Position numbers and translations under genes: made by a program | Notes under the pieces: model-generated | Told to the model about the DNA's origin: nothing | What the model saw: the letters and a program-made list of their open reading frames with translations, nothing else | The model's database searches: none | Shown here: in pieces, positions 1-64,000 of the stretch | Position numbering within the stretch: the stretch's first letter is position 1 | Layout of the letters: each line of letters begins with the position of its first letter | NCBI GenBank assembly: GCA_030706745.1 | Contig: JAUZNX010000016.1 | Span: 1 to 64,000, forward strand | Length of the DNA stretch: 64,000 bases | Reading direction: 5' to 3' | From: Bacteroidota bacterium | GTDB taxonomy: Bacteria > Bacteroidota > Ignavibacteria > Palsa-1295

Positions 1-1197
1 CAGCTTATGCTCCGGCTGAAACACGAAATCGGCCCAAACAGTATCTAACACAAAGATTTCTTTCGCAACCATCGGACCGTTGACCGCCAGCATCCACGTT
101 TTGCCATCGCCAAGCGTCGGATTGACGTGTGCGAAATCGGTGAAGTTCGGCCACCGGTCCGTCGTATCCGTCCCGATGTAAACCGGCGTGTGCAAATAGC
201 AGAGACCATTGACGTTCCGCACGCTATCCCAGGAATACGAGTAGCCGGGCCGAAAAATGTCAATCAGGTGATGGTACTGGTCCGAAGTGCTCTCGTAGCT
301 CCACATCTGGAGCCCATTGCCCGTGACCTCCATCGTGAGACTATGCGTGAAGTCATCGATCCCGCGCATTACGTCATAGGGGAAGCAACTGAGATCGATG
401 TTACCACCCGCATTCTCTGAAAACGAAACCGCCGAACTGGACATGGGCTCAGAGCGGTGAAAACGGTTCGAGCTGGTATCGGTGTGGTCGACCCAGCGAT
501 TGTAAGAGATATAGCGCCAATCGCCCGGAAACAGTCCGCCGCCAAACCTCGGCCTATTCTCATACCAGTTTCCCCCATAAATGCTCAGCCCGGGATTTGG
601 ATAGGTGTTGCCCGGATACGGCATGACCCCACCACCGATCTGCAGTTGATCCTTCGGAATGCCGAGTCCCGTAGCCGAGTCCGGCGGCAGGTCAATCCCG
701 ACGTTGCCATTCGAGAGAATCGTCAGGCGTTCGAAATCGGTGTCGATGACTGCGAGTGGCAGCGATGCCGAATCCGGACTCGTCGCGAACCGGATCGCAC
801 CACCGAGCGATCCGCCGAAACTGCGCCAGAAGTCCGTGAGGATCAGATCGCCGTGGTTCGCGCGCAACACGAAATCCTGACCTCTGATGAGCGATGAGTA
901 CCGCAGCGAATCCACAGGTGTCAGTGGAATCAGTCCAAGGATTCCGGACGCGTTGGTATTCGTTGATGTGGCTTGCGAGAACCGCAGAACCGCTGGCCTT
1001 GTGAGCGAGTCCGTTGAATCGTAGTGGATGTGTAACGCATTCCACGGACCGCCGTCGAGTTGCGTGCCGATTCCAACGGGTGGATTGCTCGGCCATTTCT
1101 GCGTCCCCGTCGAGTTCGTGACGCCCTGCGAAACCGCTTGTCCGCTAATCGAGATCATGCCAAGGACCAATAGCACGGAAATACTACAACGTCTCAT
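1..1197 (-). CDS. secreted protein with tail-fibre-like C-terminal motif, 3' end beyond window
   Basis: A continuous open frame of 399 codons runs off the left edge, so the C-terminus is missing. The ATG has a strong AGGAGG ribosome site 6 bases upstream. The first 25 residues are a signal peptide (MRRC, hydrophobic core, cleavage near SGQAVSQG). The middle is rich in Gly, Asn, Asp and Ser with short beta-type stretches and phrases such as NGNVGID. The last visible residues (AKEIFVLDTVWADFVF) match the WxDxVF phrase that in many Bacteroidota proteins introduces a tail-fibre or intramolecular-chaperone-like C-terminal segment. The likely role is a surface or extracellular structural protein; no enzyme motif is seen. 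It is divergent from the XRE regulator, with a palindrome between them that may control it. Confidence 0.7.
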   Translation of the reverse strand, partial: MRRCSISVLLVLGMISISGQAVSQGVTNSTGTQKWPSNPPVGIGTQLDGGPWNALHIHYDSTDSLTRPAVLRFSQATSTNTNASGILGLIPLTPVDSLRYSSLIRGQDFVLRANHGDLILTDFWRSFGGSLGGAIRFATSPDSASLPLAVIDTDFERLTILSNGNVGIDLPPDSATGLGIPKDQLQIGGGVMPYPGNTYPNPGLSIYGGNWYENRPRFGGGLFPGDWRYISYNRWVDHTDTSSNRFHRSEPMSSSAVSFSENAGGNIDLSCFPYDVMRGIDDFTHSLTMEVTGNGLQMWSYESTSDQYHHLIDIFRPGYSYSWDSVRNVNGLCYLHTPVYIGTDTTDRWPNFTDFAHVNPTLGDGKTWMLAVNGPMVAKEIFVLDTVWADFVFQPEHKL

Positions 1198-1274
1198 CTT
1201 GAACCTCCTGTTTTTGATAATAACTTCGAGAACCAGGGTTTGTTACTAACTACTTGGGCAAAACTACGAAATAA

Positions 1275-1291
1275 TCACACTCATAGTGTGA
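1275..1291. promoter_or_regulatory. palindromic operator candidate between divergent genes
   Basis: TCACACT-CAT-AGTGTGA is a perfect 7-bp inverted repeat with a 3-base centre. It lies 35 bases before the XRE gene and 78 bases before the divergent secreted-protein gene. Size and symmetry suit a dimeric XRE repressor. That the neighbouring regulator binds it is inference. Confidence 0.5.
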
Positions 1292-1325
1292 AAGCTAATT
1301 CGCGAAGCTGTCGGAAATTGCGGCA

Positions 1326-1580
1326 GTGGATATTCGCAGAACTGTAGGGGATAATATTAGAGGCTACCGTCACAAGAAGAATTACACGCAGGAAAAACTT
1401 GCGGTGCTCTCAGGCTTGCACATCAACTACATTAGCTCGGTCGAGCGTGGTGAACGCAATCTTGGAATTGTCAATCTCGTAAAGATTGCAAAAGCTCTTC
1501 GAATTCCTTCCGAGTACTTACTCATTCCTCGTTCGCACGAATCAATTGGTCCGGCGGTCAACGCTGCAAAGAAGGTTTGA
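1326..1580 (+). CDS. XRE-family helix-turn-helix regulator
   Basis: An 84-residue protein that is almost entirely one XRE/Cro-type DNA-binding domain: GDNIRGYRHKKNYTQEKLA at about residues 8-26, then the recognition helix region with NYISSVERGERN, and a final helix VKIAKALRIPSEYLL. No effector domain follows. The start is GTG; an in-frame stop 27 bases upstream prevents a much longer protein, and no clear ribosome site is visible. It stands alone, divergent from the secreted-protein gene, and the 17-bp palindrome upstream makes autoregulation likely. Some XRE proteins of this size control restriction-modification genes, but no such genes are nearby. Confidence 0.85.
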   Translation: MDIRRTVGDNIRGYRHKKNYTQEKLAVLSGLHINYISSVERGERNLGIVNLVKIAKALRIPSEYLLIPRSHESIGPAVNAAKKV

Positions 1581-1685
1581 GTATTTCGTGCGGTTCTAAG
1601 CTGGCAATCGAACTCGCCGCAAGATGCCGAAATTGCACTGGATTGGCGGGTGTCCCGAGGAAGCCTATTTTGTTGGACGAATTAT

Positions 1686-1714
1686 TTGTAACCGTAGGCA
1701 CTCTCGAGCGTTTT
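1686..1714 (+). promoter_or_regulatory. ECF-type promoter candidate upstream of sigma gene 1
   Basis: TTGTAACCGTAGG is followed by CGTTTT, giving GTAACC - 15 bases - CGTTTT, the form of an ECF sigma promoter (-35 with AAC, -10 with CGT). A near-identical -35 block (TTGTAACGGAAGG) precedes the second sigma gene of this window, suggesting autoregulation or a shared regulon. This is a motif reading only. Confidence 0.4.
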
Positions 1715-1728
1715 AAACATAGAGCATC

Positions 1729-2478
1729 ATGCGATTAATCAGGAGGAAGGGTCTCGCGGGAACGCGCGCCGATGGAATGGCTGCGCCTCGCGAAGCTTTG
1801 TCTACCGCGCCGCATGAATCAGCCACCGTTCTGGATGCCTTCGCGGATTCGCTCGCAACTCCGATCGCCGGTGCCACCATTGCGAGCACAGCCACCGAGC
1901 CGCGCTATCTCAGCGATGAGGATCTCTGGCAAGCGTTCAGGTCCGGTGAAGATGCAGCGTTCAGTATGCTCTATGCCCGGTATGGCGACAGGCTCTATGC
2001 GTACCTGAAATTCTTGCTCGCCCATGCGCCCCGGCATTTGGACGATGTATTCCAGGAAACCTGGATCACGGTATTCAAGGAGCGTGGCGCGTTTCACGCA
2101 AATACGACCAATGCATTTAGTGGCTGGCTCTTTCGTGTTGCGCATAATCTTGCGATCAGTCAGGTGCGGCGCGATCAAAAGACAATTCCGATCGACGACC
2201 TCGATTTTGACAGCGAACTGATCGAAGGCTTTGTCGTGGAGGCCGCGCAGGAAACATACGGGACGCCGAATCCTGATGAGGTCATGCACCAGGTTTCTTT
2301 GGCTGTCGAAGAACTGCCGCTCCTATTGCGAGAAGTATTCGTGCTTTCGGAGTTCGATCATCTGACGCTCGAACAAATCGGTGAGATGCTCGGCATCTCA
2401 CGCACGAATGCGAAGGTTCGGCTCTTCCGTGCCCGCCGCGAAATTCGCGAGCGACTGGCTAACGTTTTGGATTTATAA
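1729..2478 (+). CDS. ECF-type RNA polymerase sigma factor (sigma-70 family)
   Basis: A 249-residue sigma factor. After a roughly 60-residue N-terminal extension of low complexity come region 2 (LWQAFRSGEDAAFSMLYARY, then LDDVFQETWITVFK and GWLFRVAHNLAISQVRR, about residues 65-150) and region 4 (VEELPLLLREVFVLSEF, then LEQIGEMLGISRTNAKVRL, about 188-240). There is no region 3, as usual for ECF factors. It would direct RNA polymerase to a stress or envelope regulon. The start codon is uncertain because of the extension; a start nearer residue 50 is possible. The anti-sigma-like membrane protein follows 36 bases downstream, so the two are probably co-transcribed. The pair is mirrored at 33.6-35.6 kb. 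Confidence 0.88.
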   Translation: MRLIRRKGLAGTRADGMAAPREALSTAPHESATVLDAFADSLATPIAGATIASTATEPRYLSDEDLWQAFRSGEDAAFSMLYARYGDRLYAYLKFLLAHAPRHLDDVFQETWITVFKERGAFHANTTNAFSGWLFRVAHNLAISQVRRDQKTIPIDDLDFDSELIEGFVVEAAQETYGTPNPDEVMHQVSLAVEELPLLLREVFVLSEFDHLTLEQIGEMLGISRTNAKVRLFRARREIRERLANVLDL

Positions 2479-2514
2479 CGCTCAGCGGGAATCTTGCCCG
2501 CGACGGAGATAGGT

Positions 2515-3819
2515 ATGGCAATAAATGAAGAACGGATTTTGGATTTCCTCGATGGCCGGCTGAACTCCGGTCAGGAAGAGGAATTATTGCACACGCTGGC
2601 CGTCTCGCCCGAACGGCGGGGGCTGCTGCGCGCCCACATGCGGCTCCGTGAGTTGACAAGTAACCTCGCGAGCGCCGAGCGCTTGAGCGTCCCGAAACAC
2701 GTGACCAGTCAGCTTTTTCGGACGTTGCAGACGATGGGACTCTCGGCCACCGCCAGCACCGATCAGATTCTGACGAATGCGCCCCAACTCGCAAAGCTGG
2801 CACTTGCCGAAAAGACCGCTGAGACGTTCGGGACATCCGCGATTGCCGTTGGCACCGGCTGGCAGTTGAGCTTTGCCTCGATTGCCGCAGCCACGCTCCT
2901 TTCGTTCACACTTGGCGCTGGCGCCTACCATGTCTTCGCGCGAAGCCTTGGATTGACCAGCGTGCCAGAAGTCCGGACCATCGTTCAACTGGTGCCTCAG
3001 CCAGCGACACCATCGCCGGCCAATCTCCAAAGTAAGGCGACTTCTCCCATGCATTCCGACGAAGCGCCTCTCTCGCTCGATCACACGACCAACATCAGAG
3101 CCTCAGCACCGGCTGCGCCAACGGTGTCAACTCTGCCAGGTTCGTTCGAGGGCGGACCTTCGATCGCATCCGCTTCTCCACTCGATAGACCAATCCTGCC
3201 AGAGAAGTCCGATCAATTCACGAAGCTTGCCAGCCAGCATTTGATGGCTCGAGCAATCGAGACACCGCTCGAAAGCGAGAAAGGAACCATCAGCTTCCGA
3301 TATGGCACCGGTGTGATGCCGACCAACAATATCAGCTCGATGAGCTCTCTTTCGGAAGTGAAATTTCGTTGGACATTATGGAATTACGTCGTTGGCCAGG
3401 CATCACTGGGTCAACTTCAGAGCTTCGTCCACGAAGCCAAGTTGAATCCCGACCCGAGAAAGCAAGGCGAAATCACCACGGAGGAAGTGGCGAACAGCAC
3501 CTTCGTGATTGGCGCGGAAGCCGGCTTAACTTTGGACCCACTGCATTTGCCATTCGAAGCGACCGGAGGATTCCTCGTCGATGGGGCAGGCACCCCATAC
3601 TTGCGTACCGGCATCTTCGCACACTATGAGCCATTCGAGGCTCTGAGTATCATCGCCGGTATCGAGGGGGTCTGGTACACGCATTCGATTCAGAAGTCCA
3701 TCGATCAGAAGGAAATGATGTATCAGGACTTCTCTCCTCATCTAAAGCCAGGATCGGCGCAGGGCAACGAAACCGCCGGGTTCTTTGGACCATCGCTTGA
3801 ATTCGGCTGGCATTTCTGA
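2515..3819 (+). CDS. membrane anti-sigma-like protein with outer-membrane-barrel-like C-terminus (Dma-like)
   Basis: A 434-residue protein in four parts. (1) A cytoplasmic helical N-terminus (1-75) with ILDFLDGRLNSGQEEELLH, a form common in non-zinc anti-sigma domains. (2) One membrane helix at about 117-140. (3) A roughly 110-residue Pro/Ser/Thr/Ala-rich linker (150-255). (4) A beta-rich domain (257-434) with alternating hydrophobic/polar strands, Gly and aromatic residues, ending in GWHF; a terminal Phe is typical of outer-membrane barrels. It follows the sigma gene directly. The design suggests one chain crossing both membranes and holding the sigma factor, as described for dual membrane-spanning anti-sigma (Dma) proteins of Bacteroides. 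The ATG is chosen for its GGAG ribosome site. The barrel and sigma binding are inferred. Confidence 0.6.
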   Translation: MAINEERILDFLDGRLNSGQEEELLHTLAVSPERRGLLRAHMRLRELTSNLASAERLSVPKHVTSQLFRTLQTMGLSATASTDQILTNAPQLAKLALAEKTAETFGTSAIAVGTGWQLSFASIAAATLLSFTLGAGAYHVFARSLGLTSVPEVRTIVQLVPQPATPSPANLQSKATSPMHSDEAPLSLDHTTNIRASAPAAPTVSTLPGSFEGGPSIASASPLDRPILPEKSDQFTKLASQHLMARAIETPLESEKGTISFRYGTGVMPTNNISSMSSLSEVKFRWTLWNYVVGQASLGQLQSFVHEAKLNPDPRKQGEITTEEVANSTFVIGAEAGLTLDPLHLPFEATGGFLVDGAGTPYLRTGIFAHYEPFEALSIIAGIEGVWYTHSIQKSIDQKEMMYQDFSPHLKPGSAQGNETAGFFGPSLEFGWHF

Positions 3820-3855
3820 GAATCTGGCACTCCGCCAAAACAATTCGTGTTGAAG

Positions 3856-3883
3856 CGAAAGCCCACCGTTCGGTGGGCTTTCG
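3856..3883 (+). terminator. intrinsic terminator-like hairpin
   Basis: A perfect 12-bp stem, CGAAAGCCCACC / GGTGGGCTTTCG, with a GTTC loop. The AAAGCCC...GGGCTTT form is that of a compact bidirectional terminator. It lies 36 bases after the anti-sigma gene and before yceD, separating the sigma pair from the lipid operon. The U tract is short. Confidence 0.7.
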
Positions 3884-3925
3884 AACATTTGTTGGTCCAG
3901 AACGCCATGAAGGGGGAGGCTACCA

Positions 3926-4573
3926 TTGAGAATCGATTCACGGGAACATCATGCGGCCACCCATTCTATACCCTCTTCCCCCGACTCTGACAAAAGCAGA
4001 GTAGAGCTGCCGAGCATTAAGATTCGGGTTCGCGGCCTGGGTGAAGGTGAAAATCCGGTCGATTTCTCTGTGGACGCCGCTGTTCTGGATTATGCGCCAT
4101 TCGAAGACACCGTTCGAATCCACGGATCATTAGTCAGGGCTGGCGAACAAATACACCTGAAAGCGACGGCCTCGGCAGAAGGATCGTTCGAATGTACCCG
4201 ATGCACCGAGCCATTTCGTCGCATAATCGACGCCCCAATCGCACTTGAATTCGTGCCTCCTCGACTGGAGCGGGACCCCAACGATCCTAACGTCCATGTG
4301 TATGATGCGGCAATCAATGCATATCTGGACATCACCGAAGATGTTCGCGATGCGCTGGCATTGGCCATCCCAATGAAACATCTCTGCCGGCCGGACTGCA
4401 AAGGGCTTTGCCCTGTCTGTGGAAAGGACCTCAACAAGGGTCCCTGTGGCCATTTGGAGCAGAGCGAGGAGGAAATCAAGTTTCCGGCACTCAAAAGTTT
4501 AGGTGAGCGTTTGCGTGCCGAAGAAGGGAATGCCGGGCCTTCCGAGCACGGGTTGTCCGACCGCGGACAGTAA
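3926..4573 (+). CDS. yceD: YceD/DUF177 family protein
   Basis: A 215-residue member of the YceD (DUF177) family, linked in other bacteria to 23S rRNA accumulation and regularly placed just before rpmF. The family signature is near the C-terminus: CRPDCKGLCPVCGKDLN, with paired cysteines likely to bind metal, plus an earlier CTRC pair at about residue 91. A TTG start is chosen because a very strong GGGGGAGG ribosome site sits 6 bases upstream and no ATG lies nearby. It probably opens the long operon that runs through rpmF, plsX and the fab genes. Confidence 0.85.
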   Translation: MRIDSREHHAATHSIPSSPDSDKSRVELPSIKIRVRGLGEGENPVDFSVDAAVLDYAPFEDTVRIHGSLVRAGEQIHLKATASAEGSFECTRCTEPFRRIIDAPIALEFVPPRLERDPNDPNVHVYDAAINAYLDITEDVRDALALAIPMKHLCRPDCKGLCPVCGKDLNKGPCGHLEQSEEEIKFPALKSLGERLRAEEGNAGPSEHGLSDRGQ

Positions 4574-4609
4574 CGTTTTTCGTCCCTTTTCGATTTTTAG
4601 AGCGACATC

Positions 4610-4795
4610 ATGCCAAATCCAACACATAGGAATTCACGGACCCGCCGCGATAAACGCCGGACCCATTACAAGCTTTCGAAGCCATCGTTTGGGAACTGCC
4701 CGAACTGCGGTTCGCCGAAACTACAACATACCGCGTGCGCGAGCTGCGGCTTTTACCGCGGTCGTTCGGTCTTCCAGCCGAAGGTCCAAAGCTGA
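4610..4795 (+). CDS. rpmF: 50S ribosomal protein L32
   Basis: A 61-residue basic ribosomal protein with the L32 hallmark start MPNPTHRNSRTRRDKRR and a zinc-ribbon-type CPNCG...CASCG pair (about residues 30-47). Length and order (yceD-rpmF-plsX-fabH) are those of the conserved bacterial lipid and ribosome cluster. The zinc-binding version (two CxxC) is present. Confidence 0.97.
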   Translation: MPNPTHRNSRTRRDKRRTHYKLSKPSFGNCPNCGSPKLQHTACASCGFYRGRSVFQPKVQS

Positions 4796-4808
4796 TCAAC
4801 GCCTCGGG

Positions 4809-4862
4809 AATGATGAATGATGGATGATGAAGCGACCAGTTCATCATTCGCCATTCATCATT
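4809..4862. repeat. word-repeat hairpin (GATGAAT-type) between rpmF and plsX
   Basis: Left arm 4809-4831 is made of GATGAAT/GATGGAT-like words in tandem; right arm 4840-4862 is its near reverse complement (about 19 of 23 positions), around an 8-base loop. It ends 13 bases before the plsX ATG, where no ribosome site is visible, so it could affect plsX translation or processing. It is one of five such elements in the window. Confidence 0.7.
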
Positions 4863-4875
4863 TATCATTTTGTCG

Positions 4876-5931
4876 ATGACTGCCGCGCAAGCGCTTGTCG
4901 CCACTTCAGACCAACCTCTTACGATCGCACTCGATGCGATGGGTGGCGATTTTTCGCCGGCCAATGAAGTTGGTGGTGCGCTCCAGGCCGTGCGCGAACG
5001 AAAGGGTCGGCTCAAAGTCCTTCTCGTTGGTGTCCGTGAAGAGATCGAGCTGGAATTGAAGCGTGCCAATGCGATGGATGAACCCGGCATTGAGCTCGTT
5101 GCAGCTTCTGAAGTAATCGGGATGGAGGATGAGCCGGTTGCAGCGCTGCGGCAAAAGCGTGATTCTTCCATCGTCATTGGCTTCGATCTCGTAAAACAAG
5201 GACGCGCTTCAGCGTTTGTCAGTGCCGGTAATACAGGTGCAGTCATGAGCGGCGCGACGCTGCTGTTGGGTCGGATTCCAGGCATCAGCCGCCCGACGAT
5301 TGGCTCCATGTTCCCACGACCCGATGGCGGCTTCACACTCCTCTTCGATGTTGGTGCAACAGTGGATTCCAAAGCAATCCATCTTCGCGAGTATGCCATC
5401 ATGGGGTCGATCTATTCCGAGCAGATTCTGGGAATAAAGAATCCGCGCGTGGGGCTTCTGAGTGTTGGTGAAGAGCGATCGAAAGGCAACGAACTTGTTT
5501 TCGGCACAACGGAGCTGCTCGAAAAGTCGCACGTGAATTTTGCGGGAAATGTCGAAGGTCGCGATGTGTTCAAATCAACGGTCGATGTGATTGTTTGCGA
5601 CGGATTCGTCGGCAACATCGTATTGAAGCTCGCCGAAAGTATGTTAACCGTCATGAAGACGATCATCCGTAACTATGCCTCACGCGGGATCTGGCAAAAG
5701 CTGAAGGCTGCCATTGCCGCCTCGGTGCTGCGTGAGTCGCTGAAGGACTTCGATTATCAGGAGCACGGCGGCGTGCCGTTGCTTGGTGTGCGTGGTGTGA
5801 CCATCATCGGCCATGGCCGGTCCACTCCGAAGGCGCTCAAAAACATGATATTCAAGGCAGAAGAAATGGTCGAAAAGAAGATCGTCGAGAAAATCGCCCA
5901 TGCGGTCGAGGTCGAAACCGTACCAGCATAA
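4876..5931 (+). CDS. plsX: phosphate acyltransferase PlsX
   Basis: Makes acyl-phosphate from acyl-ACP for phosphatidic acid synthesis (PlsX/PlsY route). About 351 residues, the family's usual length. The N-terminal IALDAMGGDFSP is the classic PlsX signature; SAGNTGAVMSGA (about residues 115-126) and VCDGFVGNIVLKLAES (about 236-251) are further family motifs, and the HGRSTPKALKNMI block lies near the end. Its position before fabH is the standard order. ATG is preferred to a TTG two codons earlier. No ribosome site is seen; the start lies just after a word-repeat hairpin. Confidence 0.96.
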   Translation: MTAAQALVATSDQPLTIALDAMGGDFSPANEVGGALQAVRERKGRLKVLLVGVREEIELELKRANAMDEPGIELVAASEVIGMEDEPVAALRQKRDSSIVIGFDLVKQGRASAFVSAGNTGAVMSGATLLLGRIPGISRPTIGSMFPRPDGGFTLLFDVGATVDSKAIHLREYAIMGSIYSEQILGIKNPRVGLLSVGEERSKGNELVFGTTELLEKSHVNFAGNVEGRDVFKSTVDVIVCDGFVGNIVLKLAESMLTVMKTIIRNYASRGIWQKLKAAIAASVLRESLKDFDYQEHGGVPLLGVRGVTIIGHGRSTPKALKNMIFKAEEMVEKKIVEKIAHAVEVETVPA

Positions 5932-5942
5932 TACAGAACGAA

Positions 5943-6938
5943 TTGTCAGCTTACAAACTCCACGCAGCCATTACGTCCGTCGGTCATTACGTACCACCGG
6001 ACGTTCTCGATAACGCCTTCTTCGAATCGTACCTCGATACATCCGATGAATGGATTCGCACGCGGACCGGCATTAAAGAGCGGCGCATCCTGAAACAAGG
6101 CGCGACCAGCGACATGGCCGTACTCGCCGCGAAACAGGCGCTCGAACGACGTGGCTGGACACCCGATGATGTCGAGCTGATCATCTGCTGTACCGTGACA
6201 CCGGACATGATGTTCCCATCCACGGCGTGTCTCATTCAGGAGAAGCTCGGCGCGAAGAACTGCTGGGGCTACGATCTGGTGGCTGCGTGTTCGTCATTCC
6301 TGTTCGGCGTTGAGACCGCTGCGCAATTCGTGACATCAGGACGCTACAAACGTGTGCTGCTGATCGGCGCGGACAAGATGAGTGCGATCGCAGATTATCA
6401 GGACCGCAACACCTGCGTTCTCTTCGGCGATGGCGCCGGAGCGATCACGCTCGAGCCTTCGGAAGAAGAGATTGGAATTCTTGATTCCTATTTGCGCGTG
6501 GATGGAAGTGGCGCGCCATTCCTTCACATGAAGGCTGGCGGCAGCCTCCGCCCGGCATCACACGAGACGGTCGAGAACCGTTGGCACTACGTTTATCAGG
6601 AGGGCAAGCAGGTTTTCAAGCGCGCTGTCGTGGACATGGCCGAATCCTCAGCCCGTGTGGTCGAGCGTAATGGAATGACAGGCAAGGATATCTCCTTCCT
6701 TGTCCCTCATCAGGCAAATCTTCGCATCATCGATGCCGCCCGCGAGCGCATGGGGCTCTCGCCAGAGCAGGTGATGATTAATATCCAAAAGTACGGCAAT
6801 ACGACCAGCGCGACAATCCCGATATGTCTTAGCGAGTGGTGGGCCGATGGCAAACTCAAGAAAGGTGACAATATTGTCCTTTCCAGTTTTGGCGCGGGGT
6901 ACACGTGGGGAGCAATTCTCGTCCGCTGGGCGTACTAA
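5943..6938 (+). CDS. fabH: beta-ketoacyl-ACP synthase III
   Basis: Condenses acetyl-CoA (or a branched starter) with malonyl-ACP to begin fatty acid synthesis. The 331-residue length fits. The catalytic triad is visible: Cys116 in AACSSF, His256 in VPHQANLRI and Asn286 in YGNTTSATIP; SDEWIRTRTGIKER at 34-47 is also typical. It uses a TTG start 11 bases after plsX; no closer ATG precedes the conserved N-terminus. Confidence 0.96.
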   Translation: MSAYKLHAAITSVGHYVPPDVLDNAFFESYLDTSDEWIRTRTGIKERRILKQGATSDMAVLAAKQALERRGWTPDDVELIICCTVTPDMMFPSTACLIQEKLGAKNCWGYDLVAACSSFLFGVETAAQFVTSGRYKRVLLIGADKMSAIADYQDRNTCVLFGDGAGAITLEPSEEEIGILDSYLRVDGSGAPFLHMKAGGSLRPASHETVENRWHYVYQEGKQVFKRAVVDMAESSARVVERNGMTGKDISFLVPHQANLRIIDAARERMGLSPEQVMINIQKYGNTTSATIPICLSEWWADGKLKKGDNIVLSSFGAGYTWGAILVRWAY

Positions 6939-6950
6939 CCGATTCGCACA

Positions 6951-7862
6951 ATGATTGCTCACATTTTTCCCGGACAAGGCTCGCAATATCCCGGCATGGT
7001 GAAGGAATTCGCCGAGGCCTTCCCCGCTGCACGTGCCCGACTCCAGGAAGCTGATGATCTGTTGCACATCAATCTTTCCCGAGCGATGCTCGAAGGACCC
7101 GAAGACGTTCTTCGGCAAACAGATTACACCCAACCGGCCATCTTTCTGCATTCGATCATCGCGCTCGAGTTCGATGAAGAGCGCGCGCCGGCGCAGGCAA
7201 TGGCCGGTCACTCGTTGGGTGAGTATACGGCGCTCTGTGCTGCCGGCGGACTCGAATTTCGCGATGCGCTTTCGCTGGTCCATTTGCGCGGCCAACTCAT
7301 GGCCGAAGCCGGACGCCGCAAATCTGGCACGATGGCTGCGATCATTGGAATGGATGCCAATAAGTTGACTGCAATTTGTGAAACCGTCGAAAGCGAACTG
7401 GAGACGGTCGTTCGCCCAGCGAACTTCAATTCGCCGGGCCAAATTGTCATCTCAGGGACTGGGCAAGGCGTTCAAGAAGTGATGCGCCGCGCGAAAGCAG
7501 AAGGCGTTCGAATCGCCAAAGAGCTTTCGGTTTCGGGCGCATTCCACTCGCCACTTATGCAGTATGCCGCGGATGGACTCCAAGAGGCGCTTGCTTCGAC
7601 GGACATTACATCTCCGGATGTGCCGGTCTTCAGCAATGTGAGCGCCGAGCCAGTCGAGGATGCAGAAGATATCCGGAGACTTCTCATCGAGCAATTGACA
7701 GCGCCGGTCTTGTGGGAGCAGTCCGTTAAGAATATGTACGACTTCGGCATTCGCGAGTTTGTCGAGTACGGTCCGGGCAAAGTACTGCAAGGGCTTATCA
7801 CTCGCACGCTGACAAACGTGAAAGTGACGGGTGTTGAAAAACCAAAGGCGGTGGCCGCATGA
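6951..7862 (+). CDS. fabD: malonyl-CoA:ACP transacylase
   Basis: Transfers malonyl from CoA to ACP. The 303 residues show IFPGQGSQYPGM at the N-terminus, the nucleophile Ser88 in GHSLGEYTAL, the QPAIFLHS loop, and the catalytic His in GAFHSPLM at about residue 195. It follows fabH by 12 bases, and its stop overlaps the next start (ATGA), indicating translational coupling to the DUF3109-like gene. Confidence 0.96.
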   Translation: MIAHIFPGQGSQYPGMVKEFAEAFPAARARLQEADDLLHINLSRAMLEGPEDVLRQTDYTQPAIFLHSIIALEFDEERAPAQAMAGHSLGEYTALCAAGGLEFRDALSLVHLRGQLMAEAGRRKSGTMAAIIGMDANKLTAICETVESELETVVRPANFNSPGQIVISGTGQGVQEVMRRAKAEGVRIAKELSVSGAFHSPLMQYAADGLQEALASTDITSPDVPVFSNVSAEPVEDAEDIRRLLIEQLTAPVLWEQSVKNMYDFGIREFVEYGPGKVLQGLITRTLTNVKVTGVEKPKAVAA

Positions 7863-8575
7863 GTCAGGAAGCAAATCAAAACGAACCAATGCCAGAGAGC
7901 GACGAGATTCCTGAGAGCCGGATTGCACCGATCACTGTCGGTGGCTTGCGCGTGGACGAGATCATCTTCACGCACGGCTTTGTCGATTACTGCAACATCT
8001 CGCTCTGCGGTGGCGGATGCTGTCATTCCGGCGTCTATGCCGATCTGGGCGAGCGCGATCAAATCCTCGCGCACGCGACCGAGATCGCGGCAGCGATGGA
8101 CGAGACCCAGGACACCGACACCGACACCTGGTTCGATGGCGAGATCATCGACGATCCCGATTTCCCTTCCGGTCAGGCCGAAGGAACGGACGTACACGAG
8201 CGCGATGGTGGTATTTCCGGATTTACCGAAGGCTGCGTGTTCTTGGACAAGCGGCACTTCTGCTCGATCCAGGTTGCTGCGGCCAATGCCGGACTTCACC
8301 GCTGGGCCTGGAAACCACGATACTGCATCCTCTTCCCTGTTACGGTCGTCGAAGGGACGATAACGTATGACGATTCACACTCGGAGGATTTGCATCACTG
8401 CGGGCCTGCCGGTGCAGGAAAGTATGTGCACAGCGTATATGAGTCCATGCGCGAAGAGTTGACCCATTTTCTGGGCAAGGATGAATTCGCGAAGCTGGAA
8501 ACCTATTATCAATCGAACCGCGAGCGCTTTGAAGCCGCACGCTTAAGCGATAGTCTTATTCAAATCACTGTATGA
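7859..8575 (+). CDS. cysteine-rich DUF3109-like protein
   Basis: A 238-residue soluble protein of unknown function. Cysteine clusters suggest a metal or Fe-S site: CNISLCGGGCC at about residues 44-54, then CVFLDKRHFC (about 124-133), RYCILFP (about 151-157) and HHCGP near 181. This pattern resembles the DUF3109/YkgJ-type cysteine-cluster proteins. It is embedded between fabD and fabG with ATGA overlaps on both sides, so its synthesis is tied to the fatty-acid genes. An acidic segment (about 80-110) separates the first two clusters. The family call is from memory of the cysteine spacing. Confidence 0.6.
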   Translation: MSQEANQNEPMPESDEIPESRIAPITVGGLRVDEIIFTHGFVDYCNISLCGGGCCHSGVYADLGERDQILAHATEIAAAMDETQDTDTDTWFDGEIIDDPDFPSGQAEGTDVHERDGGISGFTEGCVFLDKRHFCSIQVAAANAGLHRWAWKPRYCILFPVTVVEGTITYDDSHSEDLHHCGPAGAGKYVHSVYESMREELTHFLGKDEFAKLETYYQSNRERFEAARLSDSLIQITV

Positions 8576-9384
8576 GCGCAGAGAAACCAGCGTACATGAA
8601 GGCCTCCTGGCCCGAGGATCAGCCGGTTGGGGGACCAAAACGGGTTGCCGTCGTAACGGGTGGGGCTCGTGGTATCGGGCGGGCCATTGTCGAAGAGCTG
8701 TTTCATCAGCGGTTCACTGTCATATTTCTCGACTACGTTATCGGCGAGGATGCGATTGCGTTTGCGGAGAGTCTGAATGCGAAGGTTGTATTGCCAAAAG
8801 TTAGTCTGGTCCACTACGAGCAACTCGACGTGACAAACGGCGTAGCTGCCCAGGTTGTAATTGATAAAATCGTTGCCGAGCACGGCCAGATCGACGTTCT
8901 GGTCAATAATGCGGGTATTACCCGCGATGGGCTTCTGATGCGGATGTCCGAGGCCGACTGGGACGCCGTGCTGAATACCAATCTGAAAGGTGTTTATAAT
9001 GTGACCAAGGCGGCCATTCGGCCGATGATGTCGCAAAAACGCGGGAAGATAATTAACATTGCCAGTGTTGTGGCGCTCACGGGCAACCCCGGACAAGCGA
9101 ATTATTGCGCGTCCAAGGCGGGTGTGATCGGATTTACCAAGTCGATCGCAAAGGAAGTCGGGTCGCGCGGGATTACTGTTAATGCCGTTGCCCCAGGCTT
9201 CATCGAGACGGAAATGACCGCCAAGTTGAACGATGCGCAGCGCGAAGCAATGCTCGCGTTGGTGCCCCTGAAACGCCCCGGCAAACCCGAAGATGTGGCG
9301 CGCGTTGTGAGCTTCCTCGCTTCGCCAGCCGCCGATTATGTCACCGGACAGACGATTGTCGTCGATGGTGGCATGGCAATGTAG
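8572..9384 (+). CDS. fabG: 3-oxoacyl-ACP reductase
   Basis: NADPH-dependent reduction of 3-oxoacyl-ACP. A short-chain dehydrogenase of 270 residues: cofactor loop TGGARGIG at 29-36, NNAG at 112-115, catalytic Ser165, Tyr178 and Lys182 (YCASK), and the C-terminal SFLASPAADYVTGQ with DGGMAM. The N-terminus is about 22 residues longer than typical FabG; the ATG at its start overlaps the preceding stop, while an internal ATG at residue 9 is an alternative. Confidence 0.93.
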   Translation: MSAEKPAYMKASWPEDQPVGGPKRVAVVTGGARGIGRAIVEELFHQRFTVIFLDYVIGEDAIAFAESLNAKVVLPKVSLVHYEQLDVTNGVAAQVVIDKIVAEHGQIDVLVNNAGITRDGLLMRMSEADWDAVLNTNLKGVYNVTKAAIRPMMSQKRGKIINIASVVALTGNPGQANYCASKAGVIGFTKSIAKEVGSRGITVNAVAPGFIETEMTAKLNDAQREAMLALVPLKRPGKPEDVARVVSFLASPAADYVTGQTIVVDGGMAM

Positions 9385-9387
9385 AAC

Positions 9388-9451
9388 GTAACGAGCAATG
9401 AGTAACGAGATAATGGACTACGTACTCGTCACATCGCTCGTAAGTCGTTAC
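9388..9451. repeat. word-repeat hairpin (GTAACGAG-type) between fabG and acpP
   Basis: The left arm carries GTAACGAG and GAGTAACGAG words; the right arm carries CTCGTCAC, CTCGTAAG and TCGTTAC, giving an imperfect long stem. The same word family recurs after yajC at about 44.46 kb. It fills most of the 103-base gap before acpP and may act as a processing or attenuation hairpin that lets acpP be expressed at its own level. Confidence 0.6.
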
Positions 9452-9487
9452 CCCGTAAGTTTTCAACTTTAACATATACTAAGACAC

Positions 9488-9727
9488 ATGGCAGATCCGA
9501 ACGTTGAATCAAAAGTCAAGGAAATTATCGTCAGTAAGCTTGGCGTCGAGGAATCACAAGTGACGACGAACGCGTCGTTTACGAACGATCTTGGCGCGGA
9601 CTCGCTCGACACCGTCGAACTCGTCATGGAATTCGAGAAGGCGTTCAATCTTCAGATTCCCGATGAAGATGCCGAAAAGATCCAGACCGTCGGCGATGCA
9701 GTCAGCTACATCAACGCAAAGAAATAA
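9488..9727 (+). CDS. acpP: acyl carrier protein
   Basis: A 79-residue acidic carrier protein. The [17 protein letters not shown] motif places the phosphopantetheine serine at residue 39. Length and helices match bacterial AcpP. The position between fabG and fabF is the conserved order. Confidence 0.97.
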
Positions 9728-9763
9728 CGTATTCTCACGCCAGAACGGACTTCCGAGTCGATC

Positions 9764-11017
9764 ATGTCAAAGACCCGCCGCAGAATAGTCGTAACCGGTA
9801 TGGGCGCGATCACGCCGCTTGGGCTGAATCTCGTTTCATACTGGGACGGCCTCGTCCATGGCCGCTCCGGTGCGGCGCCGATCACGCGCTTTGATGCGTC
9901 GGACTTCGACACGCGTTTCGCCTGCGAGGTGAAGAATTTCAATCCGCTTGATTTCATCGATCGCAAGATGATCAACCGGATGGATCTCTTCACCCAATTC
10001 GGGGTGGCGGCGAGCGACATGGCGATCAAGGATGCCGGTTGGTCCCTCGATACGATGGACCGCACTCGGTTGGGCGTGGTCTATGGCTCCGGGATTGGCG
10101 GAATGTCCACCTATCAGATCCAGCAGGAGACGCTCTACCAAACCGGCGGCCCACATCGGATCTCCCCGTTCTTCGTCCCGATGCTCATCAGCGATATTTG
10201 CGCTGGCTACATCTCGATGCGACACGGACTCAAGGGTCCCAACTACGCAACGACAAGCGCCTGCGCGACCAGCAGCAATGCGATCATCGATGCCGTCATG
10301 CTAATCGAGCGCGGCCTCGCCGATGCTATTGTGGCGGGCGGCGCCGAAGCGGTGATTTGTCCGATGGGCGTCGGCGGATTCAATGCGATGAAGGCGCTTT
10401 CGACCCGCAATGACGAGCCAGAGCGGGCCAGCCGGCCGTTCGATCGCGAGCGCGATGGATTTGTCATGGGTGAAGGTGGAGCGACACTGGTTTTGGAGGA
10501 CCTCGAATTTGCGAAAGCCCGTGGCGCACGCATTTATGCTGAGCTTTCCGGTTTTGGGATGTCTGCAGATGCTTATCACATCACGCAACCTGCGCCCGGA
10601 GGTGAGGGAGCCGTCCGCTCGATGAAAATGGCTGTTGCGGACGCGCAAATGAGTCCATCGGACATTCAGTATATTAATGTTCACGGGACATCCACCTTGC
10701 CTGGCGACATTAGCGAGACGGAAGCCATTAAAGTTGTATTTGGCGATCACGCTCGGAAAGTGGCCATCAGCTCGACCAAGTCGATGACCGGCCATCTGCT
10801 CGGCGCGGCCGGAGCGGTCGAGGCGATTGCCTCGGTGCTTGCAATTCATTATCAGACGGCGCCTCCAACCATCAACTACGAATTCCCGGATCCGGCGTGC
10901 GACCTGGACTACGTTCCAAATGTCGCGCGCCCAATGAAGATCGACGCCGTGCTCAGTAACGGATTCGGTTTTGGCGGTCATAATGCCTCCCTCATTTTTA
11001 CGCGGTTCGAGGAGTAG
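9764..11017 (+). CDS. fabF: beta-ketoacyl-ACP synthase II
   Basis: Elongating condensing enzyme of 417 residues. The Cys-His-His triad is present: Cys167 in [10 protein letters not shown], His308 in [11 protein letters not shown] and His344 in [13 protein letters not shown]. The C-terminal [15 protein letters not shown] is the usual FabF ending. It follows acpP by 36 bases. The Lys preceding TGHLL (STKSMTGH) is also conserved. Confidence 0.96.
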
Positions 11018-11061
11018 TTTGGCATTGTTATCGCGAGTATTTTGGTCCATGCTCCATATTT

Positions 11062-12036
11062 GTGATATCGGATAGAAACGAATCTCGGCATACGAATTCC
11101 GGCGAACGAACGCGGCGAGCGCGATTGCTCGAACGCCTCCGCGACCGTGTCGATCATTACCGTGAAATCGGACGCGCCCGCCGCGAACGTCTTGAATCGC
11201 GGGCCTTTGTTAAAGGACGCCGCCCTGAACAGCCATCCGCCGATTTACTGGGACGCGCCTCCCAAGTTGTACCCGGCACGGCACGGCCAGTCCTTTCAGC
11301 CAAAGATTTTGATGAGCTTGAGCGCCGCATCGGTTATACCATCAAGCACCGCGCTTATTTTTTGCAGGCGCTGACCCACCGCTCTTATTTACAGTTTGTA
11401 GACAATACCTCACTTCGCTCGAATGAGCGCCTGGAATTTCTTGGCGATTCCATTCTGAATCTGGTCATCGCAGAGTATCTCTACGGCGAATTCGAATCCT
11501 TACCAGAGGGTGAACTCACAAAGCTCCGGTCACGACTTGTAAGCGGCGCATCGCTAGCCCAGCACGCGTCCGATATCGATCTTGAGCATTATCTCTTACT
11601 TTCTACTTCTGCGCGCGCCGCTGTGGATCGTGGTTCGGCAACCTTGCTGGCTGATGCCTATGAGGCGCTGATTGCGGCAATCTATCTCGATGGTGGAATG
11701 GACGCCTCCCGCAACTTCATTTATCGCCACATCATCACGCACACGCGGCGGGATGAGCTGATGTTGTCGGACCATAACTACAAGTCGATGCTCCTGGAGT
11801 TTGTCCAGGCGCGCAAACTGGCGTCGCCGAAATATGTCACAGTCCGCGAAGTCGGTCCGAACCATGCGCGCACGTTCTCGGTCGATGTTCACGTCAGTGG
11901 CATGAAGCACGGTTCCGGCGAAGGACGCTCGAAAAAAGAGGCAGAGCAAAATGCTGCGCGTGAAGCACTGGAATATCTCGGTGTGCTTACTCCGGAAGCT
12001 TCCGAGGAGTCACATCCGATCCAGAACGCAGACTAG
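11062..12036 (+). CDS. rnc: ribonuclease III with long N-terminal extension
   Basis: Double-strand-specific RNase for rRNA and mRNA processing. The signature NERLEFLGDSILN is at 121-133; ADAYEALIAAIYLDGG carries the second acidic catalytic group (about 196-211); a double-stranded RNA-binding domain fills about 240-312 (KSMLLEFVQ... to EAEQNAAREALEYLG). At 324 residues it is about 80 longer than typical because of a very basic N-terminal segment rich in Arg (TRRARLLERLRDRVDHYREI). The GTG start is uncertain and a shorter form could begin closer to the catalytic domain. rnc after acpP-fabF is a common order. Confidence 0.93.
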   Translation: MISDRNESRHTNSGERTRRARLLERLRDRVDHYREIGRARRERLESRAFVKGRRPEQPSADLLGRASQVVPGTARPVLSAKDFDELERRIGYTIKHRAYFLQALTHRSYLQFVDNTSLRSNERLEFLGDSILNLVIAEYLYGEFESLPEGELTKLRSRLVSGASLAQHASDIDLEHYLLLSTSARAAVDRGSATLLADAYEALIAAIYLDGGMDASRNFIYRHIITHTRRDELMLSDHNYKSMLLEFVQARKLASPKYVTVREVGPNHARTFSVDVHVSGMKHGSGEGRSKKEAEQNAAREALEYLGVLTPEASEESHPIQNAD

Positions 12037-12047
12037 CTTCCGGCAGG

Positions 12048-13403
12048 ATGACTGTTACGATTTCGCCTATTCCTATTGTCACCGCCGATTCGAAGCCGTG
12101 TGGTTTGATTGTTGGACCGGACAAGTCGATTCTCCATCGTTTGCTGATTCTTGGTTCACTGACGCGCTCGCTGATTCGCATTCCTATCCGGTCCATCGAG
12201 TCACTCTCGCATGATGTGCTCGCTACCGTGCTGGGACTCGAATCCCTTGGGGTGCCGATTGAGATCACATCGGATGAAATTGAACTTCAGGGTGTGGGCC
12301 GGCATGGTTTCCGTGCGCCAGGTCACACAATCAACTGCGCGAATTCTGGCACGACCGCCCGGCTGCTCATGGGTTTGCTGGCGGGACAATCATTCGAAAG
12401 CACGCTTGCAGGGGATCGATCGCTCAGCGCACGCCCGATGAAGCGGCTGGCAGATTTGCTGGTGGGGATGGGCGCCGCAATCGAAACAACGGCAACCGGT
12501 AGCCTGCCTGTGAAGATCAAAGGACGGGCGCTCAAAGCCTCCGAAATCACATTGCCGGTTGCCTCGGCGCAGATGAAGACCTCCCTCCTGCTGGCCGCGC
12601 TGTTTGCGGATGGAAGGACATCCATTCGCGAACCGCTGCAAAGCCGTGACCACACCGAGCGAATGATGACGGCCTTTGGCTATGATCTTGTTGCCGAACC
12701 TGATCGCTGGATCCGGCTCGAACCATCAGTTCCTGACGATTTGGAAGAAGAATTTGTCTACGAGGTCCCCGGCGATATTTCAAGTGCGGCTTTTGGCGTT
12801 GTCGCTGGCATATTGCTCCACAAGCATACGGAGTTGAAGAATGTCTCACTGAATCCGACGCGAACCCGATACCTTGACATTCTCGCACTCATGGGAGTTG
12901 AGTTTGAAGCGACCAATGTCCGCGATTCGTTTGGCGAAGCCCGGGGCGATCTTCATGTCTATGGTGACCGAATGGATGGTCCGCTTGCTCCATTCGAAAT
13001 CACGCCTGACGATGTTCCTTTGCTACTCGATGAGATTCCAATTCTTGCCACGCTCGCACTGTTCGCCGATGGGACCAGCACTATTCGAGGTGCTCGTGAA
13101 TTGCGCGTGAAAGAGACCGACCGTCTGCGATGCCTCGCGCAACAATTCACGGCTTTTGGCGCGGAGATCGCGGAAGTGGAAGACGGACTTTCGATTGTTG
13201 GGATTCCGAACCGAACGCTGCGCGCTTGCGCGATCGATCACGGCGGCGATCATCGGCTTGTCATGGCATTCGCCATTGCTGGGCTCTTCGCCGATAATAC
13301 CGTGACCGTTCCGGAAGCAGAAATCGCCGCGGTCTCCTATCCGGAGTTTTTTGAGCATCTCGCTGCTCTCGCAGGCGAGCATCAGATCACATACCAACGA
13401 TGA
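12048..13403 (+). CDS. aroA: 3-phosphoshikimate 1-carboxyvinyltransferase
   Basis: EPSP synthase, joining shikimate-3-phosphate and PEP. 451 residues. GPDKSILHR at 23-31 corresponds to the usual PGDKSISHR; NCANSGTTARLLMGLLAG (about 94-111) and the late RELRVKETDRLRCLAQ (about 345-360) are the other two signatures. It starts 11 bases after rnc and overlaps aroE by ATGA. It is the first gene of a five-gene shikimate block. Confidence 0.95.
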   Translation: MTVTISPIPIVTADSKPCGLIVGPDKSILHRLLILGSLTRSLIRIPIRSIESLSHDVLATVLGLESLGVPIEITSDEIELQGVGRHGFRAPGHTINCANSGTTARLLMGLLAGQSFESTLAGDRSLSARPMKRLADLLVGMGAAIETTATGSLPVKIKGRALKASEITLPVASAQMKTSLLLAALFADGRTSIREPLQSRDHTERMMTAFGYDLVAEPDRWIRLEPSVPDDLEEEFVYEVPGDISSAAFGVVAGILLHKHTELKNVSLNPTRTRYLDILALMGVEFEATNVRDSFGEARGDLHVYGDRMDGPLAPFEITPDDVPLLLDEIPILATLALFADGTSTIRGARELRVKETDRLRCLAQQFTAFGAEIAEVEDGLSIVGIPNRTLRACAIDHGGDHRLVMAFAIAGLFADNTVTVPEAEIAAVSYPEFFEHLAALAGEHQITYQR

Positions 13404-14296
13404 GACCCCTGAAGGCCGCGCTAATCGGCCGCTCGCTGACACATAGCATTTCGCCGGAAGTGCATTCCGCACTATTCCCATACGTATGCCCTCCTCAGCT
13501 AAAGTACAGATACGATGGCATCGACTATTCAAAGATCGAGTGCGCGGACGAGAATGAAATGCTTGACATCATACGGGGCGGCCTGCTCAAGGGGACACAC
13601 GGGTACAACGTCACCTTTCCCTATAAGGATGTTGCAAGCCGGCTTTCGGGCGAGGTCGATCCCGTCGCTCGCGATATCCATTCGGCCAATACGATCGTTC
13701 TTATTCCCGGGGGTGCCAAAGTATATTCGACCGATGGATTAGGCTTTCGAGAGGCTCTTCACAAAGAACAACCGTCGCTCGCGCCTTCGCAGTATCAATT
13801 GATTGTGCTTGGCGCTGGCGGGGCCGCTCGCGCTGTTATCCAAGCTGTATACAAAATGGGATGGGGCGAGATTACAGCATGTGCCAGATCGCTCGATCAC
13901 GCTCGCTTTGCCTTTGGCCATTATGGCAACGTAAAAACAAGCACGATCGCCGAGTTGACTCCGACACCACTGTGGAGGCTGGTCGTACAGGCGACGCCCG
14001 TCGGTCAGCGGTCCCGCGAGTCGCTGTTGGAAGACTTCGATTGGCGGCCGGGCGATATTGCGGTCGATCTTATCTATAACCCGCTCCGAACGCGATTTCT
14101 CGATACTGCGGCGAGCGGCGGCGCCACCATCATTTCCGGTTTGGGAATGCTTATCGAGCAAGCAGCGCTTTCGCAGTATATTTGGATCAAAGAGAAGCCC
14201 GCAAATACTACCCTCTTGAGTGTGAAACACTATCGAGAACTATATACTGAGCTTGCCAAATTCGTAACGCCGAGATGGGACGACTCCGCTATTTAA
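13400..14296 (+). CDS. aroE: shikimate dehydrogenase
   Basis: Reduces 3-dehydroshikimate to shikimate. 298 residues. Substrate motif LTHSISPEVHSALF at 14-27; catalytic Lys and neighbours in GYNVTFPYKD (about 71-80); HSANTIVLI and STDGLGF for the substrate Asp; NADP-binding VLGAGGAARAV (about 136-146). It overlaps aroA at ATGA and aroC by 22 bases, so the three are translationally linked. Confidence 0.94.
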   Translation: MRPLKAALIGRSLTHSISPEVHSALFPYVCPPQLKYRYDGIDYSKIECADENEMLDIIRGGLLKGTHGYNVTFPYKDVASRLSGEVDPVARDIHSANTIVLIPGGAKVYSTDGLGFREALHKEQPSLAPSQYQLIVLGAGGAARAVIQAVYKMGWGEITACARSLDHARFAFGHYGNVKTSTIAELTPTPLWRLVVQATPVGQRSRESLLEDFDWRPGDIAVDLIYNPLRTRFLDTAASGGATIISGLGMLIEQAALSQYIWIKEKPANTTLLSVKHYRELYTELAKFVTPRWDDSAI

Positions 14297-15456
14297 CCGC
14301 CGGCGAATCGCATGGCCAGTGCCTGACCGGAACTCTCGATGGAATGCCATCGGGGCTTTCGCTCGTGGCCGAACGCGATATCAATCCCGCCCTCCACGAG
14401 CGCCAGCGCGGCCATGGGCGATCCCATCGACAGCAAATTGAATCAGACTCCGCGACTATCACTTCCGGCGTTCGGAATGGAGTGACGACCGGCGCGCCGA
14501 TCGCCATCACGATCCAGAACAAAGACTGGCAACGCTGGAAAGAGCAGATGGCAATCGAGCCAAATGACGTAGAGCCCAACCGGGTGACGATCCCCCGTCC
14601 CGGCCATGCCGATCTTGCGGGTGGAATCAAGTATGGTCACACGGATGATCTTCGGAATATTCTGGAACGCGCCAGTGCCCGTGAGACGGCGATGCGCGTG
14701 GCCATCGGTGCGATTGCCAACACGTTACTCCGCACACTTGGGATCGAGTCGATCGCATTCGTGAAGTCCATTGGCACCATCGAAGACCAAACACAAGATG
14801 ATCCCTTTGCCTTTCGCACACGATTGGCAACGAGCGCTGTTCGAGTATTCGATGAAGCGTGCGAGGCAGCCGTTGTCGCTGAAATTGACAAGGCTCGTTC
14901 TGATGGCGATACGCTTGGCGGCATAGTAGAGTGTAGATTTCGAGGCGTGCCACTCGGCATCGGAAGTCATGTCCAGTCGGACCGCAAATTGGATGGGCTT
15001 CTGGCGCAGGCGGCAATGAGCATTCAGGCAGTCAAGGCTGTGGAAATCGGTGCGGGCATTCGGGCAGCGCATGCGCGCGGCTCCTCGAATCACGATGCCA
15101 TCGTGCAAAGCAACGGGTCGATCGCCCGCTCTTCGAACAATGCCGGCGGAATCGAAGGCGGCATGTCAAACGGTGAGGATATTATCGTTCGGGCTGCGAT
15201 GAAGCCAATCTCGACGCTGATGCGACCGCTCCAGTCAATCGATCTTGCCACAGGCGAAGCGACCAAAGCGCACATCGAGCGCAGCGATGTCTGCGCGGTA
15301 CCAGCCTTAGCCGTGATTCTGGAAAATGTTGTCGCGCTCACGCTCACATCCGAGTTGCTCGAGACGTTTGGAGGCGACACGCTTGTCGATCTACTCACCC
15401 GCGTGGAAGAACGTCGTGACCGCATGAAGATGAAACCAGCGATCGCTCACGCATGA
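14275..15456 (+). CDS. aroC: chorismate synthase
   Basis: Forms chorismate from EPSP with reduced FMN. 393 residues. GESHGQCLTGTLDGMPSG at the N-terminus, RPGHADLAGGIKYGHTDDLR (about 109-128) and SNNAGGIEGGMSNGEDI (about 285-301) are the family signatures. It lies inside the aro block. Chorismate is also the entry compound for menaquinone, which the genes just downstream serve. Confidence 0.96.
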   Translation: MGRLRYLTAGESHGQCLTGTLDGMPSGLSLVAERDINPALHERQRGHGRSHRQQIESDSATITSGVRNGVTTGAPIAITIQNKDWQRWKEQMAIEPNDVEPNRVTIPRPGHADLAGGIKYGHTDDLRNILERASARETAMRVAIGAIANTLLRTLGIESIAFVKSIGTIEDQTQDDPFAFRTRLATSAVRVFDEACEAAVVAEIDKARSDGDTLGGIVECRFRGVPLGIGSHVQSDRKLDGLLAQAAMSIQAVKAVEIGAGIRAAHARGSSNHDAIVQSNGSIARSSNNAGGIEGGMSNGEDIIVRAAMKPISTLMRPLQSIDLATGEATKAHIERSDVCAVPALAVILENVVALTLTSELLETFGGDTLVDLLTRVEERRDRMKMKPAIAHA

Positions 15457-17159
15457 CCTGGCGCAATCGCAATCTGTATTTAATCGGCTTGCCGGGCGCG
15501 GGCAAGTCCGCCATTGGCCATGCTCTTAGCCAACTGCTTCAAAAGTACCGGTACGAATTTATCGACCTGGATACAGAGATCGAGCGGACGGCCGGCAAGA
15601 CCGTTGGGCAGATCTTTTCGGAAGATGGCGAAGCCGCATTCCGTTCGTTTGAGACGACTGCATTGTTACGAGCAGCGAATTCGAACAGTCATCGACTCGT
15701 CGTGGCAACCGGCGGAGGGGCGGTAACAACTGCGCTCAATCGATCGATCATGCGCGGCTCCGGGATTCCGATTTGGATTGACGTGACCGTTCGCGATGCG
15801 ACAAAAAACGTGTTGTCGGACATTCTTCAGGGCCGCGACCGTCCGTTGTTTCGTGCCACAACAGCCGACGAGTTACGCGGTAAGCTCCGCGATCTGCTCG
15901 AAGCGCGGCGTCCCTACTATGAGGAAGCACAACTACATTTCGTGACCCGCAGTCCGCGCGGGGATGAGCGCACTCCGCAGGAACTTGCCCGAGAGTTATT
16001 GACGGCACTCGATAATATGTCGCTTCGGGTGGCTCTTCATCCTCGGTTTCGAACGCTTCTGGCCAGTAGTGCACTCGGCAATTATCCGATTGTTCTCGGT
16101 AATGGCTGTGCTGTACGTGAACTGCCTCACACCATACGGGCACACGGCGCGAAGCAGATTATTACAGTCACCGATGCCAACGTTGCCTCCTTACATGGCG
16201 AAGCATTCCAATTAAGTCTGAATCGGGCTCTCGGCCGCGGCTATACGCTGCAGACCATTGTGATCGATCCGGGAGAATCCGCAAAGAACGAGCGAACCCT
16301 CTTTGAACTGTTGCAGAGATTCAACGAGTATCATGCAACGCGTCGGAATACAATCGTCGTCGGGCTTGGCGGCGGTGTCCTCACCGACATCACTTCTCTA
16401 GCGGCCAACTTGTATCATCGGGGACTGCCGACGATCTTGGTACCAACGACACTCATCGGTCAGACCGATGCAGCGATTGGCGGAAAGACCGGGATCGATC
16501 TGTTCGGTGTCAAGAATCTCATCGGCACGTTCTATCCACCACGGCAGGTCCTGATCGATCCGTCTTATCTCAAGACGCTCCCGAAACGCGAACTTCATGC
16601 CGGACTTGCAGAAGTGTTCAAATATGGGCTGATCGGCTCGCGCCCAATGTGGGACACGCTCGCGGGCCGAGTGCGCCGCCTGGTACGTGGTGTCGATCTC
16701 GCGTATGAAGAGACAATCCATGATTCGGTCCTGCAAAAATTACGCTACGTCGAGTCCGACGAGTTCGATCAAGCCGGCGGCATTCGAGAGCGTCTAAATT
16801 TCGGTCATACGTTCGGCCATGCGCTCGAAGCGGCCACTCAGTTTACCGCGCTGCTCCATGGCGAAGCGGTGTTACTTGGAATACGAGCAGCCGCGTGGCT
16901 CTCGAACGAGTTGGGGCATTTGTCCGCGGATGATTGGCGAGAAATCGAACTGGTGCTGGGACACATTCCCGTTAAAGCGAATGTGCAGACCGATGCAGAG
17001 GTAATTCTCAGAGCGTTTGGCAGCGACAAAAAGCACGACTCGAACCACCCGGGCAAGCACCGCGTCATACTACTTCACGGCATTGGCGAGGCATTCGCGA
17101 CATCAATTTCCGAAGCGGACGCAACACGCGCGATCGAATTCATGCTAACACTCGTATGA
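15453..17159 (+). CDS. aroKB: fused shikimate kinase / 3-dehydroquinate synthase
   Basis: One 568-residue chain with two pathway enzymes. The N-terminal kinase (1-180): Walker A GLPGAGKSA at 12-20, FIDLDTEIER, GGGAV. The C-terminal dehydroquinate synthase (about 195-568): VVGLGGGVLTDITSLAAN, VPTTLIGQTDAAIGGKTGID, GLAEVFKYG, and the metal-binding FGHTFGHALEA plus LHGEAVLLG. The two steps are not consecutive in the pathway (AroB is step 2, AroK step 5), so the fusion fixes stoichiometry rather than channelling one intermediate. It overlaps aroC and aroQ by ATGA. Confidence 0.95.
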   Translation: MTWRNRNLYLIGLPGAGKSAIGHALSQLLQKYRYEFIDLDTEIERTAGKTVGQIFSEDGEAAFRSFETTALLRAANSNSHRLVVATGGGAVTTALNRSIMRGSGIPIWIDVTVRDATKNVLSDILQGRDRPLFRATTADELRGKLRDLLEARRPYYEEAQLHFVTRSPRGDERTPQELARELLTALDNMSLRVALHPRFRTLLASSALGNYPIVLGNGCAVRELPHTIRAHGAKQIITVTDANVASLHGEAFQLSLNRALGRGYTLQTIVIDPGESAKNERTLFELLQRFNEYHATRRNTIVVGLGGGVLTDITSLAANLYHRGLPTILVPTTLIGQTDAAIGGKTGIDLFGVKNLIGTFYPPRQVLIDPSYLKTLPKRELHAGLAEVFKYGLIGSRPMWDTLAGRVRRLVRGVDLAYEETIHDSVLQKLRYVESDEFDQAGGIRERLNFGHTFGHALEAATQFTALLHGEAVLLGIRAAAWLSNELGHLSADDWREIELVLGHIPVKANVQTDAEVILRAFGSDKKHDSNHPGKHRVILLHGIGEAFATSISEADATRAIEFMLTLV

Positions 17160-17587
17160 ACATCCTTGTCCTGAACGGCCCCAACCTGAATCTGCTCGGC
17201 GAGCGCGAGCCGGAAATCTATGGCCGGCAAACACTAGCCGACATCGAGGAAATGCTGCGGCAAGAAGCTGGCAGATTTAAGACTGATCTTCATTTTCTAC
17301 AGTCAAATCACGAGGGGGTGCTAATCGATGCCATCCATGCCGAGCGTAAGTGGATGGATGGGCTGATCTTCAATCCGGGCGCGCTTGCGCATTATTCCTA
17401 CGCACTGCGTGACGCCGTGGCCTCTGTGATGAAACCAATGGTGGAGGTCCATCTTTCCGATCTTTTGTTGCGGGAGGAATTCCGGCACAATAGCGTGTTC
17501 CAAGGCCTGCCGAACGTTCGACTGATTATGGGCCGTGGAGCGCAAGGCTATCTAAGCGCGCTCCGGCTGTTGGCCGATGCAGTCTGA
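17156..17587 (+). CDS. aroQ: type II 3-dehydroquinate dehydratase
   Basis: Dehydrates 3-dehydroquinate. 143 residues, the size of the dodecameric type II enzyme. LNGPNLNLLGEREPEIYG carries the catalytic Arg/Tyr loop; NPGALAHYSYALRDA carries the catalytic His (usual form NPGAYTHTS, so the Tyr-Thr before His is Leu-Ala here); VEVHLSDLLLREEFR follows. With aroA, E, C and KB this gives every step after DAHP synthase. Confidence 0.94.
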   Translation: MNILVLNGPNLNLLGEREPEIYGRQTLADIEEMLRQEAGRFKTDLHFLQSNHEGVLIDAIHAERKWMDGLIFNPGALAHYSYALRDAVASVMKPMVEVHLSDLLLREEFRHNSVFQGLPNVRLIMGRGAQGYLSALRLLADAV

Positions 17588-17601
17588 CTGGCACAATCTG
17601 A

Positions 17602-18462
17602 ATGAGCAAATTTTTTTCCTTCGTTAAGATCGAGCACACGCTTTTTTCACTTCCGGTGATCTTTGCGGGTATGGCGCTCGGGTTGCATGCGAATCAGCTA
17701 TCGGGTGTGGCACTCCCCAATCTCTGGATAAAGATCCCGTTAATCTTGGGGGCTGCAACCGGTGCGCGAACGATTGGCTTCGCAGTAAACCGAATTGTTG
17801 ACCGGCATATCGATGCGCGCAACCCGCGCACCCAGATGCGCGAACTGCCATCGGGACGGATGAAGCTCCGCGATGCGTATCTCGTTCTCGTCAGTGGCAT
17901 CATGCTCTATGTGGGATGCGCCGCGGGGCTGAATTGGCTATGCCTCCTGCTTGCACCAATTCCGGCTGCTGTCTTCGGCCTGTATCCATTTTTGAAGCGG
18001 TTCACTTCACTTGCACATGTGGGACTTGGCGCATCGCTGGCGCTCGGTCCATTGGGTGGGTATTTTGCCGTCCGGCCGTCACTCGATGGAGCGCTGCCAG
18101 CAATTTTGCTGAGCCTCTTCACATGGACCTGGGCCGCCGGCTTCGACATTATTTACTCCACATCGGACGAAGCATTCGACCGCAAAGAAGGACTACATTC
18201 GCTACCGGCACGATTCGGGTCTAAGCTAGCTCTCCAAATTTCAAGCGCCGCACACTTTGCAGCGTTTCTTCTTTTGGTTATTGTTTATCTTGCGGCCTTT
18301 CGCGGAAGCGTCACGGCCGCCGTGCTACTACTGATTGCGGGATTGTTGCTCTACCTCGAGCAGCGCAAATCCGCCAATGTCGAACTTGCATTTTTCAAGA
18401 TCAACGCCATCATTGGCTTTGTGGTATTGCTGTTCGTCATCGTGGGAGTCTCGCTCGCATGA
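17602..18462 (+). CDS. UbiA-family prenyltransferase, likely menaquinone (MqnP-like)
   Basis: A 286-residue membrane protein with about eight hydrophobic helices. The two Asp-rich motifs for prenyl diphosphate and Mg are NRIVDRHID (Asn63, Asp67, Asp71) and DIIYSTSDEAFD (Asp182, Asp189, Asp193). It attaches an isoprenoid tail to an aromatic acid. The stop overlaps ubiX, and ubiD follows. This trio directly after chorismate genes suggests the late futalosine route to menaquinone rather than ubiquinone. The exact substrate is inferred. Confidence 0.85.
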   Translation: MSKFFSFVKIEHTLFSLPVIFAGMALGLHANQLSGVALPNLWIKIPLILGAATGARTIGFAVNRIVDRHIDARNPRTQMRELPSGRMKLRDAYLVLVSGIMLYVGCAAGLNWLCLLLAPIPAAVFGLYPFLKRFTSLAHVGLGASLALGPLGGYFAVRPSLDGALPAILLSLFTWTWAAGFDIIYSTSDEAFDRKEGLHSLPARFGSKLALQISSAAHFAAFLLLVIVYLAAFRGSVTAAVLLLIAGLLLYLEQRKSANVELAFFKINAIIGFVVLLFVIVGVSLA

Positions 18463-19022
18463 GCACGCGCATTGCAGTTGGCATTACAGGGTCGAGTGGC
18501 TCAGTGTATGCCCTCGATTTTCTGAAGCGATGTCCGCACGACAAATTTCTGATCGTTTCCAAATGGGGCAAAGCTGTTGTGAAGGACGAGCTACGTATGG
18601 CCGATCCCATGGCTGAACTCACGCCGCTCGCTAAAGCCGTCTTTGCCGACAGCGATCTCACTGCTCCACTTGCTTCCGGCACCAATCCAATCGATGCATT
18701 CGTCATTCTGCCGGCCTCCACGAGTACGATCGGCAAAATCGCAAGTGGCATTGGCGATACGCTGATCACCCGCACCGCCGCAGTCTGCCTCAAGGAGCGC
18801 CGCAAGGTTATCCTATGCGTGCGCGAGACGCCGCTTTCGACCGTGACGCTCCGGCAACTTGCCGAACTATCGGCAATGGGAGTCATTGTCATGCCAATCT
18901 CGCCGCCGCTCTACTTTGTGCCGAAGACGGTGAATGAATACGTGCAGGGATTTGTCAATAAGGTGCTGCATCACGTCGGCGTGGACGTGGGTGGCGGATG
19001 GCGCTCGGAGGAGTTGGAATAA
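18459..19022 (+). CDS. ubiX: UbiX-family flavin prenyltransferase
   Basis: Makes the prenylated FMN cofactor needed by UbiD decarboxylases. 187 residues. The N-terminal VGITGSSGSVYALDFL is the FMN-binding start; LPASTSTIGKIASGIGDTLITRTA and RETPLSTVTLRQL are typical UbiX blocks. It ends directly against the next start (TAA then ATG), so it is coupled with ubiD. Confidence 0.92.
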   Translation: MSTRIAVGITGSSGSVYALDFLKRCPHDKFLIVSKWGKAVVKDELRMADPMAELTPLAKAVFADSDLTAPLASGTNPIDAFVILPASTSTIGKIASGIGDTLITRTAAVCLKERRKVILCVRETPLSTVTLRQLAELSAMGVIVMPISPPLYFVPKTVNEYVQGFVNKVLHHVGVDVGGGWRSEELE

Positions 19023-20876
19023 ATGGCAGGCAAAGAACGCGGCTTCGATACGTTGACGCAATTCCTCACACGCCTGGAGCGCGAGGGAGAGCTGCATCGC
19101 ATCACTACGGAAGTCGATCCCTATCTCGAAGTTTCCCAGATCGCCTGCCGCGCACTGCTGGAAGGCCAAAAGGCACTGCTCTTCGAGAACGTAAAAGGCT
19201 CGCGATTTCCGCTCGCGATGAATTTCCTCGCCAGCAACCGCCGCGTGGAGATCGCGCTCGCGACTGATCCCACCCAACTTGGCAATGAGATCCTGCATGT
19301 TGCGGAACAACTGATGCCGCCAAAACCGCGTACGATTTGGCGCGCAGCCCGGCCACTACTCAGCCGGTTACTGGCATCGCGCGTGCGTCGCACCAGTCCG
19401 GACGAGCCACGGCCATTTTTTGACAAGGTCGATCTTAATGCTCTGCCAATCCTCCAGACCTGGCCGGAAGATGACGGTAAGTTTATTACATTACCAGAGG
19501 TCTTCACTTACGATCCAGGCACTGGCAAACGCAATGTCGGCATGTACCGCATGCAGTTGTTCGATGCGGCAAGCACGGGCATGCACTGGCAAATCCAAAA
19601 GGGCGGCGGCTTCCATTACACTGTGGCGGAGAAGTTGGGGCAACCGCTGGAGGTTGCCGTAGCCATCGGCACCGATCCCGCACTGCTGATGGCGGCAGTG
19701 GCGCCGCTGCCGGAAGGACTCGACGAAGTGCTGTTCGCGGGCTTCCTTCGCGGACATCCAACGTCAATGACACGTGCCAAGTCGATTTCCATCGATGTGC
19801 CGACTTACGCAGAGTTCATTTTGGAGGGTATCGTGCCGCCGCAAGAACGAAGGCTTGAGGGACCCTTTGGCGATCACTTCGGACATTACTCGCACGCCGG
19901 TCAGTTTCCCGTCTTCCACATTCGCGCGATCACGCATCTTGCGAAGCCCGTCTTCGCCGCAACAGTTGTTGGCAAGCCGCCGATGGAGGATAAATGGCTG
20001 GGCGATACGACCCAACAGATCCTCGGCCCTCTCATTCGGCTCAACCATCCAGAAGTGAAGAGCGTGTGGGCATTTTACGAGGCAGGCTTTCACAACTTAC
20101 TCGGCGTTGCGAGCGAACCGCGTTACGCGCGCGAAGCGACGAAGACTGCGCTCTCACTGCTCGGTGAAGGGCAGCTCTCGCTCACCAAATGCGCGGTCGT
20201 CATCAATCCCGATGTGAACAATCGGGATTTTCGCGCACTGCTCCGCGCCATACGCGACAACTTCGATCCGCATTACGATCTCCTGCTAATACCAAACACG
20301 GCGATGGACACGCTCGACTTCACGAGCTATCAGATGAACCTTGGCAGCAAGATGGTCATCGATGCGACACGGAAGCAGGGGGCAACCGCAAGCGGTGGCA
20401 AATACCCCGAACGCGGCGTGAATGCTTTCTATGCGCGCACTGGCCGTGCGTCAGAAGATGTGAAGCACATTGACCTGCGCATTCGAGAGTGGAAAGTTTT
20501 CGAAGATGTCCTGCTCGTGGTGAAGCTCGAAACACTGGGCAATGCCAATGGAGTGGCCGGTCGCGAAGTGATTCAAAAGTTCATCGCCGATTCCAATATT
20601 GAGAAGCTCCCCCGCGGCGTGAAGATGATCGCTGCCGTGAGCGAAGACGTGGACCTCTCAAGTGATATGGAGGTCATTTGGGGAATCTTCACTCGCTTCG
20701 ATGCGGCACGAGACATTTCATTTACTCGGACGACTCTCGCTGGCGCGACGGCCGTGAATGAAGGCATCATGGGCATCGATGCGACATGGAAGCCGGGCTA
20801 CCCGAATCCCTGTGTCATGCCGGAGGATGTTGTCAATCGCGTGGACTCGCGATGGAGTGAGTTCGGCTTCCGTTAA
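19023..20876 (+). CDS. ubiD: UbiD-family decarboxylase (menaquinone type)
   Basis: A 617-residue prenyl-FMN-dependent decarboxylase. Family features: PFGDHFGHYSHAGQFP (about 280-295) around the cofactor site, AVAIGTDPALLMAA, and VNNRDFRALLRAIRDNFDP. It is longer than the E. coli UbiD type (about 490) but similar in length to the roughly 615-residue form of Helicobacter, an organism using the futalosine menaquinone route; that length comparison is from memory. It closes the long plus-strand operon, and the next gene converges 6 bases away. Confidence 0.92.
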   Translation: MAGKERGFDTLTQFLTRLEREGELHRITTEVDPYLEVSQIACRALLEGQKALLFENVKGSRFPLAMNFLASNRRVEIALATDPTQLGNEILHVAEQLMPPKPRTIWRAARPLLSRLLASRVRRTSPDEPRPFFDKVDLNALPILQTWPEDDGKFITLPEVFTYDPGTGKRNVGMYRMQLFDAASTGMHWQIQKGGGFHYTVAEKLGQPLEVAVAIGTDPALLMAAVAPLPEGLDEVLFAGFLRGHPTSMTRAKSISIDVPTYAEFILEGIVPPQERRLEGPFGDHFGHYSHAGQFPVFHIRAITHLAKPVFAATVVGKPPMEDKWLGDTTQQILGPLIRLNHPEVKSVWAFYEAGFHNLLGVASEPRYAREATKTALSLLGEGQLSLTKCAVVINPDVNNRDFRALLRAIRDNFDPHYDLLLIPNTAMDTLDFTSYQMNLGSKMVIDATRKQGATASGGKYPERGVNAFYARTGRASEDVKHIDLRIREWKVFEDVLLVVKLETLGNANGVAGREVIQKFIADSNIEKLPRGVKMIAAVSEDVDLSSDMEVIWGIFTRFDAARDISFTRTTLAGATAVNEGIMGIDATWKPGYPNPCVMPEDVVNRVDSRWSEFGFR

Positions 20877-20882
20877 GCAGAA

Positions 20883-21179
20883 TCAAAACGGCGCGTACCT
20901 CGACAAGAACCCAAGAACGAAGGCTGCAGGAATCGCCGAGACAAATGCGGCAAGCACAAAGCGCGAAACTGGCATGGACGATGTAATCGACTTGTGATAG
21001 AAGTCGGCGTAGATTGCAAGATTGATCACCGCGAAGAATTCGCCAGCGGTTGAAACCTGAGAGTGTGATAGTCCGAAAATAGCAGCCGCAATCCCAATGC
21101 CAATTGCACCGCCCACAATGAGCGATGGCACGCCGGCCAAATTGCGGCTAAAGTTCTCTTCGTGGAATGGATTGATCAC
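20883..21179 (-). CDS. small three-helix membrane protein after sdhB
   Basis: 98 residues, beginning at a GTG whose G is the last base of the sdhB stop (TAGTG), which implies coupled translation. Three hydrophobic stretches: SLIVGGAIGIGIAAAIFGL (about 18-36), FFAVINLAIYADF (about 47-59) and FVLAAFVSAIPAAFVLGFL (about 74-92). The family is not recognised. The position suggests a membrane partner of the respiratory proteins, but no heme-ligand pattern of SdhC/SdhD is evident. Confidence 0.6.
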   Translation of the reverse strand: MINPFHEENFSRNLAGVPSLIVGGAIGIGIAAAIFGLSHSQVSTAGEFFAVINLAIYADFYHKSITSSMPVSRFVLAAFVSAIPAAFVLGFLSRYAPF

Positions 21180-21886
21180 TACATCTCCATTTGCACCAGC
21201 TTCTTCTTGGTCTGCGAGATGTGCCACGTAATGTTGATCTCCTTCGGGCAAGCCTCGACGCAGTTAAAGATCGTGTGGCAACGCCAGACGCCGTCCGGCG
21301 AATCGAGCGCGGCGAGATGTTGCTCCGGTGCTTCATCTCGCGTATCGAACGCAAATCGGAAGCCTTTCAGGATCGCGGCTGGTCCGAGATAATTCTCGTT
21401 CGCCCAGAGCGATGGGCAACTCGTTGTGCAACAGGCGCACATGATGCACTTGGTCGGCTCCATCAGCAGCTCTGCATCATCGTATGATTGCAGGCGCTCC
21501 ATCTGCGGCGGCGCACTCTCGGTGATGAGCCACGGCTTGGTCATCTCGTACTTCTTGAAGAAGTCAGACTGATCGACCGTGAGGTCCTTGATGATCGGCA
21601 GATACGGCAGCGGCTCGATCACGATTGGTTTGCTCGTATTGATATCCTTGAGCAGGATTGCACAGGCCAGGCCGTTGCGGCCGTTGATCCGCATTCCATC
21701 CGAGCCGCACATCCCGTGCGCGCACGAACGGCGGAAGGTCAGCGTACCATCGAGCGTCCATTTGATTTCATGGAGTGCATCGAGCACGCGGACCGTGCCA
21801 TCGAGATCGTTGAGCGTGTAGTCTTTGAAGTATGGCTTCTCATCCTTTTCAGGATTGTACCGTTGAATGCGAAAGGTTGCAGTCAT
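21179..21886 (-). CDS. sdhB: succinate dehydrogenase/fumarate reductase iron-sulfur subunit
   Basis: 235 residues with three Fe-S sites. [2Fe-2S]: Cys55, Cys60, Asp63 and Cys75 in SCAHGMCGSD...C (Asp at the third place, as in E. coli SdhB). [4Fe-4S] and [3Fe-4S]: CIMCACCTTSC at 147-157 and a late CHTIFNCVEACP. It carries electrons between the flavoprotein and quinone. No sdhA or sdhC lies in the window; it sits behind nuoF with a 17-base gap, so complexes I and II subunits are mixed in one transcript. Confidence 0.94.
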   Translation of the reverse strand: MTATFRIQRYNPEKDEKPYFKDYTLNDLDGTVRVLDALHEIKWTLDGTLTFRRSCAHGMCGSDGMRINGRNGLACAILLKDINTSKPIVIEPLPYLPIIKDLTVDQSDFFKKYEMTKPWLITESAPPQMERLQSYDDAELLMEPTKCIMCACCTTSCPSLWANENYLGPAAILKGFRFAFDTRDEAPEQHLAALDSPDGVWRCHTIFNCVEACPKEINITWHISQTKKKLVQMEM

Positions 21887-21903
21887 TGAGGATCGTCTAT
21901 TAT

Positions 21904-23271
21904 CTAAACTCGTTCTACCATGGGCACGTGGATCTGGACCGGTTCGAGGCCACCCTTGCGAAGCGCATGTACGCGGTTCGGGCTGCCGATCTTGAGTCCC
22001 GGCTTCACTCGCTGTTCAAACACCTCGCGGAATCGCTCGACGGTAAACCGGACGGGCCAGGCCGCGGCCTCACCGAGCGCGCAGATCGTGCGGCCCTCGA
22101 TGTTGAACGCGACATCATGGAGTAAATCAATATCTTCTTCGCGGGCATTGCCTTGCTCGAACCGCTGGAGAATCTTCAGCAGCCAACCAGTGCCCTCACG
22201 GCATGGTGTGCACTGACCGCAGGATTCGTGCGCATAGAACTTTGAGATGCGTGTGAGTACCTTGATGATATCGGTATCTTCGTCCATCACCATGATACCT
22301 CCGGTGCCGATGGCCGATCCAGCAGCTTTGAGGTTCTCGGCATCCATCTTGACGCCTTCGAGTTGCTCGCCTCGCAGTGGCGGCATGGAGGAACCGCCCG
22401 GAATCACCATCTTGATCTTCTTGCCACCCGGCACTCCGCCCGCGTGCTTATTGATGATGTCGAGCAGCGTCGTGCCCGTCGGAAGCTCGTACACACCCGG
22501 CTTATTGACGTGACCGCTGACACCGAAAAGCAGTGTACCCGGATGCTTCGGATCTCCGATCTTCGAATAGGCGTCGCCGCCCATCTTCAGAATCACCGGG
22601 ACATTGGCGAGGGTCTCGATATTATTGATCGTGGTCGGGCTATGCCAAAGACCTGAGGCGGCAGGAAACGGCGGCTTGACGCGCGGATAACCTCTGTCAC
22701 CTTCGAGGGATGACATCATCGCCGTCTCTTCACCGACGATATATGCGCCCGCGCCCTTATGCACCGTGATGTCCACGGAATAGGCGATGCCATCACCCGA
22801 GGGCTTGAAGGTGTCCTTCATACGCGGACCCACGACACCACGGTCGTACGCCTCGGCAACCGCCTGCCGGACCATCTTGATCCAGTGCTCGTACTCGCCT
22901 CGAATATAAATGTAGGCATGATCGATCTGCATCGCGTAGCTCGCGATGAGAATGCCTTCGATCATCTGGTGCGGATTGAACTCGAAAATCTGCCGGTCCT
23001 TAAAGGAGCCTGGTTCGGACTCGTCACCATTGACAAGCAGGTATTTCTTCTTTTCATTGCCCTTCGGCATGAAGCTCCACTTGAGTCCCGTTGGGAACGC
23101 CGCGCCGCCGCGGCCGCGAAGTCCGGATTTCTTGACTTCATCCGTAACGGCAGTGGGCGACATCGTGAACACTTTGCGCAGTGTCTCGCCGTACCCGCCA
23201 TGCTGCATGTAGGTCTCGATATTGCGGAGACCGGGAACGTCAGGAAGGATTAATTTCGGGCTGTCCGCCAT
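21904..23271 (-). CDS. nuoF: NADH-quinone oxidoreductase subunit F
   Basis: The NADH- and FMN-binding 51-kDa subunit of complex I, 455 residues. GLRGRGGAAFPTGLKW (about residues 50-65) is the FMN/NADH loop; NGDESEPGSFKDR; AGAYIVGEETAMMSSLEG; ESCGQCTPCREGTGW plus ICALGEAAAWP hold the N3 [4Fe-4S] cysteines. It follows nuoE by 9 bases. nuoG and the membrane subunits are not in the window, so NuoEF here is detached from the usual 14-gene cluster. Confidence 0.95.
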   Translation of the reverse strand: MADSPKLILPDVPGLRNIETYMQHGGYGETLRKVFTMSPTAVTDEVKKSGLRGRGGAAFPTGLKWSFMPKGNEKKKYLLVNGDESEPGSFKDRQIFEFNPHQMIEGILIASYAMQIDHAYIYIRGEYEHWIKMVRQAVAEAYDRGVVGPRMKDTFKPSGDGIAYSVDITVHKGAGAYIVGEETAMMSSLEGDRGYPRVKPPFPAASGLWHSPTTINNIETLANVPVILKMGGDAYSKIGDPKHPGTLLFGVSGHVNKPGVYELPTGTTLLDIINKHAGGVPGGKKIKMVIPGGSSMPPLRGEQLEGVKMDAENLKAAGSAIGTGGIMVMDEDTDIIKVLTRISKFYAHESCGQCTPCREGTGWLLKILQRFEQGNAREEDIDLLHDVAFNIEGRTICALGEAAAWPVRFTVERFREVFEQRVKPGLKIGSPNRVHALRKGGLEPVQIHVPMVERV

Positions 23272-23280
23272 AATCAGTCG

Positions 23281-23820
23281 TTATCGGTTAGCTGCTTCGG
23301 AAAGCTCTGGGAGTTGGGCGACGAATTTCGGCTTGGGGTTGACTCCCGCGCGCTGGGTTTCGGCGAGGACCTTAGAGGCTTCCTCTGTCGTCACGCACTC
23401 ATAAAAGGTATCATTGAGCGCCATCATCGGTGCGCCGCCGCAAGCTCCCATACACTCGACTTCTTCAAGCGAGAAGATACCGTTCTCAGTGCGCCCGTGG
23501 TTCTCGATCCCAAGCTGCTGCCGCACGTGATTGTAGAGCTCTTCACCGCCACGAAGCATACAACTGACATTCGTGCAGACCTGCACGTGAAAGCGGCCCA
23601 TCGGCTTATCGAAGAACATGGTGTAGAATTGCACGACGCCTTCGACGTGGCTCTTCGGCACCTGGCAGATCGCGGCGGCTTCTTCCATCGCGTCGCTATC
23701 GATCCACCCTCGTTTTTCCTGAATGCGCCAGAGGACCGGGAGTAAGGTCGCGGCTGGCTTGCCGTAGCGTTTTTGAAGCTCTGTAAACTCCTGAAGTTCT
23801 TCGTTTGAAAAGATTGCCAT
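23281..23820 (-). CDS. nuoE: NADH-quinone oxidoreductase subunit E
   Basis: The 24-kDa thioredoxin-like [2Fe-2S] subunit, 179 residues. The cluster ligands are in CTNVSCML and CMGACGGAP. The N-terminal helices (YGKPAATLLPVLWRIQEKRG) match the family. The start at MAIFSNEEL is chosen because the open frame upstream has no family similarity. It forms a unit with nuoF directly after it. Confidence 0.95.
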   Translation of the reverse strand: MAIFSNEELQEFTELQKRYGKPAATLLPVLWRIQEKRGWIDSDAMEEAAAICQVPKSHVEGVVQFYTMFFDKPMGRFHVQVCTNVSCMLRGGEELYNHVRQQLGIENHGRTENGIFSLEEVECMGACGGAPMMALNDTFYECVTTEEASKVLAETQRAGVNPKPKFVAQLPELSEAANR

Positions 23821-23892
23821 CCGTTCGTCTGTGTTTCTTCGGTGTGCCAAACAGCAATAATTCCGGTGTGGCTCCCCCCTTTGTACAAACAA

Positions 23893-25632
23893 TTAGTGGA
23901 GAATCACAACTTTCTCGATTGCTTGCTTGCCACTCGTGCTCGATAACACGATCCAATAATTTCCGGATGCGACCCCATCGGTCGCAATGAATACCTGCTG
24001 AAGGCCTTGCTTCGCGGCGGTCAGCGAGCGTGAGATCAGCGCACCTCGCGTGTCCCGAAGTTCGATTGTGATCTCCTCGGATTTCGATGCGAGGATATCG
24101 CACACAAACCCACCAGCCGTTTGCCATGGCACAATACTGAATGCGGAAGGATCGCTCATCGAAGGGTCACGAACTGAAAGTTGCGGCGCCGCAGCGTGCG
24201 ATACAGGTAGATTGTAGAATGCCGTCCCGAAGATCGTATCGCCGCTGACTTGCTCGATCGTCGCAATGGGAGCTTGATCCGCGCCGGCCGTTGCATTATA
24301 GGTAATGCTCCATTGGTGATCGAGGCTTATAGCTTCGTCCCGAAGTCCGAGTAGCACGCGCTCTGAATCACTAGAAAGCCTGAACCATACTTTTGACGTA
24401 TCGACTATTTGTCCATCCTTTGCGAGTGCAAAACATTGCGCGGCATGGGCGGTCATCAACTTCACTGACTTGCCGCGTCGTGTCCAGCCGAGCGAGAAGC
24501 AATAGCGACCAGGAATACTGCCATCAGCGATCGAATCTATGTATGCCACGGAGTCCGGCATAAGCGGAGGATACATTGGACGCGATTGACTGTATCGCTC
24601 GGTGAGAATTGCATCGGCGAACATATCACCGACCGCCCAGAGCGTCGGAACGTCGTAATGGACTCCGTCGCCTCCGACGGAACGACCCAGTGCCGTACCG
24701 GCCAAAATAGATGGAGGTAGCGAACGCTGCGCCTCGTGAACTAGCGGAAAACACGGGGCCACCAAGTTGACTACTCCTCCGACCTGCAGGTGGAATATCT
24801 GGAATGTGTCGCTCAGATCTTGCCTCAGATCGCGCATCAATCCCTGAAATGCGGCGCGGTACGTTGCTGGATCTTGAAGATAGGGTGCAAAGTAGGCCTC
24901 GTTCTCGCCCTGAATCCAGCATAGACACTCCAATTCCCCGCCAGCGGCATAGAAACGCCGCAATGCGCTTCCATAATGTGAGCTGTCAACCGGATTCATG
25001 CTGTTTCGCTGCCAAAGTCCTCCATCGCCTGGTATGACAATGCCGCTTCCTGCTGCCGCCACATTTACAATTCCAATCGGCAACGTATCACCGATCAGCT
25101 TGTAGAGTTCGTTCGCCATGACGATCCATGGCCCGCCAGCCTCATTACCAGTAGGTTCGAAGGCGTGCTGCCACACGGTATCATTTCGAAGCATCCGGAT
25201 GTCACCATCCGCCTGTTCGAACATGTCCCAGCAGAATCCCTGAGCGTTCGATTGTCCGGCGATGCCGATAATATGTCCCGGTGTCAGGCCCGGCACGTAG
25301 CCAAGCAGCGGCGAGCCGGCAGAATCCGCAAACCACCACAACGTATAATTGCGTAGTGATTTTGGAACGGTAATCAGCGTGTCAACAGAGCCATTCTGCA
25401 CCAATACCGTGTCCTGATTATAGAAAGGACTACTCGTATCCTTATCCGAGCTGAGCTTGATACGAAAGTGCTGATACGACGGCGGAATCAGCGCGTGCAG
25501 TCGAAGGTCGGCGTGATCGCCATGGACCTGCAAAATGCCTCGCGCGAGCGGCGAAATAAAATGCACCTGCGCAGCGGCTCGTGCTCCGAGCAGTAGAACG
25601 ACACCGATGACGAGAGTCCACTTATGACGCAT
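23893..25632 (-). CDS. secreted SASA/SGNH-type esterase with T9SS sorting domain
   Basis: 579 residues. Signal peptide 1-22 (ending AAAQ). The SASA (sialate O-acetylesterase/carbohydrate esterase 6-like) domain starts with IAGQSNAQG, nucleophile Ser128; WIQGENEA supplies the Gln/Glu block, and GDGVHYD the Asp-His pair. The C-terminal 80 residues are a beta-sandwich ending SGKQAIEKVVILH, typical of a T9SS type A sorting domain. The likely role is removal of acetyl groups from extracellular glycans. It uses an ATG one codon inside a possible GTG. It lies 72 bases upstream of nuoE and is probably separately transcribed. Confidence 0.8.
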   Translation of the reverse strand: MRHKWTLVIGVVLLLGARAAAQVHFISPLARGILQVHGDHADLRLHALIPPSYQHFRIKLSSDKDTSSPFYNQDTVLVQNGSVDTLITVPKSLRNYTLWWFADSAGSPLLGYVPGLTPGHIIGIAGQSNAQGFCWDMFEQADGDIRMLRNDTVWQHAFEPTGNEAGGPWIVMANELYKLIGDTLPIGIVNVAAAGSGIVIPGDGGLWQRNSMNPVDSSHYGSALRRFYAAGGELECLCWIQGENEAYFAPYLQDPATYRAAFQGLMRDLRQDLSDTFQIFHLQVGGVVNLVAPCFPLVHEAQRSLPPSILAGTALGRSVGGDGVHYDVPTLWAVGDMFADAILTERYSQSRPMYPPLMPDSVAYIDSIADGSIPGRYCFSLGWTRRGKSVKLMTAHAAQCFALAKDGQIVDTSKVWFRLSSDSERVLLGLRDEAISLDHQWSITYNATAGADQAPIATIEQVSGDTIFGTAFYNLPVSHAAAPQLSVRDPSMSDPSAFSIVPWQTAGGFVCDILASKSEEITIELRDTRGALISRSLTAAKQGLQQVFIATDGVASGNYWIVLSSTSGKQAIEKVVILH

Positions 25633-25685
25633 CACGCAAATTTACGAAAGGAAAAAGCACAAGTATGGAAGTCGAGCCCAAACCA

Positions 25686-25790
25686 GTCATTGCGAGGAGT
25701 GCGAAGCACGACGAAGCAATCTCGTTCAGGAAACGAATCGGACTTCGTGCAAGGGATTGCTTCGTTGGCCTTCGGCCTCCTCGCAATGAC
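25686..25790. repeat. REP-like palindromic element
   Basis: An imperfect palindrome of 105 bases. The outer arms read GTCATTGCGAGGAG ... CTCCTCGCAATGAC, the next segments ACGAAGCAATC / GATTGCTTCGT, and each arm has its own small hairpin (GTGCGAAGCAC on the left, GGCCTTCGGCC on the right), so the folded form is cloverleaf-like. The CATTGCGAGGAG...GAAGCAATC wording is that of REP-type elements known from many unrelated bacterial genomes. It lies between two minus-strand genes. Confidence 0.75.
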
Positions 25791-25798
25791 GTGCGCTA

Positions 25799-26458
25799 TT
25801 AGTACCGCGCCTCGAGCACCACAGCCCCGCCATAATTTGGCGAGATGCGATTGACATTGATGAACAGCAATGCACCGATACCAACAAAGCGGAATGGCTC
25901 GTATGTCGCCGCTAACTGAACAGGAAAGCCGATAGCGTAATCAAACGTGTTTGGTTGCTGCACCTGCGTCGTATCGACAAAGCCGCGACGGAACCGACGC
26001 CAGCGCGTGGTGTAAGTGTTGAGACCAATACCCGCGGACAGTGATGCGTGGAAAAATCGTGGCTCGGATTCGTAGCGTGCAACTTCTTCATCCACGGCAT
26101 AACCATACAGTACATCGAACTCATCGAACGACCGGCGCGGGAAGCCGCCACGTGACGTATTCGAATGAAATGCCGCGCTGAAAAGATCGGTGAGACCATG
26201 GGTGCTCTCCCCCATCTGATAACTTGCGACGCCGATTGTCGAAAGTGGTGCTATGCTGGCGAGTCCCGCATTTCCGCCTGCGCCGAACAGCAGACGGTAG
26301 TGCGCCAGCGGCGGCCTGTGATATGGCGTCACGCCAACCGATGCCTCGCCAAATGGTTGATCGGCAAATCCATCCAAAAGTGGAGTTTGCGCACGCAACG
26401 AGAATGGCACCAGCAGGAGCAAGACCGTGACACTGTGAACGAAGAGCGGCTTTTTCAT
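25799..26458 (-). CDS. secreted barrel-like protein of unknown function
   Basis: 219 residues. A clear signal peptide MKKPLFVHSVTVLLLLVPFSLRA sets the start, although the frame is open further upstream. The rest is beta-rich with Gly and aromatic residues in alternating pattern (ASLSAGIGLNTYTT, FVGIGALLFINVN) and ends VVLEARY, consistent with an outer-membrane barrel. It has no enzyme motif and the family is not recognised. It stands alone, separated from the esterase gene by the REP-like element. Confidence 0.65.
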   Translation of the reverse strand: MKKPLFVHSVTVLLLLVPFSLRAQTPLLDGFADQPFGEASVGVTPYHRPPLAHYRLLFGAGGNAGLASIAPLSTIGVASYQMGESTHGLTDLFSAAFHSNTSRGGFPRRSFDEFDVLYGYAVDEEVARYESEPRFFHASLSAGIGLNTYTTRWRRFRRGFVDTTQVQQPNTFDYAIGFPVQLAATYEPFRFVGIGALLFINVNRISPNYGGAVVLEARY

Positions 26459-26675
26459 ACGTATCGTCCCTATTACAACACCCGAAACCTGACTAACGTA
26501 ACGCAGTACTGGTCGATTGGGCTCGCCCGGCTCCGCGACCGAAAAGATAGCCCTTAAATTTTTCCGCCAGTCCCAAGTAGTGCAGGTAATTATCCTGCAG
26601 CCCAGTTCACCGAATCGGAAGTTAAGTGAAGAGTACCCCTTCCATCTATTACAACGTTGTTCGACCCCTCTGGTG

Positions 26676-26703
26676 TTGCATGAACAGCAAAATCCTATAT
26701 ACT
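26676..26703 (+). promoter_or_regulatory. promoter candidate, copy 1 of a 129-base-spaced repeat
   Basis: TTGCAT - 16 bases - TATACT. The -10 matches five of six sigma-70 consensus bases. The block, including an upstream GTTCGA and GGTG, recurs 129 bases downstream with unchanged spacing. Confidence 0.4.
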
Positions 26704-26804
26704 CGACCGCAGAATTCATACAATATTCATATTTCATAATTTATATTTCATATTTTGCGAAGCGACCCACTTCACCCTAATAACAAGGTTCGAAGTTCTC
26801 GGTG

Positions 26805-26832
26805 TTGCATGAATATCATAATTCTATATAGT
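26805..26832 (+). promoter_or_regulatory. promoter candidate, copy 2 of the repeat
   Basis: TTGCAT - 16 bases - TATAGT. Spacing between the boxes is conserved relative to copy 1 while the spacer has diverged, which is what selection on promoter elements would leave. It is 325 bases upstream of the T9SS cargo gene. Confidence 0.4.
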
Positions 26833-26898
26833 CACTTCACTTTTGTGGATAAGTTTATTGCTTTTGAATGCGAAATATAATTCATCCCGAAAAGAAAA

Positions 26899-26926
26899 AA
26901 CCCGCCCCAATTTCTTGGAGCGGGTT
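26899..26926 (-). terminator. minus-strand intrinsic terminator with no gene before it
   Basis: Read on the minus strand: AACCCGCTCCAA, loop GAAA, TTGGGGCGGGTT (one mismatch), then TTTTCTTTTC. It is a good terminator for minus transcription, but the only sequence upstream on that strand is the gap to the plus-strand gene at 27157. An unannotated small RNA of up to about 230 bases is possible. Confidence 0.6.
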
Positions 26927-27156
26927 CTTAGGACCAGTTGGAGAATGTATTCTCCTTACCCCGAATATGATACTCCTTCGACGCGGTTGTACGCGGATGG
27001 TTTAATGATGGCGGAGGATTTGGATTCTATCGCTCCAACTCAGCCGCGCCCGCGCGACACGCGGCTCGCAGCGTGAATCGAGTGGCATGAGCTGTTAGGG
27101 GACTGATCGGCCATCAAGCTGGTTATGTCGATGTTCTCTGTCAACAGGAGATAAAC

Positions 27157-28557
27157 ATGGCATTTTCAAAAGCCTTTGTTTTGGTCATCGTCACTATTTC
27201 CCTTTCGGCTGCAACACTAACGGCGCAGCCGAAGGGAACGTGGACGAAGACGAAGGTGAGCTCCTATGGGCCTATGGATATCGCGTTTGGCGATTCACTC
27301 TATGGCTTCGTTCTAACGGCTGGCTTCGACCAAAATGTCCACTTGACGACTGACGGAGGCCGAACCTTTTTCTCAACGGCTCGCGGCGGTCAAGGGGGTT
27401 CGTATTTGTTCAATCAAGCCTTCAGTGTCCGCGACACGCTCGAAACTCATTTTTTCACCATGGGTGAGAGTGAGATCGATCATATCTCATTTCCCTGGCA
27501 CCCCAGTTGGTACATCATCCATCCAGAGGACACTAATAACACTCCTCTCCATTTTCCGACCAGCAATTGTCTTGGGTGGCCTACGCCAGATACTGGGTTT
27601 ATTACATCAGGGTCGCAACTCTGGCTAACGGGCGATGGCGGAGCGCACTTTTTGCCGGTTGGCGAACCGCTAAATACGCTTGATGGCTCCTCGGGCGCTA
27701 TCGCTGTCACAACGCGAGAGTTCTTTGCGATTCCGTACCTAACATGGTTCGATAGTCTTGTCGCGCACAGCACCGATCAGGGAGGACACTGGACATATAC
27801 CCGGCCTATCGATTCGACTTCGTGGCCAAGACAATGGGCCAATTTTTCTCCCGTTGTCAAAGGCTACGAGCCTGGCCACTTCTTCTTGACAGGCGGACGA
27901 ATCGACACTATGAATAAGCAGGCCGGACGCATTGACGATTACCTGGAATCAACAGATGATGGGGCTACGTGGAAGATTGTTAGTGATGTCTCCCATGGCC
28001 GCGTATGGCGGATGGCCAACCCAGGGAAGGACATTCTTTGGCTGGCGGTTGGGCGTGTGCCTCAACTCAACAGGGATCTCGTGAGCAGTGCCGACGGTGG
28101 TATTCCTAAATACAACGGAATCCTGTCCAACATTGTCGATTCTATGTTCTATACCTCGGATAATGGTGCGACTTGGTACCGCGATGGCACTACTTTCGCG
28201 GGCGATACGATTTGCGCAATGCGGTGGGTGAGTCCGACGAACGGATTTGTTTTGACATGTCGCGATGGAGCAACATGGCTGTATCACTACTCGGAAGGTC
28301 CAGCCGCAGTGGAGCAACATCCTCTTCACAGCAAGTCACCAATACCACAGTTCTATCCAAATCCTGCGTCAACGAAATTGACTGTCGATCCGGCCGGTCA
28401 AATCGGTCTTGCACGCATAGTCGATCCCCTCGGCTGCACTTTGAGAATCGAAGCAATACCTCAGAATGGACTCCTCCACTTTAATCTTGCAGCGTTGCCA
28501 CCCGGCCCGTATTTCCTTTTGATAGGAAACCTTCCGTTGAAATTCGTCAAGGGATAG
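27157..28557 (+). CDS. secreted BNR/sortilin-type propeller protein with T9SS sorting domain
   Basis: 466 residues; AGGAG lies 7 bases before the ATG. Signal peptide 1-24 (LSAATLTAQ). The body has BNR/photosystem-stability-type repeats with the Ser/Thr-x-Asp-x-Gly-x-Thr-Trp phrase: TTDGGRTFF, STDQGGHWTY, STDDGATWKI, TSDNGATWYR. The C-terminus (FYPNPASTKLTVDPAG... to FVKG, about 390-466) is a T9SS type A sorting domain. It is an extracellular protein whose ligand or substrate is unknown. The upstream region has the duplicated promoter-like blocks. Confidence 0.82.
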   Translation: MAFSKAFVLVIVTISLSAATLTAQPKGTWTKTKVSSYGPMDIAFGDSLYGFVLTAGFDQNVHLTTDGGRTFFSTARGGQGGSYLFNQAFSVRDTLETHFFTMGESEIDHISFPWHPSWYIIHPEDTNNTPLHFPTSNCLGWPTPDTGFITSGSQLWLTGDGGAHFLPVGEPLNTLDGSSGAIAVTTREFFAIPYLTWFDSLVAHSTDQGGHWTYTRPIDSTSWPRQWANFSPVVKGYEPGHFFLTGGRIDTMNKQAGRIDDYLESTDDGATWKIVSDVSHGRVWRMANPGKDILWLAVGRVPQLNRDLVSSADGGIPKYNGILSNIVDSMFYTSDNGATWYRDGTTFAGDTICAMRWVSPTNGFVLTCRDGATWLYHYSEGPAAVEQHPLHSKSPIPQFYPNPASTKLTVDPAGQIGLARIVDPLGCTLRIEAIPQNGLLHFNLAALPPGPYFLLIGNLPLKFVKG

Positions 28558-28584
28558 ACCGATTAGAACGCGCAGTGAAAGTGT

Positions 28585-28624
28585 TTATGCCGTCGCAGCC
28601 ACCAGCACCGGCTTGGCCTCCCGC
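28585..28624 (-). pseudogene. 40-bp copy of the 3' end of the BatA/VWA gene
   Basis: 39 of 40 bases equal 30544-30583, the last codons and stop of the BatA-like gene. Read on the minus strand it still encodes EAKPVLVAATA plus stop (the original has AARA). Nothing else of that gene is present. It marks a duplication, rearrangement or gene-conversion scar about 2 kb from its source, with the T9SS cargo gene between the two copies. Confidence 0.75.
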
Positions 28625-28701
28625 ACCGATTGAAGTCCATGGGGTGCGGAAGGTTTAATGACATCACCGAGCCGATTCGACCGAGATCGAATCCTTACCG
28701 G

Positions 28702-30423
28702 CTAATTCTCGACTACTAATCGCGCCATACGGGTACACGGCTCCTGTTCGAGAACAAGATAATATTCACCGGAGGCAAGCCGTGGCAGGTCAAGGCTGAA
28801 GCTCTCGAGGCTCCCCGTTGTGGCGCGTGTTTCGTGAAAGACCTCGCGGCCAAGCGCGTCATAGAGATGCAGCTTTACCGATCCCGAGCATGCCGATTCC
28901 CATGTCACCACACTGTGTAGCGAGCATGGATTCGGCGCAAGACCAATCGAATCGCCACTCATGATGGCCGGAGCAACCGAAGCCCATCGAGGGTTGAGCT
29001 TCACCGGAATTTTTCGCGTGCCGTGAATGATGCCCAGCGAGCCCGTGTCAGGTGCCCAAGTTGGTCCGGGGAGAGCACCCGTAGCAAACAGGTCGCCCAT
29101 GTTGTCGCCATCCGCTGTTATGCTATCAAAGGAATTCCCCCAGTTGACGATCATGTCTGGCCTTGAATCGGCGGCCTGCCCCATCACATAAAATAAGTTG
29201 CCACCTTGGTTGAAATCAAGCAAGGAGCTATAGACCACGTTGTTTCCTGTACCGGTCAAATCGCCCATGTCATCCATTGTGCCAAAGAAGTCCATATTGG
29301 ATTGTGGGCTTCTAACACAAAAGTCGGTGTCCTTCGCAAAGAGTCTGTGCGAACCGAAATTCGGGCCGCCCTTCCAGATGTTTGCACTGTACTGGGCATA
29401 GGACTGGTTGTCATCACTCCGTATGAACGCCCCGCAAAAATCAACCGAGCTATCGCCTGGCGCCTTCGGGAGTATATGGTCCGCAGTCAAATACCAGGCA
29501 TCGGCATCGTTCCGGATAAACATCTCCGGGTTTTGCCAAGGTGCGAACAAAGTGTCATACAAGATCGCCTGAGCGAATCGTGAGAGATTAAATGGCGTAT
29601 CGTTACGGTAATAGAGTAACACACCCTTCGCCGTCAAACCAGTATTAACGAATGCGAGGTAGTCCTTTCGGCCGGTTCCCCGAAAATCTGCGCACACGGC
29701 CCCTCGACTGGCAGTTGACTTCATGTCATCGGAATAATAGGCAAGATCATCGTTCCAAATTGTGTCTCTGCCCATATGCGTAGTTGGTTTCGCCTTATAG
29801 AGCAAACAGAAATTGCTATCAGGGTGGACGCCTCTCGGCCACCATGTATAGGTAGAGACGCCTATAAAGTCATCTAGTGAATCACTCGTGAGATGTGCAA
29901 TGTATGGAGTAGCGAGGTCCAAAGTACTACCGCCAAACGCTGTGTCTTTCTCTATGGTGGTATCATGGTTCCAGTACCTCAAATTCATTACAAGTAAGCC
30001 GGTTCGATTGCTGTCGTATGATCCGTTCGAATCTGCCCAATAGATGTAGTTGAGTCCTCCGTTGAGGACCAGCATATCATAGATTTTGGTCGAGTGAAAG
30101 TGTCCGAAAAGGGGAGAAGAGATAGAAGGCAGGTTGAGCTTTGTCCCCCGGTTCCGCAGGTCGAAACCTGGACCGCTTCGTACCATATAGATAGCGTTCG
30201 GATTGTCCGGATAGCCCCTGACTAGTAATCGATTATAACCATCGGGTCCGGGCACGGATCCGATAACTCCAATCCCCACTTGGTTTGTTTGAGCCTTTTG
30301 AAGAATGATCGTGTCGAACTCCCCCGGCGTGCCGGGCTGCGGCCGGTATTGGGCGCTGGCTTTCCCTCCTACAAAAAGGAGCGCCATCAAGAACAGCAAC
30401 AGCTTCATCATTTGATGACTCAT
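28702..30423 (-). CDS. secreted FG-GAP/VCBS-like protein with T9SS sorting domain
   Basis: 573 residues. Signal peptide MKLLLFLMALLFVGGKASAQ follows MSHQM; ATGs at 30423, 30411 and 30408 are all possible starts. The body (about 50-480) is beta-propeller-like, with VCBS/FG-GAP-type phrases such as ADFRGTGRKDYLAFVN, MGDLTGTGNNVVYSS and NMGDLFATG. The last 75 residues (IGLAPNPCSLHSVVTW ... MARLVVEN) form a T9SS type A sorting domain. Function beyond export is not recognisable. It is flanked by the two copies of the batA tail sequence. Confidence 0.78.
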   Translation of the reverse strand: MSHQMMKLLLFLMALLFVGGKASAQYRPQPGTPGEFDTIILQKAQTNQVGIGVIGSVPGPDGYNRLLVRGYPDNPNAIYMVRSGPGFDLRNRGTKLNLPSISSPLFGHFHSTKIYDMLVLNGGLNYIYWADSNGSYDSNRTGLLVMNLRYWNHDTTIEKDTAFGGSTLDLATPYIAHLTSDSLDDFIGVSTYTWWPRGVHPDSNFCLLYKAKPTTHMGRDTIWNDDLAYYSDDMKSTASRGAVCADFRGTGRKDYLAFVNTGLTAKGVLLYYRNDTPFNLSRFAQAILYDTLFAPWQNPEMFIRNDADAWYLTADHILPKAPGDSSVDFCGAFIRSDDNQSYAQYSANIWKGGPNFGSHRLFAKDTDFCVRSPQSNMDFFGTMDDMGDLTGTGNNVVYSSLLDFNQGGNLFYVMGQAADSRPDMIVNWGNSFDSITADGDNMGDLFATGALPGPTWAPDTGSLGIIHGTRKIPVKLNPRWASVAPAIMSGDSIGLAPNPCSLHSVVTWESACSGSVKLHLYDALGREVFHETRATTGSLESFSLDLPRLASGEYYLVLEQEPCTRMARLVVEN

Positions 30424-30505
30424 GAAACCCAAATTAGTAACAACATCTGGCTGCAAATGTACGGGGAAAGATTTATGACCTGTTCGAAAGAGGACCACCC
30501 CCCAG

Positions 30506-30540
30506 CCCCCTCCTTCTCCGCTTCGCTTCGTAGGAGGGGG
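30506..30540. repeat. GC-rich inverted repeat after the BatA gene
   Basis: CCCCCTCCT / AGGAGGGGG with a 17-base loop, just downstream of the BatA-like stop. It could end that minus-strand transcript, but no T run follows, so it may instead be a mobile palindromic repeat. Confidence 0.5.
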
Positions 30541-30543
30541 AGC

Positions 30544-32823
30544 TTATGCCCTCGCAGCCACCAGCACCGGCTTGGCCTCCCGCGCGATAATCAGTTCGAT
30601 GATCGCGAGAATCAGTGCTGCCATGAGAAGCGATTGCCAGAGTTCTACACCGTAGCGGGACTGATCGACGATCTTGGCGAGGTCTTTGGCACCGGGCGCA
30701 AGCTGCGTGATGCGCGGTCCAGCGCCCACGCTGCCGGTCATGCGTGCTGCGAGATAAGCCTGCATGTCTTTGTCGGACGTTGCGCGCAAATCCGATTCGT
30801 CGCTCGTGATGTTAACCGCGAACGCGCCAATGGGCTCGCGCGCTTCGGCATCGCGATAGACTGTGTAATTTCCAGCGACGACTGCGTGCTCCACATGGAT
30901 TCGCGAGCGGCCCTCGGCGCTCGTCACGACTGGCGCTCGCTCGCTCGTGCCGTCCGGCGCTTTGATCAGCACGGTCGAAGCCACGACGCCTTGCCCGCCG
31001 CTGGCACTCCCTACTCCTGCAAGTGGCGAGAGATCGACATCGAACGGCTCGGTCGTCACAAATCGCTCGGCGACGTTTTCGTCAGCGCGGGAGTGGACCG
31101 CGCTGGCATACGCCGCCGCGCGGCGAATGAGCGGCAGGAAAATACTCTTGCGCGGCAGATCGCTGAACTGCATCGTCGGCGGCGCGGCAAAGAGCAGCAC
31201 GTCGCCTTTGCCGGTCGGGATCTCACTGAGGAACGGCGCGCCATTCGAAAGCTTGATGAGCGCGAGACCGATGTTCGGTTGCACGGCATAGGACTCGAAC
31301 ACCTTCGGCGATTCTATTCCGCGCAATGCGCCGCCCGTTGTGGAAATCGCTTCGAACATCCCGGAAAAAAACGGATGCGCGAAATCGAACTGCGCGAAGC
31401 TCTGGTAATGCGTGGCATCATTCGGAGTGCCGTCCTTACGAAGTATTTGCGGCAAACCGAGTGCGGTCATGTCCTTGCTTGCGGCAGCAATGTCGAGACC
31501 CGGCATAAGGAAAATGCCGGCGCCACGGCCCGAAGCCAAAAACGATTTGAGTGCTGCACGGTCGGCCTCTTCGAGCGTCGTTGGACCGAGCAATACGAAG
31601 ATTGCATCGTAGCGATCGGGAAACGATGCGAGGCTCCGCAACTCCTGCATGCGTCGCACTTCGGTTGTAAACGGCATTCCGGTCTGCGATTGCACGAGCG
31701 TTTGCGATAGTGCAAGCGTGACAAACGTCGCACTCCCCGGGTCCTGCGTGAAGATGCCAATGCGCCGAGATGACGGGACATCGATCACAGCGAATCGCGC
31801 GTTATCGAATGGCAATGCGTCCGGCTCCAATTCGGCTCGCACGGCCACGCGCCCTGACCCGCGCAGCGGTCCCTGAATTTCGACACGTTCGGTCGCATTG
31901 GCCGAAATGGCCGGGATGGTCTTTTGGGCGACCCGATCCCCATTGTAGAACAGGGAGAGAACAGCGTTCGACGCGGCCTCGGTTGTGGTGTTGCGCACCC
32001 ACGCTTCGAAACTGATTGGCCGGCCCGGCTCAAAGACGGTCGTTACCGGCTTCAGCGAATCGAGCGAAAGATTGCGTCCATTCAACCGCTCGCCTTGTCC
32101 GACGGTCATCGTAAAGAACTTGGTCGAAGCATCAAAGAGCTTCATCGCTTTGCTGGTGTCACTTTGGGGGAGGGTGCCTCCAGCCGGTCCACCTTGAGTC
32201 TCTTTTAGGTTGCGGGCCTGCGCATCGCTGAAGAGATACACCTCTTTGTTGACATTATGCGACTGCGCGAGCACCGCACTGGCCATGCGTAGTCCATCCG
32301 GCAATGTTGCTCCGCGATCCGCCATGTGCACGTCGTTGATCTCCGCCAATACCTCTCGCTTGGTATGGACGGGTCGATACTCCTTACCGCGCTCGATCGA
32401 AGCCAGCGGAATGATCGTGGCTTCGTCTCCTTCACCGAGGGCACCGACGAGCGATATGGCAGCTTCCTTCGATTGCTTCAGCAGTTCACCGCGATCGTCC
32501 GAACGTGACATGCTGGCGGAGTTGTCGATCAGGAACACCATGGAGGTGTTCGCATGTGAGGAGCCAAAAAATCCGCCAAGGTATCCGCGCAGCGCCGGGC
32601 GAGCAAACGCCAGCACGACAGCGGTCACGAGCAGGGTCCGAACAATGAGCAGCAATATCTGCCGGACCTTAACGGCTCGCATCGAGGTCTTCTCGAGCTT
32701 TTGCAGAAACCGAAGCGAGCTAAATTCAACTCGGCGGGATTTCCTTCGCGCGAACAAATGGAACAGCACCGGCAACGCCGATGCCGCAAGTCCGATGAGA
32801 AAGAGAGGATTGAGAAAGGTCAC
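30544..32823 (-). CDS. BatA-domain membrane protein with von Willebrand A domain
   Basis: 759 residues. The N-terminal double-membrane BatA module (FLNPLFLIGLAASALPVLFHLF, then VRQILLLIVRTLLVTAVVLAFARPAL) is followed by a VWA domain with an intact metal-site motif DNSASMS (about residue 99) and a long periplasmic or extracytoplasmic region, with a last membrane helix LLMAALILAIIELIIA near the C-terminus. Such proteins belong to the 'aerotolerance'/Bat neighbourhood, but no MoxR ATPase or DUF58 gene is adjacent here, so the role is open. The last 40 bases are duplicated at 28585. Confidence 0.88.
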   Translation of the reverse strand: MTFLNPLFLIGLAASALPVLFHLFARRKSRRVEFSSLRFLQKLEKTSMRAVKVRQILLLIVRTLLVTAVVLAFARPALRGYLGGFFGSSHANTSMVFLIDNSASMSRSDDRGELLKQSKEAAISLVGALGEGDEATIIPLASIERGKEYRPVHTKREVLAEINDVHMADRGATLPDGLRMASAVLAQSHNVNKEVYLFSDAQARNLKETQGGPAGGTLPQSDTSKAMKLFDASTKFFTMTVGQGERLNGRNLSLDSLKPVTTVFEPGRPISFEAWVRNTTTEAASNAVLSLFYNGDRVAQKTIPAISANATERVEIQGPLRGSGRVAVRAELEPDALPFDNARFAVIDVPSSRRIGIFTQDPGSATFVTLALSQTLVQSQTGMPFTTEVRRMQELRSLASFPDRYDAIFVLLGPTTLEEADRAALKSFLASGRGAGIFLMPGLDIAAASKDMTALGLPQILRKDGTPNDATHYQSFAQFDFAHPFFSGMFEAISTTGGALRGIESPKVFESYAVQPNIGLALIKLSNGAPFLSEIPTGKGDVLLFAAPPTMQFSDLPRKSIFLPLIRRAAAYASAVHSRADENVAERFVTTEPFDVDLSPLAGVGSASGGQGVVASTVLIKAPDGTSERAPVVTSAEGRSRIHVEHAVVAGNYTVYRDAEAREPIGAFAVNITSDESDLRATSDKDMQAYLAARMTGSVGAGPRITQLAPGAKDLAKIVDQSRYGVELWQSLLMAALILAIIELIIAREAKPVLVAARA

Positions 32824-32831
32824 CCGCAGGA

Positions 32832-32902
32832 AGTTGATCGTGGATAGCGGATAGTGAATCGCGTATCTCGCGCGCTCCTCTATCCGCTATCCACTATCAA
32901 CT
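32832..32902. repeat. word-repeat hairpin (GGATAG-type) upstream of the BatA gene
   Basis: Arms 32832-32854 and 32880-32902 pair at 22 of 23 positions. Each arm contains GGATAGC-GGATAG in tandem. Loop of 25 bases, itself with GCGCG complementarity. It fills the gap between the lipoprotein stop and the BatA start and is the cleanest of the five such elements. Confidence 0.8.
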
Positions 32903-32912
32903 CTCCAATGGA

Positions 32913-33599
32913 TTAATTCGTTTTGCTTTGGAATTTCAGGTCCATCATTTCATTCCCGGGGCGCTCGATATGGGAGTAGATGGTCCCGATGCCGCGAGCA
33001 AACCAGGTCGTGCCGGTCGTACCGGCAGCGCCCTTGTAATCCACGACGACCACATCATCGTACGACTTGCCATTGACAGTCGCCGATACACCGTACTTGG
33101 CAACAGTTGCGGTGACGGACTCTCCTTGTGAGGTGAAGGTCCATGTCGCGCCAGAGGAGAGCGGCGCTTTGAGTTCGACCCACGAATCGGTATACTGGCC
33201 GTACATCTCAATGCCGAGACCAACCGCTTCGGTATCGGAAAGCGCATAGAACCATGGACGTGGCTGGCCAGCGGTGGCATAGGACCACAGGCAAGTCCAG
33301 ACCGGCATCGATTGATAAGTGGTGTTCTGGTCCGATCCTTTCATGTCCATGGTTAGCATATCGCTGGCGGGCAGGTATGGATCACGCGAGGCGAAATTGT
33401 AGTGATACACCATATTCGGCGCTTCGAGAAGAATGTAGTAGTTCTTCACGTTCTGCTCCGCCTTCGGCGCCTGCGGGTTCGGGTCGGCAATCTGACTGCA
33501 TCCGGAAAAAGCTCCGAGCATAGTCAGCATTCCGACGATGCCAGTCAGCACTGACATCCGGACTCGGTCACTCTGTAGTAATAATCTCTTGACACTCAT
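32913..33599 (-). CDS. lipoprotein of unknown function
   Basis: 228 residues. GGGAGC ribosome site before the ATG. The signal ends in the lipobox LGAFSGCSQ, with Cys34 as the lipidated residue. The mature part is beta-rich (ATWTFTSQGESVTATVAKYG, GKSYDDVVVVDYKG, FARGIGTIYSHIE), reminiscent of the beta-sandwich repeats of many Bacteroidota surface lipoproteins. No catalytic motif. It may be transcribed with the BatA gene, though a strong hairpin separates them. Confidence 0.75.
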   Translation of the reverse strand: MSVKRLLLQSDRVRMSVLTGIVGMLTMLGAFSGCSQIADPNPQAPKAEQNVKNYYILLEAPNMVYHYNFASRDPYLPASDMLTMDMKGSDQNTTYQSMPVWTCLWSYATAGQPRPWFYALSDTEAVGLGIEMYGQYTDSWVELKAPLSSGATWTFTSQGESVTATVAKYGVSATVNGKSYDDVVVVDYKGAAGTTGTTWFARGIGTIYSHIERPGNEMMDLKFQSKTN

Positions 33600-33651
33600 A
33601 ATATTGCTCCCACGCATAGAGACACTATTTTGTCTCTGCAGTTACACGTCA

Positions 33652-34881
33652 TTAGAACCGGTACGACAGCCCATACTCGATGCGGCTGAGCAGGGTATTG
33701 TGGATATCGGGGCCGTCATAAATGGCGGGCCCGGATTGTGACGAAAGCAACTCTTGCTTTGTCTGCCCATTTTCATGGCGTCGCGTCAGCGACCAGGTTG
33801 CGCCGGCAAGGAAATGCTCCGCGATCGGGATGCGCACTCCGGCGCTCACGTCCATGAAATTCCCTCCAGAGAACAAGCCAGCGCCCACGCTGCCATCGAT
33901 CAGGAACAGACCCCGATCGACCGACAAACGCCGCGTATAATACACTTCATATGTCGTCAACCAGGTCGGCTCCATCGATGCTGCAAACTCATTGAATCCG
34001 GTACTGGCAGTTTGATCAACCGTGAGCGAACCGAACATGCCACGTTCGATTCGGACGCCGGCCAAATCGTGCTCATCCAGCGCATACGCCGCGTGCAGCA
34101 CCCAATCCTGAAGCGGACCGGCCGCAAAGGCATTTGCCGGAGTGATGGACTGCGTTGACGTCTCGATACCGATTTCATACCGCGACATCGCATCCAATGG
34201 CGCGATCGCAAGATCGGCAATGCTATGTGCGATAATGCCCGGCGGCTGTATATGCTCGGCCTGTGTTTCGCGCGGCATTGCCGTATAAGCAATCTCCCGG
34301 TCCTTTATATCCGAACCGCTCGCGGGCATCACATCATAGGACGGGGCGACCACCGGGATACCCACGGATGAGTGCTGGCTCGAACGTACCAGATTCTTTG
34401 AAATATTCTTCACGGCAAGCGTAGCAGCTTCCGGCGTCACGGACGTCGCATTCGCATTCTGAACTGGACTGCCTGTCGCAGTTGCAACGGAAGAAGGATT
34501 CTGATAGGCACTTGTCTGAACGGCCGCCGGGACGACGATGGACTCTCGATCGAACGATTCCGCGAGCCCAATCGAGATGATGCCAAGAATAGCCGCGGCC
34601 ATTGCCCCCCGGCGAATTGACCAGAACCCAGCGGGCGTTTTCCGACGCTCCTCCCGTTGAAGGGCCGCGATTTCGGCGAAAACAGCAGCTTCGACATTCG
34701 GTGAAACGGATACGTTGCGTGCAGCCCGTGTCGCCATGCGGCGCATCGTCTCATGCTGGGTGAAGATCTCGCGAATCTCCGGACTGATGGAGACGCGGTG
34801 CATCAGCTCGGCGCTTTGGCTGTCGTTCAACCGGCCATCGAAATAAGCGATGATCGTGTCTTCGATTTGATAGACTTTCAT
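33652..34881 (-). CDS. membrane anti-sigma-like protein with outer-membrane-barrel-like C-terminus (Dma-like), second copy
   Basis: 409 residues with the same layout as the protein at 2.5 kb. The cytoplasmic N-terminus (1-80) has IIAYFDGRLNDSQSAELMH, matching its counterpart at DGRLN and the following Gln/Glu-Leu-His. One membrane helix at about 92-107 follows a basic stretch; then a roughly 120-residue Ser/Thr/Ala/Pro-rich linker; then a beta-rich domain (about 235-409) with strands such as LHAAYALDEHDLAGVRIE and VGAGLFSGGNFMDVSAG, ending EYGLSYRF with terminal Phe. GAGAAG precedes the ATG. It starts 13 bases after the sigma gene. Signal sensing at the outer membrane is inferred. Confidence 0.6.
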   Translation of the reverse strand: MKVYQIEDTIIAYFDGRLNDSQSAELMHRVSISPEIREIFTQHETMRRMATRAARNVSVSPNVEAAVFAEIAALQREERRKTPAGFWSIRRGAMAAAILGIISIGLAESFDRESIVVPAAVQTSAYQNPSSVATATGSPVQNANATSVTPEAATLAVKNISKNLVRSSQHSSVGIPVVAPSYDVMPASGSDIKDREIAYTAMPRETQAEHIQPPGIIAHSIADLAIAPLDAMSRYEIGIETSTQSITPANAFAAGPLQDWVLHAAYALDEHDLAGVRIERGMFGSLTVDQTASTGFNEFAASMEPTWLTTYEVYYTRRLSVDRGLFLIDGSVGAGLFSGGNFMDVSAGVRIPIAEHFLAGATWSLTRRHENGQTKQELLSSQSGPAIYDGPDIHNTLLSRIEYGLSYRF

Positions 34882-34894
34882 CTTCTCGTCCGTT

Positions 34895-35638
34895 CTAATT
34901 GCTAAGTCCTAAGTTCGGTAAGTCATAATCTTGGACTTCTGACACCTGTTCGTCCTGAGCTTCTGATACCAGTTCATCATTCGCCGGCTCTGCGTCCGAG
35001 CGTCTCGGACTTCTTCGCCGCACGCTGCCTCGGCTTGCCTGCGATCCATAATACGGCGCGAGCAACTGGCGGAGTTGCTTTTTGGCACGCGTGATTCGCA
35101 CCTTGACATTCATTTCCGTCGTGCCAGTCAACTCGGCGATCTGATCGTAATCGTATCCCTCGAATTCTCGCATGAGGAATGCTTCGCGGTAAATCGGCGC
35201 AATGCGCGCGAGCATCGTCTTAAGCATATCGTCAGCCTGGAGCGTCTCGGCGGGATCGCCCGGCGAGTCCAGAGTCATCGGCGCATTCTCGCCATCGGCA
35301 AATGTGCTCGTCGATACAAACTCCGGCGTGAATTTCGATTGACGAAGCGAATTCAGGCAAACCGAACGTGTAATCAGCAGCAGCCAACTCTTAAGGGCTT
35401 TGGCCTCGCGAAGTTGGGCGCGCCGCGAATACACGCGACTAAAGACTTCCTGAAACGCATCTTCGGCGAGCGTCTGCGAGTGCATATAATAGACGCAGTA
35501 GCTCATCACGCGTTGGCGATACCGGGAATAGACAAACTTGAATCCCGCAAGGGCTTCGCGCTCACCGCCTCGAATGAAGGCGTCAATAAGCGCGGATTCC
35601 TCTTCCGAATGGACGATCGGTTCGTTACGCGACGACAT
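34895..35638 (-). CDS. ECF-type RNA polymerase sigma factor (sigma-70 family), second copy
   Basis: 247 residues. Region 2 at about 15-105 (AEDAFQEVFSRVYSRRAQLR, LKSWLLLITRSVCLNSLR) and region 4 at about 140-195 (IAPIYREAFLMREFEG, YDQIAELTGTTEMNVKVRITRAKKQL). After region 4 comes a roughly 45-residue tail: a basic Arg/Ser part, then an acidic near-repeat (LVSEAQDEQVSEVQD), unusual for an ECF factor. It is coupled to the downstream anti-sigma-like gene. The upstream TTGTAACGGAAGG box resembles that of the first sigma gene. Confidence 0.88.
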   Translation of the reverse strand: MSSRNEPIVHSEEESALIDAFIRGGEREALAGFKFVYSRYRQRVMSYCVYYMHSQTLAEDAFQEVFSRVYSRRAQLREAKALKSWLLLITRSVCLNSLRQSKFTPEFVSTSTFADGENAPMTLDSPGDPAETLQADDMLKTMLARIAPIYREAFLMREFEGYDYDQIAELTGTTEMNVKVRITRAKKQLRQLLAPYYGSQASRGSVRRRSPRRSDAEPANDELVSEAQDEQVSEVQDYDLPNLGLSN

Positions 35639-35683
35639 GCGTGGTGGCTAAAGGTGGGTGCTGGCGTTGCACCCGATACTTTA

Positions 35684-35713
35684 AGGACACAGAAGAAAGT
35701 CCTTCCGTTACAA
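35684..35713 (-). promoter_or_regulatory. ECF-type promoter candidate upstream of sigma gene 2
   Basis: On the minus strand: TTGTAACGGAAGG, then about 16 bases after GTAACG, TGTCCT. Eleven of 13 bases of the -35 block match the block before sigma gene 1 (TTGTAACCGTAGG). It lies about 46 bases from the start codon. Motif reading only. Confidence 0.4.
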
Positions 35714-35767
35714 CCGGCAAGGGTTTGGCTATTCATTTCTGAAAATTCTTTAAGAAAAGAACTCACT

Positions 35768-36151
35768 CTAGCAATCGGCCCGAATGCCCGGCATCATTTG
35801 CTTGATCGTCAGCGCGACGAGCAACACCGAACTCAGCACGTGATAGCGGACGGTATCGATCGAATACGCGACATCATTCGAGAGCTCGAAGACAACCCGA
35901 TCGATGGATCGCTCGCCGCGCTCCAAACTGCTACGCGATAGCGTGTTCCATGCTTTGGGGATGGACGGACCAAGCCCGTAGAGCAACTCCCATAAACTAT
36001 CGATCCGCGTCGGAAGGGTATCGCCGCGAGAGATCGCGTTCGTCATTGCGTAATGCACTGCATCTGAGTAGAGGTGACCGCTGTATTCCATTGCCATCAT
36101 GCCGATAAAGACACAATCGCGAGCGGTTGAGAGACACGTCAGGCGGCACAT
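35768..36151 (-). CDS. small hypothetical protein with C-terminal hydrophobic segment
   Basis: About 127 residues; the first ATG is taken, but later ATGs (around residue 18) are equally possible and no ribosome site is seen. The N-terminus has scattered Cys, the middle is helical and charged (SLERGERSIDRVVFEL), and YHVLSSVLLVALTIKQMM near the end could anchor it in a membrane. It has no recognisable family. Being upstream of and co-oriented with the second sigma gene, it could share a promoter region, but the intervening ECF-type box suggests separate units. Confidence 0.4.
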   Translation of the reverse strand: MCRLTCLSTARDCVFIGMMAMEYSGHLYSDAVHYAMTNAISRGDTLPTRIDSLWELLYGLGPSIPKAWNTLSRSSLERGERSIDRVVFELSNDVAYSIDTVRYHVLSSVLLVALTIKQMMPGIRADC

Positions 36152-36309
36152 ACGCACTGGAAATCAACTTTTCAACTCGACCGGCAAATGTAGCCACAGA
36201 GACACAACGAACTAATGTAGCGTGTATGTACTTCATTTTTCATGAATCAGTTGCTGTGTCGTTTGCGGCTATTTTCATTAGCAGCCAGCTTGGAAGGAAT
36301 TGCCTTTTC

Positions 36310-36335
36310 AACCGGCGGTTAAAACCGGCGGTTAA
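36310..36335. repeat. 13-bp tandem duplication at the dsrE stop
   Basis: Two exact copies of AACCGGCGGTTAA in direct tandem, each unit itself nearly palindromic (AACCG-GCGGTT). The second copy supplies the stop codon of the dsrE-like gene. Confidence 0.65.
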
Positions 36336-36685
36336 AACGAAAGCACCTTATCGCTATCGACGACCCATTTTGTCAGTTCGGCCATCGTGCTGATTTCTGA
36401 ACCTTCGATCAAAGGAGCTTTGCTGATCCCGCGCGCTTCGGCACAACTGCCACAAATCTTCACCGAAGCATTCTTGGATAATGCGAGCTTCAGCATCCGC
36501 TCGATATTATAGTACCCATTCGGAGTCGTTTGGTTAGCGATCGCGCAGGCGGCAGCATCGGCCATCAGAAAGATTCTTACCTCGACTTCGGGATGGTCTT
36601 TCCCGAATTGATTCGCGAGCCGTAGCGCATTGTATGCTTTCTCGGATCCATACGGCGCATGATTGATAACGATCAAAATCTTCAT
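36332..36685 (-). CDS. DsrE-family protein
   Basis: 117 residues of the DsrE/DsrF sulfur-relay fold: MKILIVINHAPYGSEKAYNALRLA at the start (split by the usual Gly-Ser-Glu loop), EVRIFLMADAAAC in the middle and CGSCAEARGI at about 78-87 with two cysteines, then the C-terminal TMAELTKWVVDSDKVLSF. Members transfer sulfur or bind small thiols. It is divergent from the MerP-like gene. No dsr or tus operon surrounds it, so a stand-alone role is likely. Confidence 0.85.
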   Translation of the reverse strand: MKILIVINHAPYGSEKAYNALRLANQFGKDHPEVEVRIFLMADAAACAIANQTTPNGYYNIERMLKLALSKNASVKICGSCAEARGISKAPLIEGSEISTMAELTKWVVDSDKVLSF

Positions 36686-36967
36686 TGTACTTACGTCTAT
36701 TTTAGAATTAGCTCCTCGTCAACTGCGTGCGCGCCAATATCCATTCCGATGACGAACTGATAGAACGGTGGCGGCTTTCAACTTTACGAGACTTCAAAAT
36801 GCGTAAGATTCTATTACCATGAGCGTATTTATTATTATTGGCTCATTGCTCGGTTGGGAACGTACTACCGTAGGTTCTACTTCAATCATGCATTACGCCA
36901 TGGCGATGGGAGAATAGATAACCCTCAGCGAATCGGCGGTGTAAACTCGTCAATCAATCACCATAAT

Positions 36968-37378
36968 ATGTTGAATCGAACAATCTCGAAGAAGCTGTGG
37001 CAATCAGGAGCTATTGTACTTGCTCTAACCATGGTCAGCTTTATTCTCAGCGCGCCGGTCGCGCGTGCATCTTTTACACTACCATTGGTATCGAAACCGG
37101 ACACGAGCCGGATCATCACTGACACGGTTCACGTGCTCGATATGGTCTGCGGCCAATGCGAGTCCCACATCAAGTCCAATCTTAAGAAAGTCGCTGGCGT
37201 CAAGACCGTCACGGCCTATCATAGTACTGGACTTGTCATTGTCAAGCACCACGCATCACTCTCCGAGGCCGCCATCGAGCAGGGCATTGCGAAGAGTGGA
37301 TATAGCACGAAGAACTACCCCGCCGATAAAGCCGCCCATGAGGCGTTGGACGAGTGCTGCCGAAAGGAATTGCAGTAA
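36968..37378 (+). CDS. exported heavy-metal-associated (MerP-like) protein
   Basis: 136 residues. Signal peptide 1-35 (IVLALTMVSFILSAPVARA). A heavy-metal-associated domain follows: VLDMVCGQCESHIKSNL with metal cysteines Cys61 and Cys64, and the later VKHHASLSEAAIEQGIAKSGY. The tail adds ALDECCRKEL with two more cysteines. A periplasmic or surface copper/mercury/nickel carrier is likely. The start at MLNRT is chosen for the signal peptide; an upstream extension lacks sense. No P-type ATPase or mer genes are adjacent. Confidence 0.8.
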   Translation: MLNRTISKKLWQSGAIVLALTMVSFILSAPVARASFTLPLVSKPDTSRIITDTVHVLDMVCGQCESHIKSNLKKVAGVKTVTAYHSTGLVIVKHHASLSEAAIEQGIAKSGYSTKNYPADKAAHEALDECCRKELQ

Positions 37379-37546
37379 CCACGCATTGTGTGGCGACGAG
37401 TTCTACTCGCCGACCCGAGGAGCCCTCTTCGGCGGTTCGGCCAGTAAAAACTCGCCAATACACCTCGCGTGAGAGCTTTGCCTGACGAAAGTTCGTGATT
37501 TTTGGGATAATTCAGCACCTTTTCACGCGCGATCTGTTTTCCACGC

Positions 37547-38431
37547 GTGCTTCTCAAGCCCTCGAAGATCGTACTCGCACAGACAGGCTCCGTACTCGGG
37601 GATGTCGCGAAAAACGTCGCTCATCACGCTGATCTCACACGTCAGGCCATCGATGCGAAGGCCGATGCCATTATTTTTCCAGAACTTTCGCTCTCCGGCT
37701 ATACGGTCCGTGACCTGAATTTCGAGATTGCTATCGATCTGAGCAATGGCGCCCAGACCAGCTCCCTCAAGCCGTTGCTCGAGCTATCCAAGCAAATCAC
37801 GATCATCTGCGGTGCCGTCGAAGAGGACGAGCGTGGCGCAGTCTATAACTCCGCACTACTGATCGAGTCTGGCGAGGTGCGGCACACCCATCACAAAGTG
37901 TATCCGCCGACATACGGCCTGTTCGAAGAAGGCCGGTATTTTCGAAGCGGACATGAGGCTCAGGCCTTCGACTCTAAACGGCTCGGACGTATCGGACTCC
38001 TCGTCTGCGAGGACTTGTGGCATCCGGCACTTCCGTATGTCGAGGCACTCGATGACGCGCAGATGATCATCACCATCGCAGCGAGCCCGACACGGCTCGA
38101 TACCGGCGAGGCCGCGCTCACGGCACCCGAGCCAGAGAACTACACGATCAACCGCGAGCACCACGCAGCGTATGCACGGTTGCTCAGTGTTTTTCTTGTA
38201 TTCGTCAATCGCATTGGTGTTGAGGATGGCGTGAATTTTTGGGGCGGCTCGGAAGTCGTTGCGCCATCGGGCGAGACCATCGCTCGCGGCAAATTCTTCG
38301 ATGAGGATTTTGTCACGTGCGAGATCAATCCGGATCAATTACGCCAGGCGCGCCAATTATCGCGACATTTCCTCGATGACCGGCCACTCCTGACCCGTCA
38401 TTTAATTGAGACCCTGATGGAAAGAAAGTAG
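37547..38431 (+). CDS. nitrilase-superfamily amidohydrolase (NAD synthetase glutaminase-like)
   Basis: 294 residues with the Glu-Lys-Cys triad: Glu46 in FPELSLSGY, Lys117 in HHKVYPP and Cys154 in LLVCEDLWHP. The GYTVRDL wording resembles the glutaminase half of glutamine-dependent NAD+ synthetase, but no synthetase domain is attached. It hydrolyses a C-N bond; the substrate is unknown. The GTG start is the only one near the conserved N-terminus. It is followed 70 bases later by glutamate dehydrogenase, suggesting a nitrogen-metabolism pair. Confidence 0.85.
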   Translation: MLLKPSKIVLAQTGSVLGDVAKNVAHHADLTRQAIDAKADAIIFPELSLSGYTVRDLNFEIAIDLSNGAQTSSLKPLLELSKQITIICGAVEEDERGAVYNSALLIESGEVRHTHHKVYPPTYGLFEEGRYFRSGHEAQAFDSKRLGRIGLLVCEDLWHPALPYVEALDDAQMIITIAASPTRLDTGEAALTAPEPENYTINREHHAAYARLLSVFLVFVNRIGVEDGVNFWGGSEVVAPSGETIARGKFFDEDFVTCEINPDQLRQARQLSRHFLDDRPLLTRHLIETLMERK

Positions 38432-38501
38432 AACCTTCCGTGTTTACGCGACCACCGTCCTCCTGTTTTTGCGGTGGGGACAGACTAAAACCGATAGATA
38501 C

Positions 38502-39878
38502 ATGGCAACAGTAACAGACCTACCCTCCAAACGAACCGAAACCAACGGGCAGAGCAAACCGCAGCCAAACGGCAGCAGTGCTTCGCCGAATATCCTACCT
38601 TCCGTCTATAAGGAACCCGCACCGATCGTTGATAAAGACAATCCGCTCGAAAGCATGATGCAGCGATTCGACCGCGCTGCCGAAATCCTCCAACTCGAGC
38701 CAGGCATTTATGAGTACCTTAAGACTCCGGTCAAATCGGTGATCGTCTCGATCCCGATCCAGATGGACGATGGTTCAGTCCAGGTCTTCGAAGGCTATCG
38801 CGTTATTCATAACGATATTCTTGGACCCAGCAAGGGCGGTATCCGTTACGCCCCCGATGTGAATTTGGATGAAGTCAAAGCACTGGCCGCGTGGATGACG
38901 TGGAAGTGCGCCGTCGTGGACATTCCGTTTGGCGGCGCCAAGGGCGGCGTCCGTTGCGACCCACGTACGCTTTCGATCCAGCAGATCGAAAAGATCACGC
39001 GGCGTTACACAGCGAACATGCTCGATGTCTTCGGACCAGACCGCGATATTCCGGCACCGGACGTGAACACGAACGAGCAGATTATGGCCTGGATCCTCGA
39101 TACCTATTCCATGCACGTGAAGCGCACGGAGCCGGGTGTCGTGACTGGCAAGCCGATCGTACTCGGTGGCAGCCTGGGTCGCCGCGAAGCGACCGGACGT
39201 GGCGTGATGCACTCGGCATTGCGCGCCATGGAGAAACTCGGCATCAACCCGAAGCAAGCGACCGTCGCGGTCGAAGGGTTCGGCAACGTCGGATCCATCT
39301 CTGCCGAACTCCTTGCGGAGCAAGGCGCGAAGATCATTGGCATCTCCGATATTAGTGGCGCGTATCACAACGATGCCGGAATCGACATCGCAAAGGCAAT
39401 CGCGTTCGCCGAAAGCCACGGGCACATGCTCGATGGTTTCCCGGATGCCGAGCGGATCACGAACGAGCAGCTCCTGACGCTCGATTGTGATGTGCTCGTA
39501 CCGGCCGCACGCGAAGACCGCATCACCAAGCGCAACGCGCACAACATTCAGGCGAAACTCATCGTCGAAGGCGCAAACGGCCCGACGACTGCCGGCGCCG
39601 ATCCAATTCTCGAATCGAAAGGCGTTCTCGTCGTACCGGATATTCTCGCGAATGCCGGCGGCGTGACGGTCAGCTACTTCGAGTGGGTCCAGAACCGTGG
39701 CGGCTACCATTGGACGCTCGAAGATGTTAACAGCCGTTTGGCGACCGCAATGAACTCGGCCTTTGACCGAGTCTATGCGACATCGCTCAAGCATAAGGTT
39801 TCGCTACGGCTCGCGTCATACATCCTTGCGATCGATAAGGTCGCTCGGACGCTCCGGCTCCGCGGCATTTACGGATAA
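38502..39878 (+). CDS. glutamate dehydrogenase (Glu/Leu/Phe/Val family)
   Basis: 458 residues. The catalytic lysine region GPSKGGIRYAPDV and WKCAVVDIPFGGAKGGVRCDP is intact; VEGFGNVGSISAELLAEQG is the dinucleotide-binding loop. The first 50 residues are a flexible Ser/Asn/Lys-rich extension. It interconverts glutamate and 2-oxoglutarate; cofactor preference cannot be read with certainty. ATG MATVTD is chosen over an upstream TTG-type start lacking sense. Confidence 0.93.
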   Translation: MATVTDLPSKRTETNGQSKPQPNGSSASPNILPSVYKEPAPIVDKDNPLESMMQRFDRAAEILQLEPGIYEYLKTPVKSVIVSIPIQMDDGSVQVFEGYRVIHNDILGPSKGGIRYAPDVNLDEVKALAAWMTWKCAVVDIPFGGAKGGVRCDPRTLSIQQIEKITRRYTANMLDVFGPDRDIPAPDVNTNEQIMAWILDTYSMHVKRTEPGVVTGKPIVLGGSLGRREATGRGVMHSALRAMEKLGINPKQATVAVEGFGNVGSISAELLAEQGAKIIGISDISGAYHNDAGIDIAKAIAFAESHGHMLDGFPDAERITNEQLLTLDCDVLVPAAREDRITKRNAHNIQAKLIVEGANGPTTAGADPILESKGVLVVPDILANAGGVTVSYFEWVQNRGGYHWTLEDVNSRLATAMNSAFDRVYATSLKHKVSLRLASYILAIDKVARTLRLRGIYG

Positions 39879-39886
39879 GACCTTCC

Positions 39887-40429
39887 GTGCTCCGCTGGAC
39901 TGCTATCGTTGTTGTACTTATGTTAGAAGCCGCCTCGCCAGAGGCGGCTTCTTCACAGCTTAGTCATGCAACGCAAATCGGTCATGCGGACAGCATGGTT
40001 GCAACATCTCTGGCGGCGCTCATCCAGCCACTTGCGAGTGGACCCCTCATCGTGACAGGCGATACAAGTCTTCGACCCTTGCTGGACCTTCTCCCGCAAC
40101 CGGTTGGAATTTGCCTTCCGATGTTTTATATCGAAAGACTCACGGCGACGATCCGTGGAAAACGAACGGATACGGCGCACCTATATGTCAGCTTCACGGG
40201 CGCGTTTCTCAGACCGGGGAATCCGACTTCAAAAACGTTTTCGTTGTCTGCGAATTACGGAATCACGTTGACCGATCGCGAATATGATGGCATTGCCGCT
40301 GGACGCGATCCATACGTTCGGATCGAGGACGAGCCCTCGACCAGTTTCTGGTCGCGAACGTTGGAACCGGCACTCGTCGTCATTGGCGCGGCCGTGATCG
40401 TTGCACTCTTCTTTCTGGTACGGGGTTAG
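39887..40429 (+). CDS. exported protein of unknown function with C-terminal membrane helix
   Basis: 180 residues from a GTG start. The N-terminus reads as a signal peptide (MLRWTAIVVVLMLEAASPEA), and the C-terminus has one helix (LEPALVVIGAAVIVALFFLV) followed by RG. The middle is mixed alpha/beta with two cysteine-poor segments and no motif. A terminator-like hairpin falls inside the signal-peptide codons; if that is the glutamate dehydrogenase terminator, the true start may be a later ATG (residue 37). It lies 3 bases before bamD. Confidence 0.55.
   Translation: MLRWTAIVVVLMLEAASPEAASSQLSHATQIGHADSMVATSLAALIQPLASGPLIVTGDTSLRPLLDLLPQPVGICLPMFYIERLTATIRGKRTDTAHLYVSFTGAFLRPGNPTSKTFSLSANYGITLTDREYDGIAAGRDPYVRIEDEPSTSFWSRTLEPALVVIGAAVIVALFFLVRG
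39925..39952 (+). terminator. terminator-like hairpin inside a signal-peptide coding region
   Basis: AGAAGCCGCCTC, loop GCCA, GAGGCGGCTTCT: a perfect 12-bp GC-rich stem followed by TCACAG. It lies 47 bases after the glutamate dehydrogenase stop, where its terminator would be expected, yet within the downstream open frame. The U tract is poor. Confidence 0.5.
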
Positions 40430-40432
40430 CGG

Positions 40433-41266
40433 ATGTTCGCGCATCCGAGCCATTCTACGAAAAGCCTTTTGAACTACACTCGCACCCATACCTTATATAC
40501 CGGTCTTGCCGGGTTTCTCCTCTCCTTCTTCCTGTTCGGTTGCGGTTCCGGCAGCGATCAAATGGCGAAACCCACACCGGTGGGCACCGCCGACAAGCTT
40601 TTTACGGACGGCAAGGCCGCGTATGCGAAGGAAGACTGGCCCGAGGCCATTCGGCTGTTTGAAGAGGTGAGGGTTCAGTCGCCAGCCTCGAACATTGCGG
40701 CCGAAGCGACCTATTTCGAAGCGATGGCTCGGTTCAATTCCGACATGTTCAGCGGTGCCGCGCTTGATTTTCATACCGTCCGTCGCAATTACCCCAATTC
40801 GCCCTATGCATCGCGTGCGCAGTACATGGCCGGCGAGAGCTACTACCAGATCTCTCCTCGACCGGATCTGGACCAATCCTATACGACACTCGCGCTGAGT
40901 GAATATCAGATCTTCCTGCGGGACTATCCCAAGGCCCCGCCATCGTTGATCGATAGCGCCCAGAAGCGGATCATCGATATTCGCTCGAAGCTCGCGGAGA
41001 AATTTATTCTCGCCGCTCAATTATATGATAAGCTCGACGATCCGAAATCATCGCTCGTCTATTATAATCGGGTGCTGGATTCCTATTACGATACCCGGTA
41101 CGCGCCGGAATCCGAACTTCGCATTGCCGAAATCCAATTCGATCGAAAGAAAATGGAGGAGGCAAAGCAAGCACTTGATGCGTTTGATGCAAAGTACCTG
41201 CGCGAAGCTACCACGGACCAGCGCCAGCGCGCGCTCAAGCTCCGCTCCAAGTTGCCAAATCAATGA
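40433..41266 (+). CDS. bamD: outer membrane assembly lipoprotein BamD
   Basis: 277 residues. Lipobox FFLFGCGSG with Cys37. Tetratricopeptide repeats follow: ADKLFTDGKAAYAKEDWPEAIRLFEEV, AEATYFEAMARFNSDMFSGAALDFHTV, ASRAQYMAGESYY, and SSLVYYNRVLDSYYDTRYAPESELRIAEI, the order of YfiO/BamD. It accepts barrel precursors for BamA. The stop overlaps the thioesterase start (ATGA). Confidence 0.9.
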   Translation: MFAHPSHSTKSLLNYTRTHTLYTGLAGFLLSFFLFGCGSGSDQMAKPTPVGTADKLFTDGKAAYAKEDWPEAIRLFEEVRVQSPASNIAAEATYFEAMARFNSDMFSGAALDFHTVRRNYPNSPYASRAQYMAGESYYQISPRPDLDQSYTTLALSEYQIFLRDYPKAPPSLIDSAQKRIIDIRSKLAEKFILAAQLYDKLDDPKSSLVYYNRVLDSYYDTRYAPESELRIAEIQFDRKKMEEAKQALDAFDAKYLREATTDQRQRALKLRSKLPNQ

Positions 41267-41805
41267 TGCACTCCCCGCACCTGACTACTGCGTCGCCGAT
41301 GCCGGCGAAGTTGGCGAAGGCCTCGCACGTGGAAATGACCGAGATCGTGTTGCCGAACGATACCAACCAGCTTGGTAATCTGCTCGGCGGCCGGCTGATG
41401 CACTGGGTCGATATTGCCGCGGCGCTTAGCGCGCAGCGTCACAGCGGCCGCATTTGTGTCACCGCCAGCATCGACGAAATGAGTTTTTTGGGGCCGGTCA
41501 AGCTCGGGCAGGTCGTCCGCCTGCGCGCCTGCGTGAACCGTGCCTTTCACACCTCGATGGAAGTCGGTGTTCGAGCAATTGTCGAGGATTTTCGGACCGG
41601 CGACACGCGCCATGTGAGTTCGGCATACCTGACATTCGTGGCGATCGACGAGATCGGTCATGCCGTGCCGGTCCCGGCCATCGAAGCGCAAAGCGAAGAC
41701 GAGATGCGACGCTTCCTCGCTGCCGAAGAGCGCCGCGAACAACGGTTGCGGAAGCGCAAAGAACTGGTGGCCCGCGAACAAAACGAACGGAATTCCGACC
41801 GCTGA
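41263..41805 (+). CDS. acyl-CoA thioesterase, hotdog fold (YciA/BACH-like)
   Basis: 180 residues. NDTNQLGNLLGGRLMHWVDIAAALSA holds the catalytic Asn/Asp region of the hotdog thioesterases; ASIDEMSFLGPVKLGQVVRLRA and the C-terminal strand SSAYLTFVAID fit. The last 40 residues form a charged helix (LAAEERREQRLRKRKELVAREQ) beyond the domain. Coupled to bamD by overlap, and followed by the ABC ATPase. Confidence 0.87.
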   Translation: MMHSPHLTTASPMPAKLAKASHVEMTEIVLPNDTNQLGNLLGGRLMHWVDIAAALSAQRHSGRICVTASIDEMSFLGPVKLGQVVRLRACVNRAFHTSMEVGVRAIVEDFRTGDTRHVSSAYLTFVAIDEIGHAVPVPAIEAQSEDEMRRFLAAEERREQRLRKRKELVAREQNERNSDR

Positions 41806-41813
41806 TCGTGAGT

Positions 41814-42446
41814 ATGCTTCGCATCGTTGCATCGGGCCTGGTCAAGCGCTACGCCGCTCGTCCGGTGATGAAGCCCGTTTCGTTCGAGGCAGCTCCCGGT
41901 GAGATCATCGCTATCACCGGACCCAACGGCGCCGGAAAATCCACGCTCCTGAAAATTCTCGCCGATGTGCTGAGCCCCACCAAAGGGACTTGCACCTGGT
42001 TTGCGGGCGAGACAAAACTCGATCACGACGCAATCCGCACCCGGCTTGGATTTGTCGCACCGTATCTCGAACTGTATGACGAACTGAGTGCCGTCGAGCA
42101 TGTACAGCTCGTCATGGACCTCAAAGGCTTGGGAATCGCGGCAGATGATGCGTTGGACATTCTAACGCGATTTGGTCTCGACCCCGCTATTGGCCAGAGC
42201 GACCGCCGGCTGCGGGCCTATAGCTCCGGCATGAAGCAGCGCGTCCGATGTGCGATGGCCTTTGCCGGTGAGCCATCGGCGTTGCTACTCGATGAATCTA
42301 CGTCCAATCTCGATGAACCTGGTACTGTCGCTGTACTCGAACATGCCATTGCCGCGGCAGCACGGGGCGCGATTGTGTTTGTCGCAACCAATGACGCACG
42401 CGAGCGTGGGATCACCCAGCGCGAAGTCCGATTAGAGCCAGCATAA
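41814..42446 (+). CDS. ABC transporter ATP-binding protein (CcmA-like size)
   Basis: 210 residues. Walker A GPNGAGKST, signature YSSGMKQR, Walker B ALLLDESTSNLD are all intact. Length and wording resemble the heme-exporter CcmA group, but no permease gene (ccmB) follows, so the partner must lie elsewhere. ATG MLRIVA is chosen; GTG two codons upstream is possible. The open frame upstream lies inside the thioesterase and is not protein-like. The tgt start follows the stop directly. Confidence 0.85.
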   Translation: MLRIVASGLVKRYAARPVMKPVSFEAAPGEIIAITGPNGAGKSTLLKILADVLSPTKGTCTWFAGETKLDHDAIRTRLGFVAPYLELYDELSAVEHVQLVMDLKGLGIAADDALDILTRFGLDPAIGQSDRRLRAYSSGMKQRVRCAMAFAGEPSALLLDESTSNLDEPGTVAVLEHAIAAAARGAIVFVATNDARERGITQREVRLEPA

Positions 42447-43583
42447 GTGCAATTCACGCTCGAAAAAACAGATAGCACCACGAAAGCCCGCGCGGGTCGC
42501 GTTCAAACTGCGCACGGCGAAATCCTCACGCCGGCCTTCATGCCGGTCGGGACACTCGGCACCGTAAAGGCGCTTACTGCAAAAGACGTATGGGAGACGG
42601 GCGCGCGTATGGTCCTCGCGAATGCCTATCATTTGTATCTGCGGCCCGGCACGGAAGTCATCGCCGAAGCCGGCGGGATTCATCGCTTTGCACACTGGCA
42701 AGGCTCGGTCCTGACGGATTCTGGCGGCTACCAGGTGTTCTCACTCGCCGATCTTCGGAAGACAACCGACGATGGCGTTCACTTCAAGAGTCATCTCGAT
42801 GGCTCCGCGCATTATTTCACGGCGGAGAAAGTGATTGAGATCGAGCGAGCTATCGGCGCAGATATTATCATGCCGCTCGATGAGTGTCCGCCATCGAATG
42901 CCAGGCCAGACGTGATCGAGCAGGCCGTACGACGCACGATTGCCTGGGCGCGCCGCAGCATGGAGCATCTGGCAAAAACATCGGGCGCGCACGGGTACGA
43001 GCAATCCCTCTTCCCCATCGTGCAAGGCGGCACGGACCGAGTCATGCGAGAGGCTTGTGCCCGCGAGTTGATTGATCTGAGCGCCGATGGCTATGCGATC
43101 GGCGGTCTCGCTGTCGGCGAACCAAACGAGACGATGTATCAGGTCACCGATTGGACAACGGACGTCTTGCCCGCAGAGAAGCCGCGCTATTTGATGGGCG
43201 TCGGCACGCCAGTGGACTTGCTCGAATCCATCGCGCGCGGTGTCGATATGTTCGATTGCGTCCTTCCCACACGCAACGCGCGGAATGGGCAGATCTTCAC
43301 CCGGCGCGGCAAACTGAACATGCGCAACGCAAAATGGAAGAAGGACTTCTCCCCCATCGATGAAGAGACCAATAGCTACGCATCGAAGAACTTCTCGAAA
43401 GCGTATCTCGCGCATCTCATCAACTCGAACGAAATTCTTGGACTTACGCTGGCCACAATGCACAACGTAGCATTTTACGAACAGCTGGTACAGGAAGCGA
43501 GAGTGAGAATCCTGAATGGATCGTTCAGCGATTGGCTCCCAGAATTTCGACATCTGTATCTATCGAATGATGAGAACTCGTAA
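42447..43583 (+). CDS. tgt: tRNA-guanine transglycosylase lacking the zinc cysteines
   Basis: Exchanges guanine 34 for preQ1 in queuosine tRNAs. 378 residues; catalytic Asp91 (LTDSGGYQVF) and Asp270 (MFDCVLPTRNARNG) are present, as are VQGG and GGLAVGE. The zinc site of E. coli Tgt (Cys302, Cys304, Cys307, His333) aligns without gaps to Thr308, Ser310, Ser313 and His339 (IDEETNSYASKNFSKAY, TMHN). All three cysteines are lost. GTG start immediately after the ABC gene. Overlaps the Nudix gene by 17 bases. Confidence 0.93.
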   Translation: MQFTLEKTDSTTKARAGRVQTAHGEILTPAFMPVGTLGTVKALTAKDVWETGARMVLANAYHLYLRPGTEVIAEAGGIHRFAHWQGSVLTDSGGYQVFSLADLRKTTDDGVHFKSHLDGSAHYFTAEKVIEIERAIGADIIMPLDECPPSNARPDVIEQAVRRTIAWARRSMEHLAKTSGAHGYEQSLFPIVQGGTDRVMREACARELIDLSADGYAIGGLAVGEPNETMYQVTDWTTDVLPAEKPRYLMGVGTPVDLLESIARGVDMFDCVLPTRNARNGQIFTRRGKLNMRNAKWKKDFSPIDEETNSYASKNFSKAYLAHLINSNEILGLTLATMHNVAFYEQLVQEARVRILNGSFSDWLPEFRHLYLSNDENS

Positions 43584-44049
43584 TCAGGCTCGCGGTTTTG
43601 TCCTCAACGAAGCCGGACATGTCTTGCTGGTCAAGTATGAGGATACCGAACCCGTCAACCCCGCGGAGCCGGAGATTCTGCACTATTGGGTACTGCCCGG
43701 CGGCGGCATCGAGCCTGGTGAAACCTACGAGCAGGCCGTTGCGCGAGAAGTACTCGAAGAGACTGGCGTAACAGTCACCGAGGTTGGGCGACGGCTCTAT
43801 GTTTTGGAAAAGGAGCTGATCTTCGCCGGCTCGCCGCATCTGATGCACGCCGAGTATTTCTTTGCGCGTTGTTTGGGTCAACCAGAAGCATTCAACGCCG
43901 ATCCGGATGAAGGTATTGTTGATGTTCGCTGGTGGAGTTACGAGCAGATTCGCGCCGCCGATGAGATATTTCTCCCGAAGGGTTTTCTGAAGTTATTCGA
44001 TGAGGCGTGGTCCGATAACAGCCCAGAGCGAGACGGGCTTCCTGAATGA
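43567..44049 (+). CDS. Nudix hydrolase
   Basis: 160 residues. The Nudix box GGGIEPGETYEQAVAREVLEETGV is split here as GGGIEPGETYEQAV and AREVLEETGV, complete for metal binding. ARGFVLNEAGHVLLVKYED begins the fold. It may hydrolyse nucleoside diphosphate derivatives; the substrate is unknown. ATG-ATG start within the last codons of tgt indicates coupling. Confidence 0.9.
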   Translation: MMRTRNQARGFVLNEAGHVLLVKYEDTEPVNPAEPEILHYWVLPGGGIEPGETYEQAVAREVLEETGVTVTEVGRRLYVLEKELIFAGSPHLMHAEYFFARCLGQPEAFNADPDEGIVDVRWWSYEQIRAADEIFLPKGFLKLFDEAWSDNSPERDGLPE

Positions 44050-44117
44050 TTCGGTCCGGCCTGCTGTTTTCTGTGGCTCGATAATCGGCGCCTCTGATAC
44101 CCCATAAACTAAGCATT

Positions 44118-44459
44118 ATGACCAACTTCTTCCATTTACTTAGCTTCCACTCACTTCTGATGTCTCCCCCAGCGGGCCCCGGACAACAGACGAATCCCAT
44201 CATGCAATTTCTGCCACTGATTCTGATCGTGGCCGTTTTCTATTTGTTCCTGATCCGCCCGCAGAAGAAGCGTCAGAAAGAGCGCGAAGCACTCATCAGT
44301 AAGATGGAAAAGGGCGACAAAGTCGTGACGTCGAGTGGTATCCACGGCACCGTCTCCCAGGTCGAAGACACCACGATTCTCGTTCAGGTCGCTGAGAATA
44401 CGAAGATGCGATTCGAGAAATCGGCCGTCACGAATGTCACATCCAAGAACGCTTCGTAG
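44118..44459 (+). CDS. yajC: preprotein translocase subunit YajC
   Basis: 113 residues. One membrane helix (IMQFLPLILIVAVFYLFLI, about 28-46) followed by RPQKKRQKEREALISKMEKG and the cytoplasmic strand domain GDKVVTSSGIHGTVSQVED, the YajC signature. The N-terminus is about 20 residues longer than usual, and a later ATG (MSPPAG) is possible. It is near tgt, the common tgt-yajC order, with the Nudix gene inserted between. Confidence 0.94.
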   Translation: MTNFFHLLSFHSLLMSPPAGPGQQTNPIMQFLPLILIVAVFYLFLIRPQKKRQKEREALISKMEKGDKVVTSSGIHGTVSQVEDTTILVQVAENTKMRFEKSAVTNVTSKNAS

Positions 44460-44609
44460 TTACGAGTAACGAGCGATGAGTAGCGAGTCACGAGCATGAA
44501 ACTCCGAACACACAAAGCCTCCATCTACTTCGACGTATCCCGGGCTACGCATTTCGCGTTGAGCATTTCGCGTCACGCGTTACCAGTTTCCCATCACTCG
44601 TTACTCATC
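44459..44609. repeat. word-repeat hairpin region (GAGTAACGAG-type) between yajC and ribBA
   Basis: The left side (44459-44495) repeats GAGTAACGAG, GATGAGTAGCGAG, GTCACGAG; the right side (44550-44609) repeats CGCGTCACGCGTTAC and CATCACTCGTTACTCATC, so GAGTAACGAGCGATG pairs with CATCACTCGTTACTC at near full match. The words are the same family as those between fabG and acpP. Confidence 0.65.
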
Positions 44610-44620
44610 CACTAAAGACG

Positions 44621-45871
44621 ATGCTGCACCGAATCGAAGAAGCGATTGCCGATGTCCGTGCCGGGCGTGGCGTCATCGTTGTGGACGATGAAGACCGCGA
44701 GAACGAAGGCGATTTTATTGCTGCCGCCGAGACCGTAACGCCGGAGATGATCGCGTTCATGTTGCGCCGGACCAGCGGGATTATCTGCGCGCCGCTGACC
44801 GAAGCACGCGCGGCAGAACTCGATCTGCCGATGATGGTCGAGATCAACACAGCGCGACATGGTACGCCGTTTACCGTCAGCGTCGATTACTTACAAGGGA
44901 CATCGACCGGTGTTTCTGCCGAGGATCGCGCCAAAACGATTCTCGCACTCGCCGATCCGAAATCAAAAGGCCGCGACTTCGCCCGCCCAGGGCATATCTT
45001 TCCACTGCGCGCGGTCGATGAAGGAGTGCTTCGCCGCGCCGGTCATACTGAAGCTGCCGTCGATCTTGCGCGGATGGCGGGATTCCAACCCATCGCGGTC
45101 CTGTGCGAACTCATAAATGACGATGGCTCGATGGCACGCCTTCCCGATCTGCAGAAGATTGCGGATGAGTTCAAGCTGAAGATCATTAGCGTTCAAGACC
45201 TGATTAGCTATCGGATGCACCGTGAGCATTTGATGGAAAAAGTCGTCGAGGTCGCGCTGCCGACTGAGTATGGCGAGTTTCGATTGCATCTCTACGAGAA
45301 CAAGGTCGACCGCAAAGAGCACATTGCACTGACCAAGGGCGATGTCGGCAATGGCGATCCTGTACTTGTACGAGTTCACTCCGAATGTTTTACCGGCGAT
45401 ACGCTGGGCTCGCTCCGTTGCGATTGTCAGGACCAACTGCATGCAGCAATGATGATGGTCGAAGCGGCCGGCCGTGGAATTGTCGTATATATGCGTCAGG
45501 AAGGTCGTGGAATTGGACTCGTCAACAAACTCCGTGCATACAAATTGCAGGAGGAAGGTAAGGATACAGTCGAAGCGAACGAGGCGCTTGGCTTCAAGGC
45601 CGACTTGCGGGATTATGGTCTGGGCGCGCAGATCCTCGCAAACCTCGGTGTCAAGAAGATGCGCCTCATGACGAATAATCCCAAGAAAGTCGTCGGCTTA
45701 TCCAGTTACGGCCTCGAAATCGTCGAACGCGTCCCCATCGAAATCCCCGCGAACTTACGGAATGCACACTACCTCGAAACGAAGCGCGTGAAATTGGGAC
45801 ACATGCTCACGCAAAGCGGACTGCTGCCCACGAACGGCACCGCCCCGGCTCACGAGCCAGAGCAACCCTAA
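44621..45871 (+). CDS. ribBA: bifunctional DHBP synthase / GTP cyclohydrolase II
   Basis: 416 residues; first steps of both branches of riboflavin synthesis. RibB half (1-205): [46 protein letters not shown]. RibA half (206-400): zinc cysteines in [16 protein letters not shown], catalytic RQEGRGIGL, and LTNNPKK as MTNNPKKV. The fused order B-A is usual. No FMN riboswitch is seen in the upstream gap, which is filled by the word-repeat hairpin. Confidence 0.96.
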
Positions 45872-45937
45872 AGCTCCGGGAACAGATTTGGGCTGCGAAA
45901 TGCTAAGAACTCTGAGGCAACCGTGGTTGCATCAGAT

Positions 45938-45977
45938 GTGCTGAGCATGGGGCAGATCGCATTCCCATGCTCAGCAC
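45938..45977 (+). terminator. terminator-like hairpin between ribBA and greA
   Basis: A perfect 14-bp stem GTGCTGAGCATGGG / CCCATGCTCAGCAC with a 12-base loop, followed by TTTGTCACTT. It is 67 bases after the ribBA stop and 35 before the greA start. Confidence 0.65.
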
Positions 45978-46011
45978 TTTGTCACTTAGGCTCCGGTTCA
46001 TTTTCCCATTT

Positions 46012-46488
46012 ATGGAACAAGGCAAGATTTACGTTACGCGGCAGCGCCTCGCCGAAATCGAGGAGGAGGTGCGCAAGCTGAAGGTCTATGGACGTCGCGA
46101 TATCGCGGCGCGCATTGCCGAGGCCCGTTCGCACGGCGATCTCTCGGAGAATGCCGAGTACGATGCGGCGCGGGAAGAACAAGGCCTGCTCGAACTCCGC
46201 ATTCGAAAAATGGAGGAAATCCTTGGCCGCTCCACGATCATTGATGAGAGCAATATCTCCATCGACAAAGTTGGCATTATGACGCGCGTCACGGTCATTA
46301 ATGAGAAGACTGGCAAAGAAAGTGATTATCAGATCGTCTCCCAGGAGGAAGCCGATTTTGACAATGGCCGGATCTCCATGAGCTCTCCAATCGGCAAGGC
46401 CCTCATGGGCAAGCGCGTCGGCGATGGCATTCAGGTCAAGGTACCGGCCGGAGTGCTGAATTTTAAGGTTAAAGAAATCGGAAGGTAG
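46012..46488 (+). CDS. greA: transcription elongation factor GreA
   Basis: 158 residues. The N-terminal coiled coil (RLAEIEEEVRKLKVYGRRDIA) with the acidic tip region GDLSENAEYDAAREEQ that reaches the polymerase active site; the C-terminal FKBP-like domain with SPIGKALMGKRVGD. It rescues backtracked RNA polymerase. ATG MEQGKIYVT is chosen because the upstream frame is a terminator-region artefact. Confidence 0.95.
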   Translation: MEQGKIYVTRQRLAEIEEEVRKLKVYGRRDIAARIAEARSHGDLSENAEYDAAREEQGLLELRIRKMEEILGRSTIIDESNISIDKVGIMTRVTVINEKTGKESDYQIVSQEEADFDNGRISMSSPIGKALMGKRVGDGIQVKVPAGVLNFKVKEIGR

Positions 46489-46496
46489 AAAGAATC

Positions 46497-46623
46497 TGGA
46501 TTTCGCAGATTAGGTCGGATTTCGCGGACGATTTTTCGGATTTGAATTGTTTACGCGTTCACATGCGGATTCCAGAAAGTTAGAATCAATCCGGTAATCC
46601 GCATCATTCGTGTAATCCTGGTT
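46497..46623. repeat. word-repeat inverted region (GGATTTCGCAGATT-type) after greA
   Basis: The left side reads GGATTTCGCAGATT, GGATTTCGCGGA, CGGATTTG; the right side reads AATCCGGTAATCCGCATC and GTGTAATCCTGG. The reverse complement of the right side is GGATTACACGAAT...CGGATTACCGGATT, matching the left words loosely. It is a fifth member of the intergenic hairpin family. Confidence 0.5.
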
Positions 46624-46633
46624 CAAGTATCTG

Positions 46634-46717
46634 GCCCGAGTGGCGAAATTGGTAGACGCAGCAGACTCAAAATCTGCCGTTAGCGATAATGTGCCGGTTC
46701 GAGTCCGGCCTCGGGCA
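46634..46717 (+). tRNA. tRNA-Leu (CAA)
   Basis: 84 bases. Acceptor arm GCCCGAG / CTCGGGC plus discriminator A; anticodon arm GCAGA-CTCAAAA-TCTGC with anticodon CAA (reads UUG); T arm GCCGG-TTCGAGT-CCGGC; long class II variable arm CGTTAGCGATAATG, as expected for leucine. The 3' CCA is not encoded. Confidence 0.96.
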
Positions 46718-46743
46718 CAAGCATTTTTCAACGAGCGAGTGGC

Positions 46744-47106
46744 TCAACGAGCCTGGCTGAGATGCGCTGAATTGAATGTCCCACAACCCCGCTTGCCAGC
46801 GTGAGCCTGAGAACGCCACGAAGGCGTTCCTAAGAGTTGGAAATGCAAGCAAGCGATTTTGATGCATCCACCCGACACTCGGTAGGAGAGCACCAAGATT
46901 ATCCTAACATTCGAGATCTCCAAATACTGTCCCAAATACTCTTTGCCGGTTCGCATATAGAACGCAAGCATTCGAATGGTCCCATCTTCATCGAAGTGTT
47001 CCATTCGAGAAGTGCAGGTAATTCCGTAGAGGGAATAGCCTTTGTAAGGAGTTGTCGTGACCGTGTATCCAACACCAGATCGGTCGTGAAAAGACAGTGT
47101 CTTCGG
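46744..47106 (-). pseudogene. open frame without start, possible gene remnant
   Basis: About 120 codons are open on the minus strand, but the only ATG is a third of the way in and has no ribosome site. The upstream half reads like a real beta-type protein (GVGYTVTTTPYKGYSLYG, then MEHFDEDGTIRMLAFYMR), while the last 40 codons look random. It begins just past the terminator of the response-regulator gene. The family is not recognised and it may be chance. The rest of the 470-base gap shows a small hairpin GAACGCC/GGCGTTC and nothing else. Confidence 0.25.
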
Positions 47107-47136
47107 TCATGCTTCTATCGCTTTCGGTCATAAAAA

Positions 47137-47158
47137 AACCGTGACTGAAATCACGGTT
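47137..47158 (-). terminator. intrinsic terminator of the kinase/regulator operon
   Basis: On the minus strand: AACCGTGA, loop TTTCAG, TCACGGTT, then TTTTTA. It starts 30 bases after the response-regulator stop. Confidence 0.85.
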
Positions 47159-47187
47159 GGTGCAAGAACAAAAATGCGCTGAATTGC

Positions 47188-47814
47188 CTACGACTTGGTT
47201 TCGAGGATGCCTTGTTTGCGAGCCCAGGATGCTGCTTCCGTGCGAGATGTCGCTCCGAGTTTGCTGTAGATATTCGAGACGTGGTTCTTCACGGTCCCCT
47301 CATTGAGGAACAGCTTCTCGGCGATCACGGCGTTGCTTTGCTCGATGAGGCCGAGCACCTTCAATTCCATGTTTGTGAGATGTGCCTGCTCGATGGCGGA
47401 GTCAGTCTGGACCAATTCCGCAGCTGTGGTCGGGCTAATCCACGCCCCCTCCTCCCGTAGCGCGGCCCATCGGACGGCCTCAATGATGCGCTCGCGTTTC
47501 TCTTCTTTGATCAGGAATCCATTGGCGCCAGCCTCGAGCACGGCACGGGCGCGCTGCTTTTGGTAGCCAGTCATGACAAGGATCGGCGTCGTGTCGCCAA
47601 TCGCGCGGAGTTCGCGGATCACATCGAGTCCGTGTTTATCCGGCAGGTGTAGATCGAGTACGATGACATCGGGAGTGAACGACCGGATGCTCGCAAAAAC
47701 ATCGAGGCCACGATTGGCCTCGGCCACAACTTCGATGTCCGGCTCGGCATCGAGCCATGACTTAATTCCTTTGCGTACCATTTCGTGGTCATCCACGATG
47801 AGGACTCGGACCAT
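47188..47814 (-). CDS. LuxR/NarL-family response regulator
   Basis: 208 residues. Receiver domain with Asp8/Asp9, phosphoacceptor Asp54 (VIVLDLHLPD) and the Lys of GFLIKEEK. A LuxR-type helix-turn-helix (LTNMELKVLGLIEQSNAVIAEKLF split by the NEGTVKNHVSNIYSKLGA recognition part) is at about 145-200. Transcribed after the sensor kinase with a 38-base gap, so the pair is a complete two-component system. Its targets are unknown; the divergent giant T9SS cargo at 51.6 kb is a candidate. Confidence 0.93.
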   Translation of the reverse strand: MVRVLIVDDHEMVRKGIKSWLDAEPDIEVVAEANRGLDVFASIRSFTPDVIVLDLHLPDKHGLDVIRELRAIGDTTPILVMTGYQKQRARAVLEAGANGFLIKEEKRERIIEAVRWAALREEGAWISPTTAAELVQTDSAIEQAHLTNMELKVLGLIEQSNAVIAEKLFLNEGTVKNHVSNIYSKLGATSRTEAASWARKQGILETKS

Positions 47815-47852
47815 AACTCAGGGTTGTTTGTGGGGGAACATTCAGGCCGGAC

Positions 47853-50800
47853 TCAGGCCTTTCGATTCAAAACATAACGGTTCCAAAACGGTTTACGCCT
47901 CAAATAAGTAACACAAATTCGCGTCCCCTTGCCGCGCGTGGAGGTGATTTGAAGTCTGGCTCTTATCTCATTCGCATACGCTTGCATCAGGATGAGCCCA
48001 TATCGCTTGCCCGATCCAATCGCCTTGAACGTGGAAGAAACATCGAATCCTCGACCGTCATCGATGATTTCCAGCGTGCACCCGGTGCCTTCCCCCGCGA
48101 ATCGCACGCGGACCTCCGAAGCTTCCGCATGCTTCTTGACATTCGCCAGCGCGGTGCGGAATATACGGAAGAGGTTTTGCTGCGCGATCAGGGGCAGTTG
48201 GTTCGGCTCCGGACGCATCTCGGTGGCGATCTTAAGATGTGGATTCTGTTCTTCAAAGCTCTCGATGAACTGCGCCAGCTCTTGCACAAGCCCTTGCTCG
48301 AATCGTGGAAGTTGCAGCTCACCCGTAACAGCCCGCAATTCTCCACGCACTTTCTTTAGCAGTGTGCCAAGCGTCTCGTGTCTAATCTCATCCGATTCGT
48401 TCGCTGCCACACCCTCGAGTAGAAACCTGGTCGCATAAAGATCCTGAAGGGGGCCATCATGCAACTCGCCGGCGATGTTGACGCGCTCTTGTTCCAGGGC
48501 ACGATCGATCATGTGTTGATTTGCGCGTTCGAGCGTGCGGTGCCGCTGGACCCAGGCGAGTACCAAAGCAATGGAAGTAAACCCCACGAGCAGTTCGAAC
48601 CACCACGATTCCCAATACGGGGTGGCAATGAACACATTGATGCCGATTCCCCGGGCATCCCAGAATCCCTGCGCATTAGCACTGTTGATTCGTAGGAGAT
48701 AGTGGCCCGGCGGCAAATTATTGTACGATCCGCTATTGCGACTGCCGCACTGGACCCAATCGTGATCGACCCCGTCCATCATGTAGGCATAGCGTTCCTT
48801 GGCGGCGCTCGCAAAATCGAGAGAGGCAAATTCGAACGAGAGATCATTCTGGTCGTACGCAAGTGTAATGGTATCGCCATCCACCAATTCACTCGCAACT
48901 GGCGAGTACGCGGCGTTGAATGACGTGATTGCCAGGGGTGCTTTTGGAGCCTTATGCGCCAGCCGCTCTGGGAAGAAACTCGTAACACCATGATTACCTC
49001 CAAAGAACATTTCGCCTGTCGGCAACATCGCCGCGGCGCTCGGCTGGTATTCATTGTCCAGCAATCCGTCATCGATATCATAATTGCTGAACGTACGAAG
49101 ATCGGGATTGAAATGGCTTATCCCTCGGCCAGTTGCGATCCACAGGGTTCCAGCCTTGTCTTCGAGCATGGAGTATATGATGTTGCTGGACAGACCGTCC
49201 TTTTCCGTGAAGTGCCGAAAGCGGCCGCTCTCACGGTCGAAGAGATCCAGCCCCCCACCCCAGGATCCAATCCACAATCGCCCGCGCGAATCTTCAAACA
49301 GCGTCGAACAGGAATTGGAATTCAGACTGTATTCGTCGGCTGGATCATAGGTGAAAGAGGTGAATCTTCTCGTCGTTCGATCGAGCCGGAAGAGCCCTTC
49401 CGCGGTCCCAATCCAAAGATCGTTCAGATGGTCCTCCAGAATCGCGTAGACACCGTGCAAGCCGTTGTGGCCGACCTCCGAACCGGGGTATGAATACGAT
49501 ACCCATGCTCCACTCCTAGGGTCATAGCTGTGCAGCGTTGCAGCATTCTTGTCCATGGGCACCCCGCTTCCAAACCAAAGCTGTCCCTTTCGATCGCAAT
49601 AGACGACATAGCCACAGGTTGCAGGTGGAAGTACCCCCCGCCCGCTCCGCGGATGAAATGACGATGAGATCTGCAAATTCCGTGGCGTCCTGTGATCCGT
49701 CAGTGAGAAGAGTGCATGGTGGCCTGCGGCTCGAACAAAGAACGGTCCTGCCGTCACTCCAAACCATGTGTTTCTCGCGAAGTCCTGAACGATACAGTTG
49801 ATAGGATTCGGACCCTGAAAGACTGAGGGTCTCCCCTCAAGATGGAACTCATGATCTCGCGCGGACCATGCGAAGAGTTGGCCGGACAGCGTGCCTGCAA
49901 AGAGCGAGCCTTGATGATCGACATAAAGTGACCGGATGGTCTGTGGAGCAACCGAAGCACGCATCGTCCTACCCTGGTTCATCCCGCTTTGCAAGCGGTG
50001 CTTCTTGAACACGAGCGCATCCTTGTTCAGCGCGTAAAGGCCATTAAAGCTGCCAATCCACAAGCGCCCCTGGCGGTCCCACAGTCCGCACGTAAACACA
50101 TTGTCGTATGAGTTGACTGGCTCCAACAATCCCGTTTGGAACGGCTCGATGGAATGGTTCGCCACGTCGAAGATATACAACCCTCTCGATGTCCCCAAGA
50201 TATAGGACGTTCGGTTTGTGGTCCCGTTGCTTTCAAATTCATCGGGGAGTATGAAGGTTGGATTTTGGTTGGACATTCCCCAGCCAGCTGTCAACCGAAA
50301 TTCTATGAGGCTGCGGGACGCATGAAGAATCAATCGCTCGTGTGCTCCGCGCTCGAGAAAGAGATAGCCTTCACCCTTGCGTAAAGGCCACACCGTGGCA
50401 CTAGCGTCGCTGACAAGCCGTGACAACTCGGTCTTCGTATTGAACTCCATCAGCACGCCTGGTCTGTTGATGAGGATGTTCCCGCTATCGGTTTCGAAAA
50501 TTCTCACATCTCGGGGATCGGCTGCATGCGACATCAGGACCATCGCAGGAAGGTACGGATATCTTGTGAACGAGCCGCTCGTCCGATCGAAGTAATACAG
50601 TCCATCGCCATATGTTGCTACCCAGAGGCGGCGTTTGGAGTCACAAAGGATCGCGGAAATGTCGTTCGAACTAAGTGAGTTCTGGTTGTTGGAGTTATGA
50701 GTATAACGTTGAACGCGATCGGTTCGCCGGTCGAGCGAGTAGAGACCACCGTCGCGTGTCCCGACCCAAATGGTATGGGAGCTATCCTCACACAACGCGG

Positions 50801-51116
50801 TGATCACATTGCTTTGGAGCCCTTCCGGATGATGCGGAAGCGCATAGTACTGCTTGAAGGAATAGCCATCGTACTTATTGAGCCCATGGAAGGTCCCGAT
50901 CCAGATGAAGCCCTTGCTATCCTGAAGCATGCATGTGATGCGTCCTTCCGAGAGTCCGTCCGCAGTCCCGAGATGCCGAAATGACCGAGTGTTCTCCTGA
51001 GCGGAGGTTTGGCTGGTATCGAGCGAGAATACTACGAAGGCGAGCAGCACGAACCACCAAGGGTGGCCGCTCCATCGTGATGCCGCTAATTGGACTTGAA
51101 CCAACATTCCAATCAT
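47853..51116 (-). CDS. propeller-type sensor histidine kinase (Reg_prop, Y_Y_Y, HisKA_3, HATPase)
   Basis: 1087 residues. Signal/anchor helix HPWWFVLLAFVVFSLDTSQ at about 20-38. The sensor region holds about ten two-component-propeller repeats (e.g. FIWIGTFHGLNKYD, LWVATYGDGLYYFD, LWIGSWGGGLDLFD), then a Y_Y_Y domain ending near 780, a membrane helix (FELLVGFTSIALVLAWV), a HisKA_3 domain with His886 in ELHDGPLQDL, and a HATPase with NVKKHAEAS and DDGRGFD. No receiver is fused. ATG MIGMLVQ is chosen; the frame is open upstream but without signal sequence. Such kinases often sense extracellular polysaccharide fragments; the ligand here is unknown. Confidence 0.92.
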   Translation of the reverse strand: MIGMLVQVQLAASRWSGHPWWFVLLAFVVFSLDTSQTSAQENTRSFRHLGTADGLSEGRITCMLQDSKGFIWIGTFHGLNKYDGYSFKQYYALPHHPEGLQSNVITALCEDSSHTIWVGTRDGGLYSLDRRTDRVQRYTHNSNNQNSLSSNDISAILCDSKRRLWVATYGDGLYYFDRTSGSFTRYPYLPAMVLMSHAADPRDVRIFETDSGNILINRPGVLMEFNTKTELSRLVSDASATVWPLRKGEGYLFLERGAHERLILHASRSLIEFRLTAGWGMSNQNPTFILPDEFESNGTTNRTSYILGTSRGLYIFDVANHSIEPFQTGLLEPVNSYDNVFTCGLWDRQGRLWIGSFNGLYALNKDALVFKKHRLQSGMNQGRTMRASVAPQTIRSLYVDHQGSLFAGTLSGQLFAWSARDHEFHLEGRPSVFQGPNPINCIVQDFARNTWFGVTAGPFFVRAAGHHALFSLTDHRTPRNLQISSSFHPRSGRGVLPPATCGYVVYCDRKGQLWFGSGVPMDKNAATLHSYDPRSGAWVSYSYPGSEVGHNGLHGVYAILEDHLNDLWIGTAEGLFRLDRTTRRFTSFTYDPADEYSLNSNSCSTLFEDSRGRLWIGSWGGGLDLFDRESGRFRHFTEKDGLSSNIIYSMLEDKAGTLWIATGRGISHFNPDLRTFSNYDIDDGLLDNEYQPSAAAMLPTGEMFFGGNHGVTSFFPERLAHKAPKAPLAITSFNAAYSPVASELVDGDTITLAYDQNDLSFEFASLDFASAAKERYAYMMDGVDHDWVQCGSRNSGSYNNLPPGHYLLRINSANAQGFWDARGIGINVFIATPYWESWWFELLVGFTSIALVLAWVQRHRTLERANQHMIDRALEQERVNIAGELHDGPLQDLYATRFLLEGVAANESDEIRHETLGTLLKKVRGELRAVTGELQLPRFEQGLVQELAQFIESFEEQNPHLKIATEMRPEPNQLPLIAQQNLFRIFRTALANVKKHAEASEVRVRFAGEGTGCTLEIIDDGRGFDVSSTFKAIGSGKRYGLILMQAYANEIRARLQITSTRGKGTRICVTYLRRKPFWNRYVLNRKA

Positions 51117-51607
51117 CGCCTGAATAATGTTAAACCGAAGGAACGGGTGCGGAGATTTCGGAAGGACCCGTTTCGGACCGCTTATCTTCTTTACAAAGAT
51201 ACTACACGTCCAGCACTGCCAATCAAATCGCTCAACCAGACTTGCCAGTTCAACGCGATTGCAGCGGAGAAGACGCGCTGATGGGTGTCCCCATGCAAGC
51301 GCGCTCCAGCGGAAGCTCGAATGAATTTCCACAAAAAGGGGATCGATCGCCGCACTGTCAGGAAAGCTTGCTCGATCGTTCGATCGTGGGCTTTGGGTAG
51401 CTCGGTCTCAGTCTTGGTAAATCCATTCGTCTTAGTCAAGCAAGTGTTGTGCTTGACGAATCTATCATGTTCCTGAGTTCAACGGCAGAAGAACGCCAGC
51501 CCTATTCTTTGTCGTCTTTGCTGGTTCGAGTTCTGTACAGAATCATGAAATGACAATCTCGAATATTCCGTAGAACACAAATTGACTACTTGCATGTTAA
51601 TTGTGGT
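51117..51607. other. divergent intergenic region of about 490 bases
   Basis: Separates the sensor kinase from the giant T9SS cargo. It contains a perfect 8-bp stem GTCAAGCA / TGCTTGAC with a 7-base loop (51435-51457). No gene is convincing; the open frames here are short and lack ribosome sites. Both flanking genes probably have their promoters here. Confidence 0.5.
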
Positions 51608-54600
51608 ATGAAGTTGTTGTTCACAGTTCCTATTCTACTTGTTGCATTCAGTGCCATTGTCCTTGCGCAGTGGCAGCCATCGAGCGACGGGGTTTCTCCC
51701 CAATGGTCTATGCAGCAACGCTCGGTCTATTCCTTCTTCGAGAAGGACTCGTTGCTGTTCGCGGGGACGGACCAAGGGGTTTATCGCTCCACCGATCAAG
51801 GTCATACCTGGCGTGGCCAGACAAATTATGTGGACCGTTGGACGAAGCCTCCGATGGCACACGTGAAGGACTTTCTGGTCATGCAGCATCGCTATTACAT
51901 GTCAACTCCGAAGTGGCAGTGGGTCGATCAGCTCTTCTCCCCGACCGATAGTATCGATCGTGGCGCAATAGCGACCGATCCGCACGGCAACGCCATTGTC
52001 GCGACGATGGTCGAAGGTAAATGCATCTTCGACGAAGAGGATAGCCTCAATATCTCACCAGCCGGCATGCTGGTAATGAAGGTTGACTCGAATGGAAAGA
52101 TCCTGTGGAAACAGACCGCATTAACCCCGAACTATGGTATCACCGTGACTGCCGTCGCGTGCGATAGCTCCGGTAATTCATTTATTCTTGGCGCGGCCGA
52201 TCCGTGGATATTCCATCAGATACGCACTGTGGATTTTGGCACAACGCAGATTTCGACGAATACCACCGGGCGGACATTCTTCGTCGCGAGCTACGATCCC
52301 GCTGGAAGCTTCCGATGGGCGAAGATGGCGACCGTCGATACCATCGCTGACGCCTATGGGATCGCCGCAGACGCGGCCGGCAACGTGTACTTCACCGGTA
52401 CGATGATGGGTCATTTGGATATGGGTGGCCCATTCAATGTATATAATCGCCGGGATTGGGCGGCCTTATTCGTGGGTAAGATGTCACCAACCGGCTCGAT
52501 GAAGTGGCTCAAGCAATCGTCATCAAAGAATCATTTTGCGCAGTATCAGACTAACCGCGGCGAAGCGTACGGGCTTTGTGTCGATCCGCCGGGCAACTGC
52601 TACGTCGTTGGCTCGACGAACGACACCGAGTTCGTTGCCGATCACATGATTGCCGGCGACTATCTTTCGTTTATCGCCCGATATAATACTAACGGCTCCG
52701 GTGACTGGGTTGTGACGATCATCGATCACGGCGCAGGCTCGGCATATCACGACGGTTCGATCACGAGCATTACCTGCGACAAGCTCGGCAATCCCACATT
52801 CTTATACGCTCCGGACCGAGACGACGTGACGATCAATGACACGCAATACTGGGCGGGCGATGGCGGGGGCGTGTATGCTGCGATGGATTCGAGCGGCGGA
52901 TTCCGTTGGGTCAAAACGGGGCCGAGGCCGAGCTCCGACGCAATTTCTTCGGACCCAACCGGAAACCTGTACGGCACCTGCAATTTTGGAACTCCATTGG
53001 TATTCGGAAAGGACACACTCTTCAATAAATACACACGCCACCTTGCAGCAGTCTTCAAGATTCGCAGTAATGGAACGCCTGAAGAGGTGACATTCGATGC
53101 TGCGACCGATATTATCGCGCCTTGTCGCGATGGAAGCCTCTATGGCATAACCGGCGTTTACGATATCTCCAAAAACCAGCGATTCGGTCGCCTCGGCTAT
53201 GGCGGCACGTTGGGCATTTCACGGCTCAGCGCCAGCGCGCCCGGATGGACAACGGACACTGATCTTGTGATCGGCGCAGACAATGGTGCGTACTGGTCGG
53301 TCAACAACGGCCGCTCATGGAACGAAGGTCTTCCTGCAAACTGGCGGTCTTCCTACAGTGCCAATCAACTGGCGCTCATCGATACCACGCTGTTTGCAGC
53401 GGGCGGATATACAAACAACATCATCTTTAAGTCAACTAACTTTGGTGAGGTGTGGGATACAGTCATAACTCCGGCTACCTACGGGTATGTGCGCGCCATC
53501 GGCAACAGACTCTATGCGAACGGCACCGCACACTCTGACGATCTTGGCAATACATGGACGCAAGACCAGTGCAAGACAGCCGACGGATATAATCTCAATA
53601 TCGGCCAGCGTTGGTTCGAGCAAGGTGGCGCAATGGCGCTCGACAACAGCCATGAGTGGTTCTCGGCGAACGTTGGATTCGGCGGCTACACGCAGCGATG
53701 GCCGTTGAATGCCTTGGACTCCAAAGCACTCGCGTATTTCGATAATCTCCTCTTCGACGGCTCGACGGCCCTCAACATCTCCGATAACTTAGGCGAAACG
53801 TGGCATCCGATCGACGATGGCCTGACGCGTTATGGCTCCTACCTTGGCTATCGGGTGCTCTGTTTCCATCGCCTCGGCGACGAAGTGCTGATTGGCACGG
53901 ATAGTGGCGGCGTGTTCCGTCGCCCGCTCTCGGACATTCACTCGAAAATCTTCGATGTCGTGCCAACATTCTCGTGGGCCGCGCAGGGCCATGCGCTTGG
54001 CGATGCTGCGAGCGATGCCGTCGTCATCGACCAGAGCGGCAACGCAATTGTGCTCGGTCATTTCGCTGGCGCGCTGCAGCTCGGCAATTATTCCTTTGAC
54101 CACCGGCAAGGCACACCTCGAACGGGCGTCGATTACTTTTTGGCGAAGTACGATGGCACCGGCAACATCGCGTGGGCTCTGCAACTTCAGGGCGGCGGCG
54201 TCGCGGATACTTCGTATCCTCTCTCGCTGAGCGTCTCGCGTGCCGGAGCAATCTATGTCAGCGGCTACTTCACGTCGACACTGAGCGCCGGAGGAACGAC
54301 GCTTCGAGACAGATATAGTGTTAAGCAGACATTTCTCATGAAGTGTAATCCCGATGGCACCATTGCATGGCTCGATACTGTGACACCACCGGCCACTTCA
54401 ACGAGGATCTATCAGATCGCCGCGGATTCGAACAATGACGTGGTGCTCGTTGGCACCTCCGTTGGTTCCATGTCGATCAAGGGCATCACGCTGCCCGGCC
54501 TTCCCTTCTATCCTCGCTCGTTTGTTGCGCTGATCGGAGCTGACGGTGTTGCGAAATGGGCGAATCGCATCGCACCGATCGCTCCGTACGCATCAGCGGC

Positions 54601-55582
54601 GTATGCCGTCGCGGTCACACCGGATAACCACTATATCGTCGGCGGTGGCGCGAGCGATTCTGGACTTTTCCTCGTCACGTTGGATAACAGCGGACAAATG
54701 CTCGACTCGACCCGCACCGGCAAATCATACACCGATTTCGTTAGCTCGATCAATGTCGATGGCAATGGCAATGCGTATGTGCAGGTGATGATCGCCGACT
54801 CCGCAGCACTCGGATCAACGAAGCTGAAGGGCAACAGCAGCCGCCGCTTCCTAGCTAAACACAATTCTGACGGATGGCAATGGGCCAGGATGATCGGCAA
54901 CCAGCGGGTGAACTCGAGATTTGGAGCGCCGCCCTTACCTTGCCGGACATCGACAACGCCCGATGGTCTTACCTATGTCATTGGTCTTGATAGTACCACC
55001 GGCCAGAGCCCGCTCGAACGCTCACACGGCACCAATCACGTCTCGAAGCTCGATGCCAATGGACAGTGGATCTGGACGAAGCAGCTCGCGAGCAACTACT
55101 CGTGCGACGTTTACGCGATTGCAGCTGGTAACGACGGCGCCGTCTGGACTGCCGGCGCTATCTACACCGACCGTAACGCGATACAGTACTCGTGCATCGA
55201 CATGGCCTTCGGGCTTATCCCGCTTGGTCCCACGTCGCTTGACTCGAGTACGCGACCCTTTATTGCGAACCTTGGTACCTCATCCGTGATTCCGCCGCTG
55301 ACGGTAACACATCCTGATAGGACCAACACGGTGGACTTCGTGCGCGTCTATCCGAATCCCACGAGCGGACCATTGACCGTCGTACTCAACAGCGCCAAAG
55401 CTGGCCGCGTCAATATCACATTGTTCGACCAACTCGCGAGAACGATCAAGGAGCAGTTTGGGGAGACGAGAGAAGACGGGAGCTTAATCTTTCAATTCCC
55501 AGCCGGAACGCCTGCGGGCAGTTACTTGCTTCGAGTCGCGAGCGATGATGAAGTGCAAATGGTGCCGGTTGCGATCAACTGA
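51608..55582 (+). CDS. giant secreted SBBP-repeat propeller protein with T9SS sorting domain
   Basis: 1324 residues. Signal peptide 1-22 (LLFTVPILLVAFSAIVLAQ). The body has two kinds of repeat: SBBP-type phrases with GNVYFTGT, GNCYVVGST, GNPTFLYA and GAIYVSGYF spaced 40-70 residues apart (two blocks, about 130-480 and 800-1240), and sortilin/BNR-type WTTDTDLVIGADNGAYWSVN and HSDDLGNTW phrases between them. The end (FVRVYPNPTSGPLTVVLNS ... MVPVAIN) is a T9SS type A sorting domain. An extracellular or surface protein of unknown ligand; divergent from the sensor kinase. Confidence 0.85.
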   Translation: MKLLFTVPILLVAFSAIVLAQWQPSSDGVSPQWSMQQRSVYSFFEKDSLLFAGTDQGVYRSTDQGHTWRGQTNYVDRWTKPPMAHVKDFLVMQHRYYMSTPKWQWVDQLFSPTDSIDRGAIATDPHGNAIVATMVEGKCIFDEEDSLNISPAGMLVMKVDSNGKILWKQTALTPNYGITVTAVACDSSGNSFILGAADPWIFHQIRTVDFGTTQISTNTTGRTFFVASYDPAGSFRWAKMATVDTIADAYGIAADAAGNVYFTGTMMGHLDMGGPFNVYNRRDWAALFVGKMSPTGSMKWLKQSSSKNHFAQYQTNRGEAYGLCVDPPGNCYVVGSTNDTEFVADHMIAGDYLSFIARYNTNGSGDWVVTIIDHGAGSAYHDGSITSITCDKLGNPTFLYAPDRDDVTINDTQYWAGDGGGVYAAMDSSGGFRWVKTGPRPSSDAISSDPTGNLYGTCNFGTPLVFGKDTLFNKYTRHLAAVFKIRSNGTPEEVTFDAATDIIAPCRDGSLYGITGVYDISKNQRFGRLGYGGTLGISRLSASAPGWTTDTDLVIGADNGAYWSVNNGRSWNEGLPANWRSSYSANQLALIDTTLFAAGGYTNNIIFKSTNFGEVWDTVITPATYGYVRAIGNRLYANGTAHSDDLGNTWTQDQCKTADGYNLNIGQRWFEQGGAMALDNSHEWFSANVGFGGYTQRWPLNALDSKALAYFDNLLFDGSTALNISDNLGETWHPIDDGLTRYGSYLGYRVLCFHRLGDEVLIGTDSGGVFRRPLSDIHSKIFDVVPTFSWAAQGHALGDAASDAVVIDQSGNAIVLGHFAGALQLGNYSFDHRQGTPRTGVDYFLAKYDGTGNIAWALQLQGGGVADTSYPLSLSVSRAGAIYVSGYFTSTLSAGGTTLRDRYSVKQTFLMKCNPDGTIAWLDTVTPPATSTRIYQIAADSNNDVVLVGTSVGSMSIKGITLPGLPFYPRSFVALIGADGVAKWANRIAPIAPYASAAYAVAVTPDNHYIVGGGASDSGLFLVTLDNSGQMLDSTRTGKSYTDFVSSINVDGNGNAYVQVMIADSAALGSTKLKGNSSRRFLAKHNSDGWQWARMIGNQRVNSRFGAPPLPCRTSTTPDGLTYVIGLDSTTGQSPLERSHGTNHVSKLDANGQWIWTKQLASNYSCDVYAIAAGNDGAVWTAGAIYTDRNAIQYSCIDMAFGLIPLGPTSLDSSTRPFIANLGTSSVIPPLTVTHPDRTNTVDFVRVYPNPTSGPLTVVLNSAKAGRVNITLFDQLARTIKEQFGETREDGSLIFQFPAGTPAGSYLLRVASDDEVQMVPVAIN

Positions 55583-55620
55583 GCGAATGCCCCATCGGCT
55601 GAGGAAGCGATCACGCCGGG

Positions 55621-57768
55621 TCACAACGTATCAAGCATTCGGACGATCTTCCGAAGCCGATCGGTCGCTTGCATCGTAGCGCGCGTCAATGCTTCGATCG
55701 CGAGCGATTTCTGTTCGTGATTCTTGCGGCGCACGGCGATATCAATTGCCGGAAGCTCGACATCCGAGTAGCCGTTGTCAGGATCCGAGAGAACGAGCAT
55801 GTTCCGCTCCCATGTATCGAAGAACAACCCATCGGGTGCTACGAAGGCGTAACCGACGTTTCGAATCTCACGATTGAGGGAGTCCTGAGTCGCAGAGCCT
55901 CCAAGCAGTGACGTGCGCAACGGAGAACCCTCCGAGAGTCCATTCTTATCGCGAGCTTCAGCAAAGTCTTTACTGGCAGCGGTGAATGCGCCGATGGCGT
56001 TTTCGAGCCGTCCGAATCCCGACGAATCGTGAGTGTCCCTAAATGCAGTTCTCTTGGCTTTTTGCACGGCACTGGAGAGCCAGTGAGCCAGCTCGGCAAA
56101 ATCGAACGGAAGGATCTCTGCGTTCGCAAGCCGCATGGCTTCGACCGCTGCGAACTGCGACGTCAATGCGTGGTACTGAAAGGTCGAATCACCTTGATGT
56201 AGCGTCCACCCGATGTTGTCATGATTGGAATGATACTGCCCGAAGGGTCCGCCGAAGCCATGCTCGAGCGATGGAATCCCAAGGTGATTGTAGAATGCCG
56301 AGAAATCGCTGCCGCCGCCGAGTAGTCCGATCGCGGGACGCTTGTCTTCACCGTCCGCGTTCACACCAGCGTTCTTGCTCCACTCAGAATAAACCGAATG
56401 CCCGCTCGCATCGAGTAGCGATTGGCTCACTTCATAGACGAGTGAGCGAAGCGTTGGGTCCGCACCGGCGGAGAAGGCGGAGCCAGTCGCACATTCATCC
56501 TGATTGATATACGCAATCGCGTTTGCGCCGAGTTCTTTCTCCAATTGTTCGACCCACTCTGTCGATCCGAGCAGACCCCACTCTTCGGCGTCCCACGTTA
56601 CGAACAGCACGGAGCGTTTTGGTCGAATCCCTTCGCTTGCAAGTTTGCCGAATGCTTCGGCAGCCGCAACCACGCTCGCACATCCGGCGGCATTGTCCTC
56701 CGCCCCGTAGCCCCATGCGTCGCGATGACCGCCGATAATAATCCACTCATCCGGCCATGTCGAACCCTCGACTCGCGCGACCGTATTCCAGATCGGCTTG
56801 AGTCCCGGATCCGTTTCGACAGTCAGTTTCACCCGGACTCTTGCTTTCTCCGATGGCCCGCCACTAATGTGATAGCGGAATCCAAGCCCTCCCTGCCAGT
56901 TGGAATTCGGAATGTCACGACCGTGCATCTTGCTGAGAATTTGGGAGGCGACACCGTACGATATCGGAATCACCGGGATCGTTGGCGTGGGGTACATTGA
57001 GTCCGGTTCGGCGCGACGAGCACCTGGCACGGAGGCATAGCCCGGCGTGGTCGGATCGCCGTGACCGTTATAGATGCTGCCGCGCTGCACGCCGCCACTC
57101 GGCCGCATCGGGCCAACTGGAAAAACATCCCCCGCATCGTAGCCATCGCCGGATGGGTCGGAAAAAATAATCAGTCCCGCTACACCTGCGTCTTCGGCAA
57201 CGCGCGCCTTGATGCCACGATAGCATCTGCCATATCGCGCAATAACAATAGTCCCTTTAACGCTGATACCCAGACTGTCAAGCTCGCGGTAGTCCTGGGG
57301 AAGGCCATAGTTTACGTAGACCAGATCGCCGCTCACCGTGCCGGACGCAGAGTATCCGTTGACCCACGGGTACTCGTTCGAGTTCGATTCCGATGGCATC
57401 TTGTCTTCCTTTAGGGTGAAGACTTTCTTCACAGGGCTCAGCAGTTCGAGCGATGAGCGTTTCGCAAGAGGAATAGAGACCTCATACGGATAAACCTGAG
57501 CGGAAAGTCCTGCTCGCTTCCATCGGCCAATCACGTAATCTCGTGTGCGAGCTTGCGCCGGTGTCCCGGCCACATGTACCTCTTTGCTGATCGCTGTCAC
57601 GATCGCGCGCAGCGTATCGGGCACGATCGCGCCTACAAGCTTCTTCTCAAGAGAAAGTTCGGTGCGCTGACTTGCCGCGCTAAAGCCCGTCATTTGTGCG
57701 CGCGAGCTCGCTACGAAGACCAGAAGCACTACCGTTAGGGTAAGAGACAGGAATTTACTGCGAATCAT
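55621..57768 (-). CDS. secreted M28 peptidase, glutamate carboxypeptidase II-like
   Basis: 715 residues. Signal peptide 1-24 (LSLTLTVVLLVFVASSRA). A PA-type insert (GTIVIARYGRCYRGIK, AGVAGLIIFSDP) is followed by the M28 zinc domain: GGHRDAWGYGAEDNAAG (His, Asp), WDAEEWGLLGSTEW (Glu-Glu), INQDECATG (Asp) and HSNHDN (His); then a transferrin-receptor-like dimerisation domain to the end. The domain order is that of GCPII/PSMA. It removes C-terminal residues from peptides outside the cell or in the periplasm. No T9SS domain. Its start overlaps a short leader ORF at ATGA. Confidence 0.92.
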   Translation of the reverse strand: MIRSKFLSLTLTVVLLVFVASSRAQMTGFSAASQRTELSLEKKLVGAIVPDTLRAIVTAISKEVHVAGTPAQARTRDYVIGRWKRAGLSAQVYPYEVSIPLAKRSSLELLSPVKKVFTLKEDKMPSESNSNEYPWVNGYSASGTVSGDLVYVNYGLPQDYRELDSLGISVKGTIVIARYGRCYRGIKARVAEDAGVAGLIIFSDPSGDGYDAGDVFPVGPMRPSGGVQRGSIYNGHGDPTTPGYASVPGARRAEPDSMYPTPTIPVIPISYGVASQILSKMHGRDIPNSNWQGGLGFRYHISGGPSEKARVRVKLTVETDPGLKPIWNTVARVEGSTWPDEWIIIGGHRDAWGYGAEDNAAGCASVVAAAEAFGKLASEGIRPKRSVLFVTWDAEEWGLLGSTEWVEQLEKELGANAIAYINQDECATGSAFSAGADPTLRSLVYEVSQSLLDASGHSVYSEWSKNAGVNADGEDKRPAIGLLGGGSDFSAFYNHLGIPSLEHGFGGPFGQYHSNHDNIGWTLHQGDSTFQYHALTSQFAAVEAMRLANAEILPFDFAELAHWLSSAVQKAKRTAFRDTHDSSGFGRLENAIGAFTAASKDFAEARDKNGLSEGSPLRTSLLGGSATQDSLNREIRNVGYAFVAPDGLFFDTWERNMLVLSDPDNGYSDVELPAIDIAVRRKNHEQKSLAIEALTRATMQATDRLRKIVRMLDTL

Positions 57769-57866
57769 AAACGATCTGAAGAATACAAGCTGCTTCCCAA
57801 TCGTTTTTGGACTGAGAGCATTCCTTGTGCGATCCTGAAACCAGGGATCCAAATGGGATTTTCCAT
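57765..57866 (-). CDS. 33-codon leader ORF coupled to the M28 peptidase
   Basis: An ATG preceded by CAGGAG with 6-base spacing opens a 33-codon frame (MENPIWIPGFRIAQGMLSVQ, then a Lys/Arg/Ser-rich end) whose TGA shares ATGA with the peptidase start. The peptidase ATG itself has no ribosome site, so translation may depend on this upstream frame. No attenuator peptide motif is evident. Confidence 0.5.
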   Translation of the reverse strand: MENPIWIPGFRIAQGMLSVQKRLGSSLYSSDRL

Positions 57867-57889
57867 ACTGCTCTCCTGTTTGAAATTCA

Positions 57890-58840
57890 ATGCACACTCT
57901 GACTCGGCGTGAACTCCTGAGTGCCATCCCGATCGGCGCGGCAGCGGCGGTGTTGCCTCGGGTTGCGCGCACGGCAGATATCCAAAAGCCCGTCGTCGTC
58001 TCGACCTGGAACTTTGGTCTGACTGCAAACAAAGCGGCGTGGGAGATCCTTGGCAAGGAGGGCCGCGCGCTCGATGCCGTCGAAGCGGGCGCTCGCGTGC
58101 CGGAAGCCGATCCCAAAATTCAAAGTGTTGGACTCGGCGGCTATCCCGACCGCGACGGCATTGTCACACTCGATGCGTGTATTATGGATGAGAATGGCAA
58201 CGCCGGATCGGTTGGCGCGCTCGAAGATATCATTCACGCCGTTTCCGTCGCGCGAAGAGTCATGGAAAAGACTCCGCACGTCATGCTCGTGGGACCCGGC
58301 GCGCGCGATTTTGCCATGGCAGAAGGATTTCCGAAAGAGAATCTGCTGACGGAAGAGTCGCGCAAGGCATGGGAAAAGTGGAAGGTCGAACATAGCTACA
58401 AACCAAAGGAATGGCATGATACGATCGGCATACTGGCGCTGGACACGGCAGGAAATCTCTCCGGTGCATGCACCACGAGCGGTCTGGCGTGGAAGTATCA
58501 TGGCCGTGTGGGCGATTCGCCGATCGTCGGCGCAGGGTTGTTCGTCGATAACGAAGTCGGCGGCGCGTGCTCCACAGGCAAGGGCGAAGCCGTGATGAAG
58601 ATTGCTGGCTCGCACACGGTGGTCGAGTTGATGCGCCGGGGCGCATCACCCACGGACGCATGCCGGGAAGCCGTCGAGCGCATTGCGAACAGACAGCATG
58701 ACTACCGGGAATTCCAGGTCGCATTCCTCGCGCTCAACAAGCGCGGCGAGTCCGGCGCGTTCGCAATTGCCAAGGGCTTCGAGTATGCCCGGACAACGGC
58801 AAGCGGCGGGGAGCTGATTGCCGGGGCGAGTCTGATATAG
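57890..58840 (+). CDS. Tat-exported N4-(beta-N-acetylglucosaminyl)-L-asparaginase-like Ntn hydrolase
   Basis: 316 residues. The twin-arginine signal LTRRELLSAIPIGAAAAVL heads the protein. Ntn-type asparaginase family: GGYPDRDGIVTLDACIMD, then autocleavage site HDTIGILALD with catalytic Thr178, then CTTSGLAWKYHGRVGDSP and GKGEAVMKI. The enzyme would be processed into alpha and beta chains and split asparagine-linked sugars or isoaspartyl peptides. Divergent from the M28 peptidase leader; together they suggest scavenging of glycopeptides. Confidence 0.9.
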   Translation: MHTLTRRELLSAIPIGAAAAVLPRVARTADIQKPVVVSTWNFGLTANKAAWEILGKEGRALDAVEAGARVPEADPKIQSVGLGGYPDRDGIVTLDACIMDENGNAGSVGALEDIIHAVSVARRVMEKTPHVMLVGPGARDFAMAEGFPKENLLTEESRKAWEKWKVEHSYKPKEWHDTIGILALDTAGNLSGACTTSGLAWKYHGRVGDSPIVGAGLFVDNEVGGACSTGKGEAVMKIAGSHTVVELMRRGASPTDACREAVERIANRQHDYREFQVAFLALNKRGESGAFAIAKGFEYARTTASGGELIAGASLI

Positions 58841-58923
58841 CCAGAATGGCACCTCCACTGTACCCTTCTCAACCTGCGGACACCGCCGAACTAAGCAGAA
58901 ATCCCATCGGTTGGTCGTCCTTG

Positions 58924-59856
58924 ATGAAAGCGATCACGCTCCGACACATTCTTGCCAGCCTTCTTGCGTTTTTTTTGGGCATCCTCAGTAGCGCAACTCT
59001 TCGTGCGGATGAATTGGACGCCCAGGTCAATCTCAACCTGAGCGCCCTTTCGGCGCAAGATCGGATTGCCTTCGATGCGTTTAAACACGATCTCGAAGGC
59101 TACATCAATAATTACGAGTGGACCACGAATTTTTCTGGCGAGCGAATCCACTGCACGTTCCAGTTTAATATTGTCAGCTCGAACGGTAGCGACTACACCG
59201 CACAACTTTTCGTGACGAGTAGTCGGCCGCTCTATAAAAGCGATCAGGTGACCACAATGGCGCGGTTCTTCGACCCGAACTGCCAGTTCTCGTATTACCG
59301 CGGTCAGGAACTTCAGCACGGCAATAGCTTCCGGTCACTCGAAAGCGTTATTGACTTTTACGTTTACATCGTGCTTGGGTTGGATTTCGATTCATACAAG
59401 CTTCAATCAGGTACGCCCTACTTCCAGCAAGCCCAGCAAGTCGCGATTGTTGCGAACGCCGCGAAGGGACCCGGTTGGGAACAGAGTGTGACCAGCATCG
59501 GGACCTATTCCCGATTGGGATACATCGATGACGCCCTGAACGGCAACAACCGGGCGTTTCGCGATCTCATTTTTCAGTATCACTATAATGGACTCGATCT
59601 GCTGGTAACCAAACCGGACGAAGCGCGCATCACTATCGGGACCGTGATCGATTCACTCGTTTCGCTTCGGCGCATCTCCTCGGATGCCGGTCGCAGTGTG
59701 TTTTTGCGGGCGTTCTTCGAGGCAAAGAATCAGGAGTTGGCCGATCTTGCACGGCTCTTTCCCGATAATTTGACCGCTTATTTTCAAAAACTTGGATTTC
59801 TGGACCCGGTCCATCAGAGTTATTACGAAGACGCTCGGGCGAAAATGTCGCAGTAG
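58924..59856 (+). CDS. porD: PorD-like (DUF4835) protein of the type IX secretion system
   Basis: 310 residues. Signal peptide MKAITLRHILASLLAFFLGI and beyond. The mature start DELDAQVNLNLSALSAQDRIAFDAFKHDL, FINNYEWT-like YINNYEWTTNFSGERI and YRGQELQHGNSFRSLESVIDFY are the DUF4835 pattern. In Bacteroidota this family is annotated as PorD. It lies 75 bases before the PorU-like gene, which supports the call. The start is set by the signal peptide. Confidence 0.82.
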   Translation: MKAITLRHILASLLAFFLGILSSATLRADELDAQVNLNLSALSAQDRIAFDAFKHDLEGYINNYEWTTNFSGERIHCTFQFNIVSSNGSDYTAQLFVTSSRPLYKSDQVTTMARFFDPNCQFSYYRGQELQHGNSFRSLESVIDFYVYIVLGLDFDSYKLQSGTPYFQQAQQVAIVANAAKGPGWEQSVTSIGTYSRLGYIDDALNGNNRAFRDLIFQYHYNGLDLLVTKPDEARITIGTVIDSLVSLRRISSDAGRSVFLRAFFEAKNQELADLARLFPDNLTAYFQKLGFLDPVHQSYYEDARAKMSQ

Positions 59857-59931
59857 GTCAAAAATGAGTGACCTCGCCAATATGGGCGCACAAGTCGGGA
59901 CATAGTGACGCTTCGGTACGTTCGGCTTTCA

Positions 59932-62900
59932 ATGCAATCTCTCGATTTTTTGCGTGGAGTCAGGGTCCTTGTTGCCGGCGCCGTATTGGGCGTAACATCA
60001 GGCGCTCATGCCCAGGTATCTCGCGTCGTTCCGAAGGCTCGGCCTGTATACATCGCTGCTCACGAGGCTGCAAAAGTCCTGACGCCATATACCGTGTCGA
60101 GTCACGTTCGAGCTGGCAAGCACGGCTCGCAAGGAAGACCCATCGTCCGGCGAATCACTCCGCCCTCTCGTGCTGCGAATCTCATTACAGATCACACGAC
60201 AAAGATCTCGCAAACGAATGGGCAGATCGCGTTGGTCATCGCGTTGGGTCCGCCAATCATCGAGCACGCGAATGCGCCGGTAAAAAATGCCCCGGCCAAC
60301 GTGCAATTTGATAAACTCATCTGGCCGTCATTGGCTAATGCGCCGAATGGGTTCACTATTGAGAGCGCCGCGGTGCAATCTGGACCCGAATATCCGGTAT
60401 TGGCGCTCACGGTTGCAGTCCCAGAAAGCGCGAACAATTTCACGCCAGTCTTCGAGCAACTAACGACAATGCCGATGGGCAACCTCCATCTTGCCCCTGC
60501 GGCAAGCAAGACTGGGGCATCAGGAACAGACCGGGTGTATGATCCCCGTTCCGCTGGTGCATCGTGGAGTTTCACGCCATCTCTGGGTAGTGCACGAACC
60601 TTCCGGTCACTTCGGACAATCACTGTGCGTGTGCCGCTACTGAGTTCAAAAGGCGGCGCGATCACCGCACTCGGGAAATTTCGCATTGGCCTGACCTTCA
60701 CCGTCCCGGCCGGGCTTCCGCCTTCGAGCGCGCAAAGTGATCCTCTGTTCGCTGCGCTCAACTCCCATCTGGTTGCGAATTCATGGGACCTCGCCCAATT
60801 TCGTGTGCCCTTGCGGCCTTCGAACGTCAAGCCGTTTGCGCTTGCAGCCGCTCCGCAGCGCGCCAATGCTCGCACCGCGCCGGGCAGGATGGGACCCCTC
60901 GACCTTCTGGACTCTACATCGTTCGGCTGGATCGACACAAACGCAAACTATTTGAAACTCTCAGTCTCGCATGATGGGCTGTACCGCTTGACGGCCAGTG
61001 AGATTGCGACGCGCACGGGAGGTTTTGAGCTTAAGCAGATATTTACGCCGCAAAATCTGCGGTGCATGAATCGCGGCGTGGAAATTCCGATTTGGATTGA
61101 TACCGACGCGGCTGGCAACATTACAGCGATCGAATTCTATGGCGAGCATTTGCACGGCGTGCCACTGAACGATGGCCAGCCGGAGTATTATAATCTCACG
61201 ACCGATACGAATGCATATTGGCTGACGAATTCCAGTCGTGGAGATAAACCACTTCGGTATGTTGGGCGCACTCCCAATCCCGCGTTGGCATCTGCCACGT
61301 TCACCACGGGCGAGATTAAACTGCACCACGAACGAGATTACTTTTACTATTTCGGCGATTCGCACCAAGGCCAGGACGAGCAGTTTATCCATCCAACCAC
61401 TTACACACCCGGCGAGCGGTTCGAGTGGTACGAAATCCATGGCCCGCTCATGGATAGCGCGCATTTGCATCTCGTCGATACGTTCATCGTTACTCAATTG
61501 CCCGCGGACATGCAAGGCAAGCGGGCGACCTTCCAGATTCTTGCTCGTGGCATGACAACCGCTAACGATCATACCGTTCAGCATCGGGTGATCGCCCGTG
61601 TCAATGGCGTGACCGCTCACGACGCGGTTATTACCGATTTCGGCGAGGACACTTCCATATTTTCCATCCCGCTGTCACAATTGACTCTGGGAGTGAACAC
61701 TTTCGAGATGACCACAAGCGCTGGACAGGATGAGGTCGATGAATATTATTTCGATCATTATACCATTGATTATGAAGGCGGACTTGCTCCGAACCGCGAC
61801 ACGGGGTTCGCTTCGGGCCAGTGGCGCTTTCAGCTTCAACCGACATCGCCGACATATCAGATCGCACTCACGTCCACCGACGAGCCGCATCTATATAATA
61901 TGAGCGATGGGACCAGAGTCCTGCCACAGAGCGGAGCGTTCGTGGATTCGACTCTCAGCACGCAACCCAATTATGTTGCCGCAACCTCGTCAAGCTTTCT
62001 CTCTTGCGACCGCATCGAATTGTGGCATACTGCCGGCGCGGGATCATGGAATATTTTGCGGCCTACGAACCATGCGGATTACATCATCATCACGCATCCT
62101 GCGTTCTTGCTCCAAGCACAAATGCTCGCTGTCCGGCGCACGAAAGCGGGTCTTGCTTCGATGGTCGTCACCACCGATGAGGTCTATAATGCGTTTGGGT
62201 ATGGCTCTGGTGAGATCGATGCGATCCGCAGGTTTCTGAGCTACGCCTATTACTTTTACCAGGGCCAGCAATCGGTGCCGGTGGGATATGTCACGCTGTT
62301 CGGCGCGGGCACATACGACCCAAAGCTCACTCTCAATAATGTATTTCAGGCCAATGATTCCAGGAGCGTCGAGCGAACATTTATTCCGACATACGGCTGG
62401 CCGGTCAGCGATTTCTATTTTACACTCGCCGATGTTGGTCGGATCGATGCGATCCAGCCGCGTATGGTCATCAGCCGCATTCCGGTATCGAGTACCACAC
62501 AAGCCGATGCATACTTGAGTAAGCTCCAAGCCTACGAAGACAACTCGCCTGCCGATTGGAATCGACAGTTCACATTCGTCATCGGCGGATCGAATACATT
62601 CGAATTCGGATCGTTTGTTCAACAAATCCATTCATTTGTCGATCCGCCACCGAACGGTCTTGCACTCCCCTTTCCGCCGACAAATATTCGATACAAGCGC
62701 ATCGATCGGGATTCCAATTTAGTGAACGGCGGTATTGGGAGCGTCTCTGATCCGTCGAAGGTCGCGGTGATCCATCGTACAATCGAAGATGGCACTTCCC
62801 TGCTGTATTTTGCCGGTCATGGCGCGACATTCCTGACCGATCCAATCCTTCCCGATCCCGTCACGCTGCACAACAAAAACATCTATCCGTTTCTGTTCAC

Positions 62901-64000
62901 CGTAAGCTGCCGCACCGGCGCGTATGGCGAGCCGAACCTCGTGAGTCTCAATGAGTCCTATGTTCTCCAGCCGGATGCCGGGAGCGCCGTCGCGTACGGC
63001 ACGACCGGGTTCGGTGAGATTTATTTTGATGGACTTCTCTCGTACAAATTCTTCGAGCTGTTGCGCCACTGGCGCGAGGACATTGATTATCCTCTTGCCG
63101 AGCACGATACGAGTGTCCCGATGCGGATGAATCTCGCCTCGATGCTGACGGCCTCGAAACTCTATGCGGCTGATAGCGGCGCTGCGGGAGATGTTGGTTT
63201 GAACTCCCGCTTTCAGTATTGCATGTTAGGTGATGCCGCCGTTGGCTTTGCCTTGCGTCCGCAACCCGAATTGGCCGTACACGCCTCCGAGATTGCGGTG
63301 TCTACCACCGATGGCTTGCCAAAGACTTCATTCAGCGTTAGCGATAGCGTACTTAATATATCCGCGCTCGTCCACAATTATGGTTACGCGGCAGAAATTC
63401 CCGTCGTTGTGCGTATTGAAGATGCCGGGCCGACCGGCGTGCCCCTCGACTTTTTCGACACATTGCCGCGGTTGGACGACACTGTGCGAGTCTTCGCACA
63501 GCTCCATCTTAGCGACGCCTCGACCGGCGAACATATTATCCGGGTTTCTGTCGATCCCGATCGCCATTTCCGACCATTTGAAACGGATACGACGGATGAT
63601 GATGCCTCGCAACGAATTCTGATCAACGGTCTTTCGGCAACACCCTTTTATCCTTGGGAAGGCGCGCGGGCCGTCTGCGACGTCTCAGCGAATCAGGTCC
63701 ACTTCATTGTGCTGTTTCCGCCACGGGCCGCTTCACGCATGCAGTTTGAGCTCGATACGACCCGAGCTTTCGCGCACCCGATCCTTACACGCGATACGGC
63801 CGCTGGAACGCGCTTTTTCGGAACGCTGGATGTATCTCTCACTGGGCTTCCCGTGCCGGCATCGTCCGTCTACTGGTGGCGCACCCGAATCATCCGTTCG
63901 ACGGGCGATACTTCGGCCTGGCAATCGGCATCGTTCAGCACAGCAAGCGCACCGCGCGCCGAGTTTAGTTATGCCTCGACCGAGCAGCTTGCTTCGACAA
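59932..64000 (+). CDS. porU: PorU-like C25 (gingipain-type) cysteine peptidase, 3' end beyond window
   Basis: At least 1356 codons, open at the right edge. Signal peptide 1-28 (VLVAGAVLGVTSGAHAQ). Long N-terminal beta domains (about 30-690); the Peptidase_C25 domain follows (ADYIIITHPAFLLQAQ at about 717 onward, VPVGYVTLFGAGTYDP); catalytic His963 in YFAGHGATF and Cys993 in FTVSCRTGAYGEP are intact. A CARDB-like beta domain begins at about 1115. PorU is the T9SS sortase that removes the sorting domain and attaches cargo to lipopolysaccharide. The extra C-terminal domains make a PorU2-type variant possible. Confidence 0.82.
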   Translation, partial: MQSLDFLRGVRVLVAGAVLGVTSGAHAQVSRVVPKARPVYIAAHEAAKVLTPYTVSSHVRAGKHGSQGRPIVRRITPPSRAANLITDHTTKISQTNGQIALVIALGPPIIEHANAPVKNAPANVQFDKLIWPSLANAPNGFTIESAAVQSGPEYPVLALTVAVPESANNFTPVFEQLTTMPMGNLHLAPAASKTGASGTDRVYDPRSAGASWSFTPSLGSARTFRSLRTITVRVPLLSSKGGAITALGKFRIGLTFTVPAGLPPSSAQSDPLFAALNSHLVANSWDLAQFRVPLRPSNVKPFALAAAPQRANARTAPGRMGPLDLLDSTSFGWIDTNANYLKLSVSHDGLYRLTASEIATRTGGFELKQIFTPQNLRCMNRGVEIPIWIDTDAAGNITAIEFYGEHLHGVPLNDGQPEYYNLTTDTNAYWLTNSSRGDKPLRYVGRTPNPALASATFTTGEIKLHHERDYFYYFGDSHQGQDEQFIHPTTYTPGERFEWYEIHGPLMDSAHLHLVDTFIVTQLPADMQGKRATFQILARGMTTANDHTVQHRVIARVNGVTAHDAVITDFGEDTSIFSIPLSQLTLGVNTFEMTTSAGQDEVDEYYFDHYTIDYEGGLAPNRDTGFASGQWRFQLQPTSPTYQIALTSTDEPHLYNMSDGTRVLPQSGAFVDSTLSTQPNYVAATSSSFLSCDRIELWHTAGAGSWNILRPTNHADYIIITHPAFLLQAQMLAVRRTKAGLASMVVTTDEVYNAFGYGSGEIDAIRRFLSYAYYFYQGQQSVPVGYVTLFGAGTYDPKLTLNNVFQANDSRSVERTFIPTYGWPVSDFYFTLADVGRIDAIQPRMVISRIPVSSTTQADAYLSKLQAYEDNSPADWNRQFTFVIGGSNTFEFGSFVQQIHSFVDPPPNGLALPFPPTNIRYKRIDRDSNLVNGGIGSVSDPSKVAVIHRTIEDGTSLLYFAGHGATFLTDPILPDPVTLHNKNIYPFLFTVSCRTGAYGEPNLVSLNESYVLQPDAGSAVAYGTTGFGEIYFDGLLSYKFFELLRHWREDIDYPLAEHDTSVPMRMNLASMLTASKLYAADSGAAGDVGLNSRFQYCMLGDAAVGFALRPQPELAVHASEIAVSTTDGLPKTSFSVSDSVLNISALVHNYGYAAEIPVVVRIEDAGPTGVPLDFFDTLPRLDDTVRVFAQLHLSDASTGEHIIRVSVDPDRHFRPFETDTTDDDASQRILINGLSATPFYPWEGARAVCDVSANQVHFIVLFPPRAASRMQFELDTTRAFAHPILTRDTAAGTRFFGTLDVSLTGLPVPASSVYWWRTRIIRSTGDTSAWQSASFSTASAPRAEFSYASTEQLAST

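Follow-up and report, generated by a model that had tools for sequence, protein, structure and literature searches.

The window, i.e. the whole stretch of 64,000 nucleotides that was analysed, is part of contig 16, and the genome to which it belongs comprises 3.8 Mb. Near its start, the initial annotation had placed a sigma factor gene upstream of a gene for an anti-sigma factor that seems to span both membranes, and both open reading frames (1729-2478 and 2515-3819) were present (Table 1). The product of the first one was matched by the Pfam models Sigma70_r2 (9e-13) and Sigma70_r4_2 (2e-13) and by the NCBIfam model sigma70-ECF (2.4e-22); it contains sigma70 regions 2 and 4 only and is, as had been assumed, an ECF sigma factor. 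The second one encodes a protein, P0001, that itself has no match in Pfam or NCBIfam. Since orthologues with 72, 40, 39, 39 and 34% identity retain the whole architecture of P0001, its gene is considered to be real. The closest named relative is Candidatus Kapaibacterium sp. Chersky.7_45, whose orthologue shares 71-72% identity with P0001, in line with the Kapaibacteria/Ignavibacteria-type lineage proposed before. Immediately 3' of the sigma/P0001 pair lies a housekeeping run (3926-9384, +) that starts with YceD (DUF177), followed by open reading frames that resemble plsX, fabH, fabD and fabG by sequence.

Table 1 Features of the two sigma/anti-sigma loci in the window
Feature	Position	Strand	Basis
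Candidate autoregulated ECF promoter, TGTAACC-N15-CGTTT (-35, -10)	1687..1713	+	Conserved upstream of orthologous sigma genes
ECF sigma factor, 249 aa, regions 2 and 4	1729..2478	+	Pfam, NCBIfam
P0001, predicted anti-sigma / inner-membrane helix / linker / outer-membrane barrel protein, 434 aa	2515..3819	+	Orthologues, model
Anti-sigma domain, residues 1-80, RseA/zf-HC2-like, without zinc ligands	2515..2754	+	Family Pfam matches, fold with sigma
Single inner-membrane helix, residues about 118-141	2866..2937	+	Hydropathy; model helix 120-141
Disordered periplasmic linker, residues 142-256	2938..3282	+	pLDDT <50 over 132-253
C-terminal 8-strand outer-membrane-type barrel, residues 257-434, ends in Phe	3283..3816	+	Model, structural comparison
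Putative lipoprotein, third gene of second locus	32913..33617	-	
Partner of the second sigma factor, same domain order as P0001, barrel family A, 409 aa, C-terminus SYRF	33652..34881	-	
ECF sigma factor of the second pair, like that at 1729..2478	34895..35638	-	Pfam; placed in sigma tree
Candidate promoter of second pair, TGTAAC + different -10 (TGTCCTTA)	35681..35712	-	Orthologue upstream sequences; position hand-counted

A structure model of P0001 was built on ten orthologues. In it, four N-terminal helices are followed by a hydrophobic helix (residues 120-141), a disordered stretch (142-253) and eight strands (257-433), which agrees with the domain order that had been read from the sequence, namely a helix domain, one inner-membrane helix, a linker (about 115 residues, given before as roughly 110) and a beta-rich domain. 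The pLDDT was mostly 69-91 in the barrel block, about 40-66 in the N-terminal part and low in the membrane helix. The protein ends with GWHF. Known barrel profiles (PF13568, PF13505) did not match P0001 or its orthologues, and Foldseek returned no barrel match under E 0.001; VIA-align gave clear matches on the same candidates. Residues 253-434 matched OprF-N (4rlc, Z 15.3), NspA (1p4t, Z 14.8), OmpA (9fzc, Z 14.8), PagL (Z 14.3) and OmpW (Z 14.2), whereas the soluble barrels rhizavidin and PsbO scored lower (Z 10-11). As modelled, the C-terminal domain is therefore a closed, eight-stranded barrel of the outer-membrane type with an aromatic residue at its end, and its resemblance to OprF, NspA and OmpA speaks against the soluble sandwich that would have contradicted the initial annotation. 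The barrel would presumably be inserted into the outer membrane.

The N-terminal domain was described by a profile of 22 family N-termini. Of these, 18 were matched by zf-HC2 (PF13490, best 5.7e-7) and six by RseA_N (PF03872, best 2.4e-5); P0001 taken alone had no match. The zinc motif HxxxCxxC was found in none of 108 distinct relatives and only one of them has a Cys within the first 60 residues. By its sequence, the domain family is an RseA/zf-HC2-like anti-sigma domain that lost its zinc ligands. DGRLN, which had been taken for a signature in place of a zinc domain, corresponds to the LDG motif known from the RseA/zf-HC2 superfamily and is therefore not a new signature. Since the sigma and P0001 genes are in one frame, reading the sigma stop codon as Gly yields a single artificial chain, sigma(57-249) + P0001 residues 1-80, that was modelled with a paired alignment of 32 naturally adjacent in-frame pairs (31 from other loci); the read-through is a modelling device and implies no natural read-through. 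The chain had a pTM of 0.80 and a pLDDT of 87-95 across most of the anti-sigma domain, compared to about 50-66 without sigma, a difference that is confounded by the deeper alignment used with sigma. In this model, the sigma factor could be superimposed on RsiW-bound SigW at 2.7 A (156 residues, Z 16.2) and on CnrY-bound CnrH at 3.4 A (154 residues), whereas its fit to sigma-E on RNA polymerase was as poor as 28 A. Thus, the two partners fold together in silico as one chain, with sigma in an anti-sigma-bound conformation, and the model is consistent with an anti-sigma domain held between sigma regions 2 and 4. Binding of sigma by P0001 is predicted in this way, and inhibition of sigma would be the expected outcome.

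The initial annotation had described a single pair. This pair is real but it does not stand alone: the N-terminal profile was matched in 127 of the 294 genomes sampled from the class, with up to about ten anti-sigma genes per genome, most of them with a barrel, and the window's genome contains at least five sigma/anti-sigma pairs of the P0001 kind, two of them within the window. With primary-type sigma counted in, the ECF sigma model was matched 27 times in the same genome. The association of the DGRLN N-terminus with ECF sigma genes, suspected from the one locus, was found throughout the family, with an ECF sigma open reading frame directly upstream on the same strand in 107 of the 108 distinct relatives (median gap 13 nt); for the only other one, the contig ends 36 nt away from its start. 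Therefore, the pairing is not due to chance.

The 108 relatives comprise 87 long proteins (340 aa or more) and 21 short ones that have no barrel region. A C-terminal F, W or Y is present in 65 of the 87 long relatives (F alone in 59) vs none of the 21 short ones. By sequence, the C-terminal domains fall into barrel A (n = 75), barrel B (n = 10, P0001 included) and two singletons. In the sigma tree, the partners of barrel B proteins form one clade, and those of the short form require at most three changes. Among 85 long relatives, the linker has a median length of 137 aa (range 75-410), and K+R were more abundant before than after the membrane helix in 46, the opposite being true for 15, as expected for a helix with its N-terminus inside. 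Outside the class, the anti-sigma domain was found in open reading frames of at most 348 aa only (296 genomes of the phylum), so that the fusion to a barrel was seen only inside the class. Three proteins with the anti-sigma domain and membrane helix without a barrel (219-276 aa) also occur in the window's genome (L076, L162, L163), and members of one family, f4 (L165, L018-L020, L022), have very long tails of up to 749 aa that lie outside barrel A and B. In two orthologue groups, the anti-sigma gene is followed by a gene for a putative lipoprotein of about 215-235 aa (for example 32913-33617 on the minus strand of the window, L074:3275-3922, L186, L189, L191, L198, L199 and L203). These putative lipoproteins are conserved within orthologue groups and weakly between them, and none of them had a Pfam match.

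Upstream of the sigma gene, the pattern TGTAACY-N15-CGTTT is conserved in orthologues, and at up to one mismatch 1687-1713 is its only match in the window. Six exact sites were found in the genome vs one for a reversed-pattern control, and a spacer-aware pattern with two mismatches allowed gave the same six sites vs none for the control. The sites (1687-1713, G000:C1:262146, C2:418140, C3:134214, C3:182013 and C3:314736) precede the sigma gene and five genes for putatively exported proteins, most of which begin with a signal-peptide-like stretch. Two of the five (L277, L279) passed the cut-off for a T9SS type A tail, L280 stayed below it (19 vs 23 bits), L276 had only a weak Pfam tail match (E 0.0027) and L278 none; three were counted as putatively bearing type IX secretion tails. 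Since such tails are common in the genome (at least 150), the three of five were weighed against a generous background of 7.7%, for which 3,300 genes were assumed in total; the binomial probability is then about 0.004. SprA is present. The related genomes G001 and G003 show a similar tendency, as the sites that were read there precede tail-bearing proteins (L283-L286, over the cut-off) and a tailless, orthologue-like one (L281). Taken together, a link between the sigma factor of 1729-2478 and exported proteins with T9SS tails is suggestive, the pattern having been found after the fact.

Other sigma groups have a TGTAAC-like -35 element and different -10 elements, read by eye as TGTCCTTA, TGTTTTTA, GGTCTTA and TGTCGCTC, which suggests parallel, largely separate circuits. 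That the sigma groups appear to carry conserved promoters of their own is new here. The 15 nt that separate -35 and -10 are near-identical at most sites in one genome (GGAGGCACCCTCGAG) but vary from species to species (GGAGGGGGGTCAGAG in G003), for which a second DNA-binding protein or spreading of the promoter could be the explanation. A mobile repeat was considered and rejected; the sites lie at the starts of unrelated-looking genes and differ between species.

The architecture of P0001 is reminiscent of the dual membrane-spanning anti-sigma (Dma) proteins, which are confined to Bacteroidota, where ECF21 sigma genes adjoin them, and consist of an anti-sigma domain, one membrane helix, a long disordered tether and a C-terminal barrel; Dma1/Das1 and Dma2/Das2 of Bacteroides thetaiotaomicron are the working precedent (PMC13088901). 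A further trait of Dma is control over the formation of outer-membrane vesicles. The comparison with Bacteroides Dma drawn in the initial annotation was right; the domain order and the adjacent ECF sigma gene are the same, and the phylum is the same, too, as the NCBI taxonomy treats Kapaibacteriota as synonymous with Bacteroidota. Unlike Dma, proteins of the P0001 kind have different barrel sequences, a different sigma clade, a different apparent regulon and many more copies per genome. Dma-like proteins were also found independently in one family of Bacteroidia, at loci with a sigma gene, a short F..L..P..W N-terminus, a helix, a linker, a PF13568 barrel and, as last gene, a lipoprotein gene; the lipoproteins beside Dma-like genes and those beside copies of the P0001 family share no similarity beyond the signal peptide. 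Three long PF13568-containing open reading frames from other Bacteroidota (L071-L073) turned out not to be anti-sigma proteins. Whereas the Bacteroidia proteins have only a short F..L...P...W..I segment before the helix, the N-terminus of P0001 is RseA/zf-HC2-like. Neither N-terminal nor full-length profiles revealed similarity between the two kinds, the Bacteroidia proteins being proxies for Dma1/Dma2 and the domain being short, and in a tree with SH-aLRT values only the sigma factors of the P0001 family grouped apart from the Dma-like ones with moderate support. The restriction of the domain to shorter proteins outside the class suggests an independent assembly. Architecture and presumed action appear equal to those of Dma, and, judged from the sequences, the two kinds were more probably assembled separately.

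Other known systems share single features with the pair. The N-terminal domain belongs with those of RseA/MucA, RsiW, ChrR and RslA (RseA_N, zf-HC2), P0001 has a single membrane helix like RseA, and its sigma factor is predicted in the same bound shape as SigW with RsiW. Unlike RseA/MucA and the zinc anti-sigma factors, P0001 has no zinc ligands, and a linker and an outer-membrane barrel replace the soluble periplasmic domain. The route from an outer-membrane barrel via an inner-membrane anti-sigma factor to an ECF sigma factor is that of FecR/FecA signalling, but that system uses one protein as barrel, a TonB-dependent transducer, and another as anti-sigma factor, whereas P0001 would combine both in one chain with a small, eight-stranded barrel without plug. 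As in PorXY-SigP of Porphyromonas gingivalis, an ECF sigma factor would be tied to the type IX secretion system; PorXY-SigP, however, acts on genes for components of the secretion system via a two-component system (PMC7712824), whereas the candidate regulon of the P0001 pair is cargo-like and the anti-sigma factor itself would be the sensor.

We regard it as likely that P0001 is an anti-sigma factor with an anchor in each of the two membranes, that it is paired with the neighbouring sigma factor and that its barrel acts as sensor. Prediction and comparison support the gene pairing, the folds of the domains, the presence of one membrane helix, and the promoters for autoregulation and for the regulon. 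In the resting state, residues 1-80 would sit between regions 2 and 4 of the cognate ECF sigma factor and prevent its access to RNA polymerase, one helix would cross the inner membrane, the long flexible linker would span the periplasm and the eight-stranded barrel in the outer membrane would be the sensing part. For the signal and the release step we infer that an event at the outer membrane, be it binding of a ligand, displacement of the barrel or its failed assembly, leads to release of sigma, most likely by proteolysis of the tether. Free sigma would then activate its own promoter, together with a few genes whose products are exported.

Possible, though doubtful, is a role of the barrel as built-in test substrate for the assembly of outer-membrane proteins instead of a ligand receptor. 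If assembly failed, the barrel would stay unfolded and, by exposing its C-terminal Phe, would trigger a DegS-like protease that cuts the tether and frees sigma. In E. coli, unfolded outer-membrane proteins activate DegS through their C-terminal Y-x-F, and RseA is cleaved as a consequence; the N-terminal domain of P0001 is related to RseA. The C-terminal F conserved in most barrel versions together with variable barrel loops would fit such a role, but a C-terminal F is expected in any barrel of this type, and several barrel families, up to ten paralogues per genome and different -10 elements fit separate signals better. A soluble periplasmic beta domain, as in an ordinary RseA-like anti-sigma factor, is hardly tenable: short, barrel-less relatives do exist, but the C-terminal model is a closed barrel that resembles OprF, NspA, OmpA and OmpW more than soluble barrels, and the aromatic C-terminal signature fits the outer membrane.

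The polypeptide could also be processed, so that an inner-membrane anti-sigma factor and an outer-membrane barrel exist as separate proteins and none spans the envelope at steady state. The 115-residue disordered linker would be an easy target for a protease, but the fusion is kept in 87 long relatives from many families and linkers long enough to cross the periplasm would be needless for separate proteins, which makes this reading quite improbable. As to the origin, descent of the whole protein from a true Dma ancestor appears unlikely, even though the domain order is identical, the ECF sigma gene adjoins, the phylum is the same in current taxonomy and short domains evolve so fast that a comparison of profiles may miss kinship. 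The missing profile similarity to the Bacteroidia proxies, the separate positions of the sigma factors in the tree (moderate support) and the occurrence of the N-terminal domain outside the class only in open reading frames of up to 348 aa argue for independent assembly.

For P0001 as a dual-membrane anti-sigma factor of separate origin, we lean towards a scenario in which, within the Kapaibacteria/Ignavibacteria-type class, an RseA/zf-HC2-like domain was fused to barrels and then multiplied into parallel circuits with -10 elements of their own, at least one of which would control T9SS surface proteins. If true, a one-chain anti-sigma factor across both membranes would be a recurrent solution instead of a peculiarity of Bacteroides, and the class would use it as a main signalling format. 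Parallel circuits with different -10 elements may offer ready-made, orthogonal switches from the outer membrane to genes. With a candidate promoter and regulon at hand, the output of the P0001 switch can be tested directly by a reporter. In several candidate regulon genes (L276, L280, L287), about 8 nt separate the -10 element from the ATG, a spacing like that of leaderless mRNAs.

Follow-up and report, generated by a model that had tools for sequence, protein, structure and literature searches.

On the minus strand of the 64,000-nucleotide stretch of Kapaibacteria DNA analysed here (the window), a gene for an ECF sigma factor is followed by one for a protein that appears to combine an anti-sigma-like domain, a membrane helix, and a barrel-like end. 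A comparable pair lies on the plus strand of the same window. The dual-membrane anti-sigma idea has already been published for Bacteroides (PMC13088901), and the locus raises the question of whether the minus-strand pair (pair 2) is a further copy of one signaling design shared with the plus-strand pair (pair 1), and what it would sense and transcribe. The initial annotation listed for pair 2 an ECF sigma, a 13-base gap, a domain with YFDGRLN, a helix, a linker, and a YRF end, and all of these are present (Table 1). That pair 2 repeats every element of pair 1 is incorrect, as pair 1 has a gap of 36 bases rather than 13 (with the ATG at 2515 taken as its likely start) and ends in WHF rather than YRF. 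The span first assigned to the locus, 33652–35638, was also too short: the conserved unit of pair 2 consists of an upstream promoter, the sigma gene, the Dma-like gene, and a downstream lipoprotein gene.

Table 1. Features of the two pairs in the window, and the putative promoter boxes of each orthologue group (pair 2 belongs to group A, pair 1 to group B).
Feature	Position	Strand	Evidence
Putative pair 1 promoter, TTTGTAAC-N16-CGTTT	1685–1713	+	6/6 orthologous loci; 8 exact sites in own genome vs. 0 in control
ECF sigma factor of pair 1, 249 aa	1729–2478	+	
Pair 1 Dma-like protein, 434 aa, end FGWHF; no lipoprotein after it	2515–3819	+	N-domain profile
Pair 2 lipoprotein gene, 234 aa from first ATG	32913–33617	−	Invariant lipobox Cys40; after Dma-like gene in 10/10 orthologous loci
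Second group-A-type site, TGTAAC-N15-GTGTC, between Dma-like stop and lipoprotein gene	33621–33646	−	One of 4 exact matches to a looser pattern in the whole genome
Pair 2 Dma-like putative anti-sigma protein, 409 aa	33652–34881	−	N-domain homology within genome and sister genomes
Its C-terminal outer-membrane beta-barrel-like domain, residues about 220–409, end EYGLSYRF	33655–34224	−	Beta-signal-like end, predicted strands, weak model
Its predicted disordered periplasmic linker, residues about 111–219	34225–34551	−	44% S/T/P/A, no predicted structure
Its predicted inner-membrane helix, residues about 92–110	34552–34608	−	Hydropathy maximum 1.74
Its N-terminal anti-sigma-like domain, residues 1–80, no cysteine	34642–34881	−	Relatives match zf-HC2, RseA_N, NCBIfam antisigma
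Pair 2 ECF sigma factor, 247 aa	34895–35638	−	Sigma70_r2, Sigma70_r4_2, TIGR02937 above cut-off; orthologue group one clade, support 100
Putative pair 2 promoter, ECF-type, TTGTAAC-N16-GTGTC (group A type), upstream of sigma	35686–35713	−	10/10 orthologous loci
Group A box, TTGTAAC-N16-GTGTC			Upstream of sigma, 10/10
Group B box, TTTGTAACCG-N13-GCGTTT			Upstream of sigma, 6/6
Group B2 box, TGTAACTTT...GCGTTT			Upstream of sigma, 4/4
Group C box, TGTAACT...GTGTT			Upstream of sigma, 8/8
Group D box, GCAACTT...GTGTT			Upstream of sigma, 12/12
Group E box, TGTGACTCTT...GTGTTA			Upstream of sigma, 3/3
Group F box, TGTTAyAAACCGTTA...GGTTACAT			Upstream of sigma, 5/7

The sigma factor of pair 2 carries sigma-70 regions 2 and 4 but lacks region 3, as expected of an ECF sigma (Pfam Sigma70_r2, 3.6e-13; Sigma70_r4_2, 5.8e-17), and matches nothing else of weight. 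A sigma gene on the same strand lies upstream of nearly every copy of the Dma-like family. Among the NCBIfam subfamilies TIGR02985 gave the top score, yet stayed below its cut-off. Together with a sigma that adjoins a membrane anti-sigma, this could point to ordinary FecI-FecR-FecA cell-surface signaling through a separate TonB-dependent receptor, a reading that we consider very improbable because the conserved neighborhood holds no such receptor, FecR was not matched, and the barrel lies within the anti-sigma protein itself.

In the Dma-like protein of pair 2, YFDGRLN occupies residues 13–19 of an N-domain of ~80 residues, for which the family consensus is IxAYLDGxL...AELLHxLSVSPExR. Searched alone, this protein matches no anti-sigma family in Pfam or NCBIfam, and it is the matches of its relatives that suggest an anti-sigma domain. 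The zf-HC2 family is matched by 19 of 25 family N-domains at E ≤ 1 (best 9e-6), RseA_N at best at 1.6e-5, and NCBIfam antisigma by 8 of 25 members (best 1.5e-6), with NF052375 and PRK13920 also among the anti-sigma families found; the zf-HC2/RseA-type matches are many and weak even at their best values, and all fall in relatives of the window copy. Since the N-domain has no cysteine, it would be a zinc-less anti-sigma domain. The helix that follows has an Arg-rich N-terminal side, with five K/R before it and one after. The linker measures about 108–110 residues here, is rich in Ser, Thr, Pro, and Ala, and ranges from 108 to 186 residues across the six barrel-bearing copies of the genome; if extended, it would be long enough to cross the periplasm. 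Among orthologues it is the fastest diverging part (20–35% identity), compared to 33–66% for the barrel and 33–81% for the N-domain. Among paralogues, domain identities from pairwise global alignment with free ends are at shuffle level.

The C-terminal domain is likely an outer-membrane barrel, although the assignment falls short of proof. The barrel-like sequence covers about 190 residues. A C-terminal beta-signal pattern, Gxx[hydrophobic]x[hydrophobic], occurs in 39 of 64 family members and, among more distant members, in 16 of 19, compared to 3 of 254 other open reading frames, and alternating hydrophobicity exceeds that of shuffles in five of the six genome copies; for the window's pair 2 copy taken alone it does not (p = 0.11). 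One family member matches OMP_b-brl at 0.0037, and the pair 2 domain itself has no significant Pfam match. The AlphaFold model of the pair 2 protein (pLDDT 41.8) has helices at the N-terminus, disorder in the middle, and seven strands. Membrane barrels make up 48 of the 50 best VIA-align matches of this weak model (best Z 9.1), and Foldseek gave no significant E-value for it (best 0.045). Our two AlphaFold models (mean pLDDT 41.8 and 47.6, first runs with five rows) are both weak, and neither was used alone as the basis for any conclusion. The absence of a significant Pfam match and the weak model would also suit a periplasmic beta-domain in a single-membrane anti-sigma factor. We think this improbable, given the beta-signal statistics, the alternation in sister copies, and structure matches dominated by barrels.

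How widespread is the design? The genome comprises 3.81 Mb in 30 contigs. With the pair 2 protein as the query, the N-domain led to five other places in it (E 6e-8 to 3e-5), a resemblance beyond chance, and an N-domain profile found ten places, six with long open frames (418–530 aa) and four of 222–394 aa. Six sigma-linked copies with a barrel-like end are present in this genome, and sister genomes of the same genus hold 4–6 copies each, counted as matches to the window protein, so the multi-member family that had been proposed from the two pairs is real. Further matches occur in other families of the class, and among named relatives Candidatus Kapaibacterium sp. Chersky.7_45 (58% across the whole protein) and MAGs assigned to Ignavibacteriae/Bacteroidetes come closest; five named loci were recovered with a tighter alignment as the profile. 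NCBI taxonomy places Kapaibacterium in the phylum Bacteroidota, class Eximiradiia. The viral contigs searched held no relative. In a sample of 296 genomes from the phylum, all matches found outside the class were short (open frames <300 aa), and the combination of a barrel with this N-domain is therefore confined to the window's class in our sample.

Profile-profile comparison shows that the main groups A to F have related N-domains (probability 94–99.6), and further sigma-linked copies exist both in this genome and in its relatives. Neither of the two outcomes that were named beforehand as refuting the initial annotation (unrelated N-domains, or no more copies in related genomes) was therefore observed, and the idea that the N-terminal signature is kept stands. 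So does the claim that the barrels differ strongly: the profiles of groups A and B match with a probability of 0.29 only, compared to 80–85 for A with C and D, and the barrel domains form three main sequence clusters. The initial annotation explained this as different outer-membrane inputs plugged into one signaling chassis. The variety holds, as the barrels differ and the N-domain also occurs with a BNR propeller or with nothing. Four other paralogues in this genome carry the N-domain without a barrel (L048:4241-5317, L046:3822-4481, L049:3935-4669, L047:3695-4525); one of them has a BNR/YCF48 propeller, and two precede OmpA-domain proteins, one with a detectable barrel. Recent plugging-in of new barrels is not supported, however. 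On the N-domain tree the three barrel clusters need two changes, the minimum possible, so that barrels have long been co-inherited with their N-domains, and recent barrel swapping was dropped as an explanation. The sigma tree and the N-domain tree both recover the orthologue groups, with group C appearing only as a grade in the sigma tree.

The conserved boxes upstream of the sigma genes, which by sequence we take to act as promoters, differ between groups (Table 1). In group A the best group dyad occurs in 8 of 10 loci compared to a shuffle maximum of 2, and across groups A to D the best within-group dyads are found in 8/10 to 11/11 loci (shuffle maxima 2–3). Because the boxes are distinct for each orthologue group, separate self-regulated circuits are implied. 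The strict group A pattern occurs once in the window's own genome, at the pair 2 operon, and eight times in 13 genomes, six of these at the pair 2 operon (in six genomes), while the control gave one. This narrow regulon suggests that the sigma mainly makes more of its own module, in which case its output may be nothing other than the lipoprotein and the barrel. The second A-type site, between the Dma-like and lipoprotein genes, is not conserved in orthologues. Two further A-type sites (L197, L198) were rejected as targets, as their level equals that of the reversed-pattern control. In one relative (G008, L206), a second strict A-type promoter adjoins another lipoprotein gene (VGCKSSTGP...). 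A group-A-type promoter, TGTAAC-N16-GTGTC, also stands ahead of the sigma gene of a non-barrel pair (L046:5267-5293), hinting at cross-talk.

The group B pattern reaches more widely. It has eight sites in the window's own genome (1685–1713 of the window and L236–L242 included) and none in the reversed control, and 35 sites in six genomes of the genus compared to one in the control. Most of the genes behind these sites encode exported proteins that carry BNR or RCC1 propellers and type IX sorting tails, and the predicted regulon of pair 1 is one of surface proteins or T9SS cargo.

In group A, the lipoprotein gene follows the Dma-like gene in all ten loci while the wider neighborhood varies. Its true start may be the ATG at 33599, which has GGGAG ahead of it. 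Two genes downstream of the module, the window encodes a protein whose type IX sorting tail is weak (28702–30498). Most paralogues (groups D, C, E, F, and B2) are also followed by a related lipoprotein, and profile probabilities are 92–99 for most pairs of groups (A-D, A-B2, D-EF, C-EF, EF-B2, D-B2; controls <2). Those of groups E and F (L051:6926-8473, L053:6523-8016) are ~500 aa long and contain a large middle part that is missing from the 200-aa forms. Pfam and PDB sequence searches with the lipoprotein gave no match and Foldseek nothing significant; its weak model reaches a structure Z of up to 4.8, with YmcC-like and LolA3 chains among the tied weak matches. In the RpoE envelope stress module, RseB shields RseA, and the order rpoE-rseA-rseB is that of sigma, anti-sigma, and envelope protein. 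By analogy, the downstream lipoprotein could be the true sensor, shielding the linker or the barrel until its removal or displacement starts the response. That the lipoproteins form one family, are linked to the module in every group A locus, and stand in the same gene order would agree with such a switch, which we nevertheless find unlikely, since a Z below 5 is too low to establish a likeness to RseB/LolA and group B keeps its promoter and barrel without any lipoprotein in 6/6 loci. In all six group B loci the module is followed by yceD instead, and in the window (3926–8572) by yceD, a PlsX-like gene, fabH, and a gene for a fabD-like acyltransferase.

Gene order, domains, homology, co-inheritance, and conserved promoters are all seen by sequence, and pair 2 is probably a three-gene, self-regulated module of ECF sigma, dual-membrane anti-sigma, and envelope lipoprotein. 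We infer the sequestration of sigma, the insertion of the barrel, the crossing of the periplasm, the signal, and the release of sigma as follows. The N-terminal helical domain of the Dma-like protein would keep its cognate sigma at the inner membrane, while the disordered linker would span the periplasm and the barrel would sit in the outer membrane and serve there as a sensor or anchor. In response to an outer-membrane change (a ligand, a surface state, or failed barrel assembly), the protein would release the sigma, which would then transcribe its own operon from TTGTAAC-N16-GTGTC, such that sigma, anti-sigma, and lipoprotein rise together. For the lipoprotein, a part as co-sensor or feedback partner is probable, and perhaps it sets sigma release jointly with the outer-membrane end; against such a role in the module, pair 1 has none. 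Six such modules, with separate promoters, lie in this one genome.

Failed assembly could, on the other hand, be the whole signal. DegS in E. coli recognizes the C-terminal ends of outer-membrane proteins, and the barrel might serve not as a surface sensor but as a sample substrate of BAM, whose unassembled YRF-type end would trigger a DegS-like cleavage in cis and free the sigma. Aromatic-x-Phe C-termini (YRF, YKF, WHF, FHF, FRF), which resemble the ends that DegS recognizes, are common in the family, some of its N-domains are RseA-like, and some non-barrel paralogues adjoin OmpA-type barrel genes. The same end is, however, the BAM beta-signal of any barrel, and six different barrel types that have been kept for so long, and whose promoters are separate, are easier to reconcile with separate inputs than with one shared assembly readout. 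We therefore hold a pure assembly monitor to be rather doubtful.

A broader view, which we put forward tentatively as one possible account, is that Kapaibacteria joined an RseA/zf-HC2-type domain to a barrel and so arrived at a dual-membrane anti-sigma factor of their own, separately from the Dma proteins of Bacteroidia. Multiplication would then have given about six circuits, insulated by private promoters, each barrel with its own lipoprotein; some barrels would report on how they are assembled or on the state of the surface, and type IX secretion cargo would be governed by at least one circuit (pair 1). If true, evolution has linked the outer membrane to transcription through one polypeptide on at least two occasions, and the layout is general and not an oddity of Bacteroides. 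With six paralogous modules and separate, readable promoters, the pairing of sigmas with barrels and the genes that each barrel governs become questions that can be asked by sequence, and the pair 1 regulon, with its many type IX secretion tails, would be a concrete predicted output for such a system.

The closest known systems are the Dma1-3 and Das1-2 systems of Bacteroides thetaiotaomicron (B. theta), in which an anti-sigma region, a membrane helix, a long disordered tether, and a C-terminal beta-barrel follow one another (PMC13088901). Dma proteins there control expression of the operon that encodes them and have effects on vesicles and glycan genes, and loss of dma2 raises its own operon (PMC13088901); they have been reported only in Bacteroidota, paired with ECF21 sigmas (PMC13088901). 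The order of parts, the adjoining ECF sigma, several systems per genome, and extra operon genes are all shared with our locus. The N-domains differ: here it is of the DGxL...SPE type with about 90 residues before the helix, whereas that of Bacteroidia Dma-like proteins is a short 'VP..LW..I'. We compared five Bacteroidia loci picked by architecture (four fused, one split) rather than B. theta Dma1-3 themselves. With these five, hhalign gave a probability of 0.5 between the two N-domain types and hence no sign of a relation, our N-domain HMM found no match, and in the sigma tree our sigma group stands apart from their sigmas (support 100, long branches). A search of Bacteroidia with one Bacteroidia Dma-like protein found no further relatives beyond the barrel. 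Among these loci (L190–L193, L187), L187 looks split, with anti-sigma and barrel as separate genes. Since the layout agrees while the N-domain and sigma branch differ from these architecture-chosen comparators, we call the protein of pair 2 Dma-like by function and of a distinct lineage by sequence. Nor is the lipoprotein a DUF4943 protein, which the B. theta dma2 operon encodes in third place and which the window's own genome lacks. With RpoE-RseA-RseB, pair 2 shares a sigma, a putative single-pass anti-sigma whose N-domain may be akin to that of RseA, a third gene for an envelope protein, and its own promoter; here, the anti-sigma is fused to a barrel and the third gene encodes a lipoprotein. 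As in FecI-FecR-FecA, an outer-membrane barrel would inform an ECF sigma through an inner-membrane anti-sigma, but through one protein instead of two, with neither a TonB receptor nor a FecR domain. Compared to Bacteroides, what differs in this Kapaibacteria genome is the inner-membrane part, the private promoter, and the companion lipoprotein.
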